Shown: in pieces, positions 1-64,000 of the stretch | Layout of the letters: every line of letters begins with the position of its first letter | Position numbering within the stretch: position 1 is the first letter of the stretch | Source of the DNA: Rhodobacterales bacterium HTCC2255 | GTDB lineage: Bacteria > Pseudomonadota > Alphaproteobacteria > Rhodobacterales > Rhodobacteraceae | DNA: 64,000 nt | Direction of reading: 5' to 3' | Assembly: GCA_000153745.1 (NCBI GenBank) | Contig: DS022282.1 | Location: 1-64,000, forward strand | Translations under genes and position numbers: made by a program | The notes under the pieces: model-generated | Told to the model about the DNA's origin: nothing | What the model saw: the letters and a program-made list of their open reading frames with translations, nothing else | The model's database searches: none

Positions 1-1
1 C

Positions 2-67
2 TACTCATTCTGGGCAGATTATCGTGATGATATCGATGCTAAATTCCAAGCATGGTTAGCTAAATAA
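2..67 (+). CDS. C-terminal end of an ABC solute-binding protein (partial)
   Basis: Only the last 21 codons are in the window. They end in FQAWLAK followed by TAA, and the gene continues upstream of position 1. The fragment is too short to identify by itself. Its place directly before two polyamine-type permease genes, with a terminator-like hairpin between, makes a periplasmic substrate-binding protein of the same ABC importer the best guess. That is inference from context; the fragment holds no diagnostic motif. Confidence 0.5.
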   Translation, partial: YSFWADYRDDIDAKFQAWLAK

Positions 68-73
68 ACTTTT

Positions 74-104
74 AAGGCGCGAAGGTCTCTTCGCGCCTTT
101 TATT
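74..104 (+). terminator. Terminator-like hairpin between binding protein and permease genes
   Basis: A perfect 9-bp stem (GGCGCGAAG paired with CTTCGCGCC) closes a 4-nt loop and is followed by TTTTATT. It lies 7 nt after the stop of the upstream gene and about 30 nt before the first permease. It probably acts as a partial terminator, giving more binding protein than permease. The stem is seen; the attenuation role is inference. Confidence 0.75.
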
Positions 105-131
105 CAATTTTAAGTGAATAGAATTAAAAAT

Positions 132-1394
132 ATGAGTGACACTAATACAGTATTGGCGAATGACGGCACCTCGCTTAAGAGAAGCCTTGCAAAATCATTG
201 AGGCGCCAAAAAATCAGAGCGCTTATGCTAATTGCACCACTTTTATTTTTTGTACTATTAACTTTTATTGCACCTATTGGCGATATGTTGTTTCGTTCAG
301 TTGAAAATAACATAGTTTCAGATACCCTTCCACGAACGGTTAAAGTGTTATCCAATTGGGATAGTAAAACTGGAATAGCTCCTGATGAAGAAGTTTTTGA
401 AGCTCTTGCTCTGGATTTGAAGCTTGCAGTAAAAAGCAAACTACACACCAAGCTTGGATCCCGATTGAATTATGAGAAAACGGGTATTTCTTCATTGATT
501 AGACAAACTGGTAGGAAAGTTAAAAAGTTAGATATTGAAGCTACGCCATCTTTTAAAGCTGCATTTGAGAAAATGAATAAAAAATGGATGGATCCTGCAA
601 TTTGGCAAACAATACAACAGTTTTCTAGTAAATATACTGATGGATATTTTCTAGCTGCTGCAGACTTGACGAGAGCTGCAGATGGCATTCAAAGCGTTGA
701 TGAAGATAAAAAAATATACTTCAAGCTGTTCGTTAGAACTCTATATATGAGCTTGGGTATTACATTCATGTGTATTCTTTTAGGTTATCCAATAGCGTTT
801 CTATTGGCTACTTTGCCTATGAGAACCTCTAATGTCTTGATGATATTAGTACTATTGCCATTCTGGACATCATTGTTAGTTCGAACATCAGCTTGGAAAG
901 TTCTGTTGCAAAATCAGGGTGTGATAAATGATTTTCTCGTCTGGATAGGGATTATTGCTGATGGAAATCGGCTTGAGCTAATTAATAATGTGACTGGTAC
1001 AGTTATAGCGATGACACACATTCTGTTACCATTTATGATTTTACCATTGTATTCCGTTATGAAAACTATTCCGCCAACATATATGCGGGCTGCAAAATCT
1101 ATGGGTGCCAATGATTTCATGGCATTTAGGCGTGTATACTTCCCACAAAGTATTCCAGGTATTGGTGCGGGCTCAATCTTAGTATTTATACTTGCGATTG
1201 GATATTATATTACTCCAGAAATCGTTGGTGGTACAAAAGGCGTATTTATTTCCAACAGAATTGCTTATCATATATCATCTAGCTTGAATTGGGGGCTGGG
1301 CGCTGCATTAGGGGCAATCCTACTAGTTGTAGTTTTAGCTCTTTACTGGCTTTACGATAAATTCGTTGGCATCGATAACGTGAAATTAGGATAA
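132..1394 (+). CDS. ABC transporter permease, PotB-like
   Basis: Inner-membrane permease of a polyamine/opine-type ABC importer. One hydrophobic helix lies near residues 30-55 (counted from the ATG). A polar, probably periplasmic stretch of about 140 residues follows before the remaining helices, which start near residue 200. The EAA loop that contacts the ATPase is visible (AAKSMGANDFMAFRRVYFPQ). The ATG at 132 was preferred to the in-frame GTG at 114, which would add six residues; neither has a strong Shine-Dalgarno sequence. At about 420 residues it is longer than the usual PotB of about 280-300 because of the polar insertion. It is followed after 5 nt by the second permease. No ATPase gene is seen; it must lie upstream or elsewhere. 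Substrate unknown. Confidence 0.85.
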   Translation: MSDTNTVLANDGTSLKRSLAKSLRRQKIRALMLIAPLLFFVLLTFIAPIGDMLFRSVENNIVSDTLPRTVKVLSNWDSKTGIAPDEEVFEALALDLKLAVKSKLHTKLGSRLNYEKTGISSLIRQTGRKVKKLDIEATPSFKAAFEKMNKKWMDPAIWQTIQQFSSKYTDGYFLAAADLTRAADGIQSVDEDKKIYFKLFVRTLYMSLGITFMCILLGYPIAFLLATLPMRTSNVLMILVLLPFWTSLLVRTSAWKVLLQNQGVINDFLVWIGIIADGNRLELINNVTGTVIAMTHILLPFMILPLYSVMKTIPPTYMRAAKSMGANDFMAFRRVYFPQSIPGIGAGSILVFILAIGYYITPEIVGGTKGVFISNRIAYHISSSLNWGLGAALGAILLVVVLALYWLYDKFVGIDNVKLG

Positions 1395-1399
1395 AACAC

Positions 1400-2251
1400 A
1401 TGGCTCTCCCTATCTACGCCTCTCCAATGCAAAAGACTTGGTATTATACTTTTCGTGTTATCTGTGGGTTGGTTTTCTTTTTCTTAGTTTTCCCAATTAT
1501 GGTAATCATACCACTTTCATTTAATGCTCAGGATTTCTTTACGTTTACTCCAGAAATGCTTGCTTTCAAATCTGAGGGTTATTCTTTTAAACATTATGAT
1601 GATTTCTTCACAAATCAAGACTGGCAACATGCCCTGAAAAATTCATTAAGAATTGCCCCTATGGCAACAGTGCTGTCTGTTTCATTTGGAACGCTTGCGG
1701 CTATTGGTTTGTCGCAGTCACATGTGCCATTTAGAAGAGCCATAATGGCCATAATGATATCACCAATGATTGTTCCTCTGATTATATCAGCATCAGGCAT
1801 GTATTTCTTCTATTCCCGTATTGGCCTTCAAGGCACATATGCTGGGGTTGTTTTAGCGCATGCCGTCCTTGGAGTTCCATTTGTTATCATTACTGTAACT
1901 GCGACACTCGTAGGCTTTGATAAGTCTTTAACACGCGCTGCAGCAAATATGGGGGCAGGGCCAGTTCGCACCTTCTTTAAGATCCAAATGCCTTTAATCT
2001 TACCTGGTGTAATATCTGGAGGATTATTTGCTTTTATAACTTCTTTTGATGAAGTTGTTGTCGTTCTCTTTGTAGGGTCTGCAGGCCAGAAAACACTACC
2101 TTGGCAAATGTTTACTGGTTTGCGTGAGCAAATCAGTCCGACAATTCTGGCTGTTGCTACCATATTGATAGCTATGTCGATTATTCTTTTGACGACACTT
2201 GAATTATTACGTCGCCGATCTGAGCGCTTAAGGGGTATGTCACCTGGTTAA
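1400..2251 (+). CDS. ABC transporter permease, PotC-like
   Basis: Second inner-membrane permease of the same importer, 283 residues, the usual size for PotC-type subunits. About six hydrophobic segments are visible. The EAA loop reads RAAANMGAGPVRTFFKIQMP near residues 180-200. It starts 5 nt after the upstream permease, so the two are co-transcribed and probably form the heterodimeric channel. Its stop overlaps by 4 nt the stop of the convergent AEC transporter gene. Spermidine/putrescine is the usual substrate class for this permease pair, but opines, amino acids or other cationic compounds are also handled by relatives. Confidence 0.87.
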   Translation: MALPIYASPMQKTWYYTFRVICGLVFFFLVFPIMVIIPLSFNAQDFFTFTPEMLAFKSEGYSFKHYDDFFTNQDWQHALKNSLRIAPMATVLSVSFGTLAAIGLSQSHVPFRRAIMAIMISPMIVPLIISASGMYFFYSRIGLQGTYAGVVLAHAVLGVPFVIITVTATLVGFDKSLTRAAANMGAGPVRTFFKIQMPLILPGVISGGLFAFITSFDEVVVVLFVGSAGQKTLPWQMFTGLREQISPTILAVATILIAMSIILLTTLELLRRRSERLRGMSPG

Positions 2252-3180
2252 CCCAAAAAGGTTAACCACGCAGTAATTGTAAAAACACTTAGTCCAGTAC
2301 ACACAACAATAGACGTAGCAGATGTTTGCTGCGCTTTATTATACATACTTGCAAATATATATGTATTAATACCCGGTGGCATAGCTGCTATTAACACAGC
2401 TGAATTTCTGACGCCTGTTTCTAAGTCAAAAATGTAAGTTCCCATTACATAAACTAGAATTGGGAAAATAAATAATTTGATAGTCGCAACAGCTGTAACT
2501 TCAGGTAGATTACTTTTTATTTCATATCTATAGAGGACACCTCCAAGTGCAAATAATGCTAACGGCAATCCACTTCTTGCCATCATTTGAAGTGTAACAT
2601 CAAATGCTTCTGGAAGGGCAAGCCCACTAAAATTGAAAGCAAAGCCAAGTATTAGACCGAGTGCTAAAGTATTTTTAAAAATTGCTTTAATTACTGAGCG
2701 GATAATTTCATTTACGTTATTTCCATTTGCGTGAACTGTTTCCATACAAGTAATACCAAGGATATAACAGAATAGTACATGAACAGATGCTAGCGCATAG
2801 TTTGTTGATAACGCTTCAGCTCCATATGCACGTTCCATAATTGTTAATCCCAACAATATCATATTTGAGAATAAGGTTGTAAAACCCACTGAAACTGCCT
2901 CGTCAGCGGCACGTTTGAAAAATAAATATCCTGTTGTGCAACCTATTATAAAAATGAAAGTCGCGGGAATATAATAAGATGCAAATAATGGGATATTAAA
3001 ATATTCTTTGAGATCTAAATTTGCTACAGCTAAAAATAATAAGCATGGGATTGCATACTTTTGTGCAAACAAAGCCAAAGCATCAATACTACTTTCAGAC
3101 ATTAATTTTCGCCACATTACAATGTAGCCAGTGGCGATAATTAAAAAGACAGGCAAGACAGTAATAAAAATACTGAGCAT
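2248..3180 (-). CDS. AEC (auxin efflux carrier) family transporter
   Basis: A 310-residue protein with about ten hydrophobic segments, the layout of AEC/malonate-type permeases. The N-terminus begins with a membrane helix (MLSIFITVLPVFLIIATGYI). The C-terminal half carries the family's conserved glycine/proline-rich segments (AAMPPGINTYIFA) followed by a final helix. Family members export or import small organic acids, but the substrate cannot be read from the sequence. The gene starts 2 nt from the stop of the MBL hydrolase gene on the same strand, so it may be the last gene of the long minus-strand operon beginning at dac. Confidence 0.85.
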   Translation of the reverse strand: MLSIFITVLPVFLIIATGYIVMWRKLMSESSIDALALFAQKYAIPCLLFLAVANLDLKEYFNIPLFASYYIPATFIFIIGCTTGYLFFKRAADEAVSVGFTTLFSNMILLGLTIMERAYGAEALSTNYALASVHVLFCYILGITCMETVHANGNNVNEIIRSVIKAIFKNTLALGLILGFAFNFSGLALPEAFDVTLQMMARSGLPLALFALGGVLYRYEIKSNLPEVTAVATIKLFIFPILVYVMGTYIFDLETGVRNSAVLIAAMPPGINTYIFASMYNKAQQTSATSIVVCTGLSVFTITAWLTFLG

Positions 3181-3182
3181 AA

Positions 3183-3974
3183 TTAGACCTTAAGTTTTAT
3201 TTGCAATCCGTCATGAGCTGGCACAACATTATCTGGAGTTTCGTTTAATAATGTTAAGTAGTCTAGGTCTACGTGCAAGTTGGTTAAAATAGCTTTTTTT
3301 GGCTTGTATCTATCAATTAAACCTAACGCCTGTTCTAGGTTTACATGACTTGGATGAGGTTTGTATCGCAAACTATCCAGTATCCAGTAATCTAAGTCTC
3401 TCAGTTCAGTATCATTTCTAACTGTTGATATATCTGGAGTGTATAAAACATCGTTAACTTTTATTGCACTCACTAAAATATTACCATGGTCAACATCAAA
3501 CGATGTGAACTTTATTGGACCGCCGGCACCTTGAATTTCAAGGGTTTCTGGTAGGTCGTTCATATCCAATATTGGAGGGTATGGACTTCCTTTGGGTGTT
3601 TTAAAGGCGTAGCCAAACCGCTCAAGAATAGAATTCTTTGTTTGCTTAGATGCAAATACTGGAAGCCGTTTTTGCATGTTAATAACAATCATCCTCAAAT
3701 CATCTAACCCATGTAAATGATCTGCGTGCTCATGTGTGTAAATTACTGCATCTAATTTTCCAATTTTTGCATCTAATAACTGTTGGCGCATGTCTGGTGT
3801 CGTATCAATTAGCACATTTGTCACATTATCGTTGTCAAATCGTTGAATTAACAGCGAGCATCTTTTTCGAAAGTTTTTAACGTTATTTGGATCGCAATTA
3901 CCCCAATGGCCGCCAAGTCTTGGAACGCCACCTGAAGATCCACAACCCAAAATTGTAAATCTAAGTTCTCCCAT
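3183..3974 (-). CDS. MBL-fold metal-dependent hydrolase, PhnP-like
   Basis: Metallo-beta-lactamase-fold hydrolase of 263 residues. The metal-binding signature THEHADHLHGLDDLR is present near residues 80-95. The N-terminal GCGSSGGVPRLGGHWGNCDP is typical of the PhnP-like group that sits beside tatD in many alphaproteobacteria. A late His-containing motif (ILTNLHVDLDY) completes the site. Its ATG overlaps the stop of tatD by 1 nt (TAATG), suggesting translational coupling. Family members are phosphodiesterases; the physiological substrate of this branch is not known. Confidence 0.87.
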   Translation of the reverse strand: MGELRFTILGCGSSGGVPRLGGHWGNCDPNNVKNFRKRCSLLIQRFDNDNVTNVLIDTTPDMRQQLLDAKIGKLDAVIYTHEHADHLHGLDDLRMIVINMQKRLPVFASKQTKNSILERFGYAFKTPKGSPYPPILDMNDLPETLEIQGAGGPIKFTSFDVDHGNILVSAIKVNDVLYTPDISTVRNDTELRDLDYWILDSLRYKPHPSHVNLEQALGLIDRYKPKKAILTNLHVDLDYLTLLNETPDNVVPAHDGLQIKLKV

Positions 3975-4762
3975 TAAATTGCTGCTTTCGAAAATAATCT
4001 GTTGAAATTTTTTGTAGTTTGATTGGCAAACGTTTTGTAATCAACCCCATAAATCTTTGCGCCAACTTCTGCAGTATGAGCAGTATAGGATGGCTCATTT
4101 CTTTTACCTCTAAAGGGAACTGGAGACAAATATGGACTATCTGTTTCAACCAAAACTTGATCAATTGGGACTAATTTAAAAATGCTTCGAAGCTCTTCAC
4201 TTTTCTTAAAAGTAATTATACCTGACATTGAAAGATAAAAGCCCAGTTCTAAAGATAATTTAGCAAGTTCTACCGATGAAGAGAAACAATGCATCACGCA
4301 TTTATATTGACCTTTTTTGAATTCATCTTTTAAAATTTCCGCCATATCTTCATCGGCTGCGCGTGAATGTATTATGAGTGGTAGATCAGTTTCTCGTGCT
4401 GCTTCAATATGAATTTTAAGAGACGTTTTTTGGATCTCTGCACTCTCAGCTGTATAGTGATAGTCTAATCCAGTTTCCCCAATGCCAACCATTTTAGGAT
4501 GTTGAGATATTTCAATTAATTGATCGACACTGGCCAAAGGTTCAGATGCAGCTGACATTGGGTGTGTGCCCGCAGCATAATATACAGCCTCATGCTCTTC
4601 AGCAATTTTGCGAACCGAAGGCTCATTTTTAAGTTTAGTACAAATCGTGACCATGCGCTTCACGCCTGCATCATTGGCACGGGCAACTAAATCTGGAATT
4701 TCCCCTTCAAAATCTGGAAAATCCAAGTGGCAATGGCTATCAACTATGATGTGTTCTGTCAT
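3974..4762 (-). CDS. tatD: TatD-family metal-dependent hydrolase
   Basis: TIM-barrel hydrolase of 262 residues. Metal ligands of the family are visible: DSHCHLDF near the N-terminus, GETGLDYHY, the central PLIIHSRAA, HCFSSS and the C-terminal ETDSPYLSPVPFRGKRNEP. TatD proteins are Mg-dependent nucleases linked to DNA repair and to D-aminoacyl chemistry in some reports; the exact substrate here is not known. It starts 10 nt downstream of holB. In many alphaproteobacteria metG lies between holB and tatD, and here it is absent. Confidence 0.92.
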   Translation of the reverse strand: MTEHIIVDSHCHLDFPDFEGEIPDLVARANDAGVKRMVTICTKLKNEPSVRKIAEEHEAVYYAAGTHPMSAASEPLASVDQLIEISQHPKMVGIGETGLDYHYTAESAEIQKTSLKIHIEAARETDLPLIIHSRAADEDMAEILKDEFKKGQYKCVMHCFSSSVELAKLSLELGFYLSMSGIITFKKSEELRSIFKLVPIDQVLVETDSPYLSPVPFRGKRNEPSYTAHTAEVGAKIYGVDYKTFANQTTKNFNRLFSKAAI

Positions 4763-4772
4763 TTTTTAGCCT

Positions 4773-5888
4773 TTAGTGCTTTTTTGATGTTTCTTCGAAT
4801 TGCAATAACATATCTAGGATCACCATAGACGGGTCAAGGTTAACTGCACGTGCATGACTTGTGCGCTCAGAAATAATTTGTGAAAAGTCAGCCCATTTGC
4901 GAGCAGATTTTGTATCTGGAGCAAGCTCATGAAAAACTTTACTTTCAATTGATAAAGCTGTGTGATTTTCATTTTTTTGCATAGCACCAAATTTTGCAAG
5001 ACGTGAAATAAATAACATGAACAATCGAAGTGTTATTTCATACCTTTCTGCAGCATTTTTACCTGCACAAGAATCTGCCAATTTTTGGATGGATTGCCTG
5101 TTCATTTGCGGAATTTGTTTTGCCAACTGAACAATCGAATTATATATTTCAATGCCGTTGTTCGAAATTAATTCCACTGATGATCCAACGGATCCATTTG
5201 CAAGAATATTGATCTGCTCTTTGTCTTGGGATTGCTCAATATCTAATTGCTCCAAAGCGTTTGCTAAGTCTTCAGATGAAAGGTTGTTACATTTCAATGA
5301 CCTGCACCTTGATCTTATAGTTGGCATGAGACGAAGTGGTTGATGGCTGATTAATAAAATTAAAACCTTTTTTGGCGGTTCTTCTAGTATCTTTAAAAGA
5401 GCGTTTGCAGCTGCGTTATTCATTTCATCTGCTGCGTCGATGATTGCCACTCGCCAGCCGCCATCTGCCGCAGACATGCTAAAAAAGTTTTTCAACTTAC
5501 GTATCTCGTCAACAGTAATATTTTGTTTGAATTTCTTTAGTTTTTCGTCCCAAAGTCGCCTGACCAAATATAGGTTTGGCTCACCCAAAGCATTTATGCG
5601 CTTTGAGACCGGATGATCTGATTGAATATCCAACGTATCTTTTAAGTCTTGATTGATGTCACTTATACTTTGGTTCTGGGATAATATAAATTTTGCAATT
5701 TTGTACCCGAGAGTAGCTTTGCCAATACCCCTTGACCCTGTAATCATCCACGCATGATGAAGACGCTCTGTTTTATATGCATCTAAAAAATCAAATTGAG
5801 GTGAATTATGTCCATATATTATTTGTGTATGGCGTGGATGGTTAGTTCCAATCTGTCGGTCAGCTTCTGGAATTTCAATTTCGTTCAT
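4773..5888 (-). CDS. holB: DNA polymerase III delta' subunit
   Basis: Clamp-loader subunit of 371 residues. It has a Walker-A-like loop (GSRGIGKATLG, residues about 49-59), the ILEEPPKKVLILLISHQP segment and the sensor/SRC-type motif (PTIRSRCRSLKC) that supplies the arginine finger to the neighbouring subunit. The C-terminal half is the helical collar domain. It begins with ATG overlapping the tmk stop by 4 nt (ATGA), a classic coupled junction. The dac-tmk-holB order is standard in alphaproteobacteria. Confidence 0.9.
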   Translation of the reverse strand: MNEIEIPEADRQIGTNHPRHTQIIYGHNSPQFDFLDAYKTERLHHAWMITGSRGIGKATLGYKIAKFILSQNQSISDINQDLKDTLDIQSDHPVSKRINALGEPNLYLVRRLWDEKLKKFKQNITVDEIRKLKNFFSMSAADGGWRVAIIDAADEMNNAAANALLKILEEPPKKVLILLISHQPLRLMPTIRSRCRSLKCNNLSSEDLANALEQLDIEQSQDKEQINILANGSVGSSVELISNNGIEIYNSIVQLAKQIPQMNRQSIQKLADSCAGKNAAERYEITLRLFMLFISRLAKFGAMQKNENHTALSIESKVFHELAPDTKSARKWADFSQIISERTSHARAVNLDPSMVILDMLLQFEETSKKH

Positions 5889-6514
5889 TTAGCGTAATCT
5901 TTAACTATATTTAAAATATCATTTGATACTTCTTCTTTGCTTCTCATGCCATTGATAAGATGGCATCTTGATTTTTCAGTTTTTGATAATTCGCTGAAGC
6001 CATTTCTCAATTTTTTTTGAAATTCTAAGCCAAACTCTTCAAACCGGTCTTCTCCTGAATTTCTAGCCAAGCCACGTGTTAAAGATTTTTCTGGGTCAGT
6101 ATCGATTATAAATGTTATGTCAGGTTCTTTTTTTATTATTATTGAATGTAGCTCATCTACTGTTTGCCTTAGGTCTGCTCTTGCAACGCCTTGGTATACT
6201 CTTGTGGAGTCAACAAACCTATCACATATAACTATTTGATTTTTTGTTAGGGCAGGCTGGATTGTTTTTTCTAGATGATCGCGCCTTGCTGCCGTAAAGA
6301 GCAGTATTTCTGTTTCTGCAGACCATCTATCAGTATCACCGGAAACAAGCAGGGATCGAATGATTTCAGCTCCAATGCTGCCCCCTGGCTCACGAGTTTG
6401 AATGACACTTATCCCTAAATCATTAAGAGCGTCATAAAGAAGTTGTGATTGAGTAGATTTTCCAGAACCATCAATACCTTCAAATGTAATGAATAGGCCG
6501 TCAGTAAAATTCAT
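5885..6514 (-). CDS. tmk: Thymidylate kinase
   Basis: dTMP kinase, which makes dTDP for DNA synthesis. The P-loop FEGIDGSGKSTQ lies at residues about 10-21, the dTMP-binding QTREPGGS follows, and the conserved DRFVDSTRVYQG lies in the middle. Length is about 209 residues, normal for the family. The chosen ATG overlaps the dac stop by 1 nt (TAATG). An in-frame GTG four codons upstream (6526) is possible but would lie inside dac and lacks a better ribosome site. It overlaps holB by 4 nt. Confidence 0.93.
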   Translation of the reverse strand: MNFTDGLFITFEGIDGSGKSTQSQLLYDALNDLGISVIQTREPGGSIGAEIIRSLLVSGDTDRWSAETEILLFTAARRDHLEKTIQPALTKNQIVICDRFVDSTRVYQGVARADLRQTVDELHSIIIKKEPDITFIIDTDPEKSLTRGLARNSGEDRFEEFGLEFQKKLRNGFSELSKTEKSRCHLINGMRSKEEVSNDILNIVKDYAK

Positions 6515-7662
6515 TAATTTGCCCACAATTGGCCACTAATTGCTTTTCTCCCAAGGAGTTCTGCACTTGCTAAGATTTTGTTTAATATTGATCCACTTGC
6601 AACGTCTTTTGAAGCAACAAGATGATGTTCAGATTTGCCAATTTTTGGTGTGCTTACTGTTAAAATAGCAATTCGATCACCTTTTTTTATAGGTGCTGCA
6701 ATTGGACCTTTATAATTTATTTCAATGTCTACATTTTTAAGGGAACCTAGCGGAAATAATCCTGAAATATTATCTTCGGCTATTAAATCAATAGTTTTGT
6801 TTTCGCCTAACCAAACATCAGCTTTAGAAATTACTTCATCTTTTTTAAATAAATCTTTAATTACAAATTGGCGAAATGCCCAATTTGTTAGTTTTTCTGC
6901 CTCATTGGCTCGTGCGGCTTTGGATTCTAGTCCTGTTATCATAAATATTATTCTTCTTTGACCTTGGCGAGCGGATCCAACAAGACCATATCCAGCCTCA
7001 TTAGTATGGCCAGTTTTTAAGCCATCTGCACCAATGCCCAATGGAAGCAATGGGTTTCTATTATTTTGCTTTACACCATCCCATGTAAAAGATGTTTGAG
7101 CAAAGAATGGATAATAATTTGGAAATTCTGTTATTATAATATTTGCTATGGTGACTAAATCGCGGGCACTCATGCGTTGTAATGGATCAGGCCATCCGGT
7201 TGAATTTCCAAACGATGAATTATTCATACCTAACTCTATAGCTCGTTTGGTCATTTGGTCTGCAAAAGCTGTTTCTGTTCCGGCAATATTTTCAGCTACA
7301 GTTATGCATGCATCATTGCCTGATTGCACTATAATACCCTGTATTAAATCACGCACAGATACTCTCTCACCTTCACGTAAGAACATTGTAGACCCACCAA
7401 TTTTAGTGGCACGTTCAGAGACCAAAAACTCTGTATCCATAGCAATTCGTTCATCTCTCAGTGCTTCAAATAGCATGAATAAAGTCATTAGTTTTGACAT
7501 AGATGCGGGTGGAACCCTACGGTCTGCGTCTTTGGCCATTAGTATTGTGCCAGTGGTTTGGTCTATAACCATTGCCGAACGAGCAATCGTATCAAATGCG
7601 TTAACTGGTGATGTTATTAAAGTAATTATAAATATTGTTATTATCTTATAAAAACTTTTCAT
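6514..7662 (-). CDS. dacC: D-alanyl-D-alanine carboxypeptidase (PBP5/6 type)
   Basis: Low-molecular-mass penicillin-binding protein, 382 residues, that trims the terminal D-Ala of peptidoglycan side chains in the periplasm. It has an N-terminal signal peptide (MKSFYKIITIFIITLITSPVNA). All three active-site motifs are visible: SMSK (serine nucleophile and lysine, residues about 54-57), SGN in VQSGNDAC, and KTG in DGLKTGHTNEAGY. The C-terminal part is the beta-rich PBP5_C domain ending in a possible amphipathic anchor. It is the first gene of a five- or six-gene minus-strand operon. Confidence 0.92.
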   Translation of the reverse strand: MKSFYKIITIFIITLITSPVNAFDTIARSAMVIDQTTGTILMAKDADRRVPPASMSKLMTLFMLFEALRDERIAMDTEFLVSERATKIGGSTMFLREGERVSVRDLIQGIIVQSGNDACITVAENIAGTETAFADQMTKRAIELGMNNSSFGNSTGWPDPLQRMSARDLVTIANIIITEFPNYYPFFAQTSFTWDGVKQNNRNPLLPLGIGADGLKTGHTNEAGYGLVGSARQGQRRIIFMITGLESKAARANEAEKLTNWAFRQFVIKDLFKKDEVISKADVWLGENKTIDLIAEDNISGLFPLGSLKNVDIEINYKGPIAAPIKKGDRIAILTVSTPKIGKSEHHLVASKDVASGSILNKILASAELLGRKAISGQLWAN

Positions 7663-7885
7663 TTGATTCCCTCTTTAGTGACATGAAAGACTTCTTTGGC
7701 ATTTAAAATATAATATTTAGCAACAAAAAATCGATATTTTGAACATAAACAAATAATCTAATACTTGGAAGTAACAAATATTAAAAAAAAACAACATCAG
7801 CGTTGATTTGCGCATTCTTTGGGGTTGTATCTGGATTAAAGTCTAATTATCTAGTCAACAACGGATCGATCCCGTTTTATGGCAC

Positions 7886-7973
7886 GGAGAGGTGGCAGAG
7901 TGGTCGAATGCGGCGGTCTTGAAAACCGTTGAACTGCGAGGTTCCCAGGGTTCGAATCCCTGTCTCTCCGCCA
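7886..7973 (+). tRNA. tRNA-Ser (anticodon UGA)
   Basis: An 88-nt class II tRNA with a long variable arm and encoded CCA. The acceptor stem pairs GGAGAGG with TCTCTCC (last pair G-U). The anticodon loop CTTGAAA (7918-7924) gives anticodon TGA at 7920-7922. The T-loop GGTTCGAATCCC type arm is present. The 3' end together with seven following bases (7960-7980) reappears inverted at 10981-11001. Confidence 0.97.
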
Positions 7974-7980
7974 CTTACTG
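7960..7980 (+). repeat. tRNA-Ser 3' end with exact inverted copy 3 kb away (att-like)
   Basis: These 21 nt (the last 14 of tRNA-Ser including CCA, plus seven beyond) match the reverse complement of 10981-11001 without mismatch. tRNA 3' ends are standard attachment sites for tyrosine integrases. A copy at the far side of an accessory stretch is what an integrated element leaves, although the usual copy is direct, not inverted. The identity is seen; the integration origin is inference. Confidence 0.6.
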
Positions 7981-8027
7981 GCTTTAAGTAATTGTTATAT
8001 ATCAATAAAATATAATTTACACATTCT

Positions 8028-8050
8028 TACCCACAATGCTACCCACAATG
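8028..8050 (+). repeat. Two 11-bp direct repeats after tRNA-Ser (possible integrase arm sites)
   Basis: The 11-mer TACCCACAATG occurs at 8028-8038 and again at 8040-8050, one base apart, about 55 nt beyond the tRNA. Short tandem repeats near a tRNA attachment core are typical arm-type binding sites of tyrosine integrases. No integrase gene is present nearby, so this may be a remnant. Confidence 0.45.
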
Positions 8051-8136
8051 AAGTAACTGATTAAGCTGGATAAACATCATTTAATCATGTGCCTGTGCGT
8101 AGGTGTCATGTAAGTGTTGTTTAACCTAAGATATAT

Positions 8137-8817
8137 TTACCAAAAAAGGGAATTTGTATCCATACTAGAGATATTGCCAACTATTTTAGTAAATTGCTCA
8201 CGTTCTACGGCTATTAATTGAAGCCAACCTAATTCATCAGGTTTTGGCAATAAGCATATTAAGTGACTATGCCAGTCTTTAATCCAATATTCAGATTTAA
8301 CAAAGCCCCAATCAAAAAATACTAGCTTATTAGAAGACTGCCAACTTTTTGGGAGGCTTCTACTAGGTATTCTATTTTTGCGAACAAATGGCCCCCAATG
8401 CCTCCAGTCTGAAGTACGAAAACTTTCGTTAAACCTTTGGAAATCTCTTTCTAACCTTCGTCCATCAACGACCCATATCATATCTTTGTAAAAGGTCTCC
8501 CTCGAGAGTTTCTCCTTTAAACTGATTGCAGAATGCTGAAATTCAACAACTAAACCATTTGGTGTTTTGACATCTGCAATATGTTTTTCGCCGTCATCAG
8601 ATAGGTGAACAACTTCTTGCCATTCTTTTGGAAAATTATCTTTCCAATCTCGATGCCATTGAGTTTCATTTTCCCACCAATGGTCACAATTTCTTTTACC
8701 TTTATGCGCCCGATGCCATATCTTTTGTGTGCCACATTTTGCTATTAAGTCACTCTCGCAACATTGGCATATACCATTAGCTTTTGGGGTAGCTTCAATA
8801 CGGCCTTCATTGCTCAT
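8137..8817 (-). CDS. CoiA-like putative nuclease with N-terminal zinc-binding region
   Basis: A 226-residue protein. The N-terminus has a Cys/His-rich segment (CQCC, then WHRAHKG and CDHWW), suggesting a small zinc finger. The motif HIADVKTPNGLVVEFQHSAI resembles the PD-(D/E)xK-type catalytic core (D..ExQ) of CoiA-like proteins, which are linked to DNA uptake and recombination. It lies immediately after tRNA-Ser in accessory DNA. The ATG sits in a short tandem ATGAGCA repeat. The match rests on motif layout alone; whether it cuts DNA is unknown. Confidence 0.6.
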   Translation of the reverse strand: MSNEGRIEATPKANGICQCCESDLIAKCGTQKIWHRAHKGKRNCDHWWENETQWHRDWKDNFPKEWQEVVHLSDDGEKHIADVKTPNGLVVEFQHSAISLKEKLSRETFYKDMIWVVDGRRLERDFQRFNESFRTSDWRHWGPFVRKNRIPSRSLPKSWQSSNKLVFFDWGFVKSEYWIKDWHSHLICLLPKPDELGWLQLIAVEREQFTKIVGNISSMDTNSLFW

Positions 8818-8842
8818 TGCTCATTGCGTATTTCATAAAAAC

Positions 8843-9133
8843 TTAATCAGCATCCAAATACATAAACGCTCTCTTTGCTCCATTATCTAGAGCCTTCAGT
8901 GCATTCTGGTAATCTGGGCTGTTGTATCCATTCTCAGCGGCTTCCATGCTTTCCCATTCAATGACTATGGTTCTTACTGCCTCTCCATCTTCTTTGACTG
9001 CGAAGGGAACGCCCCTTGCAATAAATTTTGCTCCTGCTTTTTCCATAGCAGGACGGGCCAGTACAGCATATGCAGCCAGCTTCTCAGGGTCACTTACACT
9101 TTTATAGACTACAACTTGAATAACTTTAGACAC
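8843..9133 (-). CDS. DUF1330 family small protein
   Basis: A 96-residue protein of the dimeric alpha/beta-barrel type. Family features are the central IEWESMEAAENGYNSPDY and the conserved YQNALKALDNGAKR near the C-terminus. Function of DUF1330 proteins is unknown. It starts with GTG preceded by AAGGA. It is read divergently from the lyase-like gene, and the gap contains shared element A; the putative -10 box lies 31 nt before the GTG. A paralogue sits at 17990-18289. Confidence 0.8.
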   Translation of the reverse strand: MSKVIQVVVYKSVSDPEKLAAYAVLARPAMEKAGAKFIARGVPFAVKEDGEAVRTIVIEWESMEAAENGYNSPDYQNALKALDNGAKRAFMYLDAD

Positions 9134-9140
9134 ATCTCAT

Positions 9141-9208
9141 TCCTTAATGTTGATAATCTCAATATGATACATTAGAATAATCATAAGTAAATGTTAGAAC
9201 AGATAGGT
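9141..9208 (+). promoter_or_regulatory. Shared divergent promoter/operator element, copy A
   Basis: The core at 9164-9196 begins ATGATACATTAG and ends GTAAATGTTA. It matches copies B (12820-12852) and C (15363-15331, reverse) at about 29-30 of 33 positions. Read on the minus strand it gives TTTACT, 16 bp, TATCAT: a good -35/-10 pair, with the -10 lying 31 nt from the GTG at 9133. On the plus strand the core ends 22 nt before the ATG at 9218. The similarity to copy C continues outward through TCCTTA and TTGATAAT. Confidence 0.7.
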
Positions 9209-9217
9209 GTGAATAGA

Positions 9218-10852
9218 ATGAAGAAATTACTGAGTATATTTATCACTATCACACTACTCATACCCCATGCAGTGTTTGCAGACACAGTCGCTCAGTCACA
9301 ACGCATGTTAAACCAACTCGGCTACAATGCTGGTCCTGTTGATGGTGCTTACGGTGGTAAGACCAAACGTGCGCTTGAGGCATTCTATGCTAAGAGCGGT
9401 GGACCATATGACGGTAAGTTAGACGCTAATGAAGTCATAGACCTTAAGAATGCAGTAAAAGAAATTAAAACCAATAATGGTAAACACAAAAAGATACTTC
9501 CTGAACGTTATAGTATATATCCCGATTGGTGTACTTATGAGAACAAATATACATTTAAACGTATTGAAAATTTATTAGGAAATAAAAATCATGATTTAAA
9601 AACTATTGAGTTATTTGGAAAATCTGATGAACATATGTTGGTTATGATTGAACAATTAACTTTGTATGTTAATGAATTTATTTTGCACCCAAATCAACAG
9701 AATGCAAATGATATAAAAAAGATTTATTTCCTTTTATTCAAAAATAATTTTTTCATAGATTTACATGAAAATAATCATGACGACTCATTAAATATGAAAG
9801 ATTTCTTAATTCTTTCTATGTATTTATTTCAGGCGCTAAATAGAGATAATTATTTAAACACTAGTGAGAAACAAACATTTTTAAGTGAAATTCAAAAGCG
9901 TTTTGACAAAATAAAACCTGCTCATAAGTGGGGGTTTACAATGAGTAAATGCAAGATTGGTAGAGACCAATGGAGTTGTCAAAATCATACATATTCCCAT
10001 CAACTTACCAGAACTTTATATGGAGCTACTTTTGGGTCGAGTAAAGATTATGCAATGGGTGAAAAAATGTATAAGTTTGCTATAGATGATTTAAAGCCAG
10101 ATGGCGCGCTGTGGAGAGAAGCTGTAAGGGGAAGATGGTCCTGGAGTTATTATGCTCACACTTTGGGATTGCTGCTTTCGATAGCAGAAATCTATAAACA
10201 CAATGGGGTTGATTTATATTCATACAAGTCTGATAAAAATGGCCTAACCATTCATGATGCAGTAAGTTTTTTATTGGAATCTATTCAAGATAATGAAAAG
10301 ATTTGGTTGTATGCAAAAGAGTTAAAAAGTGTCCAACATTATATAAATTTTACTGACTATAAGTCTCCTGAGTATTTGCAAATGTTAACTACAACTGCAG
10401 AACGGAACGGCTTGAAAAACTGGTTCTATATTTATCGTAATAATTTTCCGATTCATCCAAATACTGAGTTAGGAAATAAGTTAATTCCAACATATAAAAG
10501 TAAATTAGAACACTCCCAACATATAGGGATTCTCGCTCAATGTCTTTATGCTGAAAAAGGGCAAAAACTAGCGAGCAATGAAAAGTTTGACCGTGATGTA
10601 ATATCCATGGAAAAAAAATTATCATGCTTACAAAGTGCATTTAATAAAAAAGACATGGGTGAACTATTATCGAAATCAGATATGTTATTAATGAGTAAAG
10701 CTTTTAAGAATGATCAAAAACCGAAAAATAAATCAAACTTGATTAGAGCTGGTCTTAATCCAATATTGGTTAATAAAAATAAAAAGTATTTATTACGACT
10801 TATAAATTTCACTGGAAATGTCGAAACCTTTTGTTCAAAGCCGATTAAATGA
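9218..10852 (+). CDS. Exported protein: peptidoglycan-binding domain plus alginate-lyase-like domain
   Basis: About 544 residues. A signal peptide (MKKLLSIFITITLLIPHAVFA) is followed by a PG_binding_1 repeat (LNQLGYNAGPVDGAYGGKTK). The large C-terminal region contains NHTYSHQLTRTLYGATFG, GALWREAVRGRWSWSYYAH and an adjoining helical pattern, which resemble the alpha/alpha-toroid of alginate lyases and related polysaccharide lyases. The start at 9218 (with AGGTG upstream) is preferred to an in-frame ATG at 9191, which falls inside the conserved promoter core. Probably acts on a surface or environmental polysaccharide in the periplasm. The lyase assignment is moderate, since a catalytic residue set could not be verified. 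Confidence 0.6.
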   Translation: MKKLLSIFITITLLIPHAVFADTVAQSQRMLNQLGYNAGPVDGAYGGKTKRALEAFYAKSGGPYDGKLDANEVIDLKNAVKEIKTNNGKHKKILPERYSIYPDWCTYENKYTFKRIENLLGNKNHDLKTIELFGKSDEHMLVMIEQLTLYVNEFILHPNQQNANDIKKIYFLLFKNNFFIDLHENNHDDSLNMKDFLILSMYLFQALNRDNYLNTSEKQTFLSEIQKRFDKIKPAHKWGFTMSKCKIGRDQWSCQNHTYSHQLTRTLYGATFGSSKDYAMGEKMYKFAIDDLKPDGALWREAVRGRWSWSYYAHTLGLLLSIAEIYKHNGVDLYSYKSDKNGLTIHDAVSFLLESIQDNEKIWLYAKELKSVQHYINFTDYKSPEYLQMLTTTAERNGLKNWFYIYRNNFPIHPNTELGNKLIPTYKSKLEHSQHIGILAQCLYAEKGQKLASNEKFDRDVISMEKKLSCLQSAFNKKDMGELLSKSDMLLMSKAFKNDQKPKNKSNLIRAGLNPILVNKNKKYLLRLINFTGNVETFCSKPIK

Positions 10853-10980
10853 TGGCGACATGGGTATTATGCTTTTAATTTTAGCATAATGGTCAGTACT
10901 CAAAATGGGCATAACAAATGCCATGCTAAAAGATTGAGTATTATCAGATGCTTATCGGGGATATGCCACTGCTAGTTAGG

Positions 10981-11001
10981 CAGTAAGTGGCGGAGAGACA
11001 G
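10981..11001 (-). repeat. Inverted copy of the tRNA-Ser 3' end (att-like)
   Basis: Exact 21-nt reverse complement of 7960-7980. Flanking bases do not continue the match, apart from scattered identities. It is not part of a second tRNA gene: no further tRNA arms are found around it. It marks a possible right boundary of an integrated and later rearranged segment of about 3 kb. Confidence 0.6.
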
Positions 11002-11149
11002 CGTGTTCATCTCTTATTATATCCGCTACTGATCATCTAATACTCACAACTTGTTGGCCATTTAATTCACAAAAGATTGGTTCTGAAAGATATATCGTGA
11101 CTGCTGAAATAGATAAATAATATTTCAAATGTCTAACCACACTCCTCAT

Positions 11150-11194
11150 GGGTTAAAAAACAAAAGTCCTTGAGCAGTTTTTTACTGCACAAGG
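11150..11194 (-). terminator. Terminator of the DUF3303 gene
   Basis: Reading the minus strand, CCTTG-T-GCAGT and ACTGC-T-CAAGG form two 5-bp stems separated by one mismatch around a five-base loop. They are followed by ACTTTTGTTTTTT. It lies 20 nt after the stop of the gene ending at 11215. Confidence 0.7.
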
Positions 11195-11214
11195 CTCAAT
11201 TGTTATCGATTAAA

Positions 11215-11520
11215 TCAACCTTGCTGGGATGCAAGCAATGCTTGCACCAGCTTCCTAGCAGTATCATCGTCAACTACTGGCGTCACAGTTGGGAAAGTAC
11301 ACTGCCCTGACCAGCCCATCATCCATGAAGTTAGGTTTTCCTGATTATCAGATTCAATTACAGCCCATCCACAGCCATTTGGTATGTCATGCCAACGTCC
11401 AATCTGTTTTACACCATTAGGAAGTTCTCCAGAAATTTGTTCTGGCGTCATACTTGCAAAAAAAGCCTGGGTATCAGTCTTTTTATCATTTTCAATTTGA
11501 TATTTGCACATAAAAATCAT
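11215..11520 (-). CDS. DUF3303 family small protein
   Basis: A 101-residue protein. The pattern GRWHDIPNGCGWAVIESDN, then WSGQCTFPTVTPVVDDD, matches DUF3303, a dimeric alpha/beta-barrel-like family of unknown function. The ATG at 11520 is preferred over the one at 11532 because GGAGAG lies at the right distance before it. Single gene with its own terminator. It belongs to the crowd of 94-106-residue proteins in this region. Confidence 0.8.
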   Translation of the reverse strand: MIFMCKYQIENDKKTDTQAFFASMTPEQISGELPNGVKQIGRWHDIPNGCGWAVIESDNQENLTSWMMGWSGQCTFPTVTPVVDDDTARKLVQALLASQQG

Positions 11521-11853
11521 AGTTCTCTCCATCTTTAAGTTACGTTAAGAATTAGTTTAATTGTAGGTTGATCTATTTTGTGGTTGCCGCATGGCGATAC
11601 CAAAGAGGACCTAATTAAACACTAGATAGTGATTAAGATTAAAGCATAGTATCAATAAAAGTCATACAAAAAGTTTCTGGCAAGTTGAAGATATCTTGCA
11701 TGAACGTGACATTTTGAGAGGTATTAGGCTTTGTCTGACTGTCCGTCAGCGATAAAACCTTTGACTTGGCTTTGCGTGGATGACTGTTTTGCGGACGAAG
11801 TGGACATTCGAATATCTTGCAATGACCATGGCACAATAGAATTTTGTTCTTAC
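11521..11853. other. Gene-free stretch; possible decayed sequence of higher GC
   Basis: No convincing coding region. The part near 11730-11830 is richer in G and C than the left part and resembles the adjoining transaminase gene in composition, so it may have arrived with it. Open frames across it show no recognisable protein features. Confidence 0.4.
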
Positions 11854-12786
11854 TTAATATTCAACTGGATCACGATGTTTACCTTCATTGTGCAGCTGCC
11901 AATAGGCATGCATTATACGTTTCGACAAAGGCCCGATATTGCCGGAAGCAATTGGTCGTTCGTCAATTCTTGTAACAGGCATCACGCCCCCGGCAGTCGA
12001 GGTTATGAAGACCTCGTCAGCGGTTTTAAGCTTGTCGACAGTAATGTCTTGCGCATGACATCTAACTTCCAATTCTTCGCAAATGTCAAAAATGGTTTGC
12101 CGCGTAATTCCCAACAAGACACTTACGTCGGGCGTTGAAACCACACCATTGGTGATCGAGAAAATATTGAATCCTGGCCCTTCGGACACGTTGCCATTAA
12201 GGTCAATCAGAGTGGCTGTGTCTGCTCCACGTTCGTAGGCAGCATAAAGCCCTTTGACCATATCCAACCAATGGTAATTCTTGACGGTAGGATCAACAGA
12301 GCTTGGTGGAATGCGAACGACATCCGTGATCGCCAGATGCAAACCACACTCCAACTGTTCTTTGCTGGCCACTGAACCGAACGGAATGGCAAAAGCTATG
12401 AAGCGGTTTTCTGCATCTCTTGGATCTCGACTGAAGTTGGGTGACGTTCCTCTTGTGCAGATGAACTCAACATATGCATTTTTGAGCTTGGACAACGCCA
12501 CGCAATTATGAAGAATTTCTATGATTTGCGCTTTGGTGTAAGGAATTGACATATGCAAAGCGTCCATTCCACGGGAAAATCGATCTAAATGATCACCTAA
12601 CTTGAAAAATGCTCCGCCCCATACATGGGCAACGTCATAAGTCGCGTCTGAATGAAGAAACCCATAATCCAAAACGGACAATTTCGCCTCATGGATAGGT
12701 AGGTACTGCCCATCCATATAGGCAATGCCTGGAGGGTAATTGCGATGATCTGTGTGACGCGAAGATAATTTGGGCAATATGCGCAT
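11854..12786 (-). CDS. Class IV PLP aminotransferase, (R)-selective amine transaminase-like
   Basis: A 310-residue fold-type IV PLP enzyme. The PLP lysine lies in SSVDPTVKNYHWLDMVKG. The N-terminal YGFLHSDATYDVAHVWGGAFF and the C-terminal VFITSTAGGVMPVTRID closely resemble the (R)-amine:pyruvate transaminase group rather than ordinary branched-chain aminotransferases. The reaction would move an amino group between an (R)-amine or D-amino acid and a keto acid. Local GC is roughly 42-47 percent, above the surrounding 30s, consistent with transfer. It is read divergently from the 97-residue gene across shared element B, with the putative -10 box 34 nt before its ATG. The native substrate is unknown. 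Confidence 0.8.
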   Translation of the reverse strand: MRILPKLSSRHTDHRNYPPGIAYMDGQYLPIHEAKLSVLDYGFLHSDATYDVAHVWGGAFFKLGDHLDRFSRGMDALHMSIPYTKAQIIEILHNCVALSKLKNAYVEFICTRGTSPNFSRDPRDAENRFIAFAIPFGSVASKEQLECGLHLAITDVVRIPPSSVDPTVKNYHWLDMVKGLYAAYERGADTATLIDLNGNVSEGPGFNIFSITNGVVSTPDVSVLLGITRQTIFDICEELEVRCHAQDITVDKLKTADEVFITSTAGGVMPVTRIDERPIASGNIGPLSKRIMHAYWQLHNEGKHRDPVEY

Positions 12787-12819
12787 GTTTCTAGTCTCAT
12801 AAAAGTTGCAGATCTAAAA

Positions 12820-12866
12820 ATGATACACTAGCTTGATCATATGTAAATATTAGAACAGAAAGGTGA
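12820..12866 (+). promoter_or_regulatory. Shared divergent promoter/operator element, copy B
   Basis: The core at 12820-12852 reads ATGATACACTAGCTTGATCA and continues to GTAAATATTA; it matches copy A and copy C. The match to copy A continues through TAGAACAGA and AGGTG, the ribosome-binding site of the plus-strand gene. On the minus strand it gives TTTACA, 16 bp, TATCAT. The TGATCA palindrome in its middle may be part of a repressor site. Confidence 0.7.
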
Positions 12867-12871
12867 GAGAA

Positions 12872-13165
12872 ATGGCAAAGTATGCAGTTCACACAAAGTG
12901 GTCATGGCCTAATGGTGTTCCAAGCGCAGAGAGTATGCAGCAGAGACATCGTGAAGTTAAATCAAAAACTAAAGCTGAAGACATTATCTGGTTTAAGATT
13001 GATGAAAACACGCATCAGTCAATTATCATTTATTCTTCCGAAGCAGACGCAAAAGAAGAGAATGCTCAACGACAGGCAATGCGCAAAGACACAATCACAG
13101 AAACAGGCCATTCAATGGTAGAAGAGACTATGGGTGAAGTTCTCTCAATTATGTCTGAAGTTTAG
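12872..13165 (+). CDS. Small protein of unknown function (97 aa)
   Basis: Not recognised. The start ATG follows AAAGGTGAG at good spacing; an in-frame GTG at 12863 is inside that ribosome-binding site. The protein begins MAKYAVHTKWSWPNGVPSAE and is hydrophilic, with a beta-alpha-beta-like pattern that could be another dimeric alpha/beta barrel. It has no signal peptide. It is expressed from element B and followed 11 nt later by the small exported peptide gene. Confidence 0.7.
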   Translation: MAKYAVHTKWSWPNGVPSAESMQQRHREVKSKTKAEDIIWFKIDENTHQSIIIYSSEADAKEENAQRQAMRKDTITETGHSMVEETMGEVLSIMSEV

Positions 13166-13176
13166 ATGGGATGAAA

Positions 13177-13281
13177 ATGAAGAAACTATTGGTATGTATT
13201 CTGTTTGTTTTGTTTGTTACACAGGTATTTGCTAATGAGTATACATCCGATCCGTATTATGATGAGCAGCTTTTCTATTAA
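13177..13281 (+). CDS. Small exported peptide (34 aa)
   Basis: A short reading frame MKKLLVCILFVLFVTQVFA followed by NEYTSDPYYDEQLFY and TAA. The first 19 residues form a textbook signal peptide with a VFA cleavage site. The predicted mature part is only 15 residues, acidic and Tyr-rich. It starts 11 nt after the 97-residue gene with GGGATG before it, so it is probably co-transcribed. It may be a real secreted peptide or the stump of a longer exported protein. Confidence 0.5.
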   Translation: MKKLLVCILFVLFVTQVFANEYTSDPYYDEQLFY

Positions 13282-13405
13282 AAAATAAAAAGGTTGTTGT
13301 GGCTATTTATAATGAAAAAATAAAGAATAAGTAATGTCAAAAATAATACCATTCTAAGTCAATAAAACAATAGTTTCCTAAGATTGCATTTTGGGTGAGA
13401 ATAAA

Positions 13406-14518
13406 TTGAAAAGTAAAATTTGGATTGTTTTAATAACATTGTTAGTTTCAGTAATTAATATGAATATTAACATTCAAGCAAATGAATCTACATATAAAAT
13501 CAAACGTGTTCCAGCTGAATGGGAGCCTCAAGAGGCAATTTGGATGCAATGGCCTGGCTATTGGGAAAAAGATTATGAATTAACTTTCGCAAAGATAACT
13601 AATATAATTTCACGCTACGAAAAGTTACATATTTTATACGCTTCAGATCAAATTTATACAGAAGCACAAAAATCAATTAGAGATATAGGGTCAGACCCAC
13701 AGCAGAAAAATATTTATTGGCATAAGGTTCCCAATGATAATGCTTGGATGAGAGATAATGGGCCTGTTTATGTTTTGAACGACAACGAGTTAAGGATTCA
13801 AAATTGGAATTTTGATGCATGGGGTGGTGCTTTTGGCTCAGATATCCCTTTTAATTTAGACAATGAAGTCCCAGATAAAGTTGGTGAGATTCTAGGTTTG
13901 CCTGTTGATCAAATAGAAATAGTACATGAACGAGGTAATTTAGAATTTAATGGATCAGACACAGTTATGTTAAATTGGAGTGCTCTTGGAGATCCAAACC
14001 GAAATTTGAACTACAATAAACAGCAAGCAGAACGTGATTTAAAGACGCACTTTGGAGTAACTAAAGTTATTTTTATTGAAGGCATCCCAGATGGAGATCT
14101 TACAAAAGGACACATTGATGGTATTGCACGGTTTATTGGACTAAGAACTGTAGTCGTTGTTCAATGTACAACACACTCATTATGTCAACCAGGTAGTAAA
14201 GATGCTGAGATTTATGATAATGCAGCTAAAATGATTAAAGAAGCAGGGTTTAGTGTAATAAGAGAACCTATTGAAGGCTTTGTTAAACACAATGGACAAA
14301 TGTTTGATACTAATTACATGAACTGGTTAGTTGGAAACGGATTTGTAATCGTACCTGGTTTTGGAAATCAAGATACAGATAGCCAAGCAAAATCTCGCAT
14401 AGAAAGCTATTTTCCAAATCGTGATGTGCATCTTATTGAAATGTTAAGTTCTTGGGCAGCTGGAGGTGGGGTGCATTGTCATACAAATGATCAACCTGCC
14501 TTTTCAAAATCTAAATGA
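13406..14518 (+). CDS. Exported agmatine deiminase / peptidylarginine deiminase family protein
   Basis: About 370 residues of the guanidine-modifying PAD_porph fold. The N-terminus is a signal peptide-like helix (KIWIVLITLLVSVI). Family landmarks are VPAEWEPQEAIWMQWP, the catalytic Asp in NAWMRDNGPVYV, the histidine region TKGHIDGIARF, and the nucleophilic cysteine in GGGVHCHTNDQPA near the C-terminus. The start is taken as TTG 13406, placed after GGGTGAG; the TTG at 13391 is less likely. It would convert agmatine or a related guanidine to the ureido product and ammonia. The export signal is uncommon for agmatine deiminase. Confidence 0.82.
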   Translation: MKSKIWIVLITLLVSVINMNINIQANESTYKIKRVPAEWEPQEAIWMQWPGYWEKDYELTFAKITNIISRYEKLHILYASDQIYTEAQKSIRDIGSDPQQKNIYWHKVPNDNAWMRDNGPVYVLNDNELRIQNWNFDAWGGAFGSDIPFNLDNEVPDKVGEILGLPVDQIEIVHERGNLEFNGSDTVMLNWSALGDPNRNLNYNKQQAERDLKTHFGVTKVIFIEGIPDGDLTKGHIDGIARFIGLRTVVVVQCTTHSLCQPGSKDAEIYDNAAKMIKEAGFSVIREPIEGFVKHNGQMFDTNYMNWLVGNGFVIVPGFGNQDTDSQAKSRIESYFPNRDVHLIEMLSSWAAGGGVHCHTNDQPAFSKSK

Positions 14519-14661
14519 ATCTTATTTAGATGATATAGGATATAGAAAAATATATTAATTACAGTTACTTATAATGAGTAATTAATCTAAATTACTCCTG
14601 TATTTCAACCAAGGATGTTTATACTTTAGCTCGCATGACTAACGTCACCGCTATGTAAGAG

Positions 14662-14970
14662 TTATTTATTAATTGAAACTAATAATTCCGCATCAACCTT
14701 TATGTTTTCGTGTTCATACTTATCTCTCATGGGGATGACTGCATTTATGGCAAATTCATCCACAGCTTTCATTGCTTCATCATTAGAAGTCGTAACAAAT
14801 GCAGTCATTTGTGTAGGGTCATTTCGATCTTTATTTATATCAACAGTGACATTACCTGATGCTGATGGATGACTCCAAGAGAGCCATAACTGCTTCAGCT
14901 CTTCTATAAAGGCATCATTGTCAGATTCTGTTGTAAACTTATTGATGTTTAATCGTTTAATTGTGGCCAT
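14662..14970 (-). CDS. Small protein of unknown function (102 aa)
   Basis: Not recognised. It begins MATIKRLNINKFTTESDND, and the ATG follows AGGTGAG; the in-frame GTG at 14982 is part of that ribosome site. Predicted alternation of strands and helices would fit a dimeric alpha/beta barrel. It is the second gene after the NTF2-like gene (21 nt gap), so both are likely under element C. Confidence 0.65.
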   Translation of the reverse strand: MATIKRLNINKFTTESDNDAFIEELKQLWLSWSHPSASGNVTVDINKDRNDPTQMTAFVTTSNDEAMKAVDEFAINAVIPMRDKYEHENIKVDAELLVSINK

Positions 14971-14991
14971 AAGATTTCTCACCTATTTGCT

Positions 14992-15309
14992 TTAAGAAAC
15001 TTTTCTTTGGTGAACATAGTCATGTACTTTTCCTTCTCGCAAGTATGCAACACCCATAACTGTGTCTACACTATCACCAGAGTTAACTTGGTGTGTTCCA
15101 ACAATTATTTCATTATTTTCATATAAAGTAACTACGTCACCTACTACCCTAAAATTAGTAGTATTCACCCAATCAAGAGTAGCTTGCCTATCAAAATCTG
15201 ATGTATTCCATTTAAAGTCTTGTGTAATTACAGCTTCAATATGCGATGAGTCATTTGTATTTGTACCCTGTTTCCAAGCATCTACCCATTTTTCCCAGGT
15301 AACTGACAT
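14992..15309 (-). CDS. NTF2/SnoaL-like small protein
   Basis: A 105-residue protein with the helix-rich N-terminus and curved-sheet pattern of SnoaL/NTF2-like folds. Typical elements are the early WVDAWKQG, ITQDFKWN and the closing MGVAYLREGKVHDYVHQR. Members serve as cyclases, isomerases or binding proteins; no function can be assigned. It starts 22 nt after the end of the element C core, with AGAAGGAG as ribosome site, and is divergent from the gene at 15395. Confidence 0.65.
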   Translation of the reverse strand: MSVTWEKWVDAWKQGTNTNDSSHIEAVITQDFKWNTSDFDRQATLDWVNTTNFRVVGDVVTLYENNEIIVGTHQVNSGDSVDTVMGVAYLREGKVHDYVHQRKVS

Positions 15310-15323
15310 TTGATTTTCTCCTT

Positions 15324-15386
15324 CTGTTAGTAATATTTACTTATGATTAGGCTAGTGTATCATTCTAATATTATCAATAATAAGGA
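15324..15386 (-). promoter_or_regulatory. Shared divergent promoter/operator element, copy C
   Basis: On the minus strand the core (15363 down to 15331) reads ATGATACACTAGCCTAATCA and on to GTAAATATTA, matching copies A and B. On the plus strand it shows TTTACT, 16 bp, TATCAT, with the -10 ending 32 nt before the ATG at 15395. The outer flank TTGATAAT/TCCTTA is shared with copy A. Its orientation relative to neighbours is reversed compared with A and B, so the spacing is conserved through an inversion. Confidence 0.7.
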
Positions 15387-15394
15387 TTAGACCT

Positions 15395-15679
15395 ATGGCT
15401 TATGCAAGAATTAACACTATAACTTTTTCATCAGAAGAAGCGGCTGACGAATTACAAGCCAACTATGCATCAACTGCACCAGAAGGATTTCCCGAAGCTC
15501 AATTGCTTGTTGCGGTAAGAACTGGACCACTTACTGCCTCACTAACATCAATCTATGAAGATAAAGCTGCTTTTGATAGATCTGCTGATGAACGCACAAG
15601 ACGAATGAAAGCTAATGGTCATCTAATGGAAGCAGTAGATGTTCAAGAGGGTGAAGTATATTTGAACCATGCGAGATAA
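15395..15679 (+). CDS. ABM-like small protein (94 aa)
   Basis: A 94-residue protein beginning MAYARINTITFSSEEAADEL. The pattern of an early strand, a helix with conserved acidic residues, then strands resembles antibiotic-biosynthesis-monooxygenase-like dimeric barrels. The segment IYEDKAAFDRSADERTRR is consistent with that fold. No catalytic residues can be named. Ribosome site AAGGATTA. It is driven by the plus-strand side of element C. Confidence 0.6.
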   Translation: MAYARINTITFSSEEAADELQANYASTAPEGFPEAQLLVAVRTGPLTASLTSIYEDKAAFDRSADERTRRMKANGHLMEAVDVQEGEVYLNHAR

Positions 15680-15760
15680 CAAATAACCCCATCTTCACAT
15701 CATTTAAAAAGTATTTAGTAATCAGATAATAGAAATAAATTTTATAAAAGGAATATTTAT

Positions 15761-16048
15761 ATGCCTCGTTTATTAGTCACCGTTAAAATATCCAAAGGTT
15801 TTGAGACATGGACAGATATGGCAAAATCTTTGGAAGATGAGGCGGGAGCAGAAGGCGCAAAAGTTGTTTGGGCTGGAGCAAATCCTGATGAAACTTCTGT
15901 GTATGTAATGATGGATGTCCCAAACCCAGAGTTTATGCAAACATTTGGTTTGCGCGAAGACGTAAAAAAAGCTCGCGAAGACGCTGGTGCTGATGTTACA
16001 TCAACTACAATTATCACTCAAATTGGAGATTACTGGTTAAGTGATTAA
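15761..16048 (+). CDS. Small dimeric-barrel-like protein (95 aa)
   Basis: A 95-residue protein with ribosome site AAAGGAAT. It starts MPRLLVTVKISKGFETWTDM, with SVYVMMDVPNPEFMQTFG in the middle. The layout (strand, helix carrying W, strand, helix) is that of small alpha/beta-barrel proteins, perhaps DUF3764-like. This is judged by eye and could be wrong. It lies 81 nt after the ABM-like gene; no copy of the shared element is found upstream. Confidence 0.55.
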   Translation: MPRLLVTVKISKGFETWTDMAKSLEDEAGAEGAKVVWAGANPDETSVYVMMDVPNPEFMQTFGLREDVKKAREDAGADVTSTTIITQIGDYWLSD

Positions 16049-16083
16049 TCCTATCTGGATAACTCTGCAAATATGTAATTCCC

Positions 16084-16108
16084 CCTCCATGTCACCCAAG
16101 CATGGAGG
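16084..16108. repeat. Perfect 8-bp inverted repeat between convergent genes
   Basis: CCTCCATG and CATGGAGG surround a 9-nt loop. It lies between two convergent genes and could slow transcription from the left, but neither strand has a T tract after it, so it is not a standard intrinsic terminator. Confidence 0.5.
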
Positions 16109-16164
16109 AAAACTTAATATCACTTTGGACATAATGAGAGATTATTAGGCTTTCTCTCGGGCGC

Positions 16165-16932
16165 TTAATTAGTTGGTGTGTAATTGGTAGTTTTATTCCC
16201 AGATTTCTTCCACTCAACAATGCCATCTGTCAGATGATAGACGTTTTTTAAGCCTACTTGATCGATTAATGCATTTCCAAGCATCTCAGTTCTGTTTCCT
16301 GTCCTACAATATAATAAAATTGGAGTTTCTGGCCCCTTAGCTAAGGAAAAGAATTTTTCTTGAAAATCCTTGTGAAGCTGTCCGCTTTCTGTGAAGGCTG
16401 TAATTGTTTCTGCTCCCTCAATGATACCAGTTTCAATCCACTCTTCCTCTCGGCGGATGTCGATTACAATATAACCATCTTTTTGAAGCTCAATGAACTC
16501 AGTAGGGGTGGATTGACCTAAGGCAATAGGCATCTGTACATCTAATAATTCAATATCAAAAATTAGGGTCGCATTTGGTGGTATCGATGCGCCAGCACCA
16601 GCACTGCCATAGCCTAATTCTGAGGGAATGGTTAGTGTGCGTTTCTCTCCGACCATCATACCTAATACGCCTTGATCCCATCCTTTAATTACGCTCCCTT
16701 GGCCAAGAGTAAATGTAAAAGGTGTTCCACGGTCTAAAGAGCTATCAAATTTTGTACCATCAGTTAATTTTCCTGTATAATGTACTGAAACAGACATTCC
16801 GTTTTCTGCCTCGGCACCAGAACCTTTTTGAGTAATTTCAATTTTTAAATCTGAAGTATCCGCCATTGTAAATCCTGTGCTTTGTAAGGCTAAAACGCCC
16901 ATTATCAGTATTGTGAAAATTTTATTTAACAT
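16165..16932 (-). CDS. Exported FKBP-type peptidyl-prolyl isomerase fused to a rhodanese domain
   Basis: A 255-residue protein. A signal peptide (about residues 1-24) is followed by an FKBP domain (about 28-130) with [30 protein letters not shown] and [21 protein letters not shown] rhodanese domain (about 140-245) follows with DIRREEEW and an intact active-site loop [11 protein letters not shown], so the sulfur-accepting cysteine is present. It would act in the periplasm; the first domain helps fold proteins, the second transfers sulfane sulfur or senses thiols. The pairing is unusual. It lies 21 nt downstream of folD on the same strand. Confidence 0.9.
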
Positions 16933-16953
16933 TTTGAGCCCTTTAAAATCTAA

Positions 16954-17829
16954 TTAAAGCCAACCAGCATTGATTTGGCGTTTATGTGCAACCATTGCGT
17001 TTCGCATTAATATAGCAACTGTAACAGGTCCAACACCACCTGGCACTGGTGTAATCCATCCTGCAATATTTATCACTGCATCAGTATCAACATCACCAAC
17101 AATTTTTTGGCCTTCTGGAGTATCTATTTGATTTATACCAATATCTATAACTACAGCTCCTGGTTTGATCATATCTTGTTTTACTAGATGTGCTTTTCCA
17201 ACAGCAACAACAACAACATCAGCGCGCCTTGAATGCATGGCAACTGAACGTGTCATATGATGGCAAACTGTCACTGTGCATCCCTCGGCCATAAGCATCA
17301 TAGCTATGGGTTTTCCTACAATTTCTGAGTGTCCAATCATTACAACTTCTAAGCCTTCAAGTTTTAGCCCTGTTTCTTTTATTAGGGCAACACTTGCGGC
17401 TGCAGTACATGGAGCCAATGCAACGTCAGAATAAACAATATTACCAATAGAGGCTGGGTTCATTCCTTCCACATCTTTTAATGGATGTATGGCTGATTGT
17501 AATGATCTTACGTTTATGTGACCTGGTACAGGTCGTTGTAAAATAATACCTAAAACTTTTGGATCATCATTAAGAGCAAGTATTCTTGTCTTACATTCGT
17601 CCTGTGTTATTTCTGAAGGCCAATTAACTTGTTTGAATGGCATTCCTGCTTGATCAGCTCCTCTAGCTTGATTGCGTACATAAACTGCAGCTTCTGGAAC
17701 ATCTCCTATTAAAATTGAAACAAGACTAGGCAATTCTACAAATTGGTCTGCATACTCCTTAACTTCAGCAATAATACGTTTTTTAACAACGATGCCATCA
17801 ATTAATCGATTGTCGGTAATGTTTGTCAT
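16954..17829 (-). CDS. folD: Bifunctional methylenetetrahydrofolate dehydrogenase/cyclohydrolase
   Basis: FolD interconverts methylene-, methenyl- and formyl-tetrahydrofolate in one-carbon metabolism. About 291 residues, the usual length. The catalytic Tyr/Lys region appears as EAAVYVRNQAR with Gln in ILQRPVPGHIN. The NADP site reads VMIGHSEIVGKPIAMML, and the C-terminal PVPGGVGPVTVAILMRNA is diagnostic. The ATG at 17829 with AGGA upstream is preferred to a TTG at 17844. The FKBP-rhodanese gene follows. Confidence 0.95.
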   Translation of the reverse strand: MTNITDNRLIDGIVVKKRIIAEVKEYADQFVELPSLVSILIGDVPEAAVYVRNQARGADQAGMPFKQVNWPSEITQDECKTRILALNDDPKVLGIILQRPVPGHINVRSLQSAIHPLKDVEGMNPASIGNIVYSDVALAPCTAAASVALIKETGLKLEGLEVVMIGHSEIVGKPIAMMLMAEGCTVTVCHHMTRSVAMHSRRADVVVVAVGKAHLVKQDMIKPGAVVIDIGINQIDTPEGQKIVGDVDTDAVINIAGWITPVPGGVGPVTVAILMRNAMVAHKRQINAGWL

Positions 17830-17989
17830 CTGTATTCCTAGCAATCTTTTTTCGATTGGTTTTTTTTGTGAGTTAATAAATATCTTTATTTAATTCAACC
17901 AATAACTTGTGTGTTAATCATGTCAATTGATACTATCGACAAACATTGCTTAATATCAGACATGGAATTTTAAAATGGAGAAATAAATC

Positions 17990-18289
17990 ATGGCAAAAGG
18001 GTATTTTTTAAGTGCTCATAGAAGTGAAGCTGATCCAATAAAAAAAGCTGCTTATAATTTGTTGGCTCGAGATGCATTGGAAAAAGCAGGAGGAAAAGTT
18101 ATTGCAATGGCTAAAGTTGGAAAAAAACTTACTGTTCATGAAAGTGGAATTAATCAAAGTACAGTTTTAATTGAGTTCAATACATATGATGAAGCCATAA
18201 ATGCATATCACTCTGTTGATTATCAAGAAGCATTATTAGCCTTGGATAATGGTGCAGATAGAGATATTAGAATTTTTGAAGGCATATAA
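17990..18289 (+). CDS. DUF1330 family small protein
   Basis: A 99-residue DUF1330 protein, paralogous to the one at 8843-9133 (both share the ALDNGA motif near the C-terminus and a DYQ..L segment). The family has a dimeric alpha/beta-barrel fold and unknown function. The ribosome site GGAG lies 9 nt before the ATG. The upstream region does not contain the shared element found at the other small genes. It is followed 26 nt later by the LysE gene, so co-transcription is possible. Confidence 0.8.
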   Translation: MAKGYFLSAHRSEADPIKKAAYNLLARDALEKAGGKVIAMAKVGKKLTVHESGINQSTVLIEFNTYDEAINAYHSVDYQEALLALDNGADRDIRIFEGI

Positions 18290-18315
18290 ATAATATTTAG
18301 AAATTAGGAAGTTCA

Positions 18316-18945
18316 ATGCTAGAATTATTCATTTCAGCTATGATGCTAGGCTTTCTTTTTAATGCAGCTCCAGGTGCAATATTTACAGAAAGTTTAAGGC
18401 GTGGATTACAAGGAGGATTTAAATCTGCACTTTATGTTCAATTTGGTTCCTTAGTGGGCGATTTAACATGGGCAATACTTGGTCTTGGCGGTGCAGCAGT
18501 ACTTTTTGAGATAACAGCAGTTAAAATACCAATGGCAATTTTTGGGGGGCTTCTGCTAGCTTGGCTTGCTTTTAATAGTTTTATTGATGCTACAAAGAAA
18601 ATTCCACTTTTTCAGCCAGTCTTAAAAAAAGATGATAGATCTGAACTAACCATTGGTGCAGTTATTTCTTTATCTAACCCCATTAATATTACTTACTGGG
18701 CTGGAATGGCTGGAATTATTGCAGCTTTAGGAGTTTCAGAGCCAACTGGTGTGTCTTTTATTGTTTTTTTGGTTGGTTTTATGCTTTCATCAGTTATTTG
18801 GTGTTTTTTGTGTGCAGGCTTTATTGGGCTTGTTAGAGCGGCAATAAACCAAACTGGATGGGTACTTATTAATATTGCTTGTGGAATTGGGCTGGCTTAC
18901 TTCTCAATTAATGTACTAATGAGCACTTATATATCCTTGAATTAA
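18316..18945 (+). CDS. LysE-family exporter
   Basis: A 209-residue inner-membrane protein with about six hydrophobic segments. Family hallmarks are the N-terminal AAPGAIFTESLRRGLQGGF, just after the first helix, and SLSNPINITYWAGM in the centre. LysE/RhtB proteins export amino acids or related compounds; which one is not evident. The stop is separated by only 2 nt from the convergent gene's stop. Confidence 0.85.
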   Translation: MLELFISAMMLGFLFNAAPGAIFTESLRRGLQGGFKSALYVQFGSLVGDLTWAILGLGGAAVLFEITAVKIPMAIFGGLLLAWLAFNSFIDATKKIPLFQPVLKKDDRSELTIGAVISLSNPINITYWAGMAGIIAALGVSEPTGVSFIVFLVGFMLSSVIWCFLCAGFIGLVRAAINQTGWVLINIACGIGLAYFSINVLMSTYISLN

Positions 18946-18947
18946 TA

Positions 18948-19388
18948 TTACTTTGTTCTTGTACACTCAGGTGTAGTTGCCCTTAATAGGTTCTCACCAG
19001 ATTTAATTGATTGTGGCAACGCGTCTATAACCTCATCTATTATTTCAGATGTAATTTCTGCAATTTCACACAGATAATCAGATCTTTTTCCGTTTGGATT
19101 ATCTATCAACCATTCTTGAAATTCGCTTTCTTCAAAATATATACCAGCTGCTGCGCCAGCAATTGGAAGCATTGTTATTATGCGTTTTAAACGAGCTTTT
19201 GCTTTGATTTTTGAAATAGTCTTTTTAATTTCTTTTCTGTGTTTAAAAGTATTTGAGGTAATTTCGGCACTTAATTTTGCAACCATAAATGTCTTTTGAA
19301 GAGCCCAAATTGATGAAAAAACAGTTATTGATGCTAGAGAACATAATAACCAAATTAAAAATACTGTATTTTTAAATAATGATAACAC
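18948..19388 (-). CDS. Hypothetical protein with one or two membrane helices
   Basis: Not recognised. 146 residues: an N-terminal membrane helix (about 8-28), a basic, coiled-coil-prone segment rich in Lys (about 45-70), a short hydrophobic stretch (TMLPIAGAAAGIYF) and an acidic C-terminal half. The arrangement suggests a membrane-anchored protein facing the cytoplasm. It is placed alone between LysE and the GntR regulator. Confidence 0.6.
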   Translation of the reverse strand: MLSLFKNTVFLIWLLCSLASITVFSSIWALQKTFMVAKLSAEITSNTFKHRKEIKKTISKIKAKARLKRIITMLPIAGAAAGIYFEESEFQEWLIDNPNGKRSDYLCEIAEITSEIIDEVIDALPQSIKSGENLLRATTPECTRTK

Positions 19389-19430
19389 AAAATTTTCCTA
19401 TTACGTTACAAGAAACCTTAGTTAAATATA

Positions 19431-20087
19431 TCAATTATTTTTTTGTTGTTCCAATGTGGCAATGATAGAAGGCAAACGTTTACCTTGCAACATCATATGA
19501 TCACGCATTAAATTACATGCATGCTCGCCATCCCCAGATAGAATTGCATCACAAATAATTTTATGCTCATCAGTTGATTTATTTAATCTGCCTCGAATTT
19601 CGTATGGCATAGTTCTGTAAGAGTTCAGATTTATTTGGAGTTGCCTTAGTTGCTCAATGAGCCAATCATTTCCGCTCGCATTATGAATAGCAGTATGAAA
19701 ATCTAAATTTGCCATCGCATATTCTGCATTATTTTGAATTTCCGCTGCTTGTGTGCATTTTGCCAAGCCACGCTCGATTGCTTCAACATTTTCTTTAGTA
19801 AGCGATAACGCAGCTAGTCTGCATGCCATACCTTCTAATTCTGCAGCAACCTGAAATAAATCAAGTAATTGTTTTGCACTCAATACTCTAACAAATGAGC
19901 CCTTTCTTGGACGTGTTTCTAAAACACCAGATTCAACTAATGTGCGTATAGCTTCTCTAATAGGTGTTCTTGAGACGCCAAATCTTTCAGCAAGAGCGGT
20001 AACTTCTAGTTGATCTCCTGGCTTTAGAATGCCTGAAGATACTTCTTTGCGAATGTCAGAAATTAATTTGTCAGCTGTTCGGGCCAT
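19431..20087 (-). CDS. GntR-family regulator, FCD subfamily
   Basis: A 218-residue transcription factor. The winged helix occupies residues about 5-70 (LAERFGVSRTPIREAIRTLVESG). The C-terminal FCD domain contains FHTAIHNASGNDWL and the conserved EHKIICDAILSGDGEHA, whose histidines and Asp bind a metal and the effector acid. It is divergent from the TRAP operon, and a palindrome over the TRAP promoter is a natural target. The likely effector is the transported dicarboxylate or a related acid (inference). Confidence 0.88.
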   Translation of the reverse strand: MARTADKLISDIRKEVSSGILKPGDQLEVTALAERFGVSRTPIREAIRTLVESGVLETRPRKGSFVRVLSAKQLLDLFQVAAELEGMACRLAALSLTKENVEAIERGLAKCTQAAEIQNNAEYAMANLDFHTAIHNASGNDWLIEQLRQLQINLNSYRTMPYEIRGRLNKSTDEHKIICDAILSGDGEHACNLMRDHMMLQGKRLPSIIATLEQQKNN

Positions 20088-20173
20088 GTTAGTTCACTGT
20101 TTTTGTTGTCCTAATAAATACACTGCCTTCTAAATGGATGCAATGAGCATTATTATGTATTTTTATAACTTGC

Positions 20174-20190
20174 ATATGGATACATATAAT
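20174..20190 (+). promoter_or_regulatory. Candidate GntR operator overlapping the TRAP -10 box
   Basis: The inverted repeat ATATG-GATA-CATAT spans 20174-20187 and overlaps TATAAT at 20185-20190, a perfect -10 hexamer. A clear -35 box is not seen at the matching distance. Binding there would block transcription of dctP. The placement between the regulator and its probable target supports the role; the site is proposed from sequence alone. Confidence 0.4.
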
Positions 20191-20247
20191 GTACTACTTT
20201 ATCAACGCACTTGGAATCGCCTTGTGTGTTTGTTTTGGGAGGAACGA

Positions 20248-21231
20248 ATGAGAACAACAATACTGGCTGCGACAGCGGCCCTGTCACTTGCTGCAAGTGG
20301 CATAGCACAAGCGGAAGAGCTTCGCTTATCTCACCAATGGTCAAATAAAGATGTACGCCACAAAGTGGCTGAGATCGTTGCAAACGAAGTAGCAGCAGCA
20401 AACGTTGATCTAGAGATCAAGATCTTTGGATCAAAATCACTTTTCAAACCACGCGAGCAGTATAAGCCGCTAAGCCGTGGCCAATTAGATATGACTGTTT
20501 TCCCACTAAGTTACGCGGGCGGACAACAACCAGCATTCAACTTAACGCTTATGCCTGGATTGGTTAAGAACCATGATCACGCAGCACGCTTAAATGAATC
20601 AGAGTTCATGGGTAAACTAGAAGCTAAAATGGCAGAAGACGATGTCATGGTGCTTGTACATGGTTATCTTGCAGGTGGCTTTGTTGGTAAAGACAAATGC
20701 ATCACAAACCCTGACGATGTAAAAGGCCTGCAAACACGTGCTGCTGGTAAAGCGTTTGAACAAATGCTGGTAGGCGCGGGGGCATCTATTGCTTCAATGG
20801 CGTCTTCAGAGATTTATAATGCGATGCAAACAGGCGTTCTAAACGCTGCGAACACATCATCGTCATCATTTGTGTCTTACCGTATTTATGAGCAAGTAAA
20901 ATGCTACACACCAGCTGGTGATGTTGCGCTTTGGTTTATGTATCAGCCATTGTTGATGAACAAATCAAAGTTTGAAAGCTTATCTGATGCACAACAAGCT
21001 GCTTTAAGAGCAGGGGCTGCTAAAGCAGAAGCTTACTACTTAGAAGAAGCTAAGAAGCAAGATGCTGCATCTGTTAAAGTCTTCGCAGACGCAGGCGTTG
21101 AGATTGCAAACATGTCTCCAGCTGATTTTGAAGCATGGCGCGCAATTGCGATGGAAACATCATACAAGAAGTTTGTATCAGACGTTTCTGACGGACAAGA
21201 GCTTCTCGATCTCGCTTTATCTGTAGAATAA
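20248..21231 (+). CDS. dctP: TRAP transporter substrate-binding protein (DctP family)
   Basis: Periplasmic solute-binding protein of about 327 residues. A signal peptide (about residues 1-24, ending GIAQA) is followed by the DctP fold: LRLSHQWSNKDVRH, the conserved Arg-containing GLQTRAAGKAFEQML and the later YEQVKCYTPAGDVALW. The ATG at 20248 follows GGGAGGA; the frame is open upstream to 20134, but no good start exists there. GC content is clearly higher than in the genes around it. It binds the substrate and delivers it to the DctQM permease. Confidence 0.9.
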   Translation: MRTTILAATAALSLAASGIAQAEELRLSHQWSNKDVRHKVAEIVANEVAAANVDLEIKIFGSKSLFKPREQYKPLSRGQLDMTVFPLSYAGGQQPAFNLTLMPGLVKNHDHAARLNESEFMGKLEAKMAEDDVMVLVHGYLAGGFVGKDKCITNPDDVKGLQTRAAGKAFEQMLVGAGASIASMASSEIYNAMQTGVLNAANTSSSSFVSYRIYEQVKCYTPAGDVALWFMYQPLLMNKSKFESLSDAQQAALRAGAAKAEAYYLEEAKKQDAASVKVFADAGVEIANMSPADFEAWRAIAMETSYKKFVSDVSDGQELLDLALSVE

Positions 21232-21238
21232 TTTTTTA

Positions 21239-21277
21239 GGGCAGCAGTGATTAACATTGCTGCCCATTTTCTTTTTT
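21239..21277 (+). terminator. Terminator-like hairpin between dctP and dctQ
   Basis: An 8-bp stem GGGCAGCA/TGCTGCCC with an 11-nt loop is followed by ATTTTCTTTTTT. Located right after the binding-protein gene, it likely lowers transcription of the permease genes relative to dctP, as at the first ABC operon in this window. Confidence 0.75.
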
Positions 21278-21300
21278 GATTTTTAATTTAGGAAAACTTG

Positions 21301-21849
21301 ATGGCAAGTGTGAGCTCCACTGCGGAATCTAAAACAGGCAATAACCAGTTCCTACGCATTGTAGCAGCTATCTCCACACTTTCAGGTTGGCTGTCAGCTG
21401 GAATGATAATGCTGTCAGTTCTTATTACGTGCCAGATGATTTTTATCCGGTTTGTTTTGAACGGCTCAACTGTTTGGCAAACTGAGATGGTTGTGTATCT
21501 TATGATCACAGCAACACTTATTGGATTGCCATATGTTCAGCGTATGCGCGGACATGTGAACGTAGATCTCATTCCCATAATGTGCCCGCCACGTTTGCGA
21601 TATTACTTAAGCCTTTTTACCCTAAGCTTATCATCCGCCATCGTGGTTGTGATGCTGTATTACGGTTATGACTATTGGCACATTGCTTGGTCAAAAGGTT
21701 GGACGTCAGATACGATATGGGCTGTTCGTTTATGGATACCATATTCAGCTCTACCAATTGGTTTTTCTCTTTTGCTTTTACAACTTATTGCTGACTTGGT
21801 TGCTGTTATTTTGAAGATAGATGCCCCTTTCGGTTTGGAGGACAAATAA
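21301..21849 (+). CDS. dctQ: TRAP transporter small permease (DctQ family)
   Basis: A 182-residue inner-membrane protein with four hydrophobic segments and the DctQ hallmark region TVWQTEMVVYLMITATLIGLP. The ATG at 21301 follows AGGAAAACTT; a TTG one codon before it is less likely. Its stop overlaps the dctM start by 1 nt. It forms the membrane complex with DctM, driven by a sodium or proton gradient. Confidence 0.88.
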   Translation: MASVSSTAESKTGNNQFLRIVAAISTLSGWLSAGMIMLSVLITCQMIFIRFVLNGSTVWQTEMVVYLMITATLIGLPYVQRMRGHVNVDLIPIMCPPRLRYYLSLFTLSLSSAIVVVMLYYGYDYWHIAWSKGWTSDTIWAVRLWIPYSALPIGFSLLLLQLIADLVAVILKIDAPFGLEDK

Positions 21850-23165
21850 TGGATCCGTTATTCCTTGGTGCACTCGTTGCGATTATCACAATTGTTGTTC
21901 TGTTCTCTGGCGTCTCAGTTGCTATTGGGTTGCTGATTGTATCAGCAGGCTTCCTCATTACGTTTGATGGTTTGCGCTCACTTGAGTTGATGCCAGAAAT
22001 TCTCTTTGGAAAGCTCGATAGCTTTGCGCTTCTTTCTATTCCTATGTTTATCATTATGGGCTCTTCGATTGCATCTACGCGGGCAGGGGCTGATTTGTAT
22101 GAAGCTCTTGAGAGATGGCTTACGCGTGTCCCGGGTGGTTTGGTTATATCTAACCTTGGAGCCTGTGCTTTGTTTGCTGCGATGTCTGGCTCTAGCCCTG
22201 CAACCTGTGCAGCTATTGGTAAGATGGGTATTCCAGAGATGCGCAAGCGTGGATATCCTGACGGCGTTGCTGCAGGCTCTATTGCTGCGGGGGGAACGCT
22301 TGGTATTCTTATTCCACCATCCGTCACAATGATTGTTTATGGGATTGCGACAGAGACATCTATTGGACGCTTGTTCTTAGCGGGTGTGTTCCCAGGCTTG
22401 CTTCTGGTGAGCTTATTTATGGCATGGTCACTGTATTCCACATGGAAATCAGGAAACACAGAAACCTTGTCACCACGCTCATACACTTGGCAGGAGCGTT
22501 TTGAGATCTTACCGCGTGTGATACCGTTTATACTGATCATTCTAGGCGTCTTATATGCAATGTATGGCGGTGTTGCGACGCCATCAGAAACAGCAGCTGT
22601 TGGCGCTTTACTCTGTTTATTAATCGCAATGATTATTTATAAGCTCTGGCACCCACGCCTCTTATGGCAGGTGTTACGTGACAGCACGAAAGAAAGCGTG
22701 ATGATCTTGTTTATCATCGCGGCTGCCGGTGTGTTCTCTTATATGCTTTCAAGCTTATACATCACACAATCCATTGCAGAATGGATAGGGACGCTTGATG
22801 TAAATAGATGGGTCCTCATGATCGCCATCAACATCTTTTTACTTATTGCAGGGTTCTTCTTACCACCTGTTGCGGTGATCTTAATGGCGGCGCCTATCTT
22901 ATTGCCAATCATTACAACTGCTGGCTTTGATCCTATTTGGTTTGCGGTTGTTCTCACAATTAACATGGAGATTGGTTTGATCTCACCCCCCGTTGGATTG
23001 AACCTCTACGTGATTAACGGCATTGCCCCAGATATCCCGCTTAAGACCATCCTCTCAGGCTCACTCCCATTTGTAGCCTGTATGATCGTTGCAATCATTC
23101 TCCTTTGCATCTTCCCAGATATCGCAACTTGGCTCCCAGACTACATGATGGGAACCGCAAGATGA
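21849..23165 (+). CDS. dctM: TRAP transporter large permease (DctM family)
   Basis: A 438-residue inner-membrane protein with about 12 hydrophobic segments. Conserved parts include SGSSPATCAAIGKMGIPEM, AAGGTLGILIPPSVTMIVYG, TPSETAAVGA and EIGLISPPVGLNLYVI. It provides the transport path. GC-rich like dctP, and composition falls sharply at the next gene. Together with dctPQ it imports a carboxylate, probably a C4-dicarboxylate in view of the following gene. Confidence 0.92.
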   Translation: MDPLFLGALVAIITIVVLFSGVSVAIGLLIVSAGFLITFDGLRSLELMPEILFGKLDSFALLSIPMFIIMGSSIASTRAGADLYEALERWLTRVPGGLVISNLGACALFAAMSGSSPATCAAIGKMGIPEMRKRGYPDGVAAGSIAAGGTLGILIPPSVTMIVYGIATETSIGRLFLAGVFPGLLLVSLFMAWSLYSTWKSGNTETLSPRSYTWQERFEILPRVIPFILIILGVLYAMYGGVATPSETAAVGALLCLLIAMIIYKLWHPRLLWQVLRDSTKESVMILFIIAAAGVFSYMLSSLYITQSIAEWIGTLDVNRWVLMIAINIFLLIAGFFLPPVAVILMAAPILLPIITTAGFDPIWFAVVLTINMEIGLISPPVGLNLYVINGIAPDIPLKTILSGSLPFVACMIVAIILLCIFPDIATWLPDYMMGTAR

Positions 23166-23188
23166 AAAATATTATAAAAGGTTAATTT

Positions 23189-23941
23189 ATGACAAATAAA
23201 AATCGCCGTGTAGGATTGATAGTCCCAAGTTCAAATGTAACTATGGAAACTGAAATACCAGCTTTATTACGGAACAGAGAAGAAATTTTTTCTGATCGAT
23301 TTACATTTCATTCATCCAGAATGCGTATGAAAAGTGTTGTAAAAGAAGAGCTTGAGCGTATGGATGATGATAGTGTTAGATGCGCGTTTGAGTTATCTGA
23401 TGCTGCAGTTGAAGTGCAAGCTTATGCTTGTTTGGTCGCTATAATGAGTAGGGGGCATGGATATCATAAAGTATCTGAACAGCGGTTGTTCAAAGCAACT
23501 AAAGAAAATGGTGTGCCCACTCCATCTGTAAACTCAGCAGGCGCGCTCATAGATGGCATGCACTCATTAGGAATGAAAAAAGTATCAATTATTTGCCCTT
23601 ATATGAAACCACTTACAAAATTAGTTGTTGATTATATTGAAAACCAAGGAATTGAAGTTCAGGATTTTCTTGCACTAGAAATTCCCAATAATCTAGAGGT
23701 TGCAGCACAAGATCCAAATGCTCCAGCCGAATTGTGGAAAAAATTAGATACAAAAGGAATAGATGGCATTATTGCATCTGCTTGTGTTCAAATGCCATCA
23801 CTTCCAGCTGTAGAAAAAATTGAAAAGATGTCAGGATTGCCAACACTTTCTGCATCTGTTGCAACAACTTGGTCTATTCTTAATGCATTAGATTTAACTG
23901 CAAAAGCTTCTGGTGGTGGAGCGTTATTGGCCGGATATTAA
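23189..23941 (+). CDS. Maleate isomerase-like enzyme (Asp/Glu racemase superfamily)
   Basis: A 250-residue enzyme of the maleate isomerase/arylmalonate decarboxylase group. The N-terminal motif VGLIVPSSNVTMETEIPA is characteristic. Two active-site cysteines are in place: YACLVAIMSRG and IASACVQMPSLP. Maleate isomerase turns maleate into fumarate without a cofactor. It lies 23 nt after dctM, so the TRAP transporter probably imports its substrate and the product enters the citric acid cycle. It is distinctly more AT-rich than the TRAP genes. The exact substrate is inferred. Confidence 0.82.
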   Translation: MTNKNRRVGLIVPSSNVTMETEIPALLRNREEIFSDRFTFHSSRMRMKSVVKEELERMDDDSVRCAFELSDAAVEVQAYACLVAIMSRGHGYHKVSEQRLFKATKENGVPTPSVNSAGALIDGMHSLGMKKVSIICPYMKPLTKLVVDYIENQGIEVQDFLALEIPNNLEVAAQDPNAPAELWKKLDTKGIDGIIASACVQMPSLPAVEKIEKMSGLPTLSASVATTWSILNALDLTAKASGGGALLAGY

Positions 23942-23956
23942 ATTATTTTAAAGTGA

Positions 23957-24145
23957 TTAAGATCTTTTATATCCTATTTTCAAATTAAAATCAGTTTCGC
24001 AAGTATCTCCAGAACAACATTCAAATATATTGGATTTGCATATGATACATTGTTCATGCCCATGTACTACAATTGTATTCAGTTCATGTTGGCATCTTGG
24101 ACAGCGTTGAATATTTAAGTTTGAGGGTATTAAATAATTATCCAT
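23957..24145 (-). CDS. Small zinc-ribbon protein (62 aa)
   Basis: A 62-residue protein with two CxxC pairs (CPRC and CIIC) spaced like a zinc ribbon, then CCSGDTC with three further cysteines. The extra cysteines could bind a second metal. Function unknown. It is encoded just upstream of metA on the same strand (26 nt gap), so both may share a transcript. Confidence 0.65.
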   Translation of the reverse strand: MDNYLIPSNLNIQRCPRCQHELNTIVVHGHEQCIICKSNIFECCSGDTCETDFNLKIGYKRS

Positions 24146-24170
24146 GATTAATTCTAATTCTTTTTAAGGC

Positions 24171-25085
24171 TTAATATCCAATTTTTTTAATATCAAACGG
24201 TGTGGTTTGATATATTTGATTAATCCAGTTTCCATATAGCAAATGGGCATGACTTCTCCATTTGTTTAAAGGCGGTTTCTGAGGGTCATCATCAGGATAA
24301 TAATTCATTGGAATGTTAATTGGCGTATTGTTTTCGATATCGCGGTCATACTCTTGCTTTAATGTTTCTTTATCATACTCAAAATGATTAAATATGTATA
24401 AGGCATTATGCTTTTCGTCTTCAACTAAGCATGGGCCAGAAGTCTCACTATCTATTAATATGTTTAAACCCGCATTAAGTATTTCACTGGTTTTATTTTC
24501 TGTCCACCTACTGACAGGTATAACTAAATCGTCAGAAAAACCTGTTAAAAATCTTGATGTTGGATCAGTAACTTGACACCTATGGCAACCAAATATTTTT
24601 TTGTTTAGCAAATGTTTATCCACTCCATGAAAATGATTAATCATGGCCATTCCGCCCCAACATACACCAAATGTTGAATGAACATTAGTTTGTGTCCAAT
24701 CAAAAATATTTTTTAGTTCAGACCAGTATGTCACTTCATTGAATTTAAGATGTTCAATAGGGGCTCCAGTAATGATTAAGCCATCAAATTTTTGATCTTT
24801 TATTTCATCAAAGCTTTTATAAAATGAATTCATATGATCATTAGAAGTATGTTTGCTTTTGTGTTCAGACATTCTGATTAATGTTAGTTCTATTTGCAGT
24901 GGTGTCGAACCAATTAATCTTGAAAATTGATTTTCGGTTTGTATTTTTAAAGGCATAAGATTTAATAGCCCAATTTTTAATGGCCTAATGTCTTGGCGAT
25001 CTGCATCTGAATTAGACATTACATTGACACCTTCTGATTTTAAAATCTCAAAAGCGGGTAATTTGGATGGAATACGTATTGGCAT
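24171..25085 (-). CDS. metA: Homoserine O-acyltransferase (MetA family)
   Basis: A 304-residue enzyme that activates homoserine for methionine synthesis. The nucleophilic cysteine is in [10 protein letters not shown] and the catalytic His-Glu pair near [23 protein letters not shown] is the usual N-terminal core. The acyl-specificity position reads Glu ([10 protein letters not shown]), where succinyl-CoA enzymes have Gly, so acetyl-CoA is the more likely donor (rule from studied MetA proteins). It ends with an ordinary stop; the P-loop gene lies just 3 nt upstream. Confidence 0.92.
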
Positions 25086-25088
25086 TTT

Positions 25089-25946
25089 CTATCCTTTCAA
25101 ATTAGCAGAAATTAAAGATGTAAATTCATCTGCAGATTTTACTTTTGCAACTTCACTTGCTCTTAATGTAATTCCCCAATCTTTTGCAATTTTGCGGTAT
25201 CTTGGTGATCTATTTTCTAATAATTTCCTGTAACCCCAAATAATAAATTCATTTGGGTCAACTTTCGATTCAGAAATATTTTTCTCTTTTGAAAAATTAT
25301 CCCAACACTCAATTAAAAATTTCTCATTGTAATACATTGGTTTAGGAGACTTAATGAATCTTTTAACTAATTCTTCAGTATGCTCTTCTGTGCCTTCAAT
25401 CCAAACCGGTAAAACATATTGAGATAAGGTTTTCATCACATTATCATTTTTATCATTACAATCTACAATTTCCACTATTGAACCAGATGTATCGCACACG
25501 AATTTATCATAATCATACAAAGATTTAGCACGTTGAATAAAGTGAACGGTATCTAACATTGCATTTGTTTCAGCGTCGCGGTGCAAACGTTGTCGCCGTA
25601 AGTACTCTTTAAATGGAATGCCACCTTTAGAAGGGTCACCAGGTTTTCCTAAGTAAGATGAAAGAGGGGAAAGATCACTAAATTTCATATTTGCCGAAAT
25701 ATAAATAGCGTCAGTTTGTAATAGGTTTGCTAAAAATGGATTGGACATTGCTTCTTTTTTAAAATTATCAGCTATGTGTTCACCCATATATCGTGTACCA
25801 ATTCTGTAATCTACGCTGTAGTGAAACCAATCACCGTTATTTCGTAGTAGTTCTGAAATATATGTCTTTCCAAGACCGGACATTCCAAAAAGCATGATAC
25901 TTTTTGATTGAGATGCAGCCCAATCTGACTTTGAATTATAAAGCAT
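25089..25946 (-). CDS. P-loop NTPase of unknown function
   Basis: A 285-residue protein with a Walker A motif near the N-terminus (FGMSGLGKTYIS). After that it has mostly alpha/beta layout, with a lysine/arginine-rich part in the middle (EYLRRQRLHRDAE) and FVCDTSGSIVEI. Conserved P-loop proteins of this type sit beside metA in related marine alphaproteobacteria. No function is known; a kinase or GTPase-like role is possible. It is separated from metA by 3 nt, so the two are one operon. Confidence 0.7.
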   Translation of the reverse strand: MLYNSKSDWAASQSKSIMLFGMSGLGKTYISELLRNNGDWFHYSVDYRIGTRYMGEHIADNFKKEAMSNPFLANLLQTDAIYISANMKFSDLSPLSSYLGKPGDPSKGGIPFKEYLRRQRLHRDAETNAMLDTVHFIQRAKSLYDYDKFVCDTSGSIVEIVDCNDKNDNVMKTLSQYVLPVWIEGTEEHTEELVKRFIKSPKPMYYNEKFLIECWDNFSKEKNISESKVDPNEFIIWGYRKLLENRSPRYRKIAKDWGITLRASEVAKVKSADEFTSLISANLKG

Positions 25947-25997
25947 TAGTTAATCTTTCTAGAGTTACAGTGTGTAAATCAAATATATAAAGTAAAT

Positions 25998-26897
25998 TCA
26001 ACGTTTTTTACGATTGAAAAGTCGTCCATCAATAAAACACATTCCCAGTGTAATTAACAAAAAACCTAAATAAGCAGATGGCACAAGTTTTTCACCAAGA
26101 AATAGAAAACCCCACAATATGGCCATAGGTGGAACAAGCAAAGTGACTAATGATAAATTAGCACTACCGGCTAAGTTTAAAGCTCTATAATATAATAGAT
26201 ATGCAATAGCAGTTGCAGGTACTGATAGGAATATCATTGAAATTATTGTAGTTTTTCCTAAATCGTAATCTGGTACACCATCTATTATAAAAGCGAGAGG
26301 TACCATTATTATACTTGCACTTGAAAGCATTCCTGTAGCTGCCATGATTGGATTAACACCTTTTAGCTTTGACCTCGCCCAAATCGCAGCTACTGCATAT
26401 GAAAAACATGCGCATATTAAAGATATTTGTGCCAAAGATCGTAGGTTGAAGTTTGTTAAGGTATCAAAACCAATAATTATGCATACACCCAGTAATGCAA
26501 ACAATAATCCTACACTTTTAACAAATGAAAGCCGCTCATCTCTAAAAACCATTGATGCAAGAGCAAAGGTGATTATTGCTGTTGTACCGTTTAGAATTGA
26601 AGCTAATCCACTTTCAATATGGGTTTGCCCCCATGCAATGAGTGAAAAAGGAATGGCATTATTTAAAAAACCCATAACAAATAAGACACAACATTGCTTT
26701 AAATTTGGCATAGGTAATTTTAATAATAAAACGACAAACCAAAGCGTAAAACTTGCCCAAACTACACGATTAGCAACCATAGTAAAAACAGGAACTTCAC
26801 GTAAGATTAATGAATAAGCCAAGAAGCTACCACCCCAAATAGTGGCTAGACTTAACAATGAAATCCATGCTGACAATGACAATGTTTTTTGGTTCAT
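25998..26897 (-). CDS. EamA/DMT-family transporter
   Basis: A 299-residue inner-membrane protein with ten hydrophobic segments made of two EamA halves. WGGSFLAYSLILREVP is in the first half, and the C-terminal LVPPMAILWGFLFLGEKLVPSAYLG is typical. Drug/metabolite transporters export amino acids, nucleotides or other metabolites; the substrate is unknown. Its start overlaps the upstream cyclotransferase-like gene's stop by 4 nt. Three EamA transporters occur in this window. Confidence 0.88.
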   Translation of the reverse strand: MNQKTLSLSAWISLLSLATIWGGSFLAYSLILREVPVFTMVANRVVWASFTLWFVVLLLKLPMPNLKQCCVLFVMGFLNNAIPFSLIAWGQTHIESGLASILNGTTAIITFALASMVFRDERLSFVKSVGLLFALLGVCIIIGFDTLTNFNLRSLAQISLICACFSYAVAAIWARSKLKGVNPIMAATGMLSSASIIMVPLAFIIDGVPDYDLGKTTIISMIFLSVPATAIAYLLYYRALNLAGSANLSLVTLLVPPMAILWGFLFLGEKLVPSAYLGFLLITLGMCFIDGRLFNRKKR

Positions 26898-27403
26898 AAA
26901 TTTTCTAAATGTTTGTTAACTAGATTAAGTTCGTTCTCACTTAAAATTGTTGAGCGCGGATATTGAGGTGAATTGCGATCATCAAGAATTGGATGATCCC
27001 AATTATTTGTTGTCTGAAAGAAAGCAGCTACACCTTCTCGCCCAAAGTGTTGATAAAAACCTTGAATGACGCAATCTAGATAACTTAAAAGTATAGGTTT
27101 CTTAATATTTTTATCAATATAAGCTGGATCTCCAATATACATCTGCATGCCATATTGAGGTAAATCATGTCTTTTATAACCAGTTTCTCTTGAGTCTAAT
27201 GCATGCCATCCAATATTCTTTGTGCTGGCTCTCATACCCTGCAGTATTGTGAAATTACATGGTATTACTGATAGAAAGGCGATGTTATGAATGCTAGAAC
27301 TAACCCATTCCCTTTTCCATCCTTCTATCTCTGTTGGATGAGGATTTAGATATTTGTGTGTTTTTAAATTTACTAATGATCCATATCCAAAAAAATTAGT
27401 CAT
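26894..27403 (-). CDS. Gamma-glutamylcyclotransferase-like protein
   Basis: A 169-residue protein with the GGCT-like N-terminal signature FFGYGSLVN that forms the substrate-binding loop. The Glu expected as catalytic base in this fold is not identified with certainty; GYKRHDL and DCVIQGFYQHFGREG follow. Relatives open gamma-glutamyl bonds to give 5-oxoproline or act on other amides. The gene ends 4 nt inside the next EamA gene and is 9 nt from the upstream one, so the two transporters and this enzyme form one operon. Confidence 0.75.
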   Translation of the reverse strand: MTNFFGYGSLVNLKTHKYLNPHPTEIEGWKREWVSSSIHNIAFLSVIPCNFTILQGMRASTKNIGWHALDSRETGYKRHDLPQYGMQMYIGDPAYIDKNIKKPILLSYLDCVIQGFYQHFGREGVAAFFQTTNNWDHPILDDRNSPQYPRSTILSENELNLVNKHLENL

Positions 27404-27412
27404 TGTAATTTG

Positions 27413-28285
27413 TTATCCTTTTTTAGTTTCAGACCATATATTTATATAATTAGCTATAAAAATGATTATAGCACCTCCGATAATAAATATATCAAGAGCT
27501 TCATTGTAAAACACATATCCAATTGCTGCTATTACAGGTAATCTACAAAAGTCTATTGGAGTAACAACAGTCGCAGGAGCTAATTGCAGAGCTTTAGTGA
27601 TACAGAAATGTGCCAATAGGCCTCCAATCCCTATAATTATAATCCAGATAAAGTTAGAGCTTGAAGGCAATGATATATCACCATCATAGCCTGCACAAAT
27701 TACAGCCATAAGAAGCTGCATCGATGTTAGCCAAAAAAGGATACAAGTAATACTTACTTTCTGAGTTAATTGTTTGGTGAAAATAACTGAGCATGCAAAA
27801 CCAATCGCACAAAGTGCTGCTGGAATTATACCAGGAGCTAATCCTGCAAGCCAAGGGCGGGTGACTATCAGAATGCCTATGAAGCCGACTAAAATGGAAA
27901 TTATTCTAATATTTGTGAGACGTTCTCCCAATAAGAATGGAGCTGCTAACATCACCCACAATGGTACTGAGAATTCAAATGCAAAAAGCTGTGCAAACGG
28001 GATCAGAGTAAGAGCATAAAACCATAAGTTTTGACCCGTAAAATGCGATAGATTTCTATAGAAATGGAGAGATAGATTTTGAGTATTAATTTCTCGATGA
28101 GTTTTAAATAATTTAGCTAATAATAAAACAATAATTAAACCAATTATTGACCGATACATCATAATTTCAAATGTATCTAAATCAAAAGAAATTTCACGCC
28201 CTGACACTGCCATAGCTGAAAATGAAACTATAGTTCCTGTCATCCAAATCGCAGCTTGTATGGTTTTTGAAAAAGAATTTATCAT
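27413..28285 (-). CDS. EamA/DMT-family transporter
   Basis: A 290-residue inner-membrane protein with ten hydrophobic segments. The second-half motif APATVVTPIDFCRLPVIAAIG and the preceding LAHFCITKAL place it in the EamA group (RhaT/YdcZ side). It probably exports a small metabolite. It lies 9 nt upstream of the cyclotransferase-like gene on the same strand and begins that small operon. Confidence 0.87.
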   Translation of the reverse strand: MINSFSKTIQAAIWMTGTIVSFSAMAVSGREISFDLDTFEIMMYRSIIGLIIVLLLAKLFKTHREINTQNLSLHFYRNLSHFTGQNLWFYALTLIPFAQLFAFEFSVPLWVMLAAPFLLGERLTNIRIISILVGFIGILIVTRPWLAGLAPGIIPAALCAIGFACSVIFTKQLTQKVSITCILFWLTSMQLLMAVICAGYDGDISLPSSSNFIWIIIIGIGGLLAHFCITKALQLAPATVVTPIDFCRLPVIAAIGYVFYNEALDIFIIGGAIIIFIANYINIWSETKKG

Positions 28286-28401
28286 TCAATAAGTTTTTTA
28301 TGAAATTCATTTTTAAACATTTTAAGCTCTTACTATTAAATTTTTATTATTACACTGATCATGTGAAGTTAATTTTTTTAATTGTAAAGCTAAGAAATAA
28401 A

Positions 28402-28641
28402 TTATTTATTTAAAATTAATTTTTGCCAATTTTTTTCTGAAATTAGTTCAGCTTTTCCGGCTTCAATCGACTTTATTGCTCCAAGTAATTGCTTAAGATT
28501 GCTAGTCTTTTCCCATTGGGATTTTATTGTTCCATCTGTGTCTAGTTGGTAAGAAATAGTTTTGATCAAATTAGGGTTGTCAATATCTTCATAGAAACAA
28601 AAAACATTATTACTTTCATGTGGACGAATAAATATTGACAT
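28402..28641 (-). CDS. Small hypothetical protein (79 aa)
   Basis: Not recognised. A 79-residue hydrophilic protein without a signal peptide, beginning MSIFIRPHESNNVFCFYEDI and ending in a Lys-rich helix. It lies 6 nt after the FkbM methyltransferase on the same strand, so it may be co-transcribed with it. No domain is evident. Confidence 0.5.
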   Translation of the reverse strand: MSIFIRPHESNNVFCFYEDIDNPNLIKTISYQLDTDGTIKSQWEKTSNLKQLLGAIKSIEAGKAELISEKNWQKLILNK

Positions 28642-28647
28642 AAAAAT

Positions 28648-29358
28648 TTATTTTCTTTCCCAGCCTTCCCAAACAAATTTAAAGCACCAAGTACTAATAT
28701 GTGATTTATTTAATGCCATTAATATCTTTTTACGTTTTTTTTCTGCATCTTCAATAAAATTGTGAAATTGGATTTGATAAAAGTTTACAATATTAAGTTT
28801 ATCGTTATCTGCAATATGTTGAAGTAAAGGGTATTCACCACCTTCAATATTAATCTTCATTAAATCTATATTATTAATTTCCAGATCTTTTAAAACATCG
28901 AATATGTTTTTAACTTCGCAAAGAACAGTATTTTTTCCTTTCAGATTAAGAAAGGATGAGCCATCAACACTGTCTGTAAGTTCGAACTTTCCAGTCATAT
29001 CAGAAAGTCCATAATTTAAAGTTATCATATTGGTGTTGCCTTTAAATCTTTGAACACATTTTTCATAAAAGACTGGATGTGGTTCAAATATATAAACTTT
29101 ACATCCATACTTTTTATGGATTTCATGGGCAAAATCTCCAACATACCCTCCAATATCAAAAACAATGGAATCTTTAGAAAGAGAAGGATAATTCAATCTA
29201 AGAGATTTATCTCCATTTTTCTTTTTCCAATGCCTAATATTAATTGTAAATTCGTCTTTAGAGATATATATTTTATATAATCTTGGAATACCTCCAAAAA
29301 TCTTTTTTGCAAATGATTTAGGATTTTTTATTAATAAAATTATAATTTTCATTATCAT
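28648..29358 (-). CDS. FkbM-family SAM-dependent methyltransferase
   Basis: A 236-residue class I methyltransferase. The SAM-binding glycine loop is VFDIGGYVGDFA, followed by the acidic strand end VYIFEPHP and the FkbM-type IDLMKINIEGGEYPLLQH near the middle. FkbM proteins methylate sugars or other small molecules, often in polysaccharide or secondary-metabolite pathways; no such pathway genes are next to it. The gene is strongly AT-rich and basic at its N-terminus. Acceptor unknown. Confidence 0.83.
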   Translation of the reverse strand: MIMKIIILLIKNPKSFAKKIFGGIPRLYKIYISKDEFTINIRHWKKKNGDKSLRLNYPSLSKDSIVFDIGGYVGDFAHEIHKKYGCKVYIFEPHPVFYEKCVQRFKGNTNMITLNYGLSDMTGKFELTDSVDGSSFLNLKGKNTVLCEVKNIFDVLKDLEINNIDLMKINIEGGEYPLLQHIADNDKLNIVNFYQIQFHNFIEDAEKKRKKILMALNKSHISTWCFKFVWEGWERK

Positions 29359-29426
29359 AGTCTTTGTAAGTTGATTTAGTGTTTTTTTGTAACATTATAA
29401 ATCATTATGATAAATATTGCTTGATG

Positions 29427-30020
29427 TCATAATTTTATAGTTTGTAATTCAAGTTTTATCATTTCAAATAATTCTTTTGATGACAAGATCTTTGCAAATT
29501 CATCTTTAAGACTGGCAAGTGCAGTATTGTGAATAAGTTCAGAGTTAAAGATTTCTCCATTTTGCCCAACTTTGTTAAAAGTAGCGGTGGCATCTGAAAT
29601 CAGATATGTATTGTATCCATAATTACCTGCCATCCTTGTAGTGGTAGAAATGCAATGGTCTGTGGTTAAACCAATAATTACAACAGTGCTACAGTCCATG
29701 TCATCAAGAATTTTTTTAAGTTCAGTTCCAATAAAGCAACTATTAACTGATTTTGTTAAAACAGTTTCACCATTAATGGGTGCGCACAGTGGATTGAATT
29801 TAAAACCTTCTGTATCAGGATGAAGTTTTGATTTTTTGTCTTTAGAACTGTGGCGAACATGAATTATTTTTTCATTATGCGCTCTCCAAGTTGAGATAAT
29901 TTTTGCACAGATAATTTCGGCATCTTTATTATTTCTGTTCCCACCCCAACTATCTTCGTCTAAAAAGCCTAATTGTAAGTCAACACAGATTAATATGGGT
30001 TTTACCTGCCGAAGTTTCAT
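29427..30020 (-). CDS. Isochorismatase-family cysteine hydrolase
   Basis: A 197-residue hydrolase. The catalytic triad parts are visible: Asp in ILICVDLQLGFL, Lys in GETVLTKSVNSCF, and Cys in GLTTDHCISTTTRMA. Family members cleave nicotinamide, N-carbamoyl compounds, ureidoacrylate or isochorismate. The short WGGNRNN after the first motif is typical of cysteine hydrolases of unclear substrate. It appears single, with 36 nt to the next upstream gene. Confidence 0.85.
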   Translation of the reverse strand: MKLRQVKPILICVDLQLGFLDEDSWGGNRNNKDAEIICAKIISTWRAHNEKIIHVRHSSKDKKSKLHPDTEGFKFNPLCAPINGETVLTKSVNSCFIGTELKKILDDMDCSTVVIIGLTTDHCISTTTRMAGNYGYNTYLISDATATFNKVGQNGEIFNSELIHNTALASLKDEFAKILSSKELFEMIKLELQTIKL

Positions 30021-30055
30021 TTAATTACATTTTGCTCCCAATTAATAATTAATCT

Positions 30056-30385
30056 TTAATGTATTAGTCCATTTTTATCCCACTTAGCCAATGCTTTTTC
30101 CCAACTTGGAATACTATTGGATTCGTAACCATAAACTTTCCCACTACCAATCTTTGAAAAATTTTTCATTGCTTTTAAATGAGCTGGAGATGTCAAGTAA
30201 CTCATCATGTATTTTTTCGATTTCCACACAGTTAATGTGTGTTGATATCCATTGCGAGAATTAAATGCACAATGTAATATTCCATCAGCTTTTTGAGCAC
30301 CTTTTGAGGCAGGTATTGTTAATTTCCAAAACCTTATCCAACCAATCAAACCTTTTGGTTTAAGTCCTGTTACTGATACATACAT
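30056..30385 (-). CDS. DUF3291-like small protein (109 aa)
   Basis: A 109-residue protein with the pattern GLKPKGLIGWIRFW, a central HTLTVWKSKKYMMSYLTS, then AHLKAMKNFSKIGSGKVYGY and a closing IPSWEKALAKW. This layout belongs to the DUF3291/monooxygenase-like dimeric alpha/beta barrels. Function unknown. It is another member of the small-barrel-protein set of this window, although outside the 8-18 kb cluster. Confidence 0.6.
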   Translation of the reverse strand: MYVSVTGLKPKGLIGWIRFWKLTIPASKGAQKADGILHCAFNSRNGYQHTLTVWKSKKYMMSYLTSPAHLKAMKNFSKIGSGKVYGYESNSIPSWEKALAKWDKNGLIH

Positions 30386-30448
30386 TTATAAAAATCCAGA
30401 AATAATACATTAATTTTATGTGATAATTATTGTTTTTATTATCTTATT

Positions 30449-32008
30449 TTACTCCCACTCAATAGTTCCTGGAGGCTTTGATGTTATGTCGTACGTAACA
30501 CGATTAATACCTTCAACTTCATTTATAATGCGAGTTGCAGTTTCTCCAAGAAATTCATGTGAAAAAGGATAATAGTCTGCGGTCATTCCATCAACGGAAG
30601 TAACTGCACGAAGTGCACAAGCAAAGTCATATGTTCGTCCATCACCCATTACTCCAACTGTGCGTACAGGGAGAATAGCAACAAATGCCTGCCAAATATC
30701 ATCATATAGATTATGTTTTCTGATTTGATCTATATAAACTGCGTCTGCTTTTCGAAGTATCTTTAATTTTTCACGAGTTATTTCTCCTGGACATCGTATA
30801 GCCAAACCTGGCCCTGGGAAGGGGTGCCTTCCAACAAAACTAGATGGTAAACCAAGCTCTTTTCCTAATTCTCGAACTTCATCTTTGAATAATTCGCGTA
30901 ATGGCTCAACAAGTGCCATGTCCATTTTCTCGGGTAATCCACCAACATTATGGTGAGATTTTATAGTTACTGATGGTCCTCCTGAAAAAGAAACACTTTC
31001 TATGACATCTGGATATAAAGTTCCTTGGGCTAGAAACTTTGCACCAATTGGTTTTGCATACTTATCGAATACATCAATAAATAATTTACCAATAATTTTT
31101 CTTTTTGTTTCAGGATCGGATTGTCCATCTAATTGACCAAGAAATAATTCTTGCTCATCTGCATGAATAAGTTTCATATTGTAGTGATCCCTAAACATTG
31201 TGACCACTTCCTCTGCTTCACCCATTCTAAGCAATCCATGATCTACAAACACACAGGTTAATTGATCCCCGATAGCTTCATGTAATAAAACAGCTGCAAC
31301 AGAACTATCTACACCACCTGATAAGCCGCAAATTACCTGATTATCACCAACAGTTTCTTTTATGGAAGCAATTGCTTGCTCCCTGTAAGCTCCCATTGTC
31401 CAGTCACCCGTAAAGCCTGCTATTTTTATGAAATTTTCATAAAGTTTTGCACCATTAGGCGTATGGTGTACTTCTGGGTGAAATTGGACTGCATAAAAGT
31501 TTCGATTTGTATCGGCAGTTATTGCAAATGGTGCGTTAGGCGAAGTGCCATATACTTCAAAACCATCTGCAATTTCAGATACGTGATCTCCATGGCTCAT
31601 CCAAACTTGTTCATCGCCACTTTCAAACCATCCTTCAAGTATATTTAATTGATTTGAGTTTTGTGAAACATACGCTCGCCCAAATTCTGCAGTACCATGT
31701 CCAGTTTCAACTTTGCCACCTAATTGGTGCATCATTACTTGTTGTCCATAGCATATGCCTAATAATGGTATGCCCATTCCAAACAACTCTTTAGGAGCGC
31801 GAGGGCTATCATTCTTAGTTACTGAAGATGGTCCACCTGATAATATTACGGCTTTTGGATTAAACTCTTTCAAAAAGGTAAAATCAACATTGTTGAATGG
31901 ATGGATTTCACAATAGACATTTAGCTCTCGTAAACGGCGAGCAATGAGCTGAGTTACTTGGCTACCGAAATCGATAATGAGGAGGCGGTCATGTGATATA
32001 TCTGTCAT
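30449..32008 (-). CDS. guaA: GMP synthase (glutamine-hydrolysing)
   Basis: A 519-residue enzyme that aminates XMP to GMP. The glutaminase domain (about 1-195) has [11 protein letters not shown] with the nucleophilic Cys and the His-Glu pair at [11 protein letters not shown]. The ATP-pyrophosphatase motif [12 protein letters not shown] follows (about 228-240), then the dimerisation domain ending [11 protein letters not shown]-like ([11 protein letters not shown]). Length is normal. It is a single gene on the minus strand, with a gap of about 180 nt to the divergent mttB-family gene. Confidence 0.97.
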
Positions 32009-32185
32009 GAATGCCGTTTATTAGCATGTCTAGATCCGCGCAAGAGTGTTTGTGGATAATTATACTCTGAAATTCTTTTAATTAACCAATTAAATGTCGC
32101 CATCGACACATAATAGCCGAATTTGTAACTAAAAAATTATTAATACAAACATATCATAATACCTAATTTATAAAGGATTAGAATC

Positions 32186-33742
32186 ATGTCTGACACAGCT
32201 GAACAAAACACAACTCGAAGAAGAGTCCGTGGCGGTGGTGGAGCAGCGCGACGTGCAGAAAGAACTGCAGTAGTCATTGAAACGGCAAGATTTATTGAGC
32301 GAAATATACCAAACTTTGAAGTTTTAAATGAAGAAGCACTTAAAATAATAGAATTTAATGCTGAAACAGTACTAGAAGAAATTGGTGTAAACTTTCCCGA
32401 AAACCCTAAAGCATTACAACGTTGGAAAAATGCTGGCGCAAATGTAGATGGAGATCGAGTAAGAATTCCAAGAGGTTTAGCACGAAAATTAATAAAAACT
32501 GCACCAGAAAAGTTTACTCAGCATGCCAGAAATCCTGAAAAAAATGTTGAAATCGGTGGAAATACTATGGTTTTGGCTCCAGTTTATGGACCACCGTTTA
32601 TACGTGATTTAGAAGGTGGACGCCGCTACGCAACAATTTCTGATTTTCACAAAATTGTTAAACTTACATATATGTCAAAATACCTTCACCATTCTGGAGG
32701 AACTGTATGTGAACCAACAGATATAGCAGTTAACAAGCGTCATTTGGATATGCTTTACGCACACATGACACTTACTGATAAGCCTTTTATGGGATCTGTT
32801 ACTGCACCACAAAATGCTCAAGATAGTGTCAATATGTGTAATATACTTTTCGGCGAAGATTTTGTTCAAAATAATACTGTTATGACATCGTTAATAAATA
32901 TTAATTCTCCAATGGTATTTGATGACATTATGATGGGTGCAATGGAGGTTTATGCGGAAAACAATCAAGCATGTATTGTCTCTCCATTTATTGTTGGTGG
33001 TGCAATGGCGCCTGTCTCTGTTGCAGGTACATTGACTCAAGTTTTAGCTGAAGCTCTTGCTGGGGTTGCTTATAATCAACTTTGCCGTCCTGGAGCGCCT
33101 GTAATAATGGGTGCATTTGTTGCCTCAATTGATATGAATTCAGGTGCGCCGACTTTTGGTACACCTGAGGCCTCAAAAATTCTCTATGGGGCAGGGCAGT
33201 TAGCAAGAAGGTTAAACTTGCCTTTCCGATCTGGTGGATCATTGTGTGGATCTAAATTGCCAGATGCCCAAGCTGCTTATGAGACAGCAAATACCTTAAA
33301 TGCTGCTTTGTTAGGGGGTGTAAACTTCTGTTTGCATTCAGCAGGTTGGTTAGAAGGCGGATTGGTCTCAAGTCTTGAAAAACTTGTTATGGATGCAGAC
33401 CAATTAGGGGTTCTACACTCTATAGCTGAAGGTGTGGATATGTCTGAAGATGCCCAGGCAATGGGTGCAATAAGAGAAGTTGGCCCAGGTGGACATTACT
33501 TAGGGTGTGAGCACACTCAAAATAACTTCAAAAACAGTTTCTGGAGAAGTGATGTTTTAGATTATAAACCTTTTGAAACATGGACTGAAGATGGCGAAAA
33601 AGACACGGTCACATTGGCAAACGAAAAAGTGCATAAAATGTTAAGCGACTATATTCAACCTCCTATTGATCCATCAATAGATGAAGCGCTGAAGGCTTAT
33701 ATGCAATCTCGTAAAGATAGCGAACCTGATGCTTTTGGTTAA
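32186..33742 (+). CDS. MttB-family (trimethylamine methyltransferase-like) corrinoid methyltransferase
   Basis: A 518-residue TIM-barrel methyltransferase of the MttB superfamily. The N-terminus RRVRGGGGAARRA is the usual basic lead-in of the marine group. It has no in-frame UAG, so it is the non-pyrrolysine type; such members demethylate quaternary amines such as glycine betaine or others, passing the methyl to a corrinoid protein. Conserved segments are SGGTVCEPTDIAVNKRHLD and PFRSGGSLCGSKLPDAQA. No corrinoid protein or reductase gene is nearby. The substrate is not determined. Confidence 0.85.
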   Translation: MSDTAEQNTTRRRVRGGGGAARRAERTAVVIETARFIERNIPNFEVLNEEALKIIEFNAETVLEEIGVNFPENPKALQRWKNAGANVDGDRVRIPRGLARKLIKTAPEKFTQHARNPEKNVEIGGNTMVLAPVYGPPFIRDLEGGRRYATISDFHKIVKLTYMSKYLHHSGGTVCEPTDIAVNKRHLDMLYAHMTLTDKPFMGSVTAPQNAQDSVNMCNILFGEDFVQNNTVMTSLININSPMVFDDIMMGAMEVYAENNQACIVSPFIVGGAMAPVSVAGTLTQVLAEALAGVAYNQLCRPGAPVIMGAFVASIDMNSGAPTFGTPEASKILYGAGQLARRLNLPFRSGGSLCGSKLPDAQAAYETANTLNAALLGGVNFCLHSAGWLEGGLVSSLEKLVMDADQLGVLHSIAEGVDMSEDAQAMGAIREVGPGGHYLGCEHTQNNFKNSFWRSDVLDYKPFETWTEDGEKDTVTLANEKVHKMLSDYIQPPIDPSIDEALKAYMQSRKDSEPDAFG

Positions 33743-33744
33743 TA

Positions 33745-34488
33745 CTAATCTAAGCTTAATGCATTAATTATTGGAATAAAGCTGTCAGCTTTCAATGATG
33801 CGCCACCTACTAGGCCGCCATCAACATTTTTTATGGCTGATATTTCATCTACATTTTTTGCATTCATGGAACCGCCATATAAAATATTTATTGACTGCCC
33901 AATCTTTGCACCAAAGTTATTCTCTAATTCAATTCTGATAAAATCATGCACTTCTTTAATTTGTTCAATTGAAGGGGTTAATCCAGTTCCAATTGCCCAA
34001 ACAGGTTCATAGGCAACGATTATAGTCTCGCCAGATATTTCTAGGGGTAATGAATCTACTAACTGTCGCTTTACTATATCTAGAGTTACACCAGTTTTTC
34101 GCTCTGTTAATGTTTCGCCAATGCATACAATCGCCTTAAGTTTGTTTTCCAGGGCTATGTTTGCCTTTTCTCTTATTTGATGGTTATTTTCATTATAGTT
34201 CACCCGTCGCTCAGAGTGTCCAACTATGACGTGTGTTGCCCCAGCATCCTTGATCATTTCTGCAGAAATATCACCAGTAAATGCACCAGATTTATTAATA
34301 TGGCAATTCTGACTGCCAGTAAAAATATTATTTGTTCTTTCTGACATTTCCTTAATTAATGTATCGGGAACACATAAGATTACATCACAATTTACGTGCT
34401 TTGATGCTGCATCAATAAGAAATATGTCATCAAAATTTTCTCGAAGACCGTTCATCTTCCAGTTTCCAGCTGCAGTTGGTCTTCTCAT
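33745..34488 (-). CDS. tpiA: Triosephosphate isomerase
   Basis: A 247-residue TIM barrel. Active-site residues are visible: Lys in AAGNWKMN, His in VIVGHSERR, Glu in VAYEPVWAIGTG, and the phosphate-binding ILYGGSMNAKN. It interconverts dihydroxyacetone phosphate and glyceraldehyde 3-phosphate. The stop lies 2 nt from the convergent mttB-family gene. It is 45 nt from the A-type Fe-S protein gene upstream. Confidence 0.96.
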   Translation of the reverse strand: MRRPTAAGNWKMNGLRENFDDIFLIDAASKHVNCDVILCVPDTLIKEMSERTNNIFTGSQNCHINKSGAFTGDISAEMIKDAGATHVIVGHSERRVNYNENNHQIREKANIALENKLKAIVCIGETLTERKTGVTLDIVKRQLVDSLPLEISGETIIVAYEPVWAIGTGLTPSIEQIKEVHDFIRIELENNFGAKIGQSINILYGGSMNAKNVDEISAIKNVDGGLVGGASLKADSFIPIINALSLD

Positions 34489-34533
34489 ATTATAACCTTT
34501 AAAATTGTAATTTTTTATATAATTTTTTAAATA

Positions 34534-34884
34534 TTACATGCCTTCAAATTTGATGCTTTCACCACACCCACAAGCTTCTGAGACATTTGGGTTGTTAAAT
34601 TTAAAGCCTGCTTCAAGTAAAGACACTTCGTAATCAATTTCTGTCCCAAATAAGAACATTTGCGCCATAGGAGCTATCATAACAGTTGCTCCATTTTGTG
34701 TGATTATTTCATCATTTGGATCTATGTCATCAACATAATCCATTGTATATTCCATACCGGCGCACCCGCCTTTTTTGACGCCAACTCGTAGTCCCTTCTT
34801 ATTACCTTGCTCCATTAGCTTGCGTATTTGAGCAGTGGCAGTTTCAGTAATTGTTAACGCTTGTTTTCCTGGAATATTAAACAT
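34534..34884 (-). CDS. sufA: A-type iron-sulfur cluster carrier (SufA/ErpA-like)
   Basis: A 116-residue A-type scaffold with the three conserved cysteines: one in GCAGMEY and two in the C-terminal CGCGES. It receives and passes Fe-S clusters to target enzymes. Its ATG directly follows the TAG of the sufT-like gene, so the two are one transcript, as at the end of many alphaproteobacterial SUF operons. The rest of the SUF operon is not in this window. Confidence 0.92.
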   Translation of the reverse strand: MFNIPGKQALTITETATAQIRKLMEQGNKKGLRVGVKKGGCAGMEYTMDYVDDIDPNDEIITQNGATVMIAPMAQMFLFGTEIDYEVSLLEAGFKFNNPNVSEACGCGESIKFEGM

Positions 34885-35250
34885 CTACATGAAGCCTAAC
34901 TCTAATCTGGCTTCATCTGACATCATATCCATACCCCACTGAGGCTCCCATATGAGTTCAACATTAACTGATTGAACTCCAGGAATAGGTTCAATTGCAT
35001 CTTGAACCCAACCAGGCATTTCTCCAGCGACAGGACATCCCGGGGCTGTGAGTGACATTTTCACATCAACAGCGCCAGAATCAGAGATTTCAATTGTATA
35101 TATTAATCCAAGATCAAATATATTAACTGGTATCTCGGGATCGTGCACTGTTCTACATGCTTCACATATAGGTTCATATAATGCATGGTCTGTAGATGAT
35201 GGTACAATTAACGGTGTACCTTCCATTTGTGTATCATTTGAAGCGTTCAT
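34885..35250 (-). CDS. sufT: SUF-associated MIP18/PaaD-like protein (SufT)
   Basis: A 121-residue DUF59/MIP18 protein. The conserved segment VHDPEIPVNIFDLGLIY and the Cys-containing TAPGCPVAGEMPGWVQDAI place it with SufT-like Fe-S maturation factors. The start at 35250 (MNASNDTQ) is preferred; an in-frame start at 35328 would overlap the divergent tgt start and gives an unusual N-terminus. It feeds the same pathway as the adjoining A-type protein. Confidence 0.88.
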   Translation of the reverse strand: MNASNDTQMEGTPLIVPSSTDHALYEPICEACRTVHDPEIPVNIFDLGLIYTIEISDSGAVDVKMSLTAPGCPVAGEMPGWVQDAIEPIPGVQSVNVELIWEPQWGMDMMSDEARLELGFM

Positions 35251-35321
35251 TATTCTTCTCACTTGGAATTCTTGAGTAATCATATAAGGAATAGAAAAGT
35301 AAACGTCTAGGGTGACTCGAC

Positions 35322-36452
35322 ATGACAAACCGTTTCCAATTTAATATCAACGCAACAGATGGGCGTGCTCGTACTGGTGTTATAAATACTCCAAAAGGAG
35401 ACATCCGCACACCTGCGTTTATGCCTGTGGGAACTGCAGCAACTGTTAAAGCAATGATGCCAGAGAACGTAAAGGTTACTGGAGCAGATATATTACTAGG
35501 TAATACATATCATTTAATGCTTAGGCCAGGGGCTGAACGTGTTCATAATCTAGGTGGTTTGCATAAATTTATGAATTGGCAAGGTCCAATTCTAACCGAC
35601 TCAGGTGGATATCAAGTTATGAGCTTAACTGATTTGCGCAAACTCACTGAAGAAGGTGTTAAGTTTAAAAGTCATATAGATGGTTCTTTACATAATTTAA
35701 CGCCTGAATATTCAATGGAAATTCAACGACTGCTTGGCTCAGATATAGTAATGTCCTTTGATGAATGTACTCCATTTCCTGCTACTGAAAAACAAGCAAA
35801 ATTGAGCATGGATTTATCAATGCGTTGGGCGCAACGTTCCAGAGATGCATTTGGAGATAGGCCAGGGTATGCATTATTTGGAATTCAGCAGGGCTCTACT
35901 TTTAAAGACATGCGAGCGGAAAGTGCTGATAAATTAACAAATATTGGCTTTGATGGCTACGCAGTTGGAGGTCTTGCAGTTGGTGAGGGTCAAGATTTAA
36001 TGTTTGAAGTCTTGGAATATGCTCCAAATCAATTGCCAACAGATAAACCTCGATATTTGATGGGGGTAGGTAAACCAGACGATATTGTGGGAGCTGTTCA
36101 ACGAGGTATTGATATGTTTGATTGCGTCTTGCCCAGTCGATCTGGGCGCACAGGCCAAGCTCTCACAAGGAGAGGCGCTGTAAATATGCGAAATTCTAGG
36201 CATCGAGACGATCAAAGACCATTGGATGAATCATGTGAATGCCCATGTTGCAAAAATTATAGTAGAGCATATCTTCATCATGTTCATAAAGCAGGAGAGA
36301 TTATTAGTTCCATGTTGCTTACATGGCATAATTTACATTATTACCAAGTGCTTATGTCTGAACTAAGACAAGCAATTGCATCAAATAAACTTGATTCATA
36401 CGTAGCAGAGTTTCATTCGATTCGCGAAAGAGGCGATATTGAACCTATCTAA
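35322..36452 (+). CDS. tgt: tRNA-guanine transglycosylase
   Basis: A 376-residue TIM barrel that swaps guanine for preQ1 at position 34 of Asp, Asn, His and Tyr tRNAs. Active-site Asp lies in [12 protein letters not shown], with [27 protein letters not shown] as second region. The zinc site C-E-C-x-C-C with its later His is visible ([16 protein letters not shown]). Length is usual. Single gene divergent from sufT. Confidence 0.96.
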
Positions 36453-36490
36453 AGTAATTAGAAATTATTTGAAAAATTTAGGTTCAATTG

Positions 36491-36521
36491 CTTGACTTTC
36501 TATGTTCGGTAACCACATTAT
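36491..36521 (+). promoter_or_regulatory. Candidate heat-shock (RpoH-type) promoter of lon
   Basis: CTTGAC at 36491-36496, a 17-bp spacer and CACATTAT at 36514-36521 resemble the alphaproteobacterial sigma-32 promoter (CTTGAA/CTTGAC and CCATAT-like). It lies about 80 nt upstream of lon, a known heat-shock gene. The match is by eye, and the -35 also fits the housekeeping consensus. Confidence 0.4.
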
Positions 36522-36602
36522 AGGTACCGTAACTTACAGGAAAAACTTTACGTTGCTGCAAATGTGGGGCGATAGGTTTTTTGCTAAAATAAAGGAATAA
36601 CC

Positions 36603-39005
36603 ATGACTGATGCCAAAAGCGTCTCTTTTCCAGTATTACCACTAAGAGATATTGTTGTTTTCCCAAATATGATTGTACCACTTTTTGTAGGCAGAGAAAA
36701 ATCTGTACGTGCTCTCGAAGCTGTAATGGAAAATAGCAAAGAAATTATTCTTGCCTCACAAATCGACCCATCTGAAGATGATCCAACAACAGAAACTATT
36801 TATCAAAATGGCGTATTAGCTACGGTAATGCAGTTACTTAAATTACCTGATGGGACTGTTAAAGTATTAGTTGAAGGCCAAGATCGTGTTCAGATAACTG
36901 AATATTTAGATAACGAAGATTTTTTTGAAGCATCTGCTGATATCCTCGAGGTAACGCGTAATGATGAGGCTGCAATAGAGGCCCTGACCCGAACTGTTTC
37001 AAAAGAATTTGAACGTTACGCCAAAATGAATAAAAATGTGCCAGATGAAGCCTTAGCAACCGCACTTGAAAGTGATAATGCAGGCGCACTTGCAGATACC
37101 GTCGCCGGCCACTTAGCAATAAGAGTCGATCAAAAACAAGAATTGTTAGAGACACTTGATATAGGCGAAAGACTAGAAGCAATTTATGGTCTTATGCAGG
37201 GAGAAATGTCTGTTCTTAAAGTGGAACGCAAGATTAAATCACGTGTGAAAAACCAAATGGAACGCACGCAACGTGAGTACTATTTAAATGAGCAAATGAA
37301 AGCTATCCAAAAAGAATTAGGTGACGGCGAAGGTGGAGAAGACGAAACTTCTGAATTAGAAGAATTAGTGAGAAATACTAAATTTTCAAAAGAAGCTAAA
37401 GAAAAAGCTGAAGGTGAATTGAAAAAACTGCGTAACATGTCACCAATGTCTGCAGAGGCCACAGTTGTTCGAAATTATCTTGACTGGTTAACATCTATAC
37501 CTTGGAATAAAAAATCTAGAGTTAAAAAAGACTTAAATGCTGCTCAAACTATCCTTGATAAAGATCATTATGGTCTCGAAAAAGTTAAGGAAAGAATAGT
37601 TGAATACTTGGCTGTCCAGAAAAGGTCTGCAAAGATCAAAGGGCCAATTTTGTGCTTAGTTGGCCCTCCTGGGGTCGGGAAGACATCACTTGGCAAATCA
37701 GTTGCGAAGGCTACGGGGCGCGAGTTTATCCGAATATCCCTTGGTGGAGTTCGAGATGAAAGTGAGATTCGTGGCCACAGAAGAACTTATATTGGTTCAA
37801 TGCCAGGAAAAATTATTCAAGCAATGAAAAAGGCTAAAACTAACAATCCATTGATTTTGTTAGATGAAATAGACAAGATGGGACAGGATTTCCGTGGTGA
37901 TCCTGCATCAGCTATGCTTGAAGTGCTTGACCCAGAACAAAACAGTACTTTTACTGATCATTACATGGAAGTTGAGTATGATTTATCTAATGTAATGTTT
38001 CTGACAACTGCAAATAGTTATAATATGCCAGGACCTTTGCTTGATAGAATGGAAATAATTCCACTTTCAGGTTATACAGAAGACGAAAAACATGAGATTG
38101 CTAAGCAGCATTTGCTAGGCAAACAAATTAAGAACCATGGACTTAAAGAAAGTGAGTTTTCTTTAAGTGATGATGGTTTGAAAGAGCTTATTAGACGATA
38201 CACTCGTGAAGCTGGGGTTAGAAGCTTAGAGCGTGAAATTGGCAAGCTATGCAGGAAAGTTTTAACATCAATTGTTAAAGGTTCTACAAAATCTGTTGCT
38301 GTTTCCAAAGATACTTTAAGTGAATATTTAGGCGTTAAAAAATTCAAATATGGATTAGCTGAAGAAACAGATCAGGTTGGAGTCGTAACAGGATTAGCTT
38401 ATACTTCTGTTGGAGGTGAGCTTCTACATATCGAAGCTTTGAAACTGCCTGGAAAAGGTAGAATGAAGACAACTGGGAAGCTTGGTGATGTCATGAAAGA
38501 AAGCATAGATGCTGCATCATCTTTTGTGCGCTCTATTTCACCTGAAATAGGTGTAAAACCAACACAATTTGATAAAATCGATATCCACGTTCATGTACCC
38601 GAAGGTGCGACACCAAAAGATGGACCATCAGCTGGAGTAGGCATGGTAACATCAATTGTTTCTGTACTTACAGCTATTCCTGTTAGGAAAGACATTGCAA
38701 TGACTGGAGAGGTTACGCTTCGAGGTAATGTTTTACCAATTGGTGGGCTCAAAGAAAAGTTATTGGCTGCACTCAGAGGTGGTATTAAAGTTGTTTTAAT
38801 ACCTGCAGATAATGAGAAAGATCTTCCTGAAATTCCAGACAATGTTAAAGAAGGTCTTGAGATTATTCCAGTCAGTCATGTTAGTGAAGTACTTAAGCAC
38901 GCACTAATATCAACTCCTGATTCCATTGAATGGGATGAAGTTGCTGAAGAAGCTGCTGCAGCGAAACGCGCTGAAAGTGCACGTGGGGCACAACTTGCTC
39001 ATTAA
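36603..39005 (+). CDS. lon: ATP-dependent Lon protease
   Basis: An 800-residue cytoplasmic protease. The N-terminal LON substrate-binding domain (about 8-200) is followed by the AAA+ module with Walker A GPPGVGKTSLGKS (about 356) and Walker B LILLDEIDKMG. The catalytic Ser-Lys dyad is in the C-terminal domain (GPSAGVGM and the later lysine in GGLKEKLLAALRGGIK). Length is normal. It degrades misfolded and regulatory proteins. Ends in an Ala-rich tail and a strong terminator. Confidence 0.97.
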   Translation: MTDAKSVSFPVLPLRDIVVFPNMIVPLFVGREKSVRALEAVMENSKEIILASQIDPSEDDPTTETIYQNGVLATVMQLLKLPDGTVKVLVEGQDRVQITEYLDNEDFFEASADILEVTRNDEAAIEALTRTVSKEFERYAKMNKNVPDEALATALESDNAGALADTVAGHLAIRVDQKQELLETLDIGERLEAIYGLMQGEMSVLKVERKIKSRVKNQMERTQREYYLNEQMKAIQKELGDGEGGEDETSELEELVRNTKFSKEAKEKAEGELKKLRNMSPMSAEATVVRNYLDWLTSIPWNKKSRVKKDLNAAQTILDKDHYGLEKVKERIVEYLAVQKRSAKIKGPILCLVGPPGVGKTSLGKSVAKATGREFIRISLGGVRDESEIRGHRRTYIGSMPGKIIQAMKKAKTNNPLILLDEIDKMGQDFRGDPASAMLEVLDPEQNSTFTDHYMEVEYDLSNVMFLTTANSYNMPGPLLDRMEIIPLSGYTEDEKHEIAKQHLLGKQIKNHGLKESEFSLSDDGLKELIRRYTREAGVRSLEREIGKLCRKVLTSIVKGSTKSVAVSKDTLSEYLGVKKFKYGLAEETDQVGVVTGLAYTSVGGELLHIEALKLPGKGRMKTTGKLGDVMKESIDAASSFVRSISPEIGVKPTQFDKIDIHVHVPEGATPKDGPSAGVGMVTSIVSVLTAIPVRKDIAMTGEVTLRGNVLPIGGLKEKLLAALRGGIKVVLIPADNEKDLPEIPDNVKEGLEIIPVSHVSEVLKHALISTPDSIEWDEVAEEAAAAKRAESARGAQLAH

Positions 39006-39030
39006 GTTAATAAAATTATTTTGAAAATTA

Positions 39031-39066
39031 TAAGCCACTTAGAATTATAAGTGGCTTATTTTGTAT
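39031..39066 (+). terminator. Terminator of lon
   Basis: The 9-bp stem AAGCCACTT/AAGTGGCTT with an 8-nt loop is followed by ATTTTGTATT. It lies 26 nt after the lon stop and insulates it from the downstream tRNA-Val gene. Confidence 0.85.
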
Positions 39067-39145
39067 TAGTGCTCCAAAAAAAATGCAGTTTGATGTGAAA
39101 AGGTACTTGAAGCTTTCTCTAACCTTGGGTACACCGCATCTTGTA

Positions 39146-39221
39146 GGGTGATTAGCTCAGTTGGTAGAGCGCTTCGTTTACACCGAAGATGTCAGGAGTT
39201 CGAGTCTCTTATCACCCACCA
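39146..39221 (+). tRNA. tRNA-Val (anticodon UAC)
   Basis: A 76-nt tRNA with acceptor GGGTGAT/ATCACCC, discriminator A and encoded CCA. The anticodon loop TTTACAC (39177-39183) between CTTCG and CGAAG gives TAC. D-loop and T-arm are standard. Confidence 0.97.
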
Positions 39222-39316
39222 TAAAATCTCCTAATTTATTTATAAAATTTGAAATTATTGCTACTGTTATAAAATATTTTGTATTTATTGTGATTTAATG
39301 AATTCACACATGAAAG

Positions 39317-40180
39317 TTAATGTTTAATATTTTTCTGTAATGATAAAATTAAGACTGCGCATAAAATTATCATACCACCTGATATTTCTTGATATTTCAT
39401 CGGCAAACCTAGAAATATCCATACCCAAATAGGGGCTAGCACACTTTCAAGTAATACTAAAACGCCTACATTTGGTGCTGGTAAATATGGTGCAGCCCAG
39501 GCAACAAAAGCAATTCCAATTCCAATAGTGAAGGCGCCTAATGAAAAAGATAACCACATATCTTTTGCCGGAATTACAAGGCCATCCCCAATAGTATAAG
39601 CTAATATTGTTGCTAATATTATAGCAAAACATGCGCCTAAAAAATTTCCAGTTAGAACGTCACTTTTTTTTGATTTACGTGCCATTACCAGCATTAATGC
39701 AAAGCTAAGTGCTGATATCATAGCAAAAAGGTTTCCAATTAATTGCCCAGATGTTAGTTCTGTACCAACCATAACTGTGACGCCAATTATTGCACAAACT
39801 ATTGCAAGCCATGTTCTCTTTGTTGGAATTTCTCCAATTATGACCCAAGAGAGTACTGCTGCAAATACTGGTGCAATCGATAATATAAATAAAGCTGAGG
39901 CAACTGACGTGTTCAAAAGTGCAAATATATAAAACGAAAAGGCAATGCACATTGCAATACCGAGGGATATATCTGTTTTATCAATTGATATAAAAAAATC
40001 TTTGATACTTATGCGACGAATAACGCATGCAACTATCATTACCATAATACATTGTGGAAATCCTCTGTAAAACAATATTTGAAATCCATCAGCGTTTTGT
40101 ATTAAGCGCACTAATAATGCTGCAAAACTCATACACAGAGCGCCAAAGAGAATTGATATTGGAGCATATTTTGATGTCAT
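39317..40180 (-). CDS. EamA/DMT-family transporter
   Basis: A 287-residue inner-membrane protein with ten hydrophobic segments. The first EamA half contains IQNADGFQILFYRGFPQ and the second ends in VLVLLESVLAPIWVWIFLGL, typical features. Probably a metabolite exporter; substrate unknown. It is not linked to the two EamA genes at 26-28 kb. It stands alone between two tRNA genes. Confidence 0.85.
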   Translation of the reverse strand: MTSKYAPISILFGALCMSFAALLVRLIQNADGFQILFYRGFPQCIMVMIVACVIRRISIKDFFISIDKTDISLGIAMCIAFSFYIFALLNTSVASALFILSIAPVFAAVLSWVIIGEIPTKRTWLAIVCAIIGVTVMVGTELTSGQLIGNLFAMISALSFALMLVMARKSKKSDVLTGNFLGACFAIILATILAYTIGDGLVIPAKDMWLSFSLGAFTIGIGIAFVAWAAPYLPAPNVGVLVLLESVLAPIWVWIFLGLPMKYQEISGGMIILCAVLILSLQKNIKH

Positions 40181-40338
40181 TTTAAAATATCTTAATTAAA
40201 TATTGTTGAATTAATTGTACCTTTAGGCATTAAAGATCAATCGGTCTATATAATTAAATTAAATATTTTTTGATTAATTTAAAATACATGCTTGACCCAT
40301 CCGGTTGCGCGTCCTAATAAGCCGCTACTCAATGAGCG

Positions 40339-40415
40339 GCGGTTGTAGCTCAGTTGGTTAGAGTGCCGGCCTGTCACGCCGGAGGTCGCGGGTTCGAGCC
40401 CCGTCAACCGCGCCA
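40339..40415 (+). tRNA. tRNA-Asp (anticodon GUC)
   Basis: A 77-nt tRNA with acceptor GCGGTTG/CAACCGC, discriminator G and encoded CCA. The anticodon loop CTGTCAC (40371-40377) gives GTC. Its first bases pair with the upstream GCCGCT in a hairpin (GCCGCT/AGCGGC, 40321-40340), perhaps a leader structure. Confidence 0.97.
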
Positions 40416-40425
40416 TTGAGTTACA

Positions 40426-40455
40426 AAGCCCATACTTTTAGTGTGGGCTTTTTTG
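40426..40455 (+). terminator. Terminator after tRNA-Asp
   Basis: AAGCCCATAC pairs with GTGTGGGCTT (one T-G pair) around TTTTA, followed by TTTT. It ends the tRNA-Asp transcript. Confidence 0.85.
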
Positions 40456-40470
40456 CTTGAATATTATGAG

Positions 40471-40944
40471 CTAAATCTCATCTTTAATCAGTAATGTGAC
40501 CCAGGTCCCGAGCATCGCAGGTTTGTCGTGGTTTTCAATTTCAACAATTATTTTATTTTCTGTTAATATCTTATTTTTTCCACGAGGTTCGACTTTACCT
40601 AACGTTATTATTCCTCTGATGCGCGCTCCACTTGGTACAGGTGCCAAGAAGCGAACTCTATTCATGCCGTAGTTGATTACCAATTCGTGATTTGTGATTA
40701 TTGGAGTGGTATCTTTGTACATTTTTGTAATTAATGAAAGTGTCAAAAAGCCATGGGCAATAGATCCTCCAAATGGTGTTTCAGACGCTGCTCTGTTAGG
40801 GTCATTGTGAATGAATTGATAGTCACCAGTCACATCACAAAAGTCATCTATCATTTTTTGACTAACTGTAATCCAATCAGAAATACCTATTTTAGAGCCT
40901 ATTAATGATGAATATTCTTCTAAATCAATTTTACTTTGTGTCAT
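40471..40944 (-). CDS. MaoC-family (R)-enoyl-CoA hydratase-like protein
   Basis: A 157-residue hot-dog-fold protein. The hydratase-2 signature is intact (DFCDVTGDYQFIHNDPNRA with the catalytic Asp and His, then PFGGSIAHGFLTLSL). It hydrates enoyl-CoA to (R)-3-hydroxyacyl-CoA or acts as dehydratase in a CoA pathway. Its ATG overlaps the LysR gene's stop by 4 nt, and the LysR gene is divergent from mmsA. It may help in acyl-CoA breakdown next to mmsA and the propionyl-CoA genes. Confidence 0.87.
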   Translation of the reverse strand: MTQSKIDLEEYSSLIGSKIGISDWITVSQKMIDDFCDVTGDYQFIHNDPNRAASETPFGGSIAHGFLTLSLITKMYKDTTPIITNHELVINYGMNRVRFLAPVPSGARIRGIITLGKVEPRGKNKILTENKIIVEIENHDKPAMLGTWVTLLIKDEI

Positions 40945-41858
40945 ATTTTTCCTGAGTTATTTTTGCTATCTAGCTGAAGACGCCTGACTTCTTTTTTAAT
41001 ACCATTATCTAATAATGAAGCAATGTGATTTGATTGTTCTGATGATAGGTCATCACGATCTCGGACCATATAAAACCCACGCTCTTGATTAATCTTATTT
41101 TTTAAGATTGGAATTATGTCTGGGTAGTGTGCCAATGCAAAATCGTGAGCTAAACCTATTCCAATGCCAAGGTTAAGCATTTGCATTTGTACTGCTACTG
41201 AATTTGAAGATAAATTAGGTGTTCTATTAGGCGTTACTTCTGAAAGGTAATCTAAAGTTGGATCAAATATTAGATCAGGTATATAACCTATGATATTATG
41301 ATTTTTTAAGTCAGTTTTTGATTTGATATTGGGAAATTTTTCTAAATATGTTTTTTTAGCAGCCAGATGTAAATTATAATTTACAATTTTTTTGGTCACA
41401 AAACGTCCCTTCTTGGGCGGTGTAACCATAATAGCAAGATCAGCTTCTCTTCTGGAAAGGTTAAAAACTCTTGGTAATGATAAAATTTGTATATTTAGAT
41501 TTGGATGTTTGTTTTGAATTTTTGAGATAACACTAGGTAAAACAAAATTTGATAATCCATCTGGCGCACCAATTCGAAAATTCCCTGAAATGCTTTCAGA
41601 GGCTTTTTGAAGTGAACCTCTAGCAATTTTTTCTGTTCTTTCAATATTTTCTATATGTTCTTTTAAATCATTGCCTGCTTGAGTTAATTGATAACCCCTA
41701 GGTAGTTTATTAAACAATTTAGAGTTTAAGGCATTCTCAAGGCGCGTAATCCTTCTACCAACAGTGGCTGCGTCAATTTTTAGTGAAATAGACGCAGCTG
41801 ACAAGCTACCAGATCGAGCAACATCTATAAATATTCTATAATCATCCCAATTAAGCAT
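40941..41858 (-). CDS. LysR-family transcriptional regulator
   Basis: About 305 residues from the ATG at 41858. The N-terminal winged helix has IFIDVARSGSLSAASISLKI and TVGRRITRLE. The C-terminal part is the substrate-binding-like effector domain. The frame is open to 41996, but the earlier part has no protein-like features. It is divergent from mmsA (102 nt between starts) and co-transcribed with the MaoC gene. It probably controls mmsA and itself; effector unknown. Confidence 0.87.
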   Translation of the reverse strand: MLNWDDYRIFIDVARSGSLSAASISLKIDAATVGRRITRLENALNSKLFNKLPRGYQLTQAGNDLKEHIENIERTEKIARGSLQKASESISGNFRIGAPDGLSNFVLPSVISKIQNKHPNLNIQILSLPRVFNLSRREADLAIMVTPPKKGRFVTKKIVNYNLHLAAKKTYLEKFPNIKSKTDLKNHNIIGYIPDLIFDPTLDYLSEVTPNRTPNLSSNSVAVQMQMLNLGIGIGLAHDFALAHYPDIIPILKNKINQERGFYMVRDRDDLSSEQSNHIASLLDNGIKKEVRRLQLDSKNNSGKI

Positions 41859-41960
41859 ATCTCTTCTTTGCATTTTTGCATGTGAATAGTGTAATATTAG
41901 GTCTTTATATTGTATTTTTGCATTGTAAAAGAAATAAAAGAAAACCAACTGGAGATATTT

Positions 41961-43460
41961 ATGGAAAAATTGACACATTACGTAAACGGTGAACAAATAG
42001 AAGGCACTTCTGGACGGTATGCTGATGTCTATAATCCAGCCACTGGTGAAGTGCAGTATCAGTGTCCACTCGCTTCTAAATCAGAAGTAGAAGCAATCAT
42101 TGCAAAGGCCGAAGCAGCTCAACCCGCTTGGGCAGCAGTTAATCCACAAAGAAGAGCTCGTGTGATGATGAAGTTTGTCGATTTATTAAACAGAGATATG
42201 GATAAATTAGCCGAAGTATTAAGTCGTGAGCATGGTAAGACCTTACCTGACGCAGCGGGGGATGTTCAGCGTGGCTTAGAAGTAGTGGAGTACTGCATTG
42301 GAGCTCCTCAAATGTTGAAGGGAGATTTTACAGACAGTGCTGGCCCTGGTATTGATATGTATTCAATGCGTCAAGCATTAGGTGTCACTGCAGGGATTAC
42401 ACCATTCAATTTTCCAGCAATGATACCAATGTGGATGTTTGCTCCCGCAATTGTTTGTGGAAATGCATTTATATTAAAACCTTCAGAGCGTGATCCTTCT
42501 GTTCCATTAATGCTAGCTGAATTATTAAAAGAAGCTGGACTTCCAGATGGAATTTTACAGGTTGTAAATGGTGATAAAGAAGCTGTTGACGCTTTATTGC
42601 ATTCAGAAACAGTTCAATCGATTGGATTCGTTGGATCTACCCCTATTGCTGAATATATTTATGCGACAGGTTGTGCTAATGGTAAGCGCGTTCAATGTTT
42701 TGGTGGTGCTAAAAATCACATGATAATTATGCCAGACGCTGATTTAGATCAAGCTGCTGATGCCCTTTTAGGTGCTGGTTATGGTGCTGCAGGTGAGAGA
42801 TGCATGGCAATTTCCGTTGCTATCCCCGTTGGAGAAGAAACTGCAGATAAATTAATTGAAAAATTAATTCCAAGAATAGAAACATTAAAAGTAGGCCCAT
42901 ACACAGCAGGTAATGATGTTGACTATGGACCAGTAATCACATCTGCGGCCAAAGAAAATATTTTAAAATTAGTACAGTCAGGAATAGATCAAGGCGCCAA
43001 ATTAGTTGTCGATGGGCGTGATTTTAATTTGCAGGGCTATGAAGATGGCTTTTTTGTTGGGCCACACTTATTTGATAATGTTACTTCAGATATGGATATT
43101 TACACTAAAGAAATATTTGGTCCTGTACTTTCGACAATTAGAGCAAAAACTTATGAAGAGGCAATTGGTTACGCTATGGATCATGAGTATGGAAACGGAA
43201 CAGCAATTTATACGCGTGATGGTGACACTGCTCGTGACTTTGCCAACAGAATAAATGTTGGAATGGTTGGTATTAATGTTCCTATCCCAGTGCCATTAGC
43301 TTATCATACCTTTGGTGGTTGGAAAAAATCTGTATTTGGAGATTTAAATCAACATGGGCCAGATGCATTCAAGTTTTATACAAGAACAAAAACTGTAACT
43401 GCACGATGGCCTTCTGGTATTAAAGAAGGTGGTGAATTCTCTATACCTGTAATGAAGTAA
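41961..43460 (+). CDS. mmsA: CoA-acylating methylmalonate-semialdehyde dehydrogenase
   Basis: A 499-residue aldehyde dehydrogenase. The catalytic Cys is in GAGYGAAGERCMAISVAIP, and the N-terminal half carries GVTAGITPFNFPAMIPMWMF typical of MmsA/IolA. It converts methylmalonate semialdehyde to propionyl-CoA with NAD and CoA (valine, thymine or inositol breakdown). The ATG at 41961 follows TGGAGATATTT; the frame opens earlier at 41910 without a ribosome site. It has its own terminator. Product feeds PccAB. Confidence 0.94.
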   Translation: MEKLTHYVNGEQIEGTSGRYADVYNPATGEVQYQCPLASKSEVEAIIAKAEAAQPAWAAVNPQRRARVMMKFVDLLNRDMDKLAEVLSREHGKTLPDAAGDVQRGLEVVEYCIGAPQMLKGDFTDSAGPGIDMYSMRQALGVTAGITPFNFPAMIPMWMFAPAIVCGNAFILKPSERDPSVPLMLAELLKEAGLPDGILQVVNGDKEAVDALLHSETVQSIGFVGSTPIAEYIYATGCANGKRVQCFGGAKNHMIIMPDADLDQAADALLGAGYGAAGERCMAISVAIPVGEETADKLIEKLIPRIETLKVGPYTAGNDVDYGPVITSAAKENILKLVQSGIDQGAKLVVDGRDFNLQGYEDGFFVGPHLFDNVTSDMDIYTKEIFGPVLSTIRAKTYEEAIGYAMDHEYGNGTAIYTRDGDTARDFANRINVGMVGINVPIPVPLAYHTFGGWKKSVFGDLNQHGPDAFKFYTRTKTVTARWPSGIKEGGEFSIPVMK

Positions 43461-43482
43461 GTTAAAATGTTTATAAAATTTA

Positions 43483-43516
43483 CGCTGTTTTTGTTGAACA
43501 AAAACAGCGTTTTTTA
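43483..43516 (+). terminator. Terminator of mmsA
   Basis: A perfect 12-bp stem CGCTGTTTTTGT/ACAAAAACAGCG with loop TGA is followed by TTTTTT. It lies 22 nt past the mmsA stop. Confidence 0.9.
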
Positions 43517-43713
43517 TGTTTATGGAAGAAATAGTGTCAAAAATTAAAGATACTTATATAAAAAAATCAATATATATAAATTATTGATTTTATTTGGCTC
43601 TGAAATAATACAATACTCTAGTTTTGTTCTATTGTGTCATGGGTTTAGAATGATTAACTTTATTAAACAAACTTTAATTAATAAAAGTTTATTAAGAAGA
43701 TGAGGAGAACATT

Positions 43714-45246
43714 ATGGCTACTATATCTCAGCAATTAGAAGAAAGACGGCGAGAAGCACGTCTTGGGGGTGGTCAAGATAGAATTGATGCGCAGCATTCT
43801 AAAGGCAAATTAACTGCCAGAGAGCGTATTGAAGTTCTTTTAGATAGTGGCAGCTTTGAAGAATTTGATATGTATAAAACACACAGATGTGTGGATTTTG
43901 GTATGGCGGAAAAGCAAATACCAGGCGATGGAGTTGTTACGGGATGGGGTACGATAAATGGTAGGCCTGTTTATTTGTATTCACAAGATTTCACAGTCTT
44001 TGGTGGTTCATTATCAGAAACACATGCAGAAAAAATATGTAAGATTATGGATTTAGCTATGCAAAATGGTGTTCCCGTAATTGGTATTTCTGATAGTGGA
44101 GGTGCGCGGATACAAGAAGGTGTAGCCTCTTTGGCAGGTTACAGCGAAGTCTTTAGGCGAAATGCTCAAGCCTCTGGGGCAATACCGCAAATATCTATGA
44201 TTATGGGCCCATCAGCGGGGGGAGCAGTTTATTCACCTGCAATGACTGATTTTATATTTATGGTAAAAGATACCTCATACATGTTTGTGACAGGTCCTGA
44301 TGTTGTTAAAACAGTTACTAATGAAATTGTATCATCTGAAGACTTAGGGGGAGCCTTAACTCATACCAAAAAATCTTCTGTAGCAGATGGTGCATATGAA
44401 AACGATATCGAAGCATTGTTGGATTTGAGACGCTTTTATTCATTTTTACCACTAAATGCTGGAGCATCTGCGCCACATCAAAAATCTAGTGATACATGGG
44501 ATCGTGAAGATACTTCACTTGATACATTAGTACCTCAAAACCCAAATCAACCGTATGACATGCGTGAAGTGGTTATTAAATTAGCTGATGAAGGTAACTT
44601 TTTTGAAATTCAAAAAGATTTTGCTGGAAACCTTTTAGTAGGTTTTATTCGAATAAATGGTGAAACAATTGGCGTTGTTGCTAATCAACCTCTCGTATTA
44701 GCAGGATGTTTAGATATAAATGCGAGTAGAAAAGGTGCAAGGTTTGTAAGATTTTGTAATGCATTTAGTATTCCCATTTTAACACTTGAAGATGTTCCTG
44801 GGTTTTTACCTGGAACCGCTCAAGAATATGGTGGAATTATAAAGCATGGTGCAAAATTATTGTTTGCCTACGCTCAGGCAACTGTACCTTTGGTTACAGT
44901 AATTACGAGAAAGGCATATGGAGGTGCATATTGTGTAATGGCGCCTAAACATCTTGGTGCTGATGTGAATTATGCATGGCCGTCTGCACAGATTGCTGTG
45001 ATGGGTGCAAAAGGTGCAACAGAAATTCTACATCGTGCTGATTTGGGTGATGATGATAAAATTGCACAGCATACAGCGGATTATGAAGAGAGGTTTGCTA
45101 ATCCTTTTGTAGCAGCTCAACGGGGCTTCGTAGATGAAGTAATAAATCCAAGATCTACTCGTAGGAGAATTGCAAGAAGTTTTGAGCTTTTGAAAAATAA
45201 AAAAGTTCACCAACCATTTAAAAAACATGACAACATCCCATTGTAG
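43714..45246 (+). CDS. pccB: Propionyl-CoA carboxylase, carboxyltransferase (beta) subunit
   Basis: A 510-residue carboxyltransferase. It contains [35 protein letters not shown] and the C-terminal [19 protein letters not shown], the crotonase-fold parts that bind the acyl-CoA and the carboxybiotin. It makes (S)-methylmalonyl-CoA with PccA. Preceded by GATGAGGAGA. pccA follows after 9 nt. The upstream gap of about 250 nt carries an AT-rich stretch without a visible gene. Confidence 0.95.
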
Positions 45247-45255
45247 GTAACTGAT

Positions 45256-47139
45256 ATGATTAAGAAAATTTTAGTAGCAAATCGTGGTGAAATAGCATGT
45301 CGCGTTTTTAAAACAGCAAAAAAAATGAATATTCAAACCGTTGCAGTCTATTCTGACGCCGATGAAAATGCGCTCCACGTTAAAATGGCTGATGAGGCTG
45401 TTTATATTGGTGCTTCAGCCGCATCAGAAAGCTATTTAAGCATAGATAAGATTATTACTGCGTGTAAAGAAACTGGAGCAAATGCTGTACACCCTGGTTA
45501 TGGTTTTTTATCAGAGCGGGCTGAGTTTTGTGAGCGTTTAGCTGCAGAAAATATTATCTTTGTTGGACCACCTGTAAAAGCCATCGAAGCAATGGGTGAT
45601 AAAATTACTTCTAAGAAAATTGCTCAAGATGCAAATGTTTCCACAGTTCCGGGTCACATGGGATTAATTGATGATGCACAACATGCTGTCGCTATATCAA
45701 ATAAAATTGGTTATCCTGTTATGATTAAGGCTTCTGCTGGTGGTGGAGGTAAAGGCATGCGAATTGCTTGGAATGATGAAGAAGCATTAGAAGGTTTTGC
45801 CAGGTCAAAATCTGAGGCAGCGAGTAGTTTTGGTGATGATAGAATATTTATTGAAAAATTTATTGTTGAACCACGTCACATAGAAATTCAGGTCTTGGCA
45901 GACCAGCATGGTAATTGTGTTTATTTAGGTGAACGTGAATGTTCTATTCAGCGCCGTAATCAAAAAGTAATTGAAGAAGCTCCAAGTCCATTTTTGGATG
46001 AAAAAACACGAGCAGCAATGGGTGAGCAATCATGTGCACTTGCACAAGCCGTTGGATATACAAGTGCAGGCACAGTGGAATTTATCGTAGATAAAGAAAG
46101 AAATTTTTATTTTCTTGAAATGAATACACGATTACAGGTTGAACATCCAGTTACAGAATTAATTACTGGAATTGATCTTGTGGAACAAATGATCCGAGTT
46201 GCAACAGGTGAAAAGCTAAACTTTAAACAAAATTCCATTAAATTGAATGGTTGGGCAATGGAAAGCCGATTATATGCAGAAGATCCTTACCGCAATTTTC
46301 TACCATCAATAGGTCGTTTGACTCGATATCGGCCGCCGGCTGAAAGTGTTGCAAAAGAGTGTATTGTTAGAAACGATACTGGTGTTTTTGAAGGTGGGGA
46401 AATTTCTATGTTTTATGACCCTATGATTGCCAAGTTATGCACGTGGTCAACTGATAGAACAAAAGCAATTTGTGCAATGGAAACTGCACTAGATCGATTT
46501 GAAATTGAAGGTATTGGACATAATTTGCCATTTTTATCTGCCGTTATGGGGCACACTAGATTTAAATCTGGGAACATAACAACTGCATTTATAGATGAAG
46601 AATATCCAAATGGATTTGAAGGTGTAATTCCAAATGATGAAATATTAACAGTCTTATCCGCTACTGCTTTAATTATTACTAGAATGAAAATGCAGAGAAT
46701 TTCTGAGCGTGACAGTACTTTTGACAATCCAGTCCCTCAAAAAGATAATTTAGTTACCAGAATAGGCAGGAAAAATACGAATGTAACTATTAGTGATAAA
46801 AAAAATGGCTATGAGATTTCACTTGGTAATAAATCTTTTTTAGCATCTATCAAATATGAATTGGGTGGAACTTTAGCTGAGCTATCAATTGATGGAATCC
46901 TACATGCAATTAAAGTTGCGCCAGTTATTGGTGGATATCGTTTGCGTTTAAGGGGTGTAGAGCAGGTAGTGAGGGTAATGAATTCACGCATTGCAGAATT
47001 ATCTGATTTAATGCCAGATAAATTACCAGCAGATACATCTAAATTCTTATTGTGCCCAATGCCCGGTTTGATGGTTTCTATTCTAGTTTCTGAAGGAGAT
47101 AGTTTGGCTGTTGATGAAATAATTATGGAGTTTGAATAA
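45256..47139 (+). CDS. pccA: Propionyl-CoA carboxylase alpha subunit lacking the biotin-attachment segment
   Basis: A 627-residue protein. The biotin-carboxylase part is complete: KILVANRGEIACRV, the glycine-rich ATP loop KASAGGGGKGMRIA, and EMNTRLQVEHPVTE. The following BT domain is present. The C-terminus then goes straight from CPMPGLMVSILVSEG to DSLAVDEIIMEFE. In related alpha subunits some 35 residues with the biotinylated lysine (AMKM) lie between these two segments, and full length is about 660-680. The frame stays intact, so it looks like an in-frame deletion, not a frameshift. Without that lysine the enzyme could not carry CO2 by itself. Confidence 0.9.
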   Translation: MIKKILVANRGEIACRVFKTAKKMNIQTVAVYSDADENALHVKMADEAVYIGASAASESYLSIDKIITACKETGANAVHPGYGFLSERAEFCERLAAENIIFVGPPVKAIEAMGDKITSKKIAQDANVSTVPGHMGLIDDAQHAVAISNKIGYPVMIKASAGGGGKGMRIAWNDEEALEGFARSKSEAASSFGDDRIFIEKFIVEPRHIEIQVLADQHGNCVYLGERECSIQRRNQKVIEEAPSPFLDEKTRAAMGEQSCALAQAVGYTSAGTVEFIVDKERNFYFLEMNTRLQVEHPVTELITGIDLVEQMIRVATGEKLNFKQNSIKLNGWAMESRLYAEDPYRNFLPSIGRLTRYRPPAESVAKECIVRNDTGVFEGGEISMFYDPMIAKLCTWSTDRTKAICAMETALDRFEIEGIGHNLPFLSAVMGHTRFKSGNITTAFIDEEYPNGFEGVIPNDEILTVLSATALIITRMKMQRISERDSTFDNPVPQKDNLVTRIGRKNTNVTISDKKNGYEISLGNKSFLASIKYELGGTLAELSIDGILHAIKVAPVIGGYRLRLRGVEQVVRVMNSRIAELSDLMPDKLPADTSKFLLCPMPGLMVSILVSEGDSLAVDEIIMEFE

Positions 47140-47201
47140 TTAAGGTATTTCACGCAAAGTTTGTAAATATTTTGCTATATCTTAATAATTAAGGGGCAAT
47201 A

Positions 47202-49322
47202 ATGGCAATTGATAGAAAAAAAATATGGACTGAGTTGGCAACCAAAGAAGCAAATGGCAAAAAACCATTAGCTACTAAGACACCAGAAAATATTGATATA
47301 AAGCCATTTTATGATGCTAAAGACTTACCTGTAAATTCTATTGACGATATTCCTGGCAAGGCTCCTTTCACACGAGGTGTTAAAGCTTCTATGTATACTG
47401 GGCGTCCTTGGACAATAAGGCAGTATGCAGGATTTTCAACAGCTCAAGAGAGTAATGCTTTTTACCGTCGTAATTTGGCAGCAGGTCAAAAAGGTCTTTC
47501 GGTAGCATTCGATTTAGCAACGCATCGTGGGTATGATAGTGATCATGCAAGAGTGCTTGGGGATGTTGGTAAAGCGGGCGTTGCAATAGATAGTGTTGAA
47601 GACATGAAAATATTATTTGATGGAATCCCACTTGATAAAATGTCTGTTTCAATGACAATGAACGGTGCAATTATTCCAGTTTTAGCAATGTTTATTGTTG
47701 CTGGTGAAGAGCAGGGTGTTGATAAATCTGTTTTATCTGGGACTGTGCAAAATGATATTTTAAAAGAATTTATGGTACGTAACACTTATATCTATCCACC
47801 TGAACCAAGCATGAGAATAGTTTCTGATATTATTGAATATACAGCTACAAAAATGCCAAAATTTAACTCAATATCAATAAGTGGATACCATATGCAAGAA
47901 GCTGGATCTACTTTAGCACAAGAGTTAGCTTACACCATAGCAGATGGTATGGAATATGTCCGGGCTGCATTAAATAGGGGCTTGGATATAGATATTTTTG
48001 CAGGAAGATTATCATTCTTCTTTTGTATTGGTATGAATATGTTCATGGAAGCTGCAAAGTTGCGCGCTGCAAGGCAAATGTGGGCAAAAATAATGACAGA
48101 TTTTGGTGCTAAATCTGATCGGTCAAAAATGTTGCGAACACACTGTCAGACATCTGGTGTATCTTTGACTGAGCAAGATCCTTACAACAATGTTATTCGT
48201 ACTACTATTGAAGCAATGGCTGCAACACTTGGTGGGACGCAATCACTTCATACAAATTCTTTTGACGAAGCTATAGCGTTACCTACAGAACAATCTGCAA
48301 GAATAGCAAGAAATACTCAATTAATACTTCAACATGAAAGTGGTATCACTGACGTTGTGGATCCATTAGGTGGATCATATTATATTGAAGCATTAACCAA
48401 AGATTTAGCAGATAAAGCTTGGGAACTAATTGAAGAAGTTGAAGAGCTCGGTGGAATGACTAAGGCTGTTGAAGCAGGGTTGCCCAAAATGAGGATAGAA
48501 GAAGCTGCCGCCAAACGTCAAGCAAGAGTTGATAAAGGTGAAGATGTTATTGTTGGGGTTAATAAATATCGCCTTGAAGAAGAAGAAGATATAAAAACTC
48601 GAGAGATTGATAATACAGCCGTGCGAGAAGCTCAAATTGAACAGTTGAATTTAATTAAACGCACACGAAATTCAGGTAATTGCATAAAAGCATTAGAAGA
48701 TTTAGAAAAATCTGCCGCATCAGGTGAAGGTAACTTACTTGCTTATGCAATTGAAGCTGCACGAAATAGGGCAACTTTAGGTGAAATTTCTTATACTATG
48801 GAAAAAGCTTTTACACGACATTCAGCTACTACACGCATCATAAGTGGTGTTTATGAAAATGCATATGCAGGCGATCCTGAATACAGTAATTTACAAAAGC
48901 GAATAGAAGAAATGGAAAGACGACCACATGTATTTGTAGCAAAGGTTGGTCAAGATGGTCATGATAGAGGAGCAAAAGTTATTGCGACAGCTTTTTCAGA
49001 TCTTGGATTTACTGTAGATCTTTCAGAAATGTTTGAAACGCCTCAAGAAATAGCAAATAAAGCAATAAAGCTTGAAGTTGATGTAGTTGGCATTTCGTCT
49101 TTAGCAGCAGGACATAAAACTTTGATTCCAGAAATCATCGAGCATCTGAAAGCAAAAGGAAGATTAGATATAATAGTGATTGCTGGTGGAGTTATTCCAG
49201 AAAAAGATTATGAATTTTTACGAAATGCTGGTGTTGCTGAAGTTTTTGGCCCTGGAACAAATGTTATAGATGCTGCTAACTCTATTTTAAGTCAGGTTAA
49301 AGGTTTAAGAAGGAACGTATAA
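47202..49322 (+). CDS. mcm: Methylmalonyl-CoA mutase
   Basis: A 706-residue B12 enzyme turning methylmalonyl-CoA into succinyl-CoA. The N-terminal TIM barrel has [17 protein letters not shown] and [14 protein letters not shown]; the C-terminal B12 domain has the base-off motif with cobalt-binding His ([17 protein letters not shown]). Length is typical of the single-chain bacterial form. The stop overlaps the epimerase start by 1 nt. No MeaB chaperone gene is nearby. Confidence 0.95.
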
Positions 49323-49732
49323 TGATTGGATCATTGAACCATATTGCAATTGCTGTTCCTGATTTAGATGAAGCCATGGCAAAGTATTCTGGCCCATTAG
49401 GGGCCAAGGTTGGACAACCTCAAAATCTTGTTGAACATGGTGTGACCGTAGTTTTCATTGATTTGCCAAATACCAAAATAGAGTTGATAAGTCCCTTCGG
49501 TGAAAATAGTCCTATTTTATCATTTATGAAAAAAAACCCTAATGGTGGTATTCATCATATTTGTTATGAAGTAGATTGTATAAATAGTGCTATTTCGAAA
49601 TTAACTGAAGGTGGAGCAATGATATTAGGTGACGGGAAGCCTAAAATTGGAGCACATGGAAATCCTGTTATTTTTTTACACCCAAAGGACTTTAATGGTA
49701 CATTGATTGAACTTGAAGAAGTGAGAGCTTAA
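49322..49732 (+). CDS. mce: Methylmalonyl-CoA epimerase
   Basis: A 136-residue glyoxalase-fold enzyme. Metal-binding residues are seen in SLNHIAIAVPDLDEA (His), GGIHHICYEV (His) and the terminal GTLIELEEV (Glu). It turns the (S) product of PccAB into the (R) form used by the mutase. It is joined to the mutase stop (TAATG), giving tight translational coupling. Confidence 0.92.
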   Translation: MIGSLNHIAIAVPDLDEAMAKYSGPLGAKVGQPQNLVEHGVTVVFIDLPNTKIELISPFGENSPILSFMKKNPNGGIHHICYEVDCINSAISKLTEGGAMILGDGKPKIGAHGNPVIFLHPKDFNGTLIELEEVRA

Positions 49733-49845
49733 AAAACAATCCTTATTACTTCAAATAGTCTTATTTTGCTTAATGAGCTTGACTTATAAACATGTTTTAA
49801 CGATAAGCCACCATCCATAATATTTAATTTATGGTGTTTATATGA

Positions 49846-49942
49846 TCGCTCTTTAAACGGGCGCGCAGTTTGAAGGCGGAGATGATCTCCAAAACGCTTG
49901 TTTACAAGGGCCGAAAGACGCGGAAATTAAAGGAAGACGCAC
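49846..49942 (+). promoter_or_regulatory. Structured 5' leader of rplU
   Basis: This stretch before rplU is unusually GC-rich for the window. A hairpin GGAGA-TGA-TCTCC (49878-49890) sits inside an outer GCG/CGC pairing, and CTTG/CAAG follows. Such a leader may regulate the ribosomal proteins by autogenous control, as known for other L21 leaders. The structure is seen; the control function is inference. Confidence 0.4.
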
Positions 49943-50479
49943 ATGTTTGCGGTATTAAAAACTGGTGGCAAGCAGTATAAAGTTGCAAATGGAGATATAC
50001 TCCGAATTGAAAAAGTAACAGGTAATGCTGGTGAAAAAGTTCAATTTAATGAAATTTTGATGGTTGGTGGAGACAATTTAGTTGTTGGTGCACCAAATGT
50101 TGCAGGAGCTGCTGTTCAAGCTGAAATCCTGGAGCAGGGCAAAGGTCCTAAAGTTATAAATTATGTGAAACGTCGCCGTAAACATAGTTCACAACGCCGT
50201 AAGGGTCATCGCCAGCAAATTACAGTTCTACGTGTAACAGATATTCTGGCAAAAGGCGCAGAGAAATCTGGAGTATCTATTGCTGAAAACGGTCGTGGGT
50301 TTGATACAACTGCTGCTCCAGTAGCACCAGCGAAGAAACCAGCAGCCAAGAAACCAGTTGCTAAAAAAGCAGCAACTGAAAAGAAACCAGTCGCTAAAAA
50401 AGCAGCAGCTGAAAAGAAACCCGCAGCAAAAAAAGCGGCGCCTAAAAAGGCTGCAGCAAAAAAAGCTGAAGATAAATAG
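49943..50479 (+). CDS. rplU: 50S ribosomal protein L21 with Lys/Ala-rich tail
   Basis: The first 103 residues are ribosomal L21 (MFAVLKTGGKQYKVANGD and KVINYVKRRRKHSSQRRKGHR). A low-complexity tail of about 60 residues made of repeats such as PAAKKPVAKKA follows, making the protein 178 residues. Such tails exist in several alphaproteobacterial L21 proteins and probably touch rRNA. The repeated codons are prone to slippage. Confidence 0.95.
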   Translation: MFAVLKTGGKQYKVANGDILRIEKVTGNAGEKVQFNEILMVGGDNLVVGAPNVAGAAVQAEILEQGKGPKVINYVKRRRKHSSQRRKGHRQQITVLRVTDILAKGAEKSGVSIAENGRGFDTTAAPVAPAKKPAAKKPVAKKAATEKKPVAKKAAAEKKPAAKKAAPKKAAAKKAEDK

Positions 50480-50491
50480 GAGCAAAGCGAA

Positions 50492-50761
50492 ATGGCACAT
50501 AAAAAAGCAGGCGGTTCATCCCGTAATGGTCGTGACTCCGCTGGACGTCGTCTTGGTGTAAAAAAATATGGTGGTGAACTAGTCATTCCAGGCAATATTA
50601 TCTGTCGCCAACGTGGTAACAAGTGGTGGCCAGGTGAAAATGTAGGTCAGGGTAAAGATCACACATTATTTGCGCTCACAGATGGTAACGTTAAGTTCCA
50701 TAAAGGTTTCAAAGGTCGCACTTTTGTATCAGTTTTACCAGTAGCTGAGGCTGCTGAATAA
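50492..50761 (+). CDS. rpmA: 50S ribosomal protein L27
   Basis: An 89-residue protein with the standard [16 protein letters not shown] start that reaches the peptidyl-transferase centre, and [23 protein letters not shown]. Follows rplU by 12 nt as in nearly all bacteria and ends in a strong terminator. Confidence 0.97.
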
Positions 50762-50788
50762 ACTGACTTTAAAATAAATATTTAAGAA

Positions 50789-50817
50789 AGGGTCGGTCTT
50801 TACCGACCCTTTTTTTA
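50789..50817 (+). terminator. Terminator of rplU-rpmA
   Basis: A perfect 9-bp stem AGGGTCGGT/ACCGACCCT with loop CTTT is followed by TTTTTTT, 27 nt after the rpmA stop. Confidence 0.92.
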
Positions 50818-50881
50818 TTCCAAGAGCTTGTTCATTTGATCTAGCTTGTATATCGAATAATAAAAATTAAAGAGATAAATA

Positions 50882-51934
50882 ATGAAGTTCCTTGATCTAG
50901 CAAAAGTTTACATAAAATCTGGTGCAGGTGGAAATGGATGTATTTCTTTCCGAAGAGAAGCTCATACTGAATATGGTGGCCCTGATGGCGGTAATGGTGG
51001 TCGAGGTGGTGATGTTGTTGTTGAGGCAATTGATAATCTTAATACACTTATTGATTTTAGGTACCAGCAACACTTTTTTGCTCAAAATGGCCGTTCAGGA
51101 ATGGGAAAACAACGTTCCGGTGCAGATGGACAAGATATAGTTTTAAAAGTCCCAGTAGGCACAGAGATATTAGAAGAAGATCAAGAAACTGTAATTGTAG
51201 ATTTAACTGAACCAGGTCAGAGATTTGTTTTATCTCAAGGTGGCAATGGTGGATTTGGCAACCTTCATTTTAAATCTTCAACAAATCAAGCGCCGAGACG
51301 AGCAAATCCTGGTCAACCATTTGTTGAACGAACTATTTGGTTGCGCTTAAAGCTGATTGCTGATGCTGGACTTCTTGGTTTGCCAAATGCTGGAAAGTCT
51401 ACATTTTTAGCCGCTACATCAAATGCTAGGCCAAAGATCGCTGATTACCCATTTACTACATTGCATCCAAATCTAGGAGTTGTTGGCGTTGACAATAAAG
51501 AATTTGTAATTGCTGATATTCCAGGGCTTATTGAGGGTGCTTCAGAAGGGGTTGGATTAGGTGTCCGGTTTTTAGGTCATGTTGAACGTTGCGCGGTACT
51601 TTTACATCTTATCGACGGCACCTCAGAAACAGTTGTTGATGACTATAAAACTATCATCCAAGAACTTGAAAAGTATGGTGGAGACCTTGCAAATAGACCT
51701 AGGGTGACAGCTTTAAATAAAATAGATGCAATAGATGAAACTGAATTAGCAATAAAAGCGCATGAATTAGAACTTCATATAGGTTCACCCATTTTGCAAT
51801 TATCAGGCGTTTCTAGGGCAGGTTTAACTGACGTTTTGAGAGCAGTTGCAGCAGAAGTAGAGCATCGCGACGCTTTAGAGAAGATAAGTAAAACTGATAG
51901 TGGAGATGAGGAACCGGGTGGATGGCGACCTTAA
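50882..51934 (+). CDS. obgE: GTPase Obg
   Basis: A 350-residue GTPase that acts in late 50S ribosome assembly and stress signalling. The N-terminal glycine-rich Obg domain ([16 protein letters not shown]) is followed by the G domain with P-loop [12 protein letters not shown], switch [12 protein letters not shown] and the guanine-specifying TALNKIDA. Overlaps proB by 13 nt. Confidence 0.96.
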
Positions 51935-53028
51935 ATGATTACAAGCGTATAATTATCAAGATTGGCTCAGCGCTATTAGTAGATGGGTCAACTGGAAATA
52001 TTCGTACAGATTGGTTGCGAGGATTAGCTGCTGATGTTGCGAGACTTAAATCCCAAGGGCAAGATGTGATAATCGTGTCTTCTGGTTCAATAGCTTTAGG
52101 TAGAAGCGTATTGAGATTAACAGAAAAAGTTTTATCACTTGAGGAAAGTCAAGCATCTGCTGCGGTGGGTCAAATTCGATTAGCACAAGCGTATGAAGCT
52201 GCATTAGGCACTCTTGGCATTAAAACTGCACAAATTTTATTAACTCTTGAAGATAGTGCAGATAGGCGGCGATATTTAAATTCAAGAAGAACTATGACTG
52301 CATTGCTTGGATTAGATGTTGTCCCGATTGTGAACGAGAATGATACTGTAGCAACAGACGAGATTAGGTTTGGAGATAATGACCGCCTAGCCTCACAAGT
52401 TGCAGCTATGGTTGAAGGTGATCTCTTGATATTACTATCTGATGTTGACGGTCTATACACTGGAGATCCACGAATTGATAAATCTGCTCATCATATTCCT
52501 GTCGTGGAGAAAATAACACCAGAAATGGAAATATGGGCAGGTGATGCTGCTTCATCATCCTCTAAAGGTGGAATGAAAACAAAAGTAATGGCTGCAAAAA
52601 CTGCAATGTCAGCAGGGTGTGAAATGGTGATCATGGAAGGCAATGTTGAAAGACCGCTATCTGCTTTATCTGCGGGTGTAAAATGTAGTTGGTTTAAATC
52701 ATCAAGTACTCCTAATCTTGCCCGTAAAATATGGATTTCTGGAATGAAGCCAAAAGGTACAATAATTATTGATCATGGTGCTGAAATTGCATTAAAAGCA
52801 GGCAAATCGTTATTATCAGTTGGTGTTAAATCTATTCAAGGTATATTTGATAGAGGTGATATGGTTTGTATCCAAAATGAAATGCACCAAGAATTAGGCA
52901 AAGGACTTACAAGTTACGATATGCGTGAGGCTGAATTAATTTCAGGTAAAAAAACATCAGATATATCTGAAATTTTAGGTTACGAAGGGCGCGGTGCTTT
53001 AATTCATCGTGATGATATGGTTTTATGA
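51922..53028 (+). CDS. proB: Glutamate 5-kinase
   Basis: A 368-residue kinase for the first step of proline synthesis. The amino-acid-kinase domain has [22 protein letters not shown] and [20 protein letters not shown], and a C-terminal PUA domain follows (about 280-368). The start lies within the obgE end, suggesting coupled translation. Confidence 0.95.
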
Positions 53029-53035
53029 GGGTTCG

Positions 53036-54289
53036 ATGGATATTGAATTAGAAATGAAAAAAATTGGCCAAAATGCAAAAGATGCAAGCATGATATTAGC
53101 TTGTGCAAGCGCTGACCAAAAACAAAAAGCCCTTGAAAATGCTGCTGATATTATTTGGGAAAAAAAAGAAGATATTCTCATTGAAAATAATAACGACTTG
53201 AAGCTTGCAAGAGAAAAAAACCTTTCTAGTGCAATGATAGACAGACTTTTGTTAGATGAGAATAGAATCAAGTCAATTGTTGATGGATTAAGATCTATAG
53301 CTGCACAAAATGATCCTATTGGTGTTGTTTTAACTGAATGGGATCAACCTTCGGGGTTGAATATTCAAAGAGTTAGAACACCTTTAGGTGTTATTGGTGT
53401 TATTTATGAAAGTCGCCCAAATGTTACTGCTGATGCTGGAGCGCTATGTTTGAAAGCCGGTAATTCAGTTATTCTTAGGTGTGGATCAGAAAGTTTTCAT
53501 TCTTCTGGTGCAATTCATAAATGTTTAGTTCAGGGTCTTGTTTCAGTGGGACTACCATCTAGCGCAATTCAGTTAGTGCCAAGCCGTGATCGTGCAATTG
53601 TTGGTGAGATGCTAAGGATGACTGATTTTATAGATGTCATTGTTCCTCGTGGAGGAAAAAGTCTTGTTGGTAGAGTACAATCAGAAGCACGCGTACCAGT
53701 TTTTGCGCATTTAGAAGGCATCTGTCATATTTATATAGATAAAGATGCTGATATTGAGAAAACTAGAGCTGTAATTATGAATGCAAAAACACGTAGAACT
53801 GGAATTTGTGGTTCAGCCGAATGCTTATTGATTGACCATGAATTTTTTACAAAAAACGGCGCAATATTTATTGAAGATTTAATTTCTGGAGGTGTTGAAG
53901 TTAGAGGGGATAAAACAATTCAATCAATAGCAGGGGTAATTGCTGCTAATGATCAAGATTGGGGGAAAGAGTATTTGGATATGATTATTTCTGCTAAAAT
54001 AGTCAATGGAATTGGCGATGCAATAAATCATTTACGTTATTTTTCCTCAAACCATACAGATTGTATTATGACGGAGAATAAATCTACTGCATCAGAATTT
54101 TTCCAAAAAGTTGATAGTGCCATTGTAATGCTAAATGCATCCACTCAATTTGCCGATGGCGGTGAATTTGGAATGGGTGCAGAAATTGGTATAGCGACTG
54201 GGAAAATGCATGCACGAGGTCCCGTTGGAGTAGAACAATTAACAAGTTTCAAATATTTAGTTACTGGTGATGGTTCTGTAAGAAAGTAA
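53036..54289 (+). CDS. proA: Gamma-glutamyl phosphate reductase
   Basis: A 417-residue enzyme of proline synthesis, acting after ProB. The catalytic Cys is in [14 protein letters not shown], and [21 protein letters not shown] is the usual N-terminal motif. The ATG at 53036 follows GAGGG, 7 nt after the proB stop; the frame extends to 53009 without a good start. The obgE-proB-proA order is common in alphaproteobacteria. Confidence 0.95.
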
Positions 54290-54385
54290 CCTTATCAAAA
54301 TACAAAGGCTAGGGTAGCCATCTGTTACTGATCGCGCTAAACATCTAAGAAGTAGATTAATCCTTATCTGATGACAGGGACTTGA

Positions 54386-55480
54386 ATGAAGAATTTTACA
54401 ATTAAACAAATCGCTGATGAATTAGGTGCAGAAGCTTTTGGTGATTTAGAGTTAAAAATTTCAGGAGTTAATGCTCCATCTAGAGCGTCAATTAATGAAT
54501 TAGCCTTAGCAATGGATCCAAGTTATGAAGAATCCCTTAATTCTTCAGATGCAAACGCTGCAATAGTTTGGCCTGGAGCTGATTGGAAAAAAATAGGGCT
54601 CATGGGAGGAATAATAGCCCCTCGATCCCGATATATTTTGTCTGGTATAACACATTTATTTGAAAAAAAACCAGAAATTGTTGAGGGAATACACCCTTCA
54701 GCCATAATTTCCAAAAGTGTTATTTTAGGTAAAAATATTTCTATAGGGGCATTTGTTGTTATAGGTGAAAGAGTAAAAATTGGTAATAATACAAAAATTT
54801 TATCTCACACGACTATATCTGAGGATGCCATTATTGATGAAAATGCACTTATATATTCTGGAGTACGTATTGGAGCACGAGTCAAAATAGGTAAAAACTT
54901 TATATGCCAATCTAATACGGTAATTGGAGTAGATGGTTTTTCTTATGTTACGCCTGAACCAGGAGCAGTTGAAGAAGCTAAAAGAACAGGCAAGATTACT
55001 GCGAATTCAAGAACTGAACGCTTCGAACGTATCAATTCACTAGGAACTATAATAATTGGCGAAAATGTTGAGATTGGAGCCAATAGTGCTATCGACCGGG
55101 GAACTATTGAAAATACAATTATTGGTGATGGTAGCAAATTAGATAACTTGGTTCATATTGCTCACAATGTAAATATAGGCTCAACTTGTTTGATTTGTGC
55201 GCAGGTGGGAATTGCTGGCAGCTCTGTAATTGGCGACAGAGTTGTTTTAGGTGGGCAAGTTGGCGTTGCTGACCATATATCTATAGGATCAGATGTTATA
55301 GTTGCTGGCAAATCTGGAATTTCATCTAATGTACCATCTGGGCGAATTATGATGGGTAATCCTGCAATGCGAATGGATTTGAATATAGAATCTTACAAAG
55401 CAGTCCGCCGTTTGCCACGTATTCTAGCTAAGTTTGCTAAAATTGAAGAGTTTATTTCTAATAATAAAAAAAATAAATAA
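54386..55480 (+). CDS. lpxD: UDP-3-O-acylglucosamine N-acyltransferase
   Basis: A 364-residue left-handed beta-helix acyltransferase of lipid A synthesis. The hexapeptide repeats run through about residues 105-320 ([25 protein letters not shown]) with the catalytic His in [12 protein letters not shown]. The usual neighbours bamA, fabZ and lpxA are missing; it instead stands before an ACP and ketosynthase gene. A dedicated acyl supply for lipid A is a natural guess. Confidence 0.93.
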
Positions 55481-55496
55481 ATTGTAGAGTATTTAG

Positions 55497-55763
55497 ATGT
55501 CAGTATCAGTAAAAGATAAAGTTCTTATTATCATTGCAGAGCAAGCGATGTTGGAAACATCTGAAATAAAATTAAACATGTCAGTTGAAGATTTAGGATT
55601 GGACAGTCTTGGTCTTGTTGAAGCTATATTCTCTATTGAAGAGACCTTTAGTGTAAATGTGCCATTTAATGCGAATGATCCAACTGCATCAGATTTTGAT
55701 ATAAGCAGTGTAGGAGCCATAATTAAAGCAATTGATAAGTTGGTTATGGAGAAAAGTAATTAA
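55497..55763 (+). CDS. Acyl carrier protein
   Basis: An 88-residue carrier with the phosphopantetheine-attachment serine in DLGLDSLGLVEAIFSIEE. It differs from standard AcpP and lies between lpxD and a ketosynthase. Alphaproteobacteria use special carriers for the long acyl chain of lipid A, so this could be one. Function inferred from context. Confidence 0.88.
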   Translation: MSVSVKDKVLIIIAEQAMLETSEIKLNMSVEDLGLDSLGLVEAIFSIEETFSVNVPFNANDPTASDFDISSVGAIIKAIDKLVMEKSN

Positions 55764-55766
55764 CAA

Positions 55767-56975
55767 ATGGTAAGAGTTGTTATTACAGGACAAGGAACAA
55801 TTAATGCTTTGGGTTCCGATGTTGCATCAACCGTAGACGCTATGGAAAGAGGTCAATCAGGAATATCTTTAATGGACTTTCCAAATGTTGATCGATTGAA
55901 TGTTAAAATTGGTGGGCAAATAAAAGATTTTGACCCCAAAGTATATTTTGACCGCCAAAAAATAACTTTTTATGACCGATTTACTCAGTTTGCATTAATT
56001 GCTGCTAAAGAAGCTATTTTACAATCTGGATTGGTGTTTGAGGGCGAACTTTCTCAATATTCAGGTGTAATATTTGGTACCGCTGGGGGAGGCTTACAAA
56101 CACAAGATGAAAATTATCGTGCTGTTTATGAAGAAGGTAAAAATAGAGTTCATCCATTTGTAGTGCCACGTCTAATGAATAATGCTGCAGTCAGCCATGT
56201 GTCTATGTCAAACAACCTCAAAGGCCCAAGTTTTACTGTTTCGACGGCGTGTGCTTCTTCAAATCATGCAATGGGACAAGCATTTCATTTAATAAGATCA
56301 GGGGCTGCAAAGGTTATGATAGCTGGTGGATCAGAAAGTATGCTTTGTTTCGGGGGAATAAAGGCTTGGGAAGGTCTGAGGGTAATGTCCCAAGATGGCT
56401 GTAGACCTTTTTGTGCAACAAGAAATGGTATGGTGCAAGGAGAAGGAGCGGCAGTTTTCGTGTTTGAGGAATTTGAGCATGCTCGAGCAAGAGGTGCAAA
56501 TATTTTAGCAGAAATATCTGGGTTTGCCATGAGTAGTGACGCTGGTGATATTGTAATGCCATCGGTTGGTGGTGCGAGGCGTGCAATTTTAGCTGCATTA
56601 AATGATGCTAAATTAAATCCAGAAGATATAGGTTATATAAATGCACATGGCACAGGAACAGCAGCTAATGATAAAACTGAGACAGCCGCAATTAAAGAAG
56701 TTTTTAAAAATTACGAAAAAAATATAATGGTTTCATCCACAAAATCAATGCATGGACATTTAATTGGTGGAACTGGAGCAGTTGAGCTGTTGGCATGTAT
56801 AGCTGCACTTAAAGATGGAATAATCGCACCTACAATTGGTTATCAAAAGCATGATCCTAATTGTGATTTAGACATTGTTCCCAACCAAGCAAGGCAAAAG
56901 AAAGTAAACGCAGTTATCAGTAACGCTTTTGCATTTGGTGGGCTCAATGCTGTAATTGCGCTTGAGTCAATATAA
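55767..56975 (+). CDS. Beta-ketoacyl-ACP synthase II-like enzyme
   Basis: A 402-residue condensing enzyme. The catalytic Cys lies in VSTACASSNHAMGQA; both His residues follow in YINAHGTGTAANDK and KSMHGHLIGGTGAVE. It begins 3 nt after the ACP stop, so the two work together. It is probably a specialised FabF for a particular acyl chain and not the housekeeping FabF. Confidence 0.9.
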   Translation: MVRVVITGQGTINALGSDVASTVDAMERGQSGISLMDFPNVDRLNVKIGGQIKDFDPKVYFDRQKITFYDRFTQFALIAAKEAILQSGLVFEGELSQYSGVIFGTAGGGLQTQDENYRAVYEEGKNRVHPFVVPRLMNNAAVSHVSMSNNLKGPSFTVSTACASSNHAMGQAFHLIRSGAAKVMIAGGSESMLCFGGIKAWEGLRVMSQDGCRPFCATRNGMVQGEGAAVFVFEEFEHARARGANILAEISGFAMSSDAGDIVMPSVGGARRAILAALNDAKLNPEDIGYINAHGTGTAANDKTETAAIKEVFKNYEKNIMVSSTKSMHGHLIGGTGAVELLACIAALKDGIIAPTIGYQKHDPNCDLDIVPNQARQKKVNAVISNAFAFGGLNAVIALESI

Positions 56976-57533
56976 CTATTGTGTGGGTTGAGGGACAGAG
57001 TTCCAAGCCGCGGTAAAGCCTTTTAATGATAAATTTAATTCAAAAGGTTCATTGGGTGTAGCGATTGATACCACGTAGACTTTGCCATTTGCCCCTTTTT
57101 TCATAGAGACGACATCTTCTTCCGTTAAGCCAAAACGAGCAATACAACCACTTTGTTCACACCAGCCATAAGGATATTGACGAACTTTTTGTTCATCGAT
57201 ATGCCAGCCCAATTGTGCCTCTAATGAAGTACCAAGTGGGGTAATTAGAGTAATTCCTGCGGAAGCTTGGTTGCCTACTGGCAATATCTCAATATTAATT
57301 TCTGCAACAGAGATATCATTTTTATCTTTGAGCAATTGATATAGAGTGCAAGTCTCTGCATCAGATAATTTAACACATCTAACTTCCCACGATCCATGTG
57401 TCTCACGAATGTATGGCCCTGTATCTTCTATTTTTTGGGCCTCAACTGGAAATTCTTCATCTTTAGATTGCGCAAATAATGGGCTGCTGATGGCTAAATT
57501 TATTACAAGAAATGTAAAAGTTAAAAATTTCAT
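56976..57533 (-). CDS. Invasion-associated locus B (IalB) family protein
   Basis: A 185-residue exported protein with a signal peptide (about 1-21, ending SPLFA) and the IalB pattern: HGSWEVRCVKL with conserved Cys, a second Cys in CTLYQ, and GWCEQSGCIARFGL with two more. IalB-like proteins are periplasmic and of unknown general role. The stop directly adjoins the convergent ketosynthase gene. Confidence 0.85.
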   Translation of the reverse strand: MKFLTFTFLVINLAISSPLFAQSKDEEFPVEAQKIEDTGPYIRETHGSWEVRCVKLSDAETCTLYQLLKDKNDISVAEINIEILPVGNQASAGITLITPLGTSLEAQLGWHIDEQKVRQYPYGWCEQSGCIARFGLTEEDVVSMKKGANGKVYVVSIATPNEPFELNLSLKGFTAAWNSVPQPTQ

Positions 57534-57601
57534 ATTTAATACTCACTTAGTTTATAAGATGTTTATCTTTTGCAAATTATAATGTCATCAAATTTATGTA
57601 A

Positions 57602-58918
57602 TTACAAAGTTCTAACTTTCAATTTTGTAATACGATTTTGATCTCGGCCTGCTATTTCAAATCTAAATCCATGAAAACTGAATACTTGACCAATTTTTGG
57701 TATCATTTGTGCTTCATGTATTACTAATCCTGCAATTGTATTTGCTTCATCATCGGGTAGATTCCACTCATGCATTCTGTTTACATCTCTTATGGTTGCA
57801 GAACCATCTATCTTGAAGTTACCTGATGTATCTTTTCCATCAAGAATCTCAGCATCCTCATCATGTTCATCTGTGATTTCACCAACTATTTCTTCAAGAA
57901 TGTCTTCTAAAGTTATTAATCCTTGTAAATCCCCGTACTCATCTACAACCAAAGCAAAGTGAGCTTTCCGAAGCAAGAATTCCCTCATTTGATCGTCTAA
58001 AGGTGTAGTTTCAGGCACAAAATAGGGCTCCCGAGCTATATCGATAATATTTAAACGATCTATAGCATCAGGACCTCCATCCTCACCTCTTACTAATTTA
58101 TCAACTTCTCGTAATAAATCTTTTGTATGGATAACTCCTATTATGTTTTCGGGTTCGTCCTTAAATATTGGTAGACGTGTATAGCGAGAAGCTAAACTTT
58201 GCGTAACTATGTCTTGAGGACTTGCTGCCGCATCGATTATTTCGATATCTGATCTATGCAGCATGATTTCTTCTACTTCACGGTCTTTTAAGTCTAAAGC
58301 CCCTAACAATCGATCACGATCATCTTTTTCAAAATTTCCTTCTGAGTGGCTTAAAGCAATTGCACCCGCAATTTCTTTTTGTGCGGCATCATCTTCATCT
58401 AGACCGGTCATTTTTGCACCAAATAGTCTAAGAATAGCGCGAACTGTAATTCTAACCGTTGCAACTATGGGGGCAAATATTATCACAAGGGCTCTTATTG
58501 GTGCCGAAACAAAGCTAGCTGCGCCTTCAGAATTAGAAATTGCGTAGGTTTTTGGTAATACTTCAGCAAAAATCAAAACTAACAATGTCATGACAAGTGT
58601 CGCTAATGCAACGCCACTATCTCCAAATAAACGAGTGAATAAACTGGTTGCCAGAGCTGCAGCTAAAATGTTGACAAGATTATTTCCAAGTAGAACTGCT
58701 CCAATTAATCTTTCGGTATCTTCCGTAAGCGCTAGTGCACGTTTGGCGCCCCTTGAGCCCTTATCTGCCATGGAATGAAGTTTACCGCGACTAGCTGCGG
58801 TAAGTGCCGTCTCTGAGCCAGAAAAAAAAGCTGATATGCCTAACAATACAAATATTGCTAAGATTGTCAGCCAAGAGCTAGCATCAATATTTTCAATAAC
58901 AGCGTAAACCGTTTGCAT
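57602..58918 (-). CDS. CNNM/CorC-family membrane protein (HlyC/CorC)
   Basis: A 438-residue protein. The N-terminal DUF21 domain has about four hydrophobic segments (SGSETALTAASRGKLH). Two CBS domains follow (about 220-340) with LPIFKDEPENIIGVIHTKDLL and FALVVDEYGDLQGLITLEDILEEIVGEI. The C-terminal CorC_HlyC domain ends at RITKLKV. Such proteins export or help Mg/Co homeostasis. Encoded near xerD and aroK as in roseobacters. Confidence 0.9.
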   Translation of the reverse strand: MQTVYAVIENIDASSWLTILAIFVLLGISAFFSGSETALTAASRGKLHSMADKGSRGAKRALALTEDTERLIGAVLLGNNLVNILAAALATSLFTRLFGDSGVALATLVMTLLVLIFAEVLPKTYAISNSEGAASFVSAPIRALVIIFAPIVATVRITVRAILRLFGAKMTGLDEDDAAQKEIAGAIALSHSEGNFEKDDRDRLLGALDLKDREVEEIMLHRSDIEIIDAAASPQDIVTQSLASRYTRLPIFKDEPENIIGVIHTKDLLREVDKLVRGEDGGPDAIDRLNIIDIAREPYFVPETTPLDDQMREFLLRKAHFALVVDEYGDLQGLITLEDILEEIVGEITDEHDEDAEILDGKDTSGNFKIDGSATIRDVNRMHEWNLPDDEANTIAGLVIHEAQMIPKIGQVFSFHGFRFEIAGRDQNRITKLKVRTL

Positions 58919-58987
58919 TACTATTTTAACCTTTCAAAATATTATTCAAATACTAGTATAGCCTTCATTTATCGATTGGGAAATAGC

Positions 58988-59788
58988 ATGAAGAAAGTTG
59001 ATTTAGGAGACTTGAGGGGTGATATTGTTATTTTTGGTGGAGTATATTCTAATTTACATGCTCTTGAAGCACTAATCAATCATACAATAAATTGTGGTAT
59101 TTCGCCAGATAATGTAATCTGTACTGGGGATGTGGTAGCATATTGTGCTTATGCAGAAGACAGTGTGAAATTAATTCGAGAATTTGGATGTCATGTTTTA
59201 GCAGGAAATTGTGAGCAACAACTTGCAAAGAAATCTAAGGATTGCGGATGTGGATTTGAAGAAGGTTCAGTTTGTTCAATATTGTCAAAAACGTGGTATG
59301 CCCATGCAAAATCACAAGTTTCTGACCTGTCTTTGGATTGGATGTCAAACTTACCTGAGCGAATAGTATTTAACCATGATGGATTGAGGTATGGTGTCGT
59401 TCACGGAGGTGCCTCAGATATATCTAAATTTGTTTGGCCAGTTGATAGTGATGGAATTTTAGAGGATGAATTTAATTTATTACAAACGCAAATTGGTAAA
59501 CTGGATTGTTTAGTGGCTGGGCATACTGGCATTCCAATGATACGTGATTTTAATAAAAAGAAATGGTTAAATTCGGGAGCAATTGGACTGCCATCAAATG
59601 ATGGTAATATTGATACCAATTTTTTAACTATCACAACAAAAAATATAAAAATCAATAAATTAGAGTATGATATTAATGCTGCATATCAGGCAATGCAAGC
59701 AACATCACTTATCCAAGGTTATCATAATACACTTAGAACTGGCTATTGGCCCAGTCAGGAAACATTACCTGTAAGTATGAGGGTTTAG
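58988..59788 (+). CDS. Calcineurin-like metallophosphoesterase
   Basis: A 266-residue phosphoesterase. The signature parts are GGVYSNLHALEAL (where GD.H is usual), the central ICTGDVVAYC, GNCEQQ, and the C-terminal VAGHTGIPM with metal His. The first motif is FGGVYSNLHA, with Gly-Val-Tyr replacing Asp-Ile-His, so one metal ligand may be missing. Start ATG 58988 is chosen because upstream residues are not protein-like. Its stop overlaps the convergent xerD by 4 nt. Confidence 0.75.
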   Translation: MKKVDLGDLRGDIVIFGGVYSNLHALEALINHTINCGISPDNVICTGDVVAYCAYAEDSVKLIREFGCHVLAGNCEQQLAKKSKDCGCGFEEGSVCSILSKTWYAHAKSQVSDLSLDWMSNLPERIVFNHDGLRYGVVHGGASDISKFVWPVDSDGILEDEFNLLQTQIGKLDCLVAGHTGIPMIRDFNKKKWLNSGAIGLPSNDGNIDTNFLTITTKNIKINKLEYDINAAYQAMQATSLIQGYHNTLRTGYWPSQETLPVSMRV

Positions 59789-60711
59789 TGTGCTAGTGGA
59801 TGATGTTCAAAAACTAATGATTTTATATTTTCATCCAAAACATGCGTATATATTTCTGTTGTAGCAACGTCAGCATGGCCTAATAGCATTTGAATTACTC
59901 TTAGATCTGCACCGTTCGCCAGTAAATGTGATGCAAAAGCATGTCGGAGTGTATGGGGTGATACTTTGTTAGGTGAAATGCCTGCTTTTATACAAAGCTC
60001 TTTGATAAAAACATAAAATCTCACTCTTGTAATGTGGCCTAATTTTGAGTGAGATGGAAATAAGAATTTTGATTCTTGCAGGCCTTTTTTCTTATTTATT
60101 TCTTGTTGGCTATTCCAATCAACAAGATAAGCAGCAATGGCCATTTTTGCTGGTGTTGAAAGGGGAACAAGGCGTTCTTTTCCACCTTTTCCTTTTATTA
60201 AGAGCATTTCTGGATTTCCACGTACTGATATAACAGGTAAAGAAACAAGTTCTGATACCCTCATACCTGTTGCATATAAAACATGCATTAAACAGGTATT
60301 TCGTTTTTTATCTCTTGGTGAACGACCTATTTGGGTGGATGTGTCCAAAAGTTTATTAATTTCGTTTTCTGAAAGATAGTTAGGAAGCTTTCTTTTCGAT
60401 TTTGGACCTTTAATTTCATTTGATGGATTATCTTTTATCAAAGATTCGTCATACCCATATCGGTAAATTTGTTTGATTGTAGACAAATGCCTTGCGCGAG
60501 TGGATTCTGACATTCCATGATTATCTAAACTTATAATATAATTTTCTATATCTTTTCGATTTGCCTTGTATAAATCTATTCTTTTTTTTGATAAAAATCT
60601 TGTAAATGCCTCTAAATCTCTTTTGTATGCCAGAAGTGTATTTTTAGAAGCGTTTCGCTCAGCGTGAATGGTTTCTAAAAAATTATCTATTAATTTGTTG
60701 TTTTTACTCAT
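59785..60711 (-). CDS. xerD: Tyrosine recombinase XerD
   Basis: A 308-residue tyrosine recombinase. The N-terminal SAM-like domain has NTLLAYKRDLEAF. Catalytic residues are in order: Arg in YATGMRVSELV, Lys after it, His-x-x-Arg in SPHTLRHAFASHLL, His in LLGHADVATTEIYTHV and the nucleophilic Tyr of IYTHV. Works at dif with XerC to resolve chromosome dimers. Located beside aroK as in relatives, so it is the chromosomal enzyme and not an island integrase. Confidence 0.9.
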   Translation of the reverse strand: MSKNNKLIDNFLETIHAERNASKNTLLAYKRDLEAFTRFLSKKRIDLYKANRKDIENYIISLDNHGMSESTRARHLSTIKQIYRYGYDESLIKDNPSNEIKGPKSKRKLPNYLSENEINKLLDTSTQIGRSPRDKKRNTCLMHVLYATGMRVSELVSLPVISVRGNPEMLLIKGKGGKERLVPLSTPAKMAIAAYLVDWNSQQEINKKKGLQESKFLFPSHSKLGHITRVRFYVFIKELCIKAGISPNKVSPHTLRHAFASHLLANGADLRVIQMLLGHADVATTEIYTHVLDENIKSLVFEHHPLAH

Positions 60712-60729
60712 TTTATTAAAAGAATAGAT

Positions 60730-60867
60730 TCAAGTATCATTTGGCATTTGAATTTTCTCAGTAATAATTTCTTGTGGTGCTGATAAATCACCAAAGAACG
60801 AATATCCGATTAAGAATAGCAATATAATTATAATAAGATAAAAAGAATATTTTAAAAGTTTACCCAT
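60730..60867 (-). CDS. Conserved small membrane protein (45 aa)
   Basis: A 45-residue protein with a single membrane helix (MGKLLKYSFYLIIIILLFLI) and a short tail. Rhodobacterales carry a similar small protein between xerD and aroK, so it is probably real. The start at 60867 is preferred to the longer frame beginning at 60978. Function unknown. Confidence 0.6.
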   Translation of the reverse strand: MGKLLKYSFYLIIIILLFLIGYSFFGDLSAPQEIITEKIQMPNDT

Positions 60868-61002
60868 TATATTGCTTTCTTTAATTAGCGTAATCATTTT
60901 GCTACAATTCATTACAATATTATCATAGGTAATAGAAATTAAAATGGATATTAATGTAATTAAAGTTAAGATAAGCAATCTTAAGCCGAAAATAGGATTT
61001 AG

Positions 61003-61563
61003 ATGGAATATAATCTATCAAAAACAATAGTTTTAATAGGTCTCATGGGCGCAGGTAAAACTGCTATTGGGACAATTCTAGCAGAGCATCTTGGTGTTGA
61101 TTTTGTTGATTCTGATGAAGAAATTTCTCGTGCAGCTAATATGTCCATACCAGAAATCTTTGATCGAGATGGAGAAGATTTTTTCAGACTCAAGGAAACT
61201 CAAATAATTGGGCGATTATTAGGTTCAAGACCACATATCCTATCAACTGGTGGTGGAGCATTTTTATCAAATGAAAATAGAAAAATGATTTCTGGAAACG
61301 CGGTCTCTGTTTGGCTTGATGCAGAACTAGAAACTCTTTGGGATAGAGTAAAAGAAAAAAAATCAAGACCATTATTAATGGTGAAGGATCCTAAAACTGC
61401 ATTAAAAAATCTATACATTTCTCGCAAACCTCAATATGCAAAAGCAAATATCAGAGTAAAAGCCCTTCATAGTCAAACAAAAGAAGTAATGGTCGATCGT
61501 GTTATTCAAACATTACTTGCAGATCCAATATCAGGATTATCGAAAGTAGAAAAAAATGCATGA
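61003..61563 (+). CDS. aroK: Shikimate kinase
   Basis: A 186-residue kinase. P-loop LMGAGKTAIG, the shikimate-binding Asp in DSDEEISRAA and the GGGAFLSNEN motif. Works in aromatic amino acid synthesis. Its stop overlaps the aroB start by 8 nt. Confidence 0.95.
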   Translation: MEYNLSKTIVLIGLMGAGKTAIGTILAEHLGVDFVDSDEEISRAANMSIPEIFDRDGEDFFRLKETQIIGRLLGSRPHILSTGGGAFLSNENRKMISGNAVSVWLDAELETLWDRVKEKKSRPLLMVKDPKTALKNLYISRKPQYAKANIRVKALHSQTKEVMVDRVIQTLLADPISGLSKVEKNA

Positions 61564-62662
61564 TAAAGTTGATGTAAAATTAGGTAATCGATCATATTCA
61601 ATTCATATAGGTACTGATTTATTAAAATCAGCTGGAGATTTTATTCTCCCATTATTGCGTAGAAAAAAAGTTGCCATAATTACTGATAGTAATATTGCCG
61701 CATTACATTTGAATGATTTAAAACAAAGTCTAGTAAGTTATGACATTGATATATCAGTTCTTACGCTTCCTCCTGGTGAGAGAACGAAGTCATGGGAATA
61801 TATTGAAAAAACGGTTGAGTGGCTACTTGCTGAACATATCGAAAGAGATGATGTGATAATAGCTTTTGGTGGTGGCGTTATTGGCGATCTTGTAGGTTTT
61901 GCGGCCTCAATATTACGAAGAGGGGTTCGATTTGTTCAAATTCCTACAAGTTTATTGGCGCAAGTGGACAGTTCTGTAGGTGGGAAAACTGGCATTAATT
62001 CATTAAATGGAAAAAATCTTATTGGTGCATTTAACCAACCACAAATGGTATTAATCGACATAAATCTTTTGGATACTTTGTCTGCAAGAGACTTTTTAGC
62101 CGGATATGGCGAAGTTATGAAGTATGGCCTTTTAGGCGATTGTGATTTCTTTGAATGGTTGGAAGATAATGCATTAGATATGGCAAAAGGAAATACTGAA
62201 AAGAGAATTTATGCGGTTAAACGATCTTGTGAGATGAAAGCGGATATCGTTTCGCAAGATGAGCAGGAAAAAGGACAAAGAGCTTTATTAAATCTAGGGC
62301 ATACATTTTGTCATGCTTTAGAGACGGCTACTGGGCTTTCAGACCGATTATTGCATGGTGAAGGGGTTGGTATTGGGTGTGCACTAGCATTTGAAACTTC
62401 AATGAGGTTAGGGCTATGCCCTCAAGAAACACCAAGTAGAGTTCGTGCCCATTTAACAAAAATGGGAATGAAAGTAAGCCTTTCTGATATTCCGGGCAAT
62501 TTACCAAATTCTGAAGAATTAATAAAGCTTATGAAACAAGATAAAAAAGCTGTTGATGGTAAAATTGCATTTATAATGGCAAAAGAAATTGGAAATGCAT
62601 TTATTTTGCCAGATATTGATCTTGATATTGTAAAAAATGTTTTAAACGATGCTTTAATTTAA
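61556..62662 (+). CDS. aroB: 3-dehydroquinate synthase
   Basis: A 368-residue enzyme of the shikimate pathway. The NAD loop is FGGGVIGDLVGFAASILRRG, and the metal and substrate region has GYGEVMKYGLLGD, LNLGHTFCHALE and the lysine region FNQPQMVL. Coupled to aroK by overlap. Its stop overlaps the convergent thioredoxin-like gene by 9 nt. Confidence 0.95.
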   Translation: MHDKVDVKLGNRSYSIHIGTDLLKSAGDFILPLLRRKKVAIITDSNIAALHLNDLKQSLVSYDIDISVLTLPPGERTKSWEYIEKTVEWLLAEHIERDDVIIAFGGGVIGDLVGFAASILRRGVRFVQIPTSLLAQVDSSVGGKTGINSLNGKNLIGAFNQPQMVLIDINLLDTLSARDFLAGYGEVMKYGLLGDCDFFEWLEDNALDMAKGNTEKRIYAVKRSCEMKADIVSQDEQEKGQRALLNLGHTFCHALETATGLSDRLLHGEGVGIGCALAFETSMRLGLCPQETPSRVRAHLTKMGMKVSLSDIPGNLPNSEELIKLMKQDKKAVDGKIAFIMAKEIGNAFILPDIDLDIVKNVLNDALI

Positions 62663-63289
62663 TAGTTTTTTTAACTCTTCAAGTAATACTTCTCTATTAT
62701 ATCCACGGTACCAATTATCGCCATTTCGCTTCTTCTCTAGAGTTTTCAATTCATGAGTGCTTGGCATATCTTTTGAAAATAAACCGTTTTGATCTACCGT
62801 ATAAATAAAAGGTATAGAATCTTTAATGTGTTCTGCTCCACCTGTTTCAAATAAAACGTCATATCCATCAAATGAGTGTTGAGCTTCAATATTAGCAACA
62901 ATGAAATTCTGAGAAACAAAAGCGTTTAATTCATTAGCTTGTTTTATTTCGGCTATTGATGGACGTTCATCTAAATCGTATCCTTGCTGACCTTCAAGTT
63001 TATAGCTGAATTTACCATAATTTCCCTTTATGTGTTCTTTAAATACATGACACCAGATACACCATTCTGCTCCATATATTATTAGAACAGTTTTATCTGT
63101 TTCGATAGCTTCAAGTAGAGCTTTTTTTAAAACATCTTTTTGGTATCCACACTCATCATATGATAATGCTCGTCCTGCGAAACAATCTTTATCTATTGAT
63201 TTTGGGTAGAATATAACTTTTTCATTCGCCAATGATGGTTGGGATATTAGCAGTAATATAACAAAAAATAATTTAATTAAGAAGAACAA
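62654..63289 (-). CDS. Exported thioredoxin-like protein
   Basis: About 211 residues. A signal peptide-like N-terminus (FFLIKLFFVILLLISQPSLA) precedes a thioredoxin-like domain with a CxxC centre (IIYGAEWCIWCHVFKEH). Extra cysteines lie before it (KDCFAGRALSYDECGY). TTG at 63289 follows a perfect GGAGG and is preferred to ATG 63322. Probably a periplasmic thiol reductase or a partner for the radical SAM protein whose gene it overlaps by 13 nt. Confidence 0.78.
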   Translation of the reverse strand: MFFLIKLFFVILLLISQPSLANEKVIFYPKSIDKDCFAGRALSYDECGYQKDVLKKALLEAIETDKTVLIIYGAEWCIWCHVFKEHIKGNYGKFSYKLEGQQGYDLDERPSIAEIKQANELNAFVSQNFIVANIEAQHSFDGYDVLFETGGAEHIKDSIPFIYTVDQNGLFSKDMPSTHELKTLEKKRNGDNWYRGYNREVLLEELKKLLN

Positions 63290-64000
63290 CTTGCACCTCC
63301 CAAAACACAAAATTTTGCACAATGGGGGTGATTTAATTTTACAGAGACTTCTGCTTCTTCCAATGAATTACCCATTTCGAATTCTTTTGAATAGGGCAGT
63401 AATGTGCAGGCAACAACAGAAGGTTTTTTTGCGCCTTTTCTTTTTACAACCATTCTTGAAGATGCACACATTACATCTTTTGGAGATTTATTAAGAATTC
63501 CCCAACATTCAGTAGTAATTTCTGGAACATCAATTTTTTCGTCGATTTCAGGAAAAAGTACAGTAACATTGGGATCATTGGCATCAATTTCAAACTTGTT
63601 ATCATTGAAAAGTTTAGCATAACCAAGTCTGCTATCTATATCACTATCTCCCCAAACGGTACGACCAGCAATAGCCATTTTAAATCCCTTATCGCGAAGC
63701 CATTTCATACCATTTAAAGTAATATTGTAACTTCCTTTGCCTCTTTCAGTATCATGCAATTTGGCAGTATAGTGGTCTAAAGATACTCTTAATGTTAATC
63801 TTTCGTTATATTTTGATCTTAGATCAAGTAAGCCATTTTGAACTGATTTGCGCATCATTGGCAGCATAGCATTTGTTAAAATTAATACTTTATAATTGCG
63901 TTCTAAACATCTGCGAGCAATTTCAATCATATCTGGATTTAAAAATGGCTCACCACCAGTAAATGCAATTTCATTTGTTGCCCATTCTCTTTGATCTATT
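63277..64000 (-). CDS. Radical SAM protein (C-terminal part; N-terminus beyond the window)
   Basis: The reading frame is open to the window edge at 64000. The visible part has the radical SAM core feature IAFTGGEPFLNPDM and following strands (LTLRVSLDHY). The CxxxCxxC cluster motif is not visible and lies beyond the edge. The C-terminus has its own cysteine-rich segment HPHCAKFCVLGGASCSS, perhaps for an auxiliary cluster or metal. An internal Cys lies in ITTECWGIL. Reaction unknown. The thioredoxin-like gene is downstream and overlaps. Confidence 0.82.
   Translation of the reverse strand, partial: IDQREWATNEIAFTGGEPFLNPDMIEIARRCLERNYKVLILTNAMLPMMRKSVQNGLLDLRSKYNERLTLRVSLDHYTAKLHDTERGKGSYNITLNGMKWLRDKGFKMAIAGRTVWGDSDIDSRLGYAKLFNDNKFEIDANDPNVTVLFPEIDEKIDVPEITTECWGILNKSPKDVMCASSRMVVKRKGAKKPSVVACTLLPYSKEFEMGNSLEEAEVSVKLNHPHCAKFCVLGGASCSS

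Follow-up and report, generated by a model that had tools for sequence, protein, structure and literature searches.

A recurrent intergenic module with opposed promoter-like sequences, probably propagated with small genes in tRNA-linked islands of Rhodobacterales bacterium HTCC2255

The window analyzed here, 64,000 nucleotides from position 1 of contig DS022282.1, contains an island bordered on its left by a tRNA-Ser(UGA) gene. The features considered are as follows, where G027 denotes one of 32 congeners that were compared.
7886..7973, plus strand: tRNA-Ser(UGA), left border of the island
8843..9133, minus strand: DUF1330 protein, 96 aa (Pfam PF07045, E 9.1e-20)
9218..10852, plus strand: protein with peptidoglycan-binding and alginate-lyase domains (Pfam PF05426 and PF01471)
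10978..11001, minus strand: inverted copy of the tRNA-Ser 3' end, 24 bp
11854..12786, minus strand: class IV aminotransferase, nearest to branched-chain or D-amino-acid types, under NCBIfam cut-offs
12872..13165, plus strand: 97-aa protein, no family
13171..13281, plus strand: 36-aa peptide, 5' DNA matching the Sel1-protein gene downstream of core g3 in G027
14662..14970, minus strand: 102-aa protein, no family
14992..15309, minus strand: 105-aa protein labeled NTF2-like in the first-pass annotation, no family match, orthologue in G027
15395..15679, plus strand: 94-aa protein labeled ABM-like in the same annotation, no family match, relatives found

The NTF2-like and ABM-like genes occur once each in this genome, both in the tRNA-Ser region, and orthologues of the 102-aa protein adjoin ABM-like genes in other alphaproteobacterial records. 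No matching solved structure was found for the 97-aa and 105-aa proteins. The N-terminus of the alginate-lyase-domain protein resembles a signal peptide, as judged by eye.

Three intergenic regions of the island carry copies of one element.
9141..9212, plus strand: copy w1 (core at 9164-9196), flanked by the DUF1330 gene and the gene of the exported alginate-lyase-like protein
12797..12868, plus strand: copy w2 (core at 12820-12852), flanked by the genes of the class IV aminotransferase and the 97-aa protein
15331..15386, minus strand: copy w3 (core at 15331-15363), flanked by the NTF2-like and ABM-like genes

The 33-bp cores that the first-pass annotation had placed at these positions and in these orientations were recovered by a single degenerate pattern with 0 matches in 100 shuffles, although this pattern was derived from w1, w2 and w3 themselves and thus matches them by construction. 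Support independent of the pattern came from a BLASTN search of the genome with the w1 region, which recovered w3 (E 8e-10), and from an unguided repeat search, which also recovered the w1-w2 and w1-w3 similarity. A pairwise core identity of about 29-30 of 33 positions had been proposed; this holds for w1-w3 (29) and w2-w3 (30), but w1 and w2 agree at only 27. The similarity exceeds the core, covering 72 bp at 78% between w1 and w2 and 56 bp at 82% between w1 and w3, and the repeat (56-72 bp) extends into the ribosome-binding region. As had been described, all three cores lie between divergent genes and keep their distance to the start codons: the outer edge of the -10 hexamer (claimed at 31-34 nt) is 31, 34 and 32 nt from the starts at 9133, 12786 and 15395, and the opposite core edge (claimed at 20-22 nt) is 22, 20 and 22 nt from those at 9218, 12872 and 15309. 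A search of the 2,296,803-bp genome for the 33-bp core found no further copy at up to three mismatches.

The hexamer pair TTTAC(T/A)-16-TATCAT, also noted previously, is present in w1, w2 and w3, and each copy contains a second, opposed promoter-like sequence.
9164..9191, minus strand: promoter-like TTTACT-16-TATCAT toward the DUF1330 gene, 9/12
9150..9178, plus strand: promoter-like TTGATA-17-TAGAAT toward the lyase gene, 10/12
12820..12847, minus strand: promoter-like TTTACA-16-TATCAT toward the aminotransferase gene, 10/12
12806..12834, plus strand: weak promoter-like TTGCAG-17-TAGCTT toward the 97-aa gene, 6/12
15336..15363, plus strand: promoter-like TTTACT-16-TATCAT toward the ABM-like gene, 9/12
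15349..15377, minus strand: weak promoter-like TTGATA-17-TAGCCT toward the NTF2-like gene, 8/12

The opposed TTG-17-TAGnnT promoter is well formed in w1 only, and a promoter scan predicted promoters in both directions for w1 and, for w2 and w3, in the TATCAT direction. Since their opposed promoter is weak (6/12 and 8/12), w2 and w3 may work one way only. TTTAC(T/A)-16-TATCAT is kept in w1-w3, in two of three copies found in G027 and in a diverged fourth copy of this genome; over the 18 sources scanned (266 kb), TTTACW-16-TATCAT occurs six times, always inside element copies, for a chance expectation of about 0.2 (three matches in a 4-Mb simulation). Between the two genomes, identity is 0.815 at the 24 hexamer positions and 0.605 at the 18 other positions (permutation p = 0.011), a modest result with only six clear copies, and the same test was not significant within either genome alone (p = 0.16 and 0.35). 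A reciprocal -11A/-7T within one -10 is found in five of the six clear copies, which read ATGAT, while copy g3 of G027 reads GTGAT, and the predicted spacing of divergent starts is 18 or 28 bp, depending on which forward -10 applies. The earlier proposal of a bidirectional promoter/operator with a shared regulator is upheld in its first part, the promoter being well supported as a prediction, but not with respect to the operator or the shared regulator.

G027 contains three more copies (g1-g3), two of which adjoin tRNA-Asn. Their partners are NTF2-like and 89-aa genes, ABM-like and 94-aa genes, and a Sel1 protein, so that the NTF2-like and ABM-like genes have separate cores there and the NTF2-like gene lies on the opposite core side relative to the window. 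The gene of the 36-aa peptide and the G027 Sel1 gene share 88% identity over 58 bp of N-terminal DNA. In g3, which is on a 3.2-kb contig of a genome with 6% contamination, TTAACT and TATCAC replace the common hexamers, and no divergent ORF of 40 aa or longer was found on that side. The core is absent at the G027 orthologue of the 97-aa gene and at the orthologue of the ABM-like gene in another relative, G022.

Strong copies are found in 2 of the 33 genus genomes (this genome and G027), and 16 of the 33 have some match at E <= 1; apart from those of this genome and the three of G027, the matches scored weakly (E >= 0.04) and were taken to be chance. The genus scan scored 150 of 1,418 candidates in this genome and missed the fourth copy, so further degenerate copies may exist here. 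None of 60 relatives had a core match at up to three mismatches; G027 is among the 60 but escaped this search because its copies, found by a looser one, are more diverged. Across 295 genomes of the family, most genera being represented once, with at most 18 candidates scored in each and G027 in neither the listing nor the matches, there were two matches at E <= 0.02, one in this genome and the other at chance level (E 0.0095). A weak match at 2.11 Mb (L057), beside an integrase-like ORF, resembles another repeat and was set aside. A partial match also lies upstream of the ABM-like orthologue of BAL199 (L022:7943-7979; E 3e-4 in 212 kb), and this orthologue has a stop inside its frame.

The region of w1-w3 beside tRNA-Ser is likely an insertion hotspot. 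The G022 and G027 contigs stop at the right border of this region, a second tRNA-Ser end of G022 lies on a different contig, and in G009 this tRNA is accompanied by an ORF that resembles, by eye, a serine recombinase. The diverged fourth copy, located outside the window, has TTTACT-16-TATCAT 26 nt before a 229-aa gene, and its unit is bracketed by directly repeated tRNA-Asn 3' ends (52 bp at 98%) spaced 1,376 bp apart. Its scores are modest, with E 0.0023 in a 48-kb search and E 0.115 in the genome-wide BLASTN search. The tRNA-Asn locus around it can be aligned with the g1/g2 locus of G027 in two stretches, one of 1,160 bp (72.5%) and one of 544 bp (68%), but has neither the NTF2-like nor the ABM-like gene.

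Alongside the observed copies and hexamers, the tRNA-linked setting, the differing partners in two species and the core-less orthologues, we consider it probable that the module represents a bidirectional promoter that has propagated and accompanies small genes in tRNA islands, and its best reading is not primarily as the operator of a dedicated regulator. The intergenic module of about 56-72 bp would comprise two overlapping, opposed sigma-70-type promoters and a ribosome-binding region on at least one side, with TTTAC(T/A)-16-TATCAT as the strong promoter and either a TTG(A/C)-type-17-TAGnnT sequence or the near-symmetric -10 read in reverse as the opposed one. RNA polymerase would bind either way, such that the gene on each side is transcribed, an activity predicted from the hexamers. 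The module would occur in several places because it was copied along with, or exchanged between, small genes of unstable tRNA-adjacent islands; we infer, for each such event, whether one species gained the copy or the other lost it, and by what route recombination took place.

The first-pass annotation had instead proposed that the core overlaps both promoters as the operator of one transcription factor that controls six units, an explanation that we regard as unlikely. A regulator specific to this genome could explain why core identity is higher within it (27-30 of 33) than between genomes (21-26 of 33), all three window copies have the arms ATGAT-N11-ATCAT, and HxlR-type genes occur in other alphaproteobacterial loci with orthologues of some island genes (L020, confirmed by Pfam; L017 and L024, by eye). 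The arms, however, are not preserved in the G027 copies, none of the six copies has dyad symmetry beyond shuffles (p 0.10-0.78; 300 mononucleotide shuffles each), the excess of core over flank homogeneity within the genome is not significant (p = 0.23), and no recognised regulator was found among the 11 proteins of the 8.1-16.1 kb region, four of which have no family match and might include an unrecognised one. A shared HxlR regulator was rejected, since this genome has its sole HxlR match at 1.78 Mb on the contig, and neither L017, L020 nor L024 contains a match to the element model. The GntR of the nearby TRAP cluster was also rejected, as the stretch beside it (20088-20133) is without the core by eye. 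Nor did the six units prove to be a fixed local regulon: orthologues of two genes lack the core and the NTF2-like gene of G027 lies on the other side of its core.

It is quite improbable that a cassette system recombines at the core, the promoter being a passenger, although several features would fit: the gene partners of the core differ between two species, its copies are tRNA-linked, and in four comparisons similarity begins close to or within it (6 bases outside the core for the 97-aa gene, 12 for the G022 ABM-like gene, 20 outside g1 for the 89-aa gene and inside the last 8 bases of g2 for the 94-aa gene). Such boundaries are partly expected of any decaying intergenic region; similarity usually fades near gene starts, and the comparison took in no control genes. 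The 11 island proteins include no recognised recombinase, and the lack of significant dyad symmetry and the confinement of strong copies to two genus genomes also argue against a cassette system; unlike in an integron gene-cassette array, the genes here are divergent and not all in one direction. We give a similarly low chance to a combined role as two-way promoter and preferred crossover point, by which small genes would be exchanged between tRNA islands without a resident recombinase; if true, each incoming gene would be expressed at once. Chance likeness of AT-rich promoters, or plain local duplication without function, is very improbable: in its favor, the region has no excess of generic promoter-like sites (19 against an expected 29.0), but the absence of the three-copy pattern from shuffles, the hexamers conserved between species and the near-constant distance to start codons on both sides speak against it. 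A structured RNA or a MITE or REPIN-like hairpin was rejected (fold z-scores of -0.30 to 1.24 on six strands); the element had no Rfam match at E 1 or below, and the only Rfam matches at 7.5-16.5 kb were the tRNA itself and one, antisense to this tRNA, that fell below threshold. Virus and plasmid origins were likewise rejected (0 exact matches of the core consensus in viral_contigs; 0 matches of the ABM-like protein in plasmids).

If the propagated promoter is real, it would be a ready two-way promoter in landing islands, paired with different genes on either side, and a clear case of immediate expression of arriving genes in a small-genome marine bacterium. A repeated intergenic motif does not necessarily imply a regulon, and this element probably spread along with genes and does not mark one designed regulon.

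Mobile or propagated promoters, reportedly described by Matus-Garcia, Nijveen and van Passel in 2012 and by van Passel et al. in 2014, are said to be promoter-bearing intergenic sequences before non-homologous genes, with few copies per genome. The same is seen here, a similar promoter-like intergenic sequence standing in few copies before non-homologous genes of one genome and being present or absent before orthologous genes in relatives, but this module is two-way and its setting is tRNA-linked. Bidirectional promoters with a pseudo-symmetric -10 were reportedly described by Warman et al. in 2021; AATGAT/TATCAT has the reciprocal -11A and -7T of this class, predicting starts 18 bp apart, whereas copy g3 is without the symmetric A. 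This class is defined by starts 7-25 bp apart and is commoner in horizontally acquired DNA (PMC10268837), a range that the approximately 28 bp of the TTG-17-TAGnnT reading exceeds. Tycheposons are tRNA-linked integrative elements of 4-200 kb with a tyrosine recombinase (PMC10872708); as here, cargo lies beside tRNA genes of aquatic bacteria, but the tRNA-Asn unit measures 1.4 kb and has no recombinase-like sequence among its listed ORFs. Finally, horizontal regulatory transfer, with switched intergenic regions, gives orthologues unrelated upstream regions in related genomes (PMC5890482), and the 97-aa and ABM-like genes behave likewise, but here one module recurs before different genes of the same genome.

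The three 33-bp cores lie where the first-pass annotation had placed them, between divergent genes, although only two of the pairs reach the claimed 29-30 matching positions (29 and 30 of 33), the third agreeing at 27. The repeat itself is present but is not confined to 33 bp, since an unguided repeat search aligned w1 with w2 over 72 bp at 78%, extending into the forward gene's ribosome-binding region, and w1 with w3, inverted, over 56 bp at 82%, extending to the reverse gene's ribosome-binding region. The core pattern, which was derived from the three copies themselves, had 0 matches in shuffled versions of the window. Because BLASTN with the w1 region recovered w3 (E 8e-10) and the unguided search also showed the repeat, it is supported independently of that pattern. 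A genome search at <=3 mismatches found only these three cores in 2,296,803 bases (2 contigs), and at the same threshold the core was absent from 60 relatives.

Element copies and the tRNA-Asn unit
9164-9196, forward: w1, DUF1330 / alginate-lyase-like
12820-12852, forward: w2, class IV aminotransferase / 97-aa protein
15331-15363, reverse: w3, ABM-like / NTF2-like
congener G027: g1, NTF2-like (TATCAT side) / 89-aa protein
congener G027: g2, ABM-like / 94-aa protein
congener G027: g3, upstream of a Sel1 protein
L153:1801-3214 (outside the window but in its own genome, G000, at about 314.3-315.7 kb of contig C1): tRNA-Asn unit, 1,376 bp

With a sequence model of the element, the 33 genus genomes included two that matched strongly, G000 and G027, and 14 with weak matches only (E 0.04-1). 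In the window the NTF2-like and ABM-like genes share one core, with the NTF2-like gene on the opposite side compared with g1; therefore, neither partner nor side is fixed. Two orthologues lack the core: that of the 97-aa gene in G027, which is 85% identical, and that of the ABM-like gene in a second relative, G022, with similarity beginning 12 bases beyond the core. Downstream of g3, the N-terminal coding DNA of the Sel1 gene (L055:2516-2573) is 88% identical over 58 bp to that of the 36-aa peptide gene at 13171-13281; in both species this DNA is signal-peptide-like, and the mature parts behind it are unrelated. In the more distant alphaproteobacterium BAL199, an ABM-like orthologue is preceded by a partial element match (L022:7943-7979, E 3e-4).

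In all three window copies, TTTAC(T/A)-16-TATCAT (9 or 10 of 12 consensus positions) is directed towards the DUF1330, aminotransferase and ABM-like genes. The opposed promoter-like site, TTGATA-17-TAGAAT, is good in w1 only (10/12), scoring 6 in w2 and 8 in w3. Alternatively, the opposed -10 could be the TATCAT hexamer in reverse (AATGAT; TATGAT in w1), in which -11A would face -7T as described for bidirectional promoters in PMC10268837; predicted start spacing is 18 bp on this reading and 28 bp with TAGnnT. Cross-genome agreement was 0.815 at 24 hexamer positions versus 0.605 at 18 others (p = 0.011), and within each genome the difference was not significant (p = 0.16 and 0.35). In 18 sources totalling 266 kb, a set without L142, the nested search loci and the loci of other genera, TTTACW-N16-TATCAT occurred 6 times, always within element copies; a 4-Mb simulation produced 3 occurrences, and g3 lacks the motif. 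Generic promoter-like sites were not enriched at 8.8-16.2 kb (19 versus 29.0 in shuffles), and the element showed no significant dyad symmetry, RNA folding better than shuffles or Rfam match.

In G027 a tRNA-Asn 3' end precedes both g1 and g2. In G000 the same 3' end is duplicated 1,376 bp away (52-bp direct repeat, 98%), the unit between encoding a 229-aa protein whose N-terminus resembles a signal peptide and, among the ORFs listed, nothing recombinase-like. TTTACT-16-TATCAT lies 26 nt upstream of the 229-aa gene in a diverged fourth copy, identical to w1 at 26/33 positions and to the others at 19-24. The model scores this copy only modestly (E 0.0023 in 48 kb, about 0.1 scaled to the genome), so its assignment leans on its place as well. 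Past the repeat, the 89-aa and 94-aa genes have orthologues in G000, and no NTF2-like or ABM-like gene is present; upstream of the 89-aa orthologue, an alignment running through the core may represent a decayed copy. One species therefore has the core-linked NTF2-like and ABM-like genes at tRNA-Asn and the other has them at tRNA-Ser, a distribution compatible with either gain or loss.

We infer, with promoter activity and the direction and route of copying all deduced, that the element is a propagated, bidirectional promoter accompanying small genes in tRNA islands, which would account for why copies exist, why their partners differ and why conservation centres on the hexamers. Mobile promoters are a previously defined class, discussed in PMC8049555. 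A less likely alternative, one shared regulator acting on the cores as first proposed, would be consistent with core identity being higher within than across genomes, although this excess is not significantly above that of the flanks; four island proteins without a family hit could accommodate such a regulator.

The element region extends from tRNA-Ser(UGA) (7886-7973) to about 16.1 kb and is probably an island hotspot. To its right, G022 and G027 keep the gene order, and the contig of each stops in or near the first gene past the region. On the left, the G022 contig stops 110 bp past its tRNA-Ser, and another G022 contig carries a copy of the tRNA-Ser end and flank (128 bp, 88%), as expected if something else inserted there. 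Named records from the protein search were mostly Rhodobacteraceae. The window's GntR regulator, TRAP transporter parts and arylmalonate-decarboxylase-like gene (19431-23941) are missing from G022 and G027, where the genes flanking them are conserved. Inside the element region, ~3 kb from the tRNA, 24 bp at 10978-11001 repeat the tRNA-Ser 3' end in inverted orientation (96% identical), which is odd for a normal attachment repeat. In G000, TATCAA(A/T)TTGATAC inverted repeats occur twice (L057:8740-8804) near an ORF resembling a tyrosine integrase, and in the relative G009 an ORF that by eye resembles a large serine recombinase (L144:6581-8230) adjoins the same tRNA-Ser.
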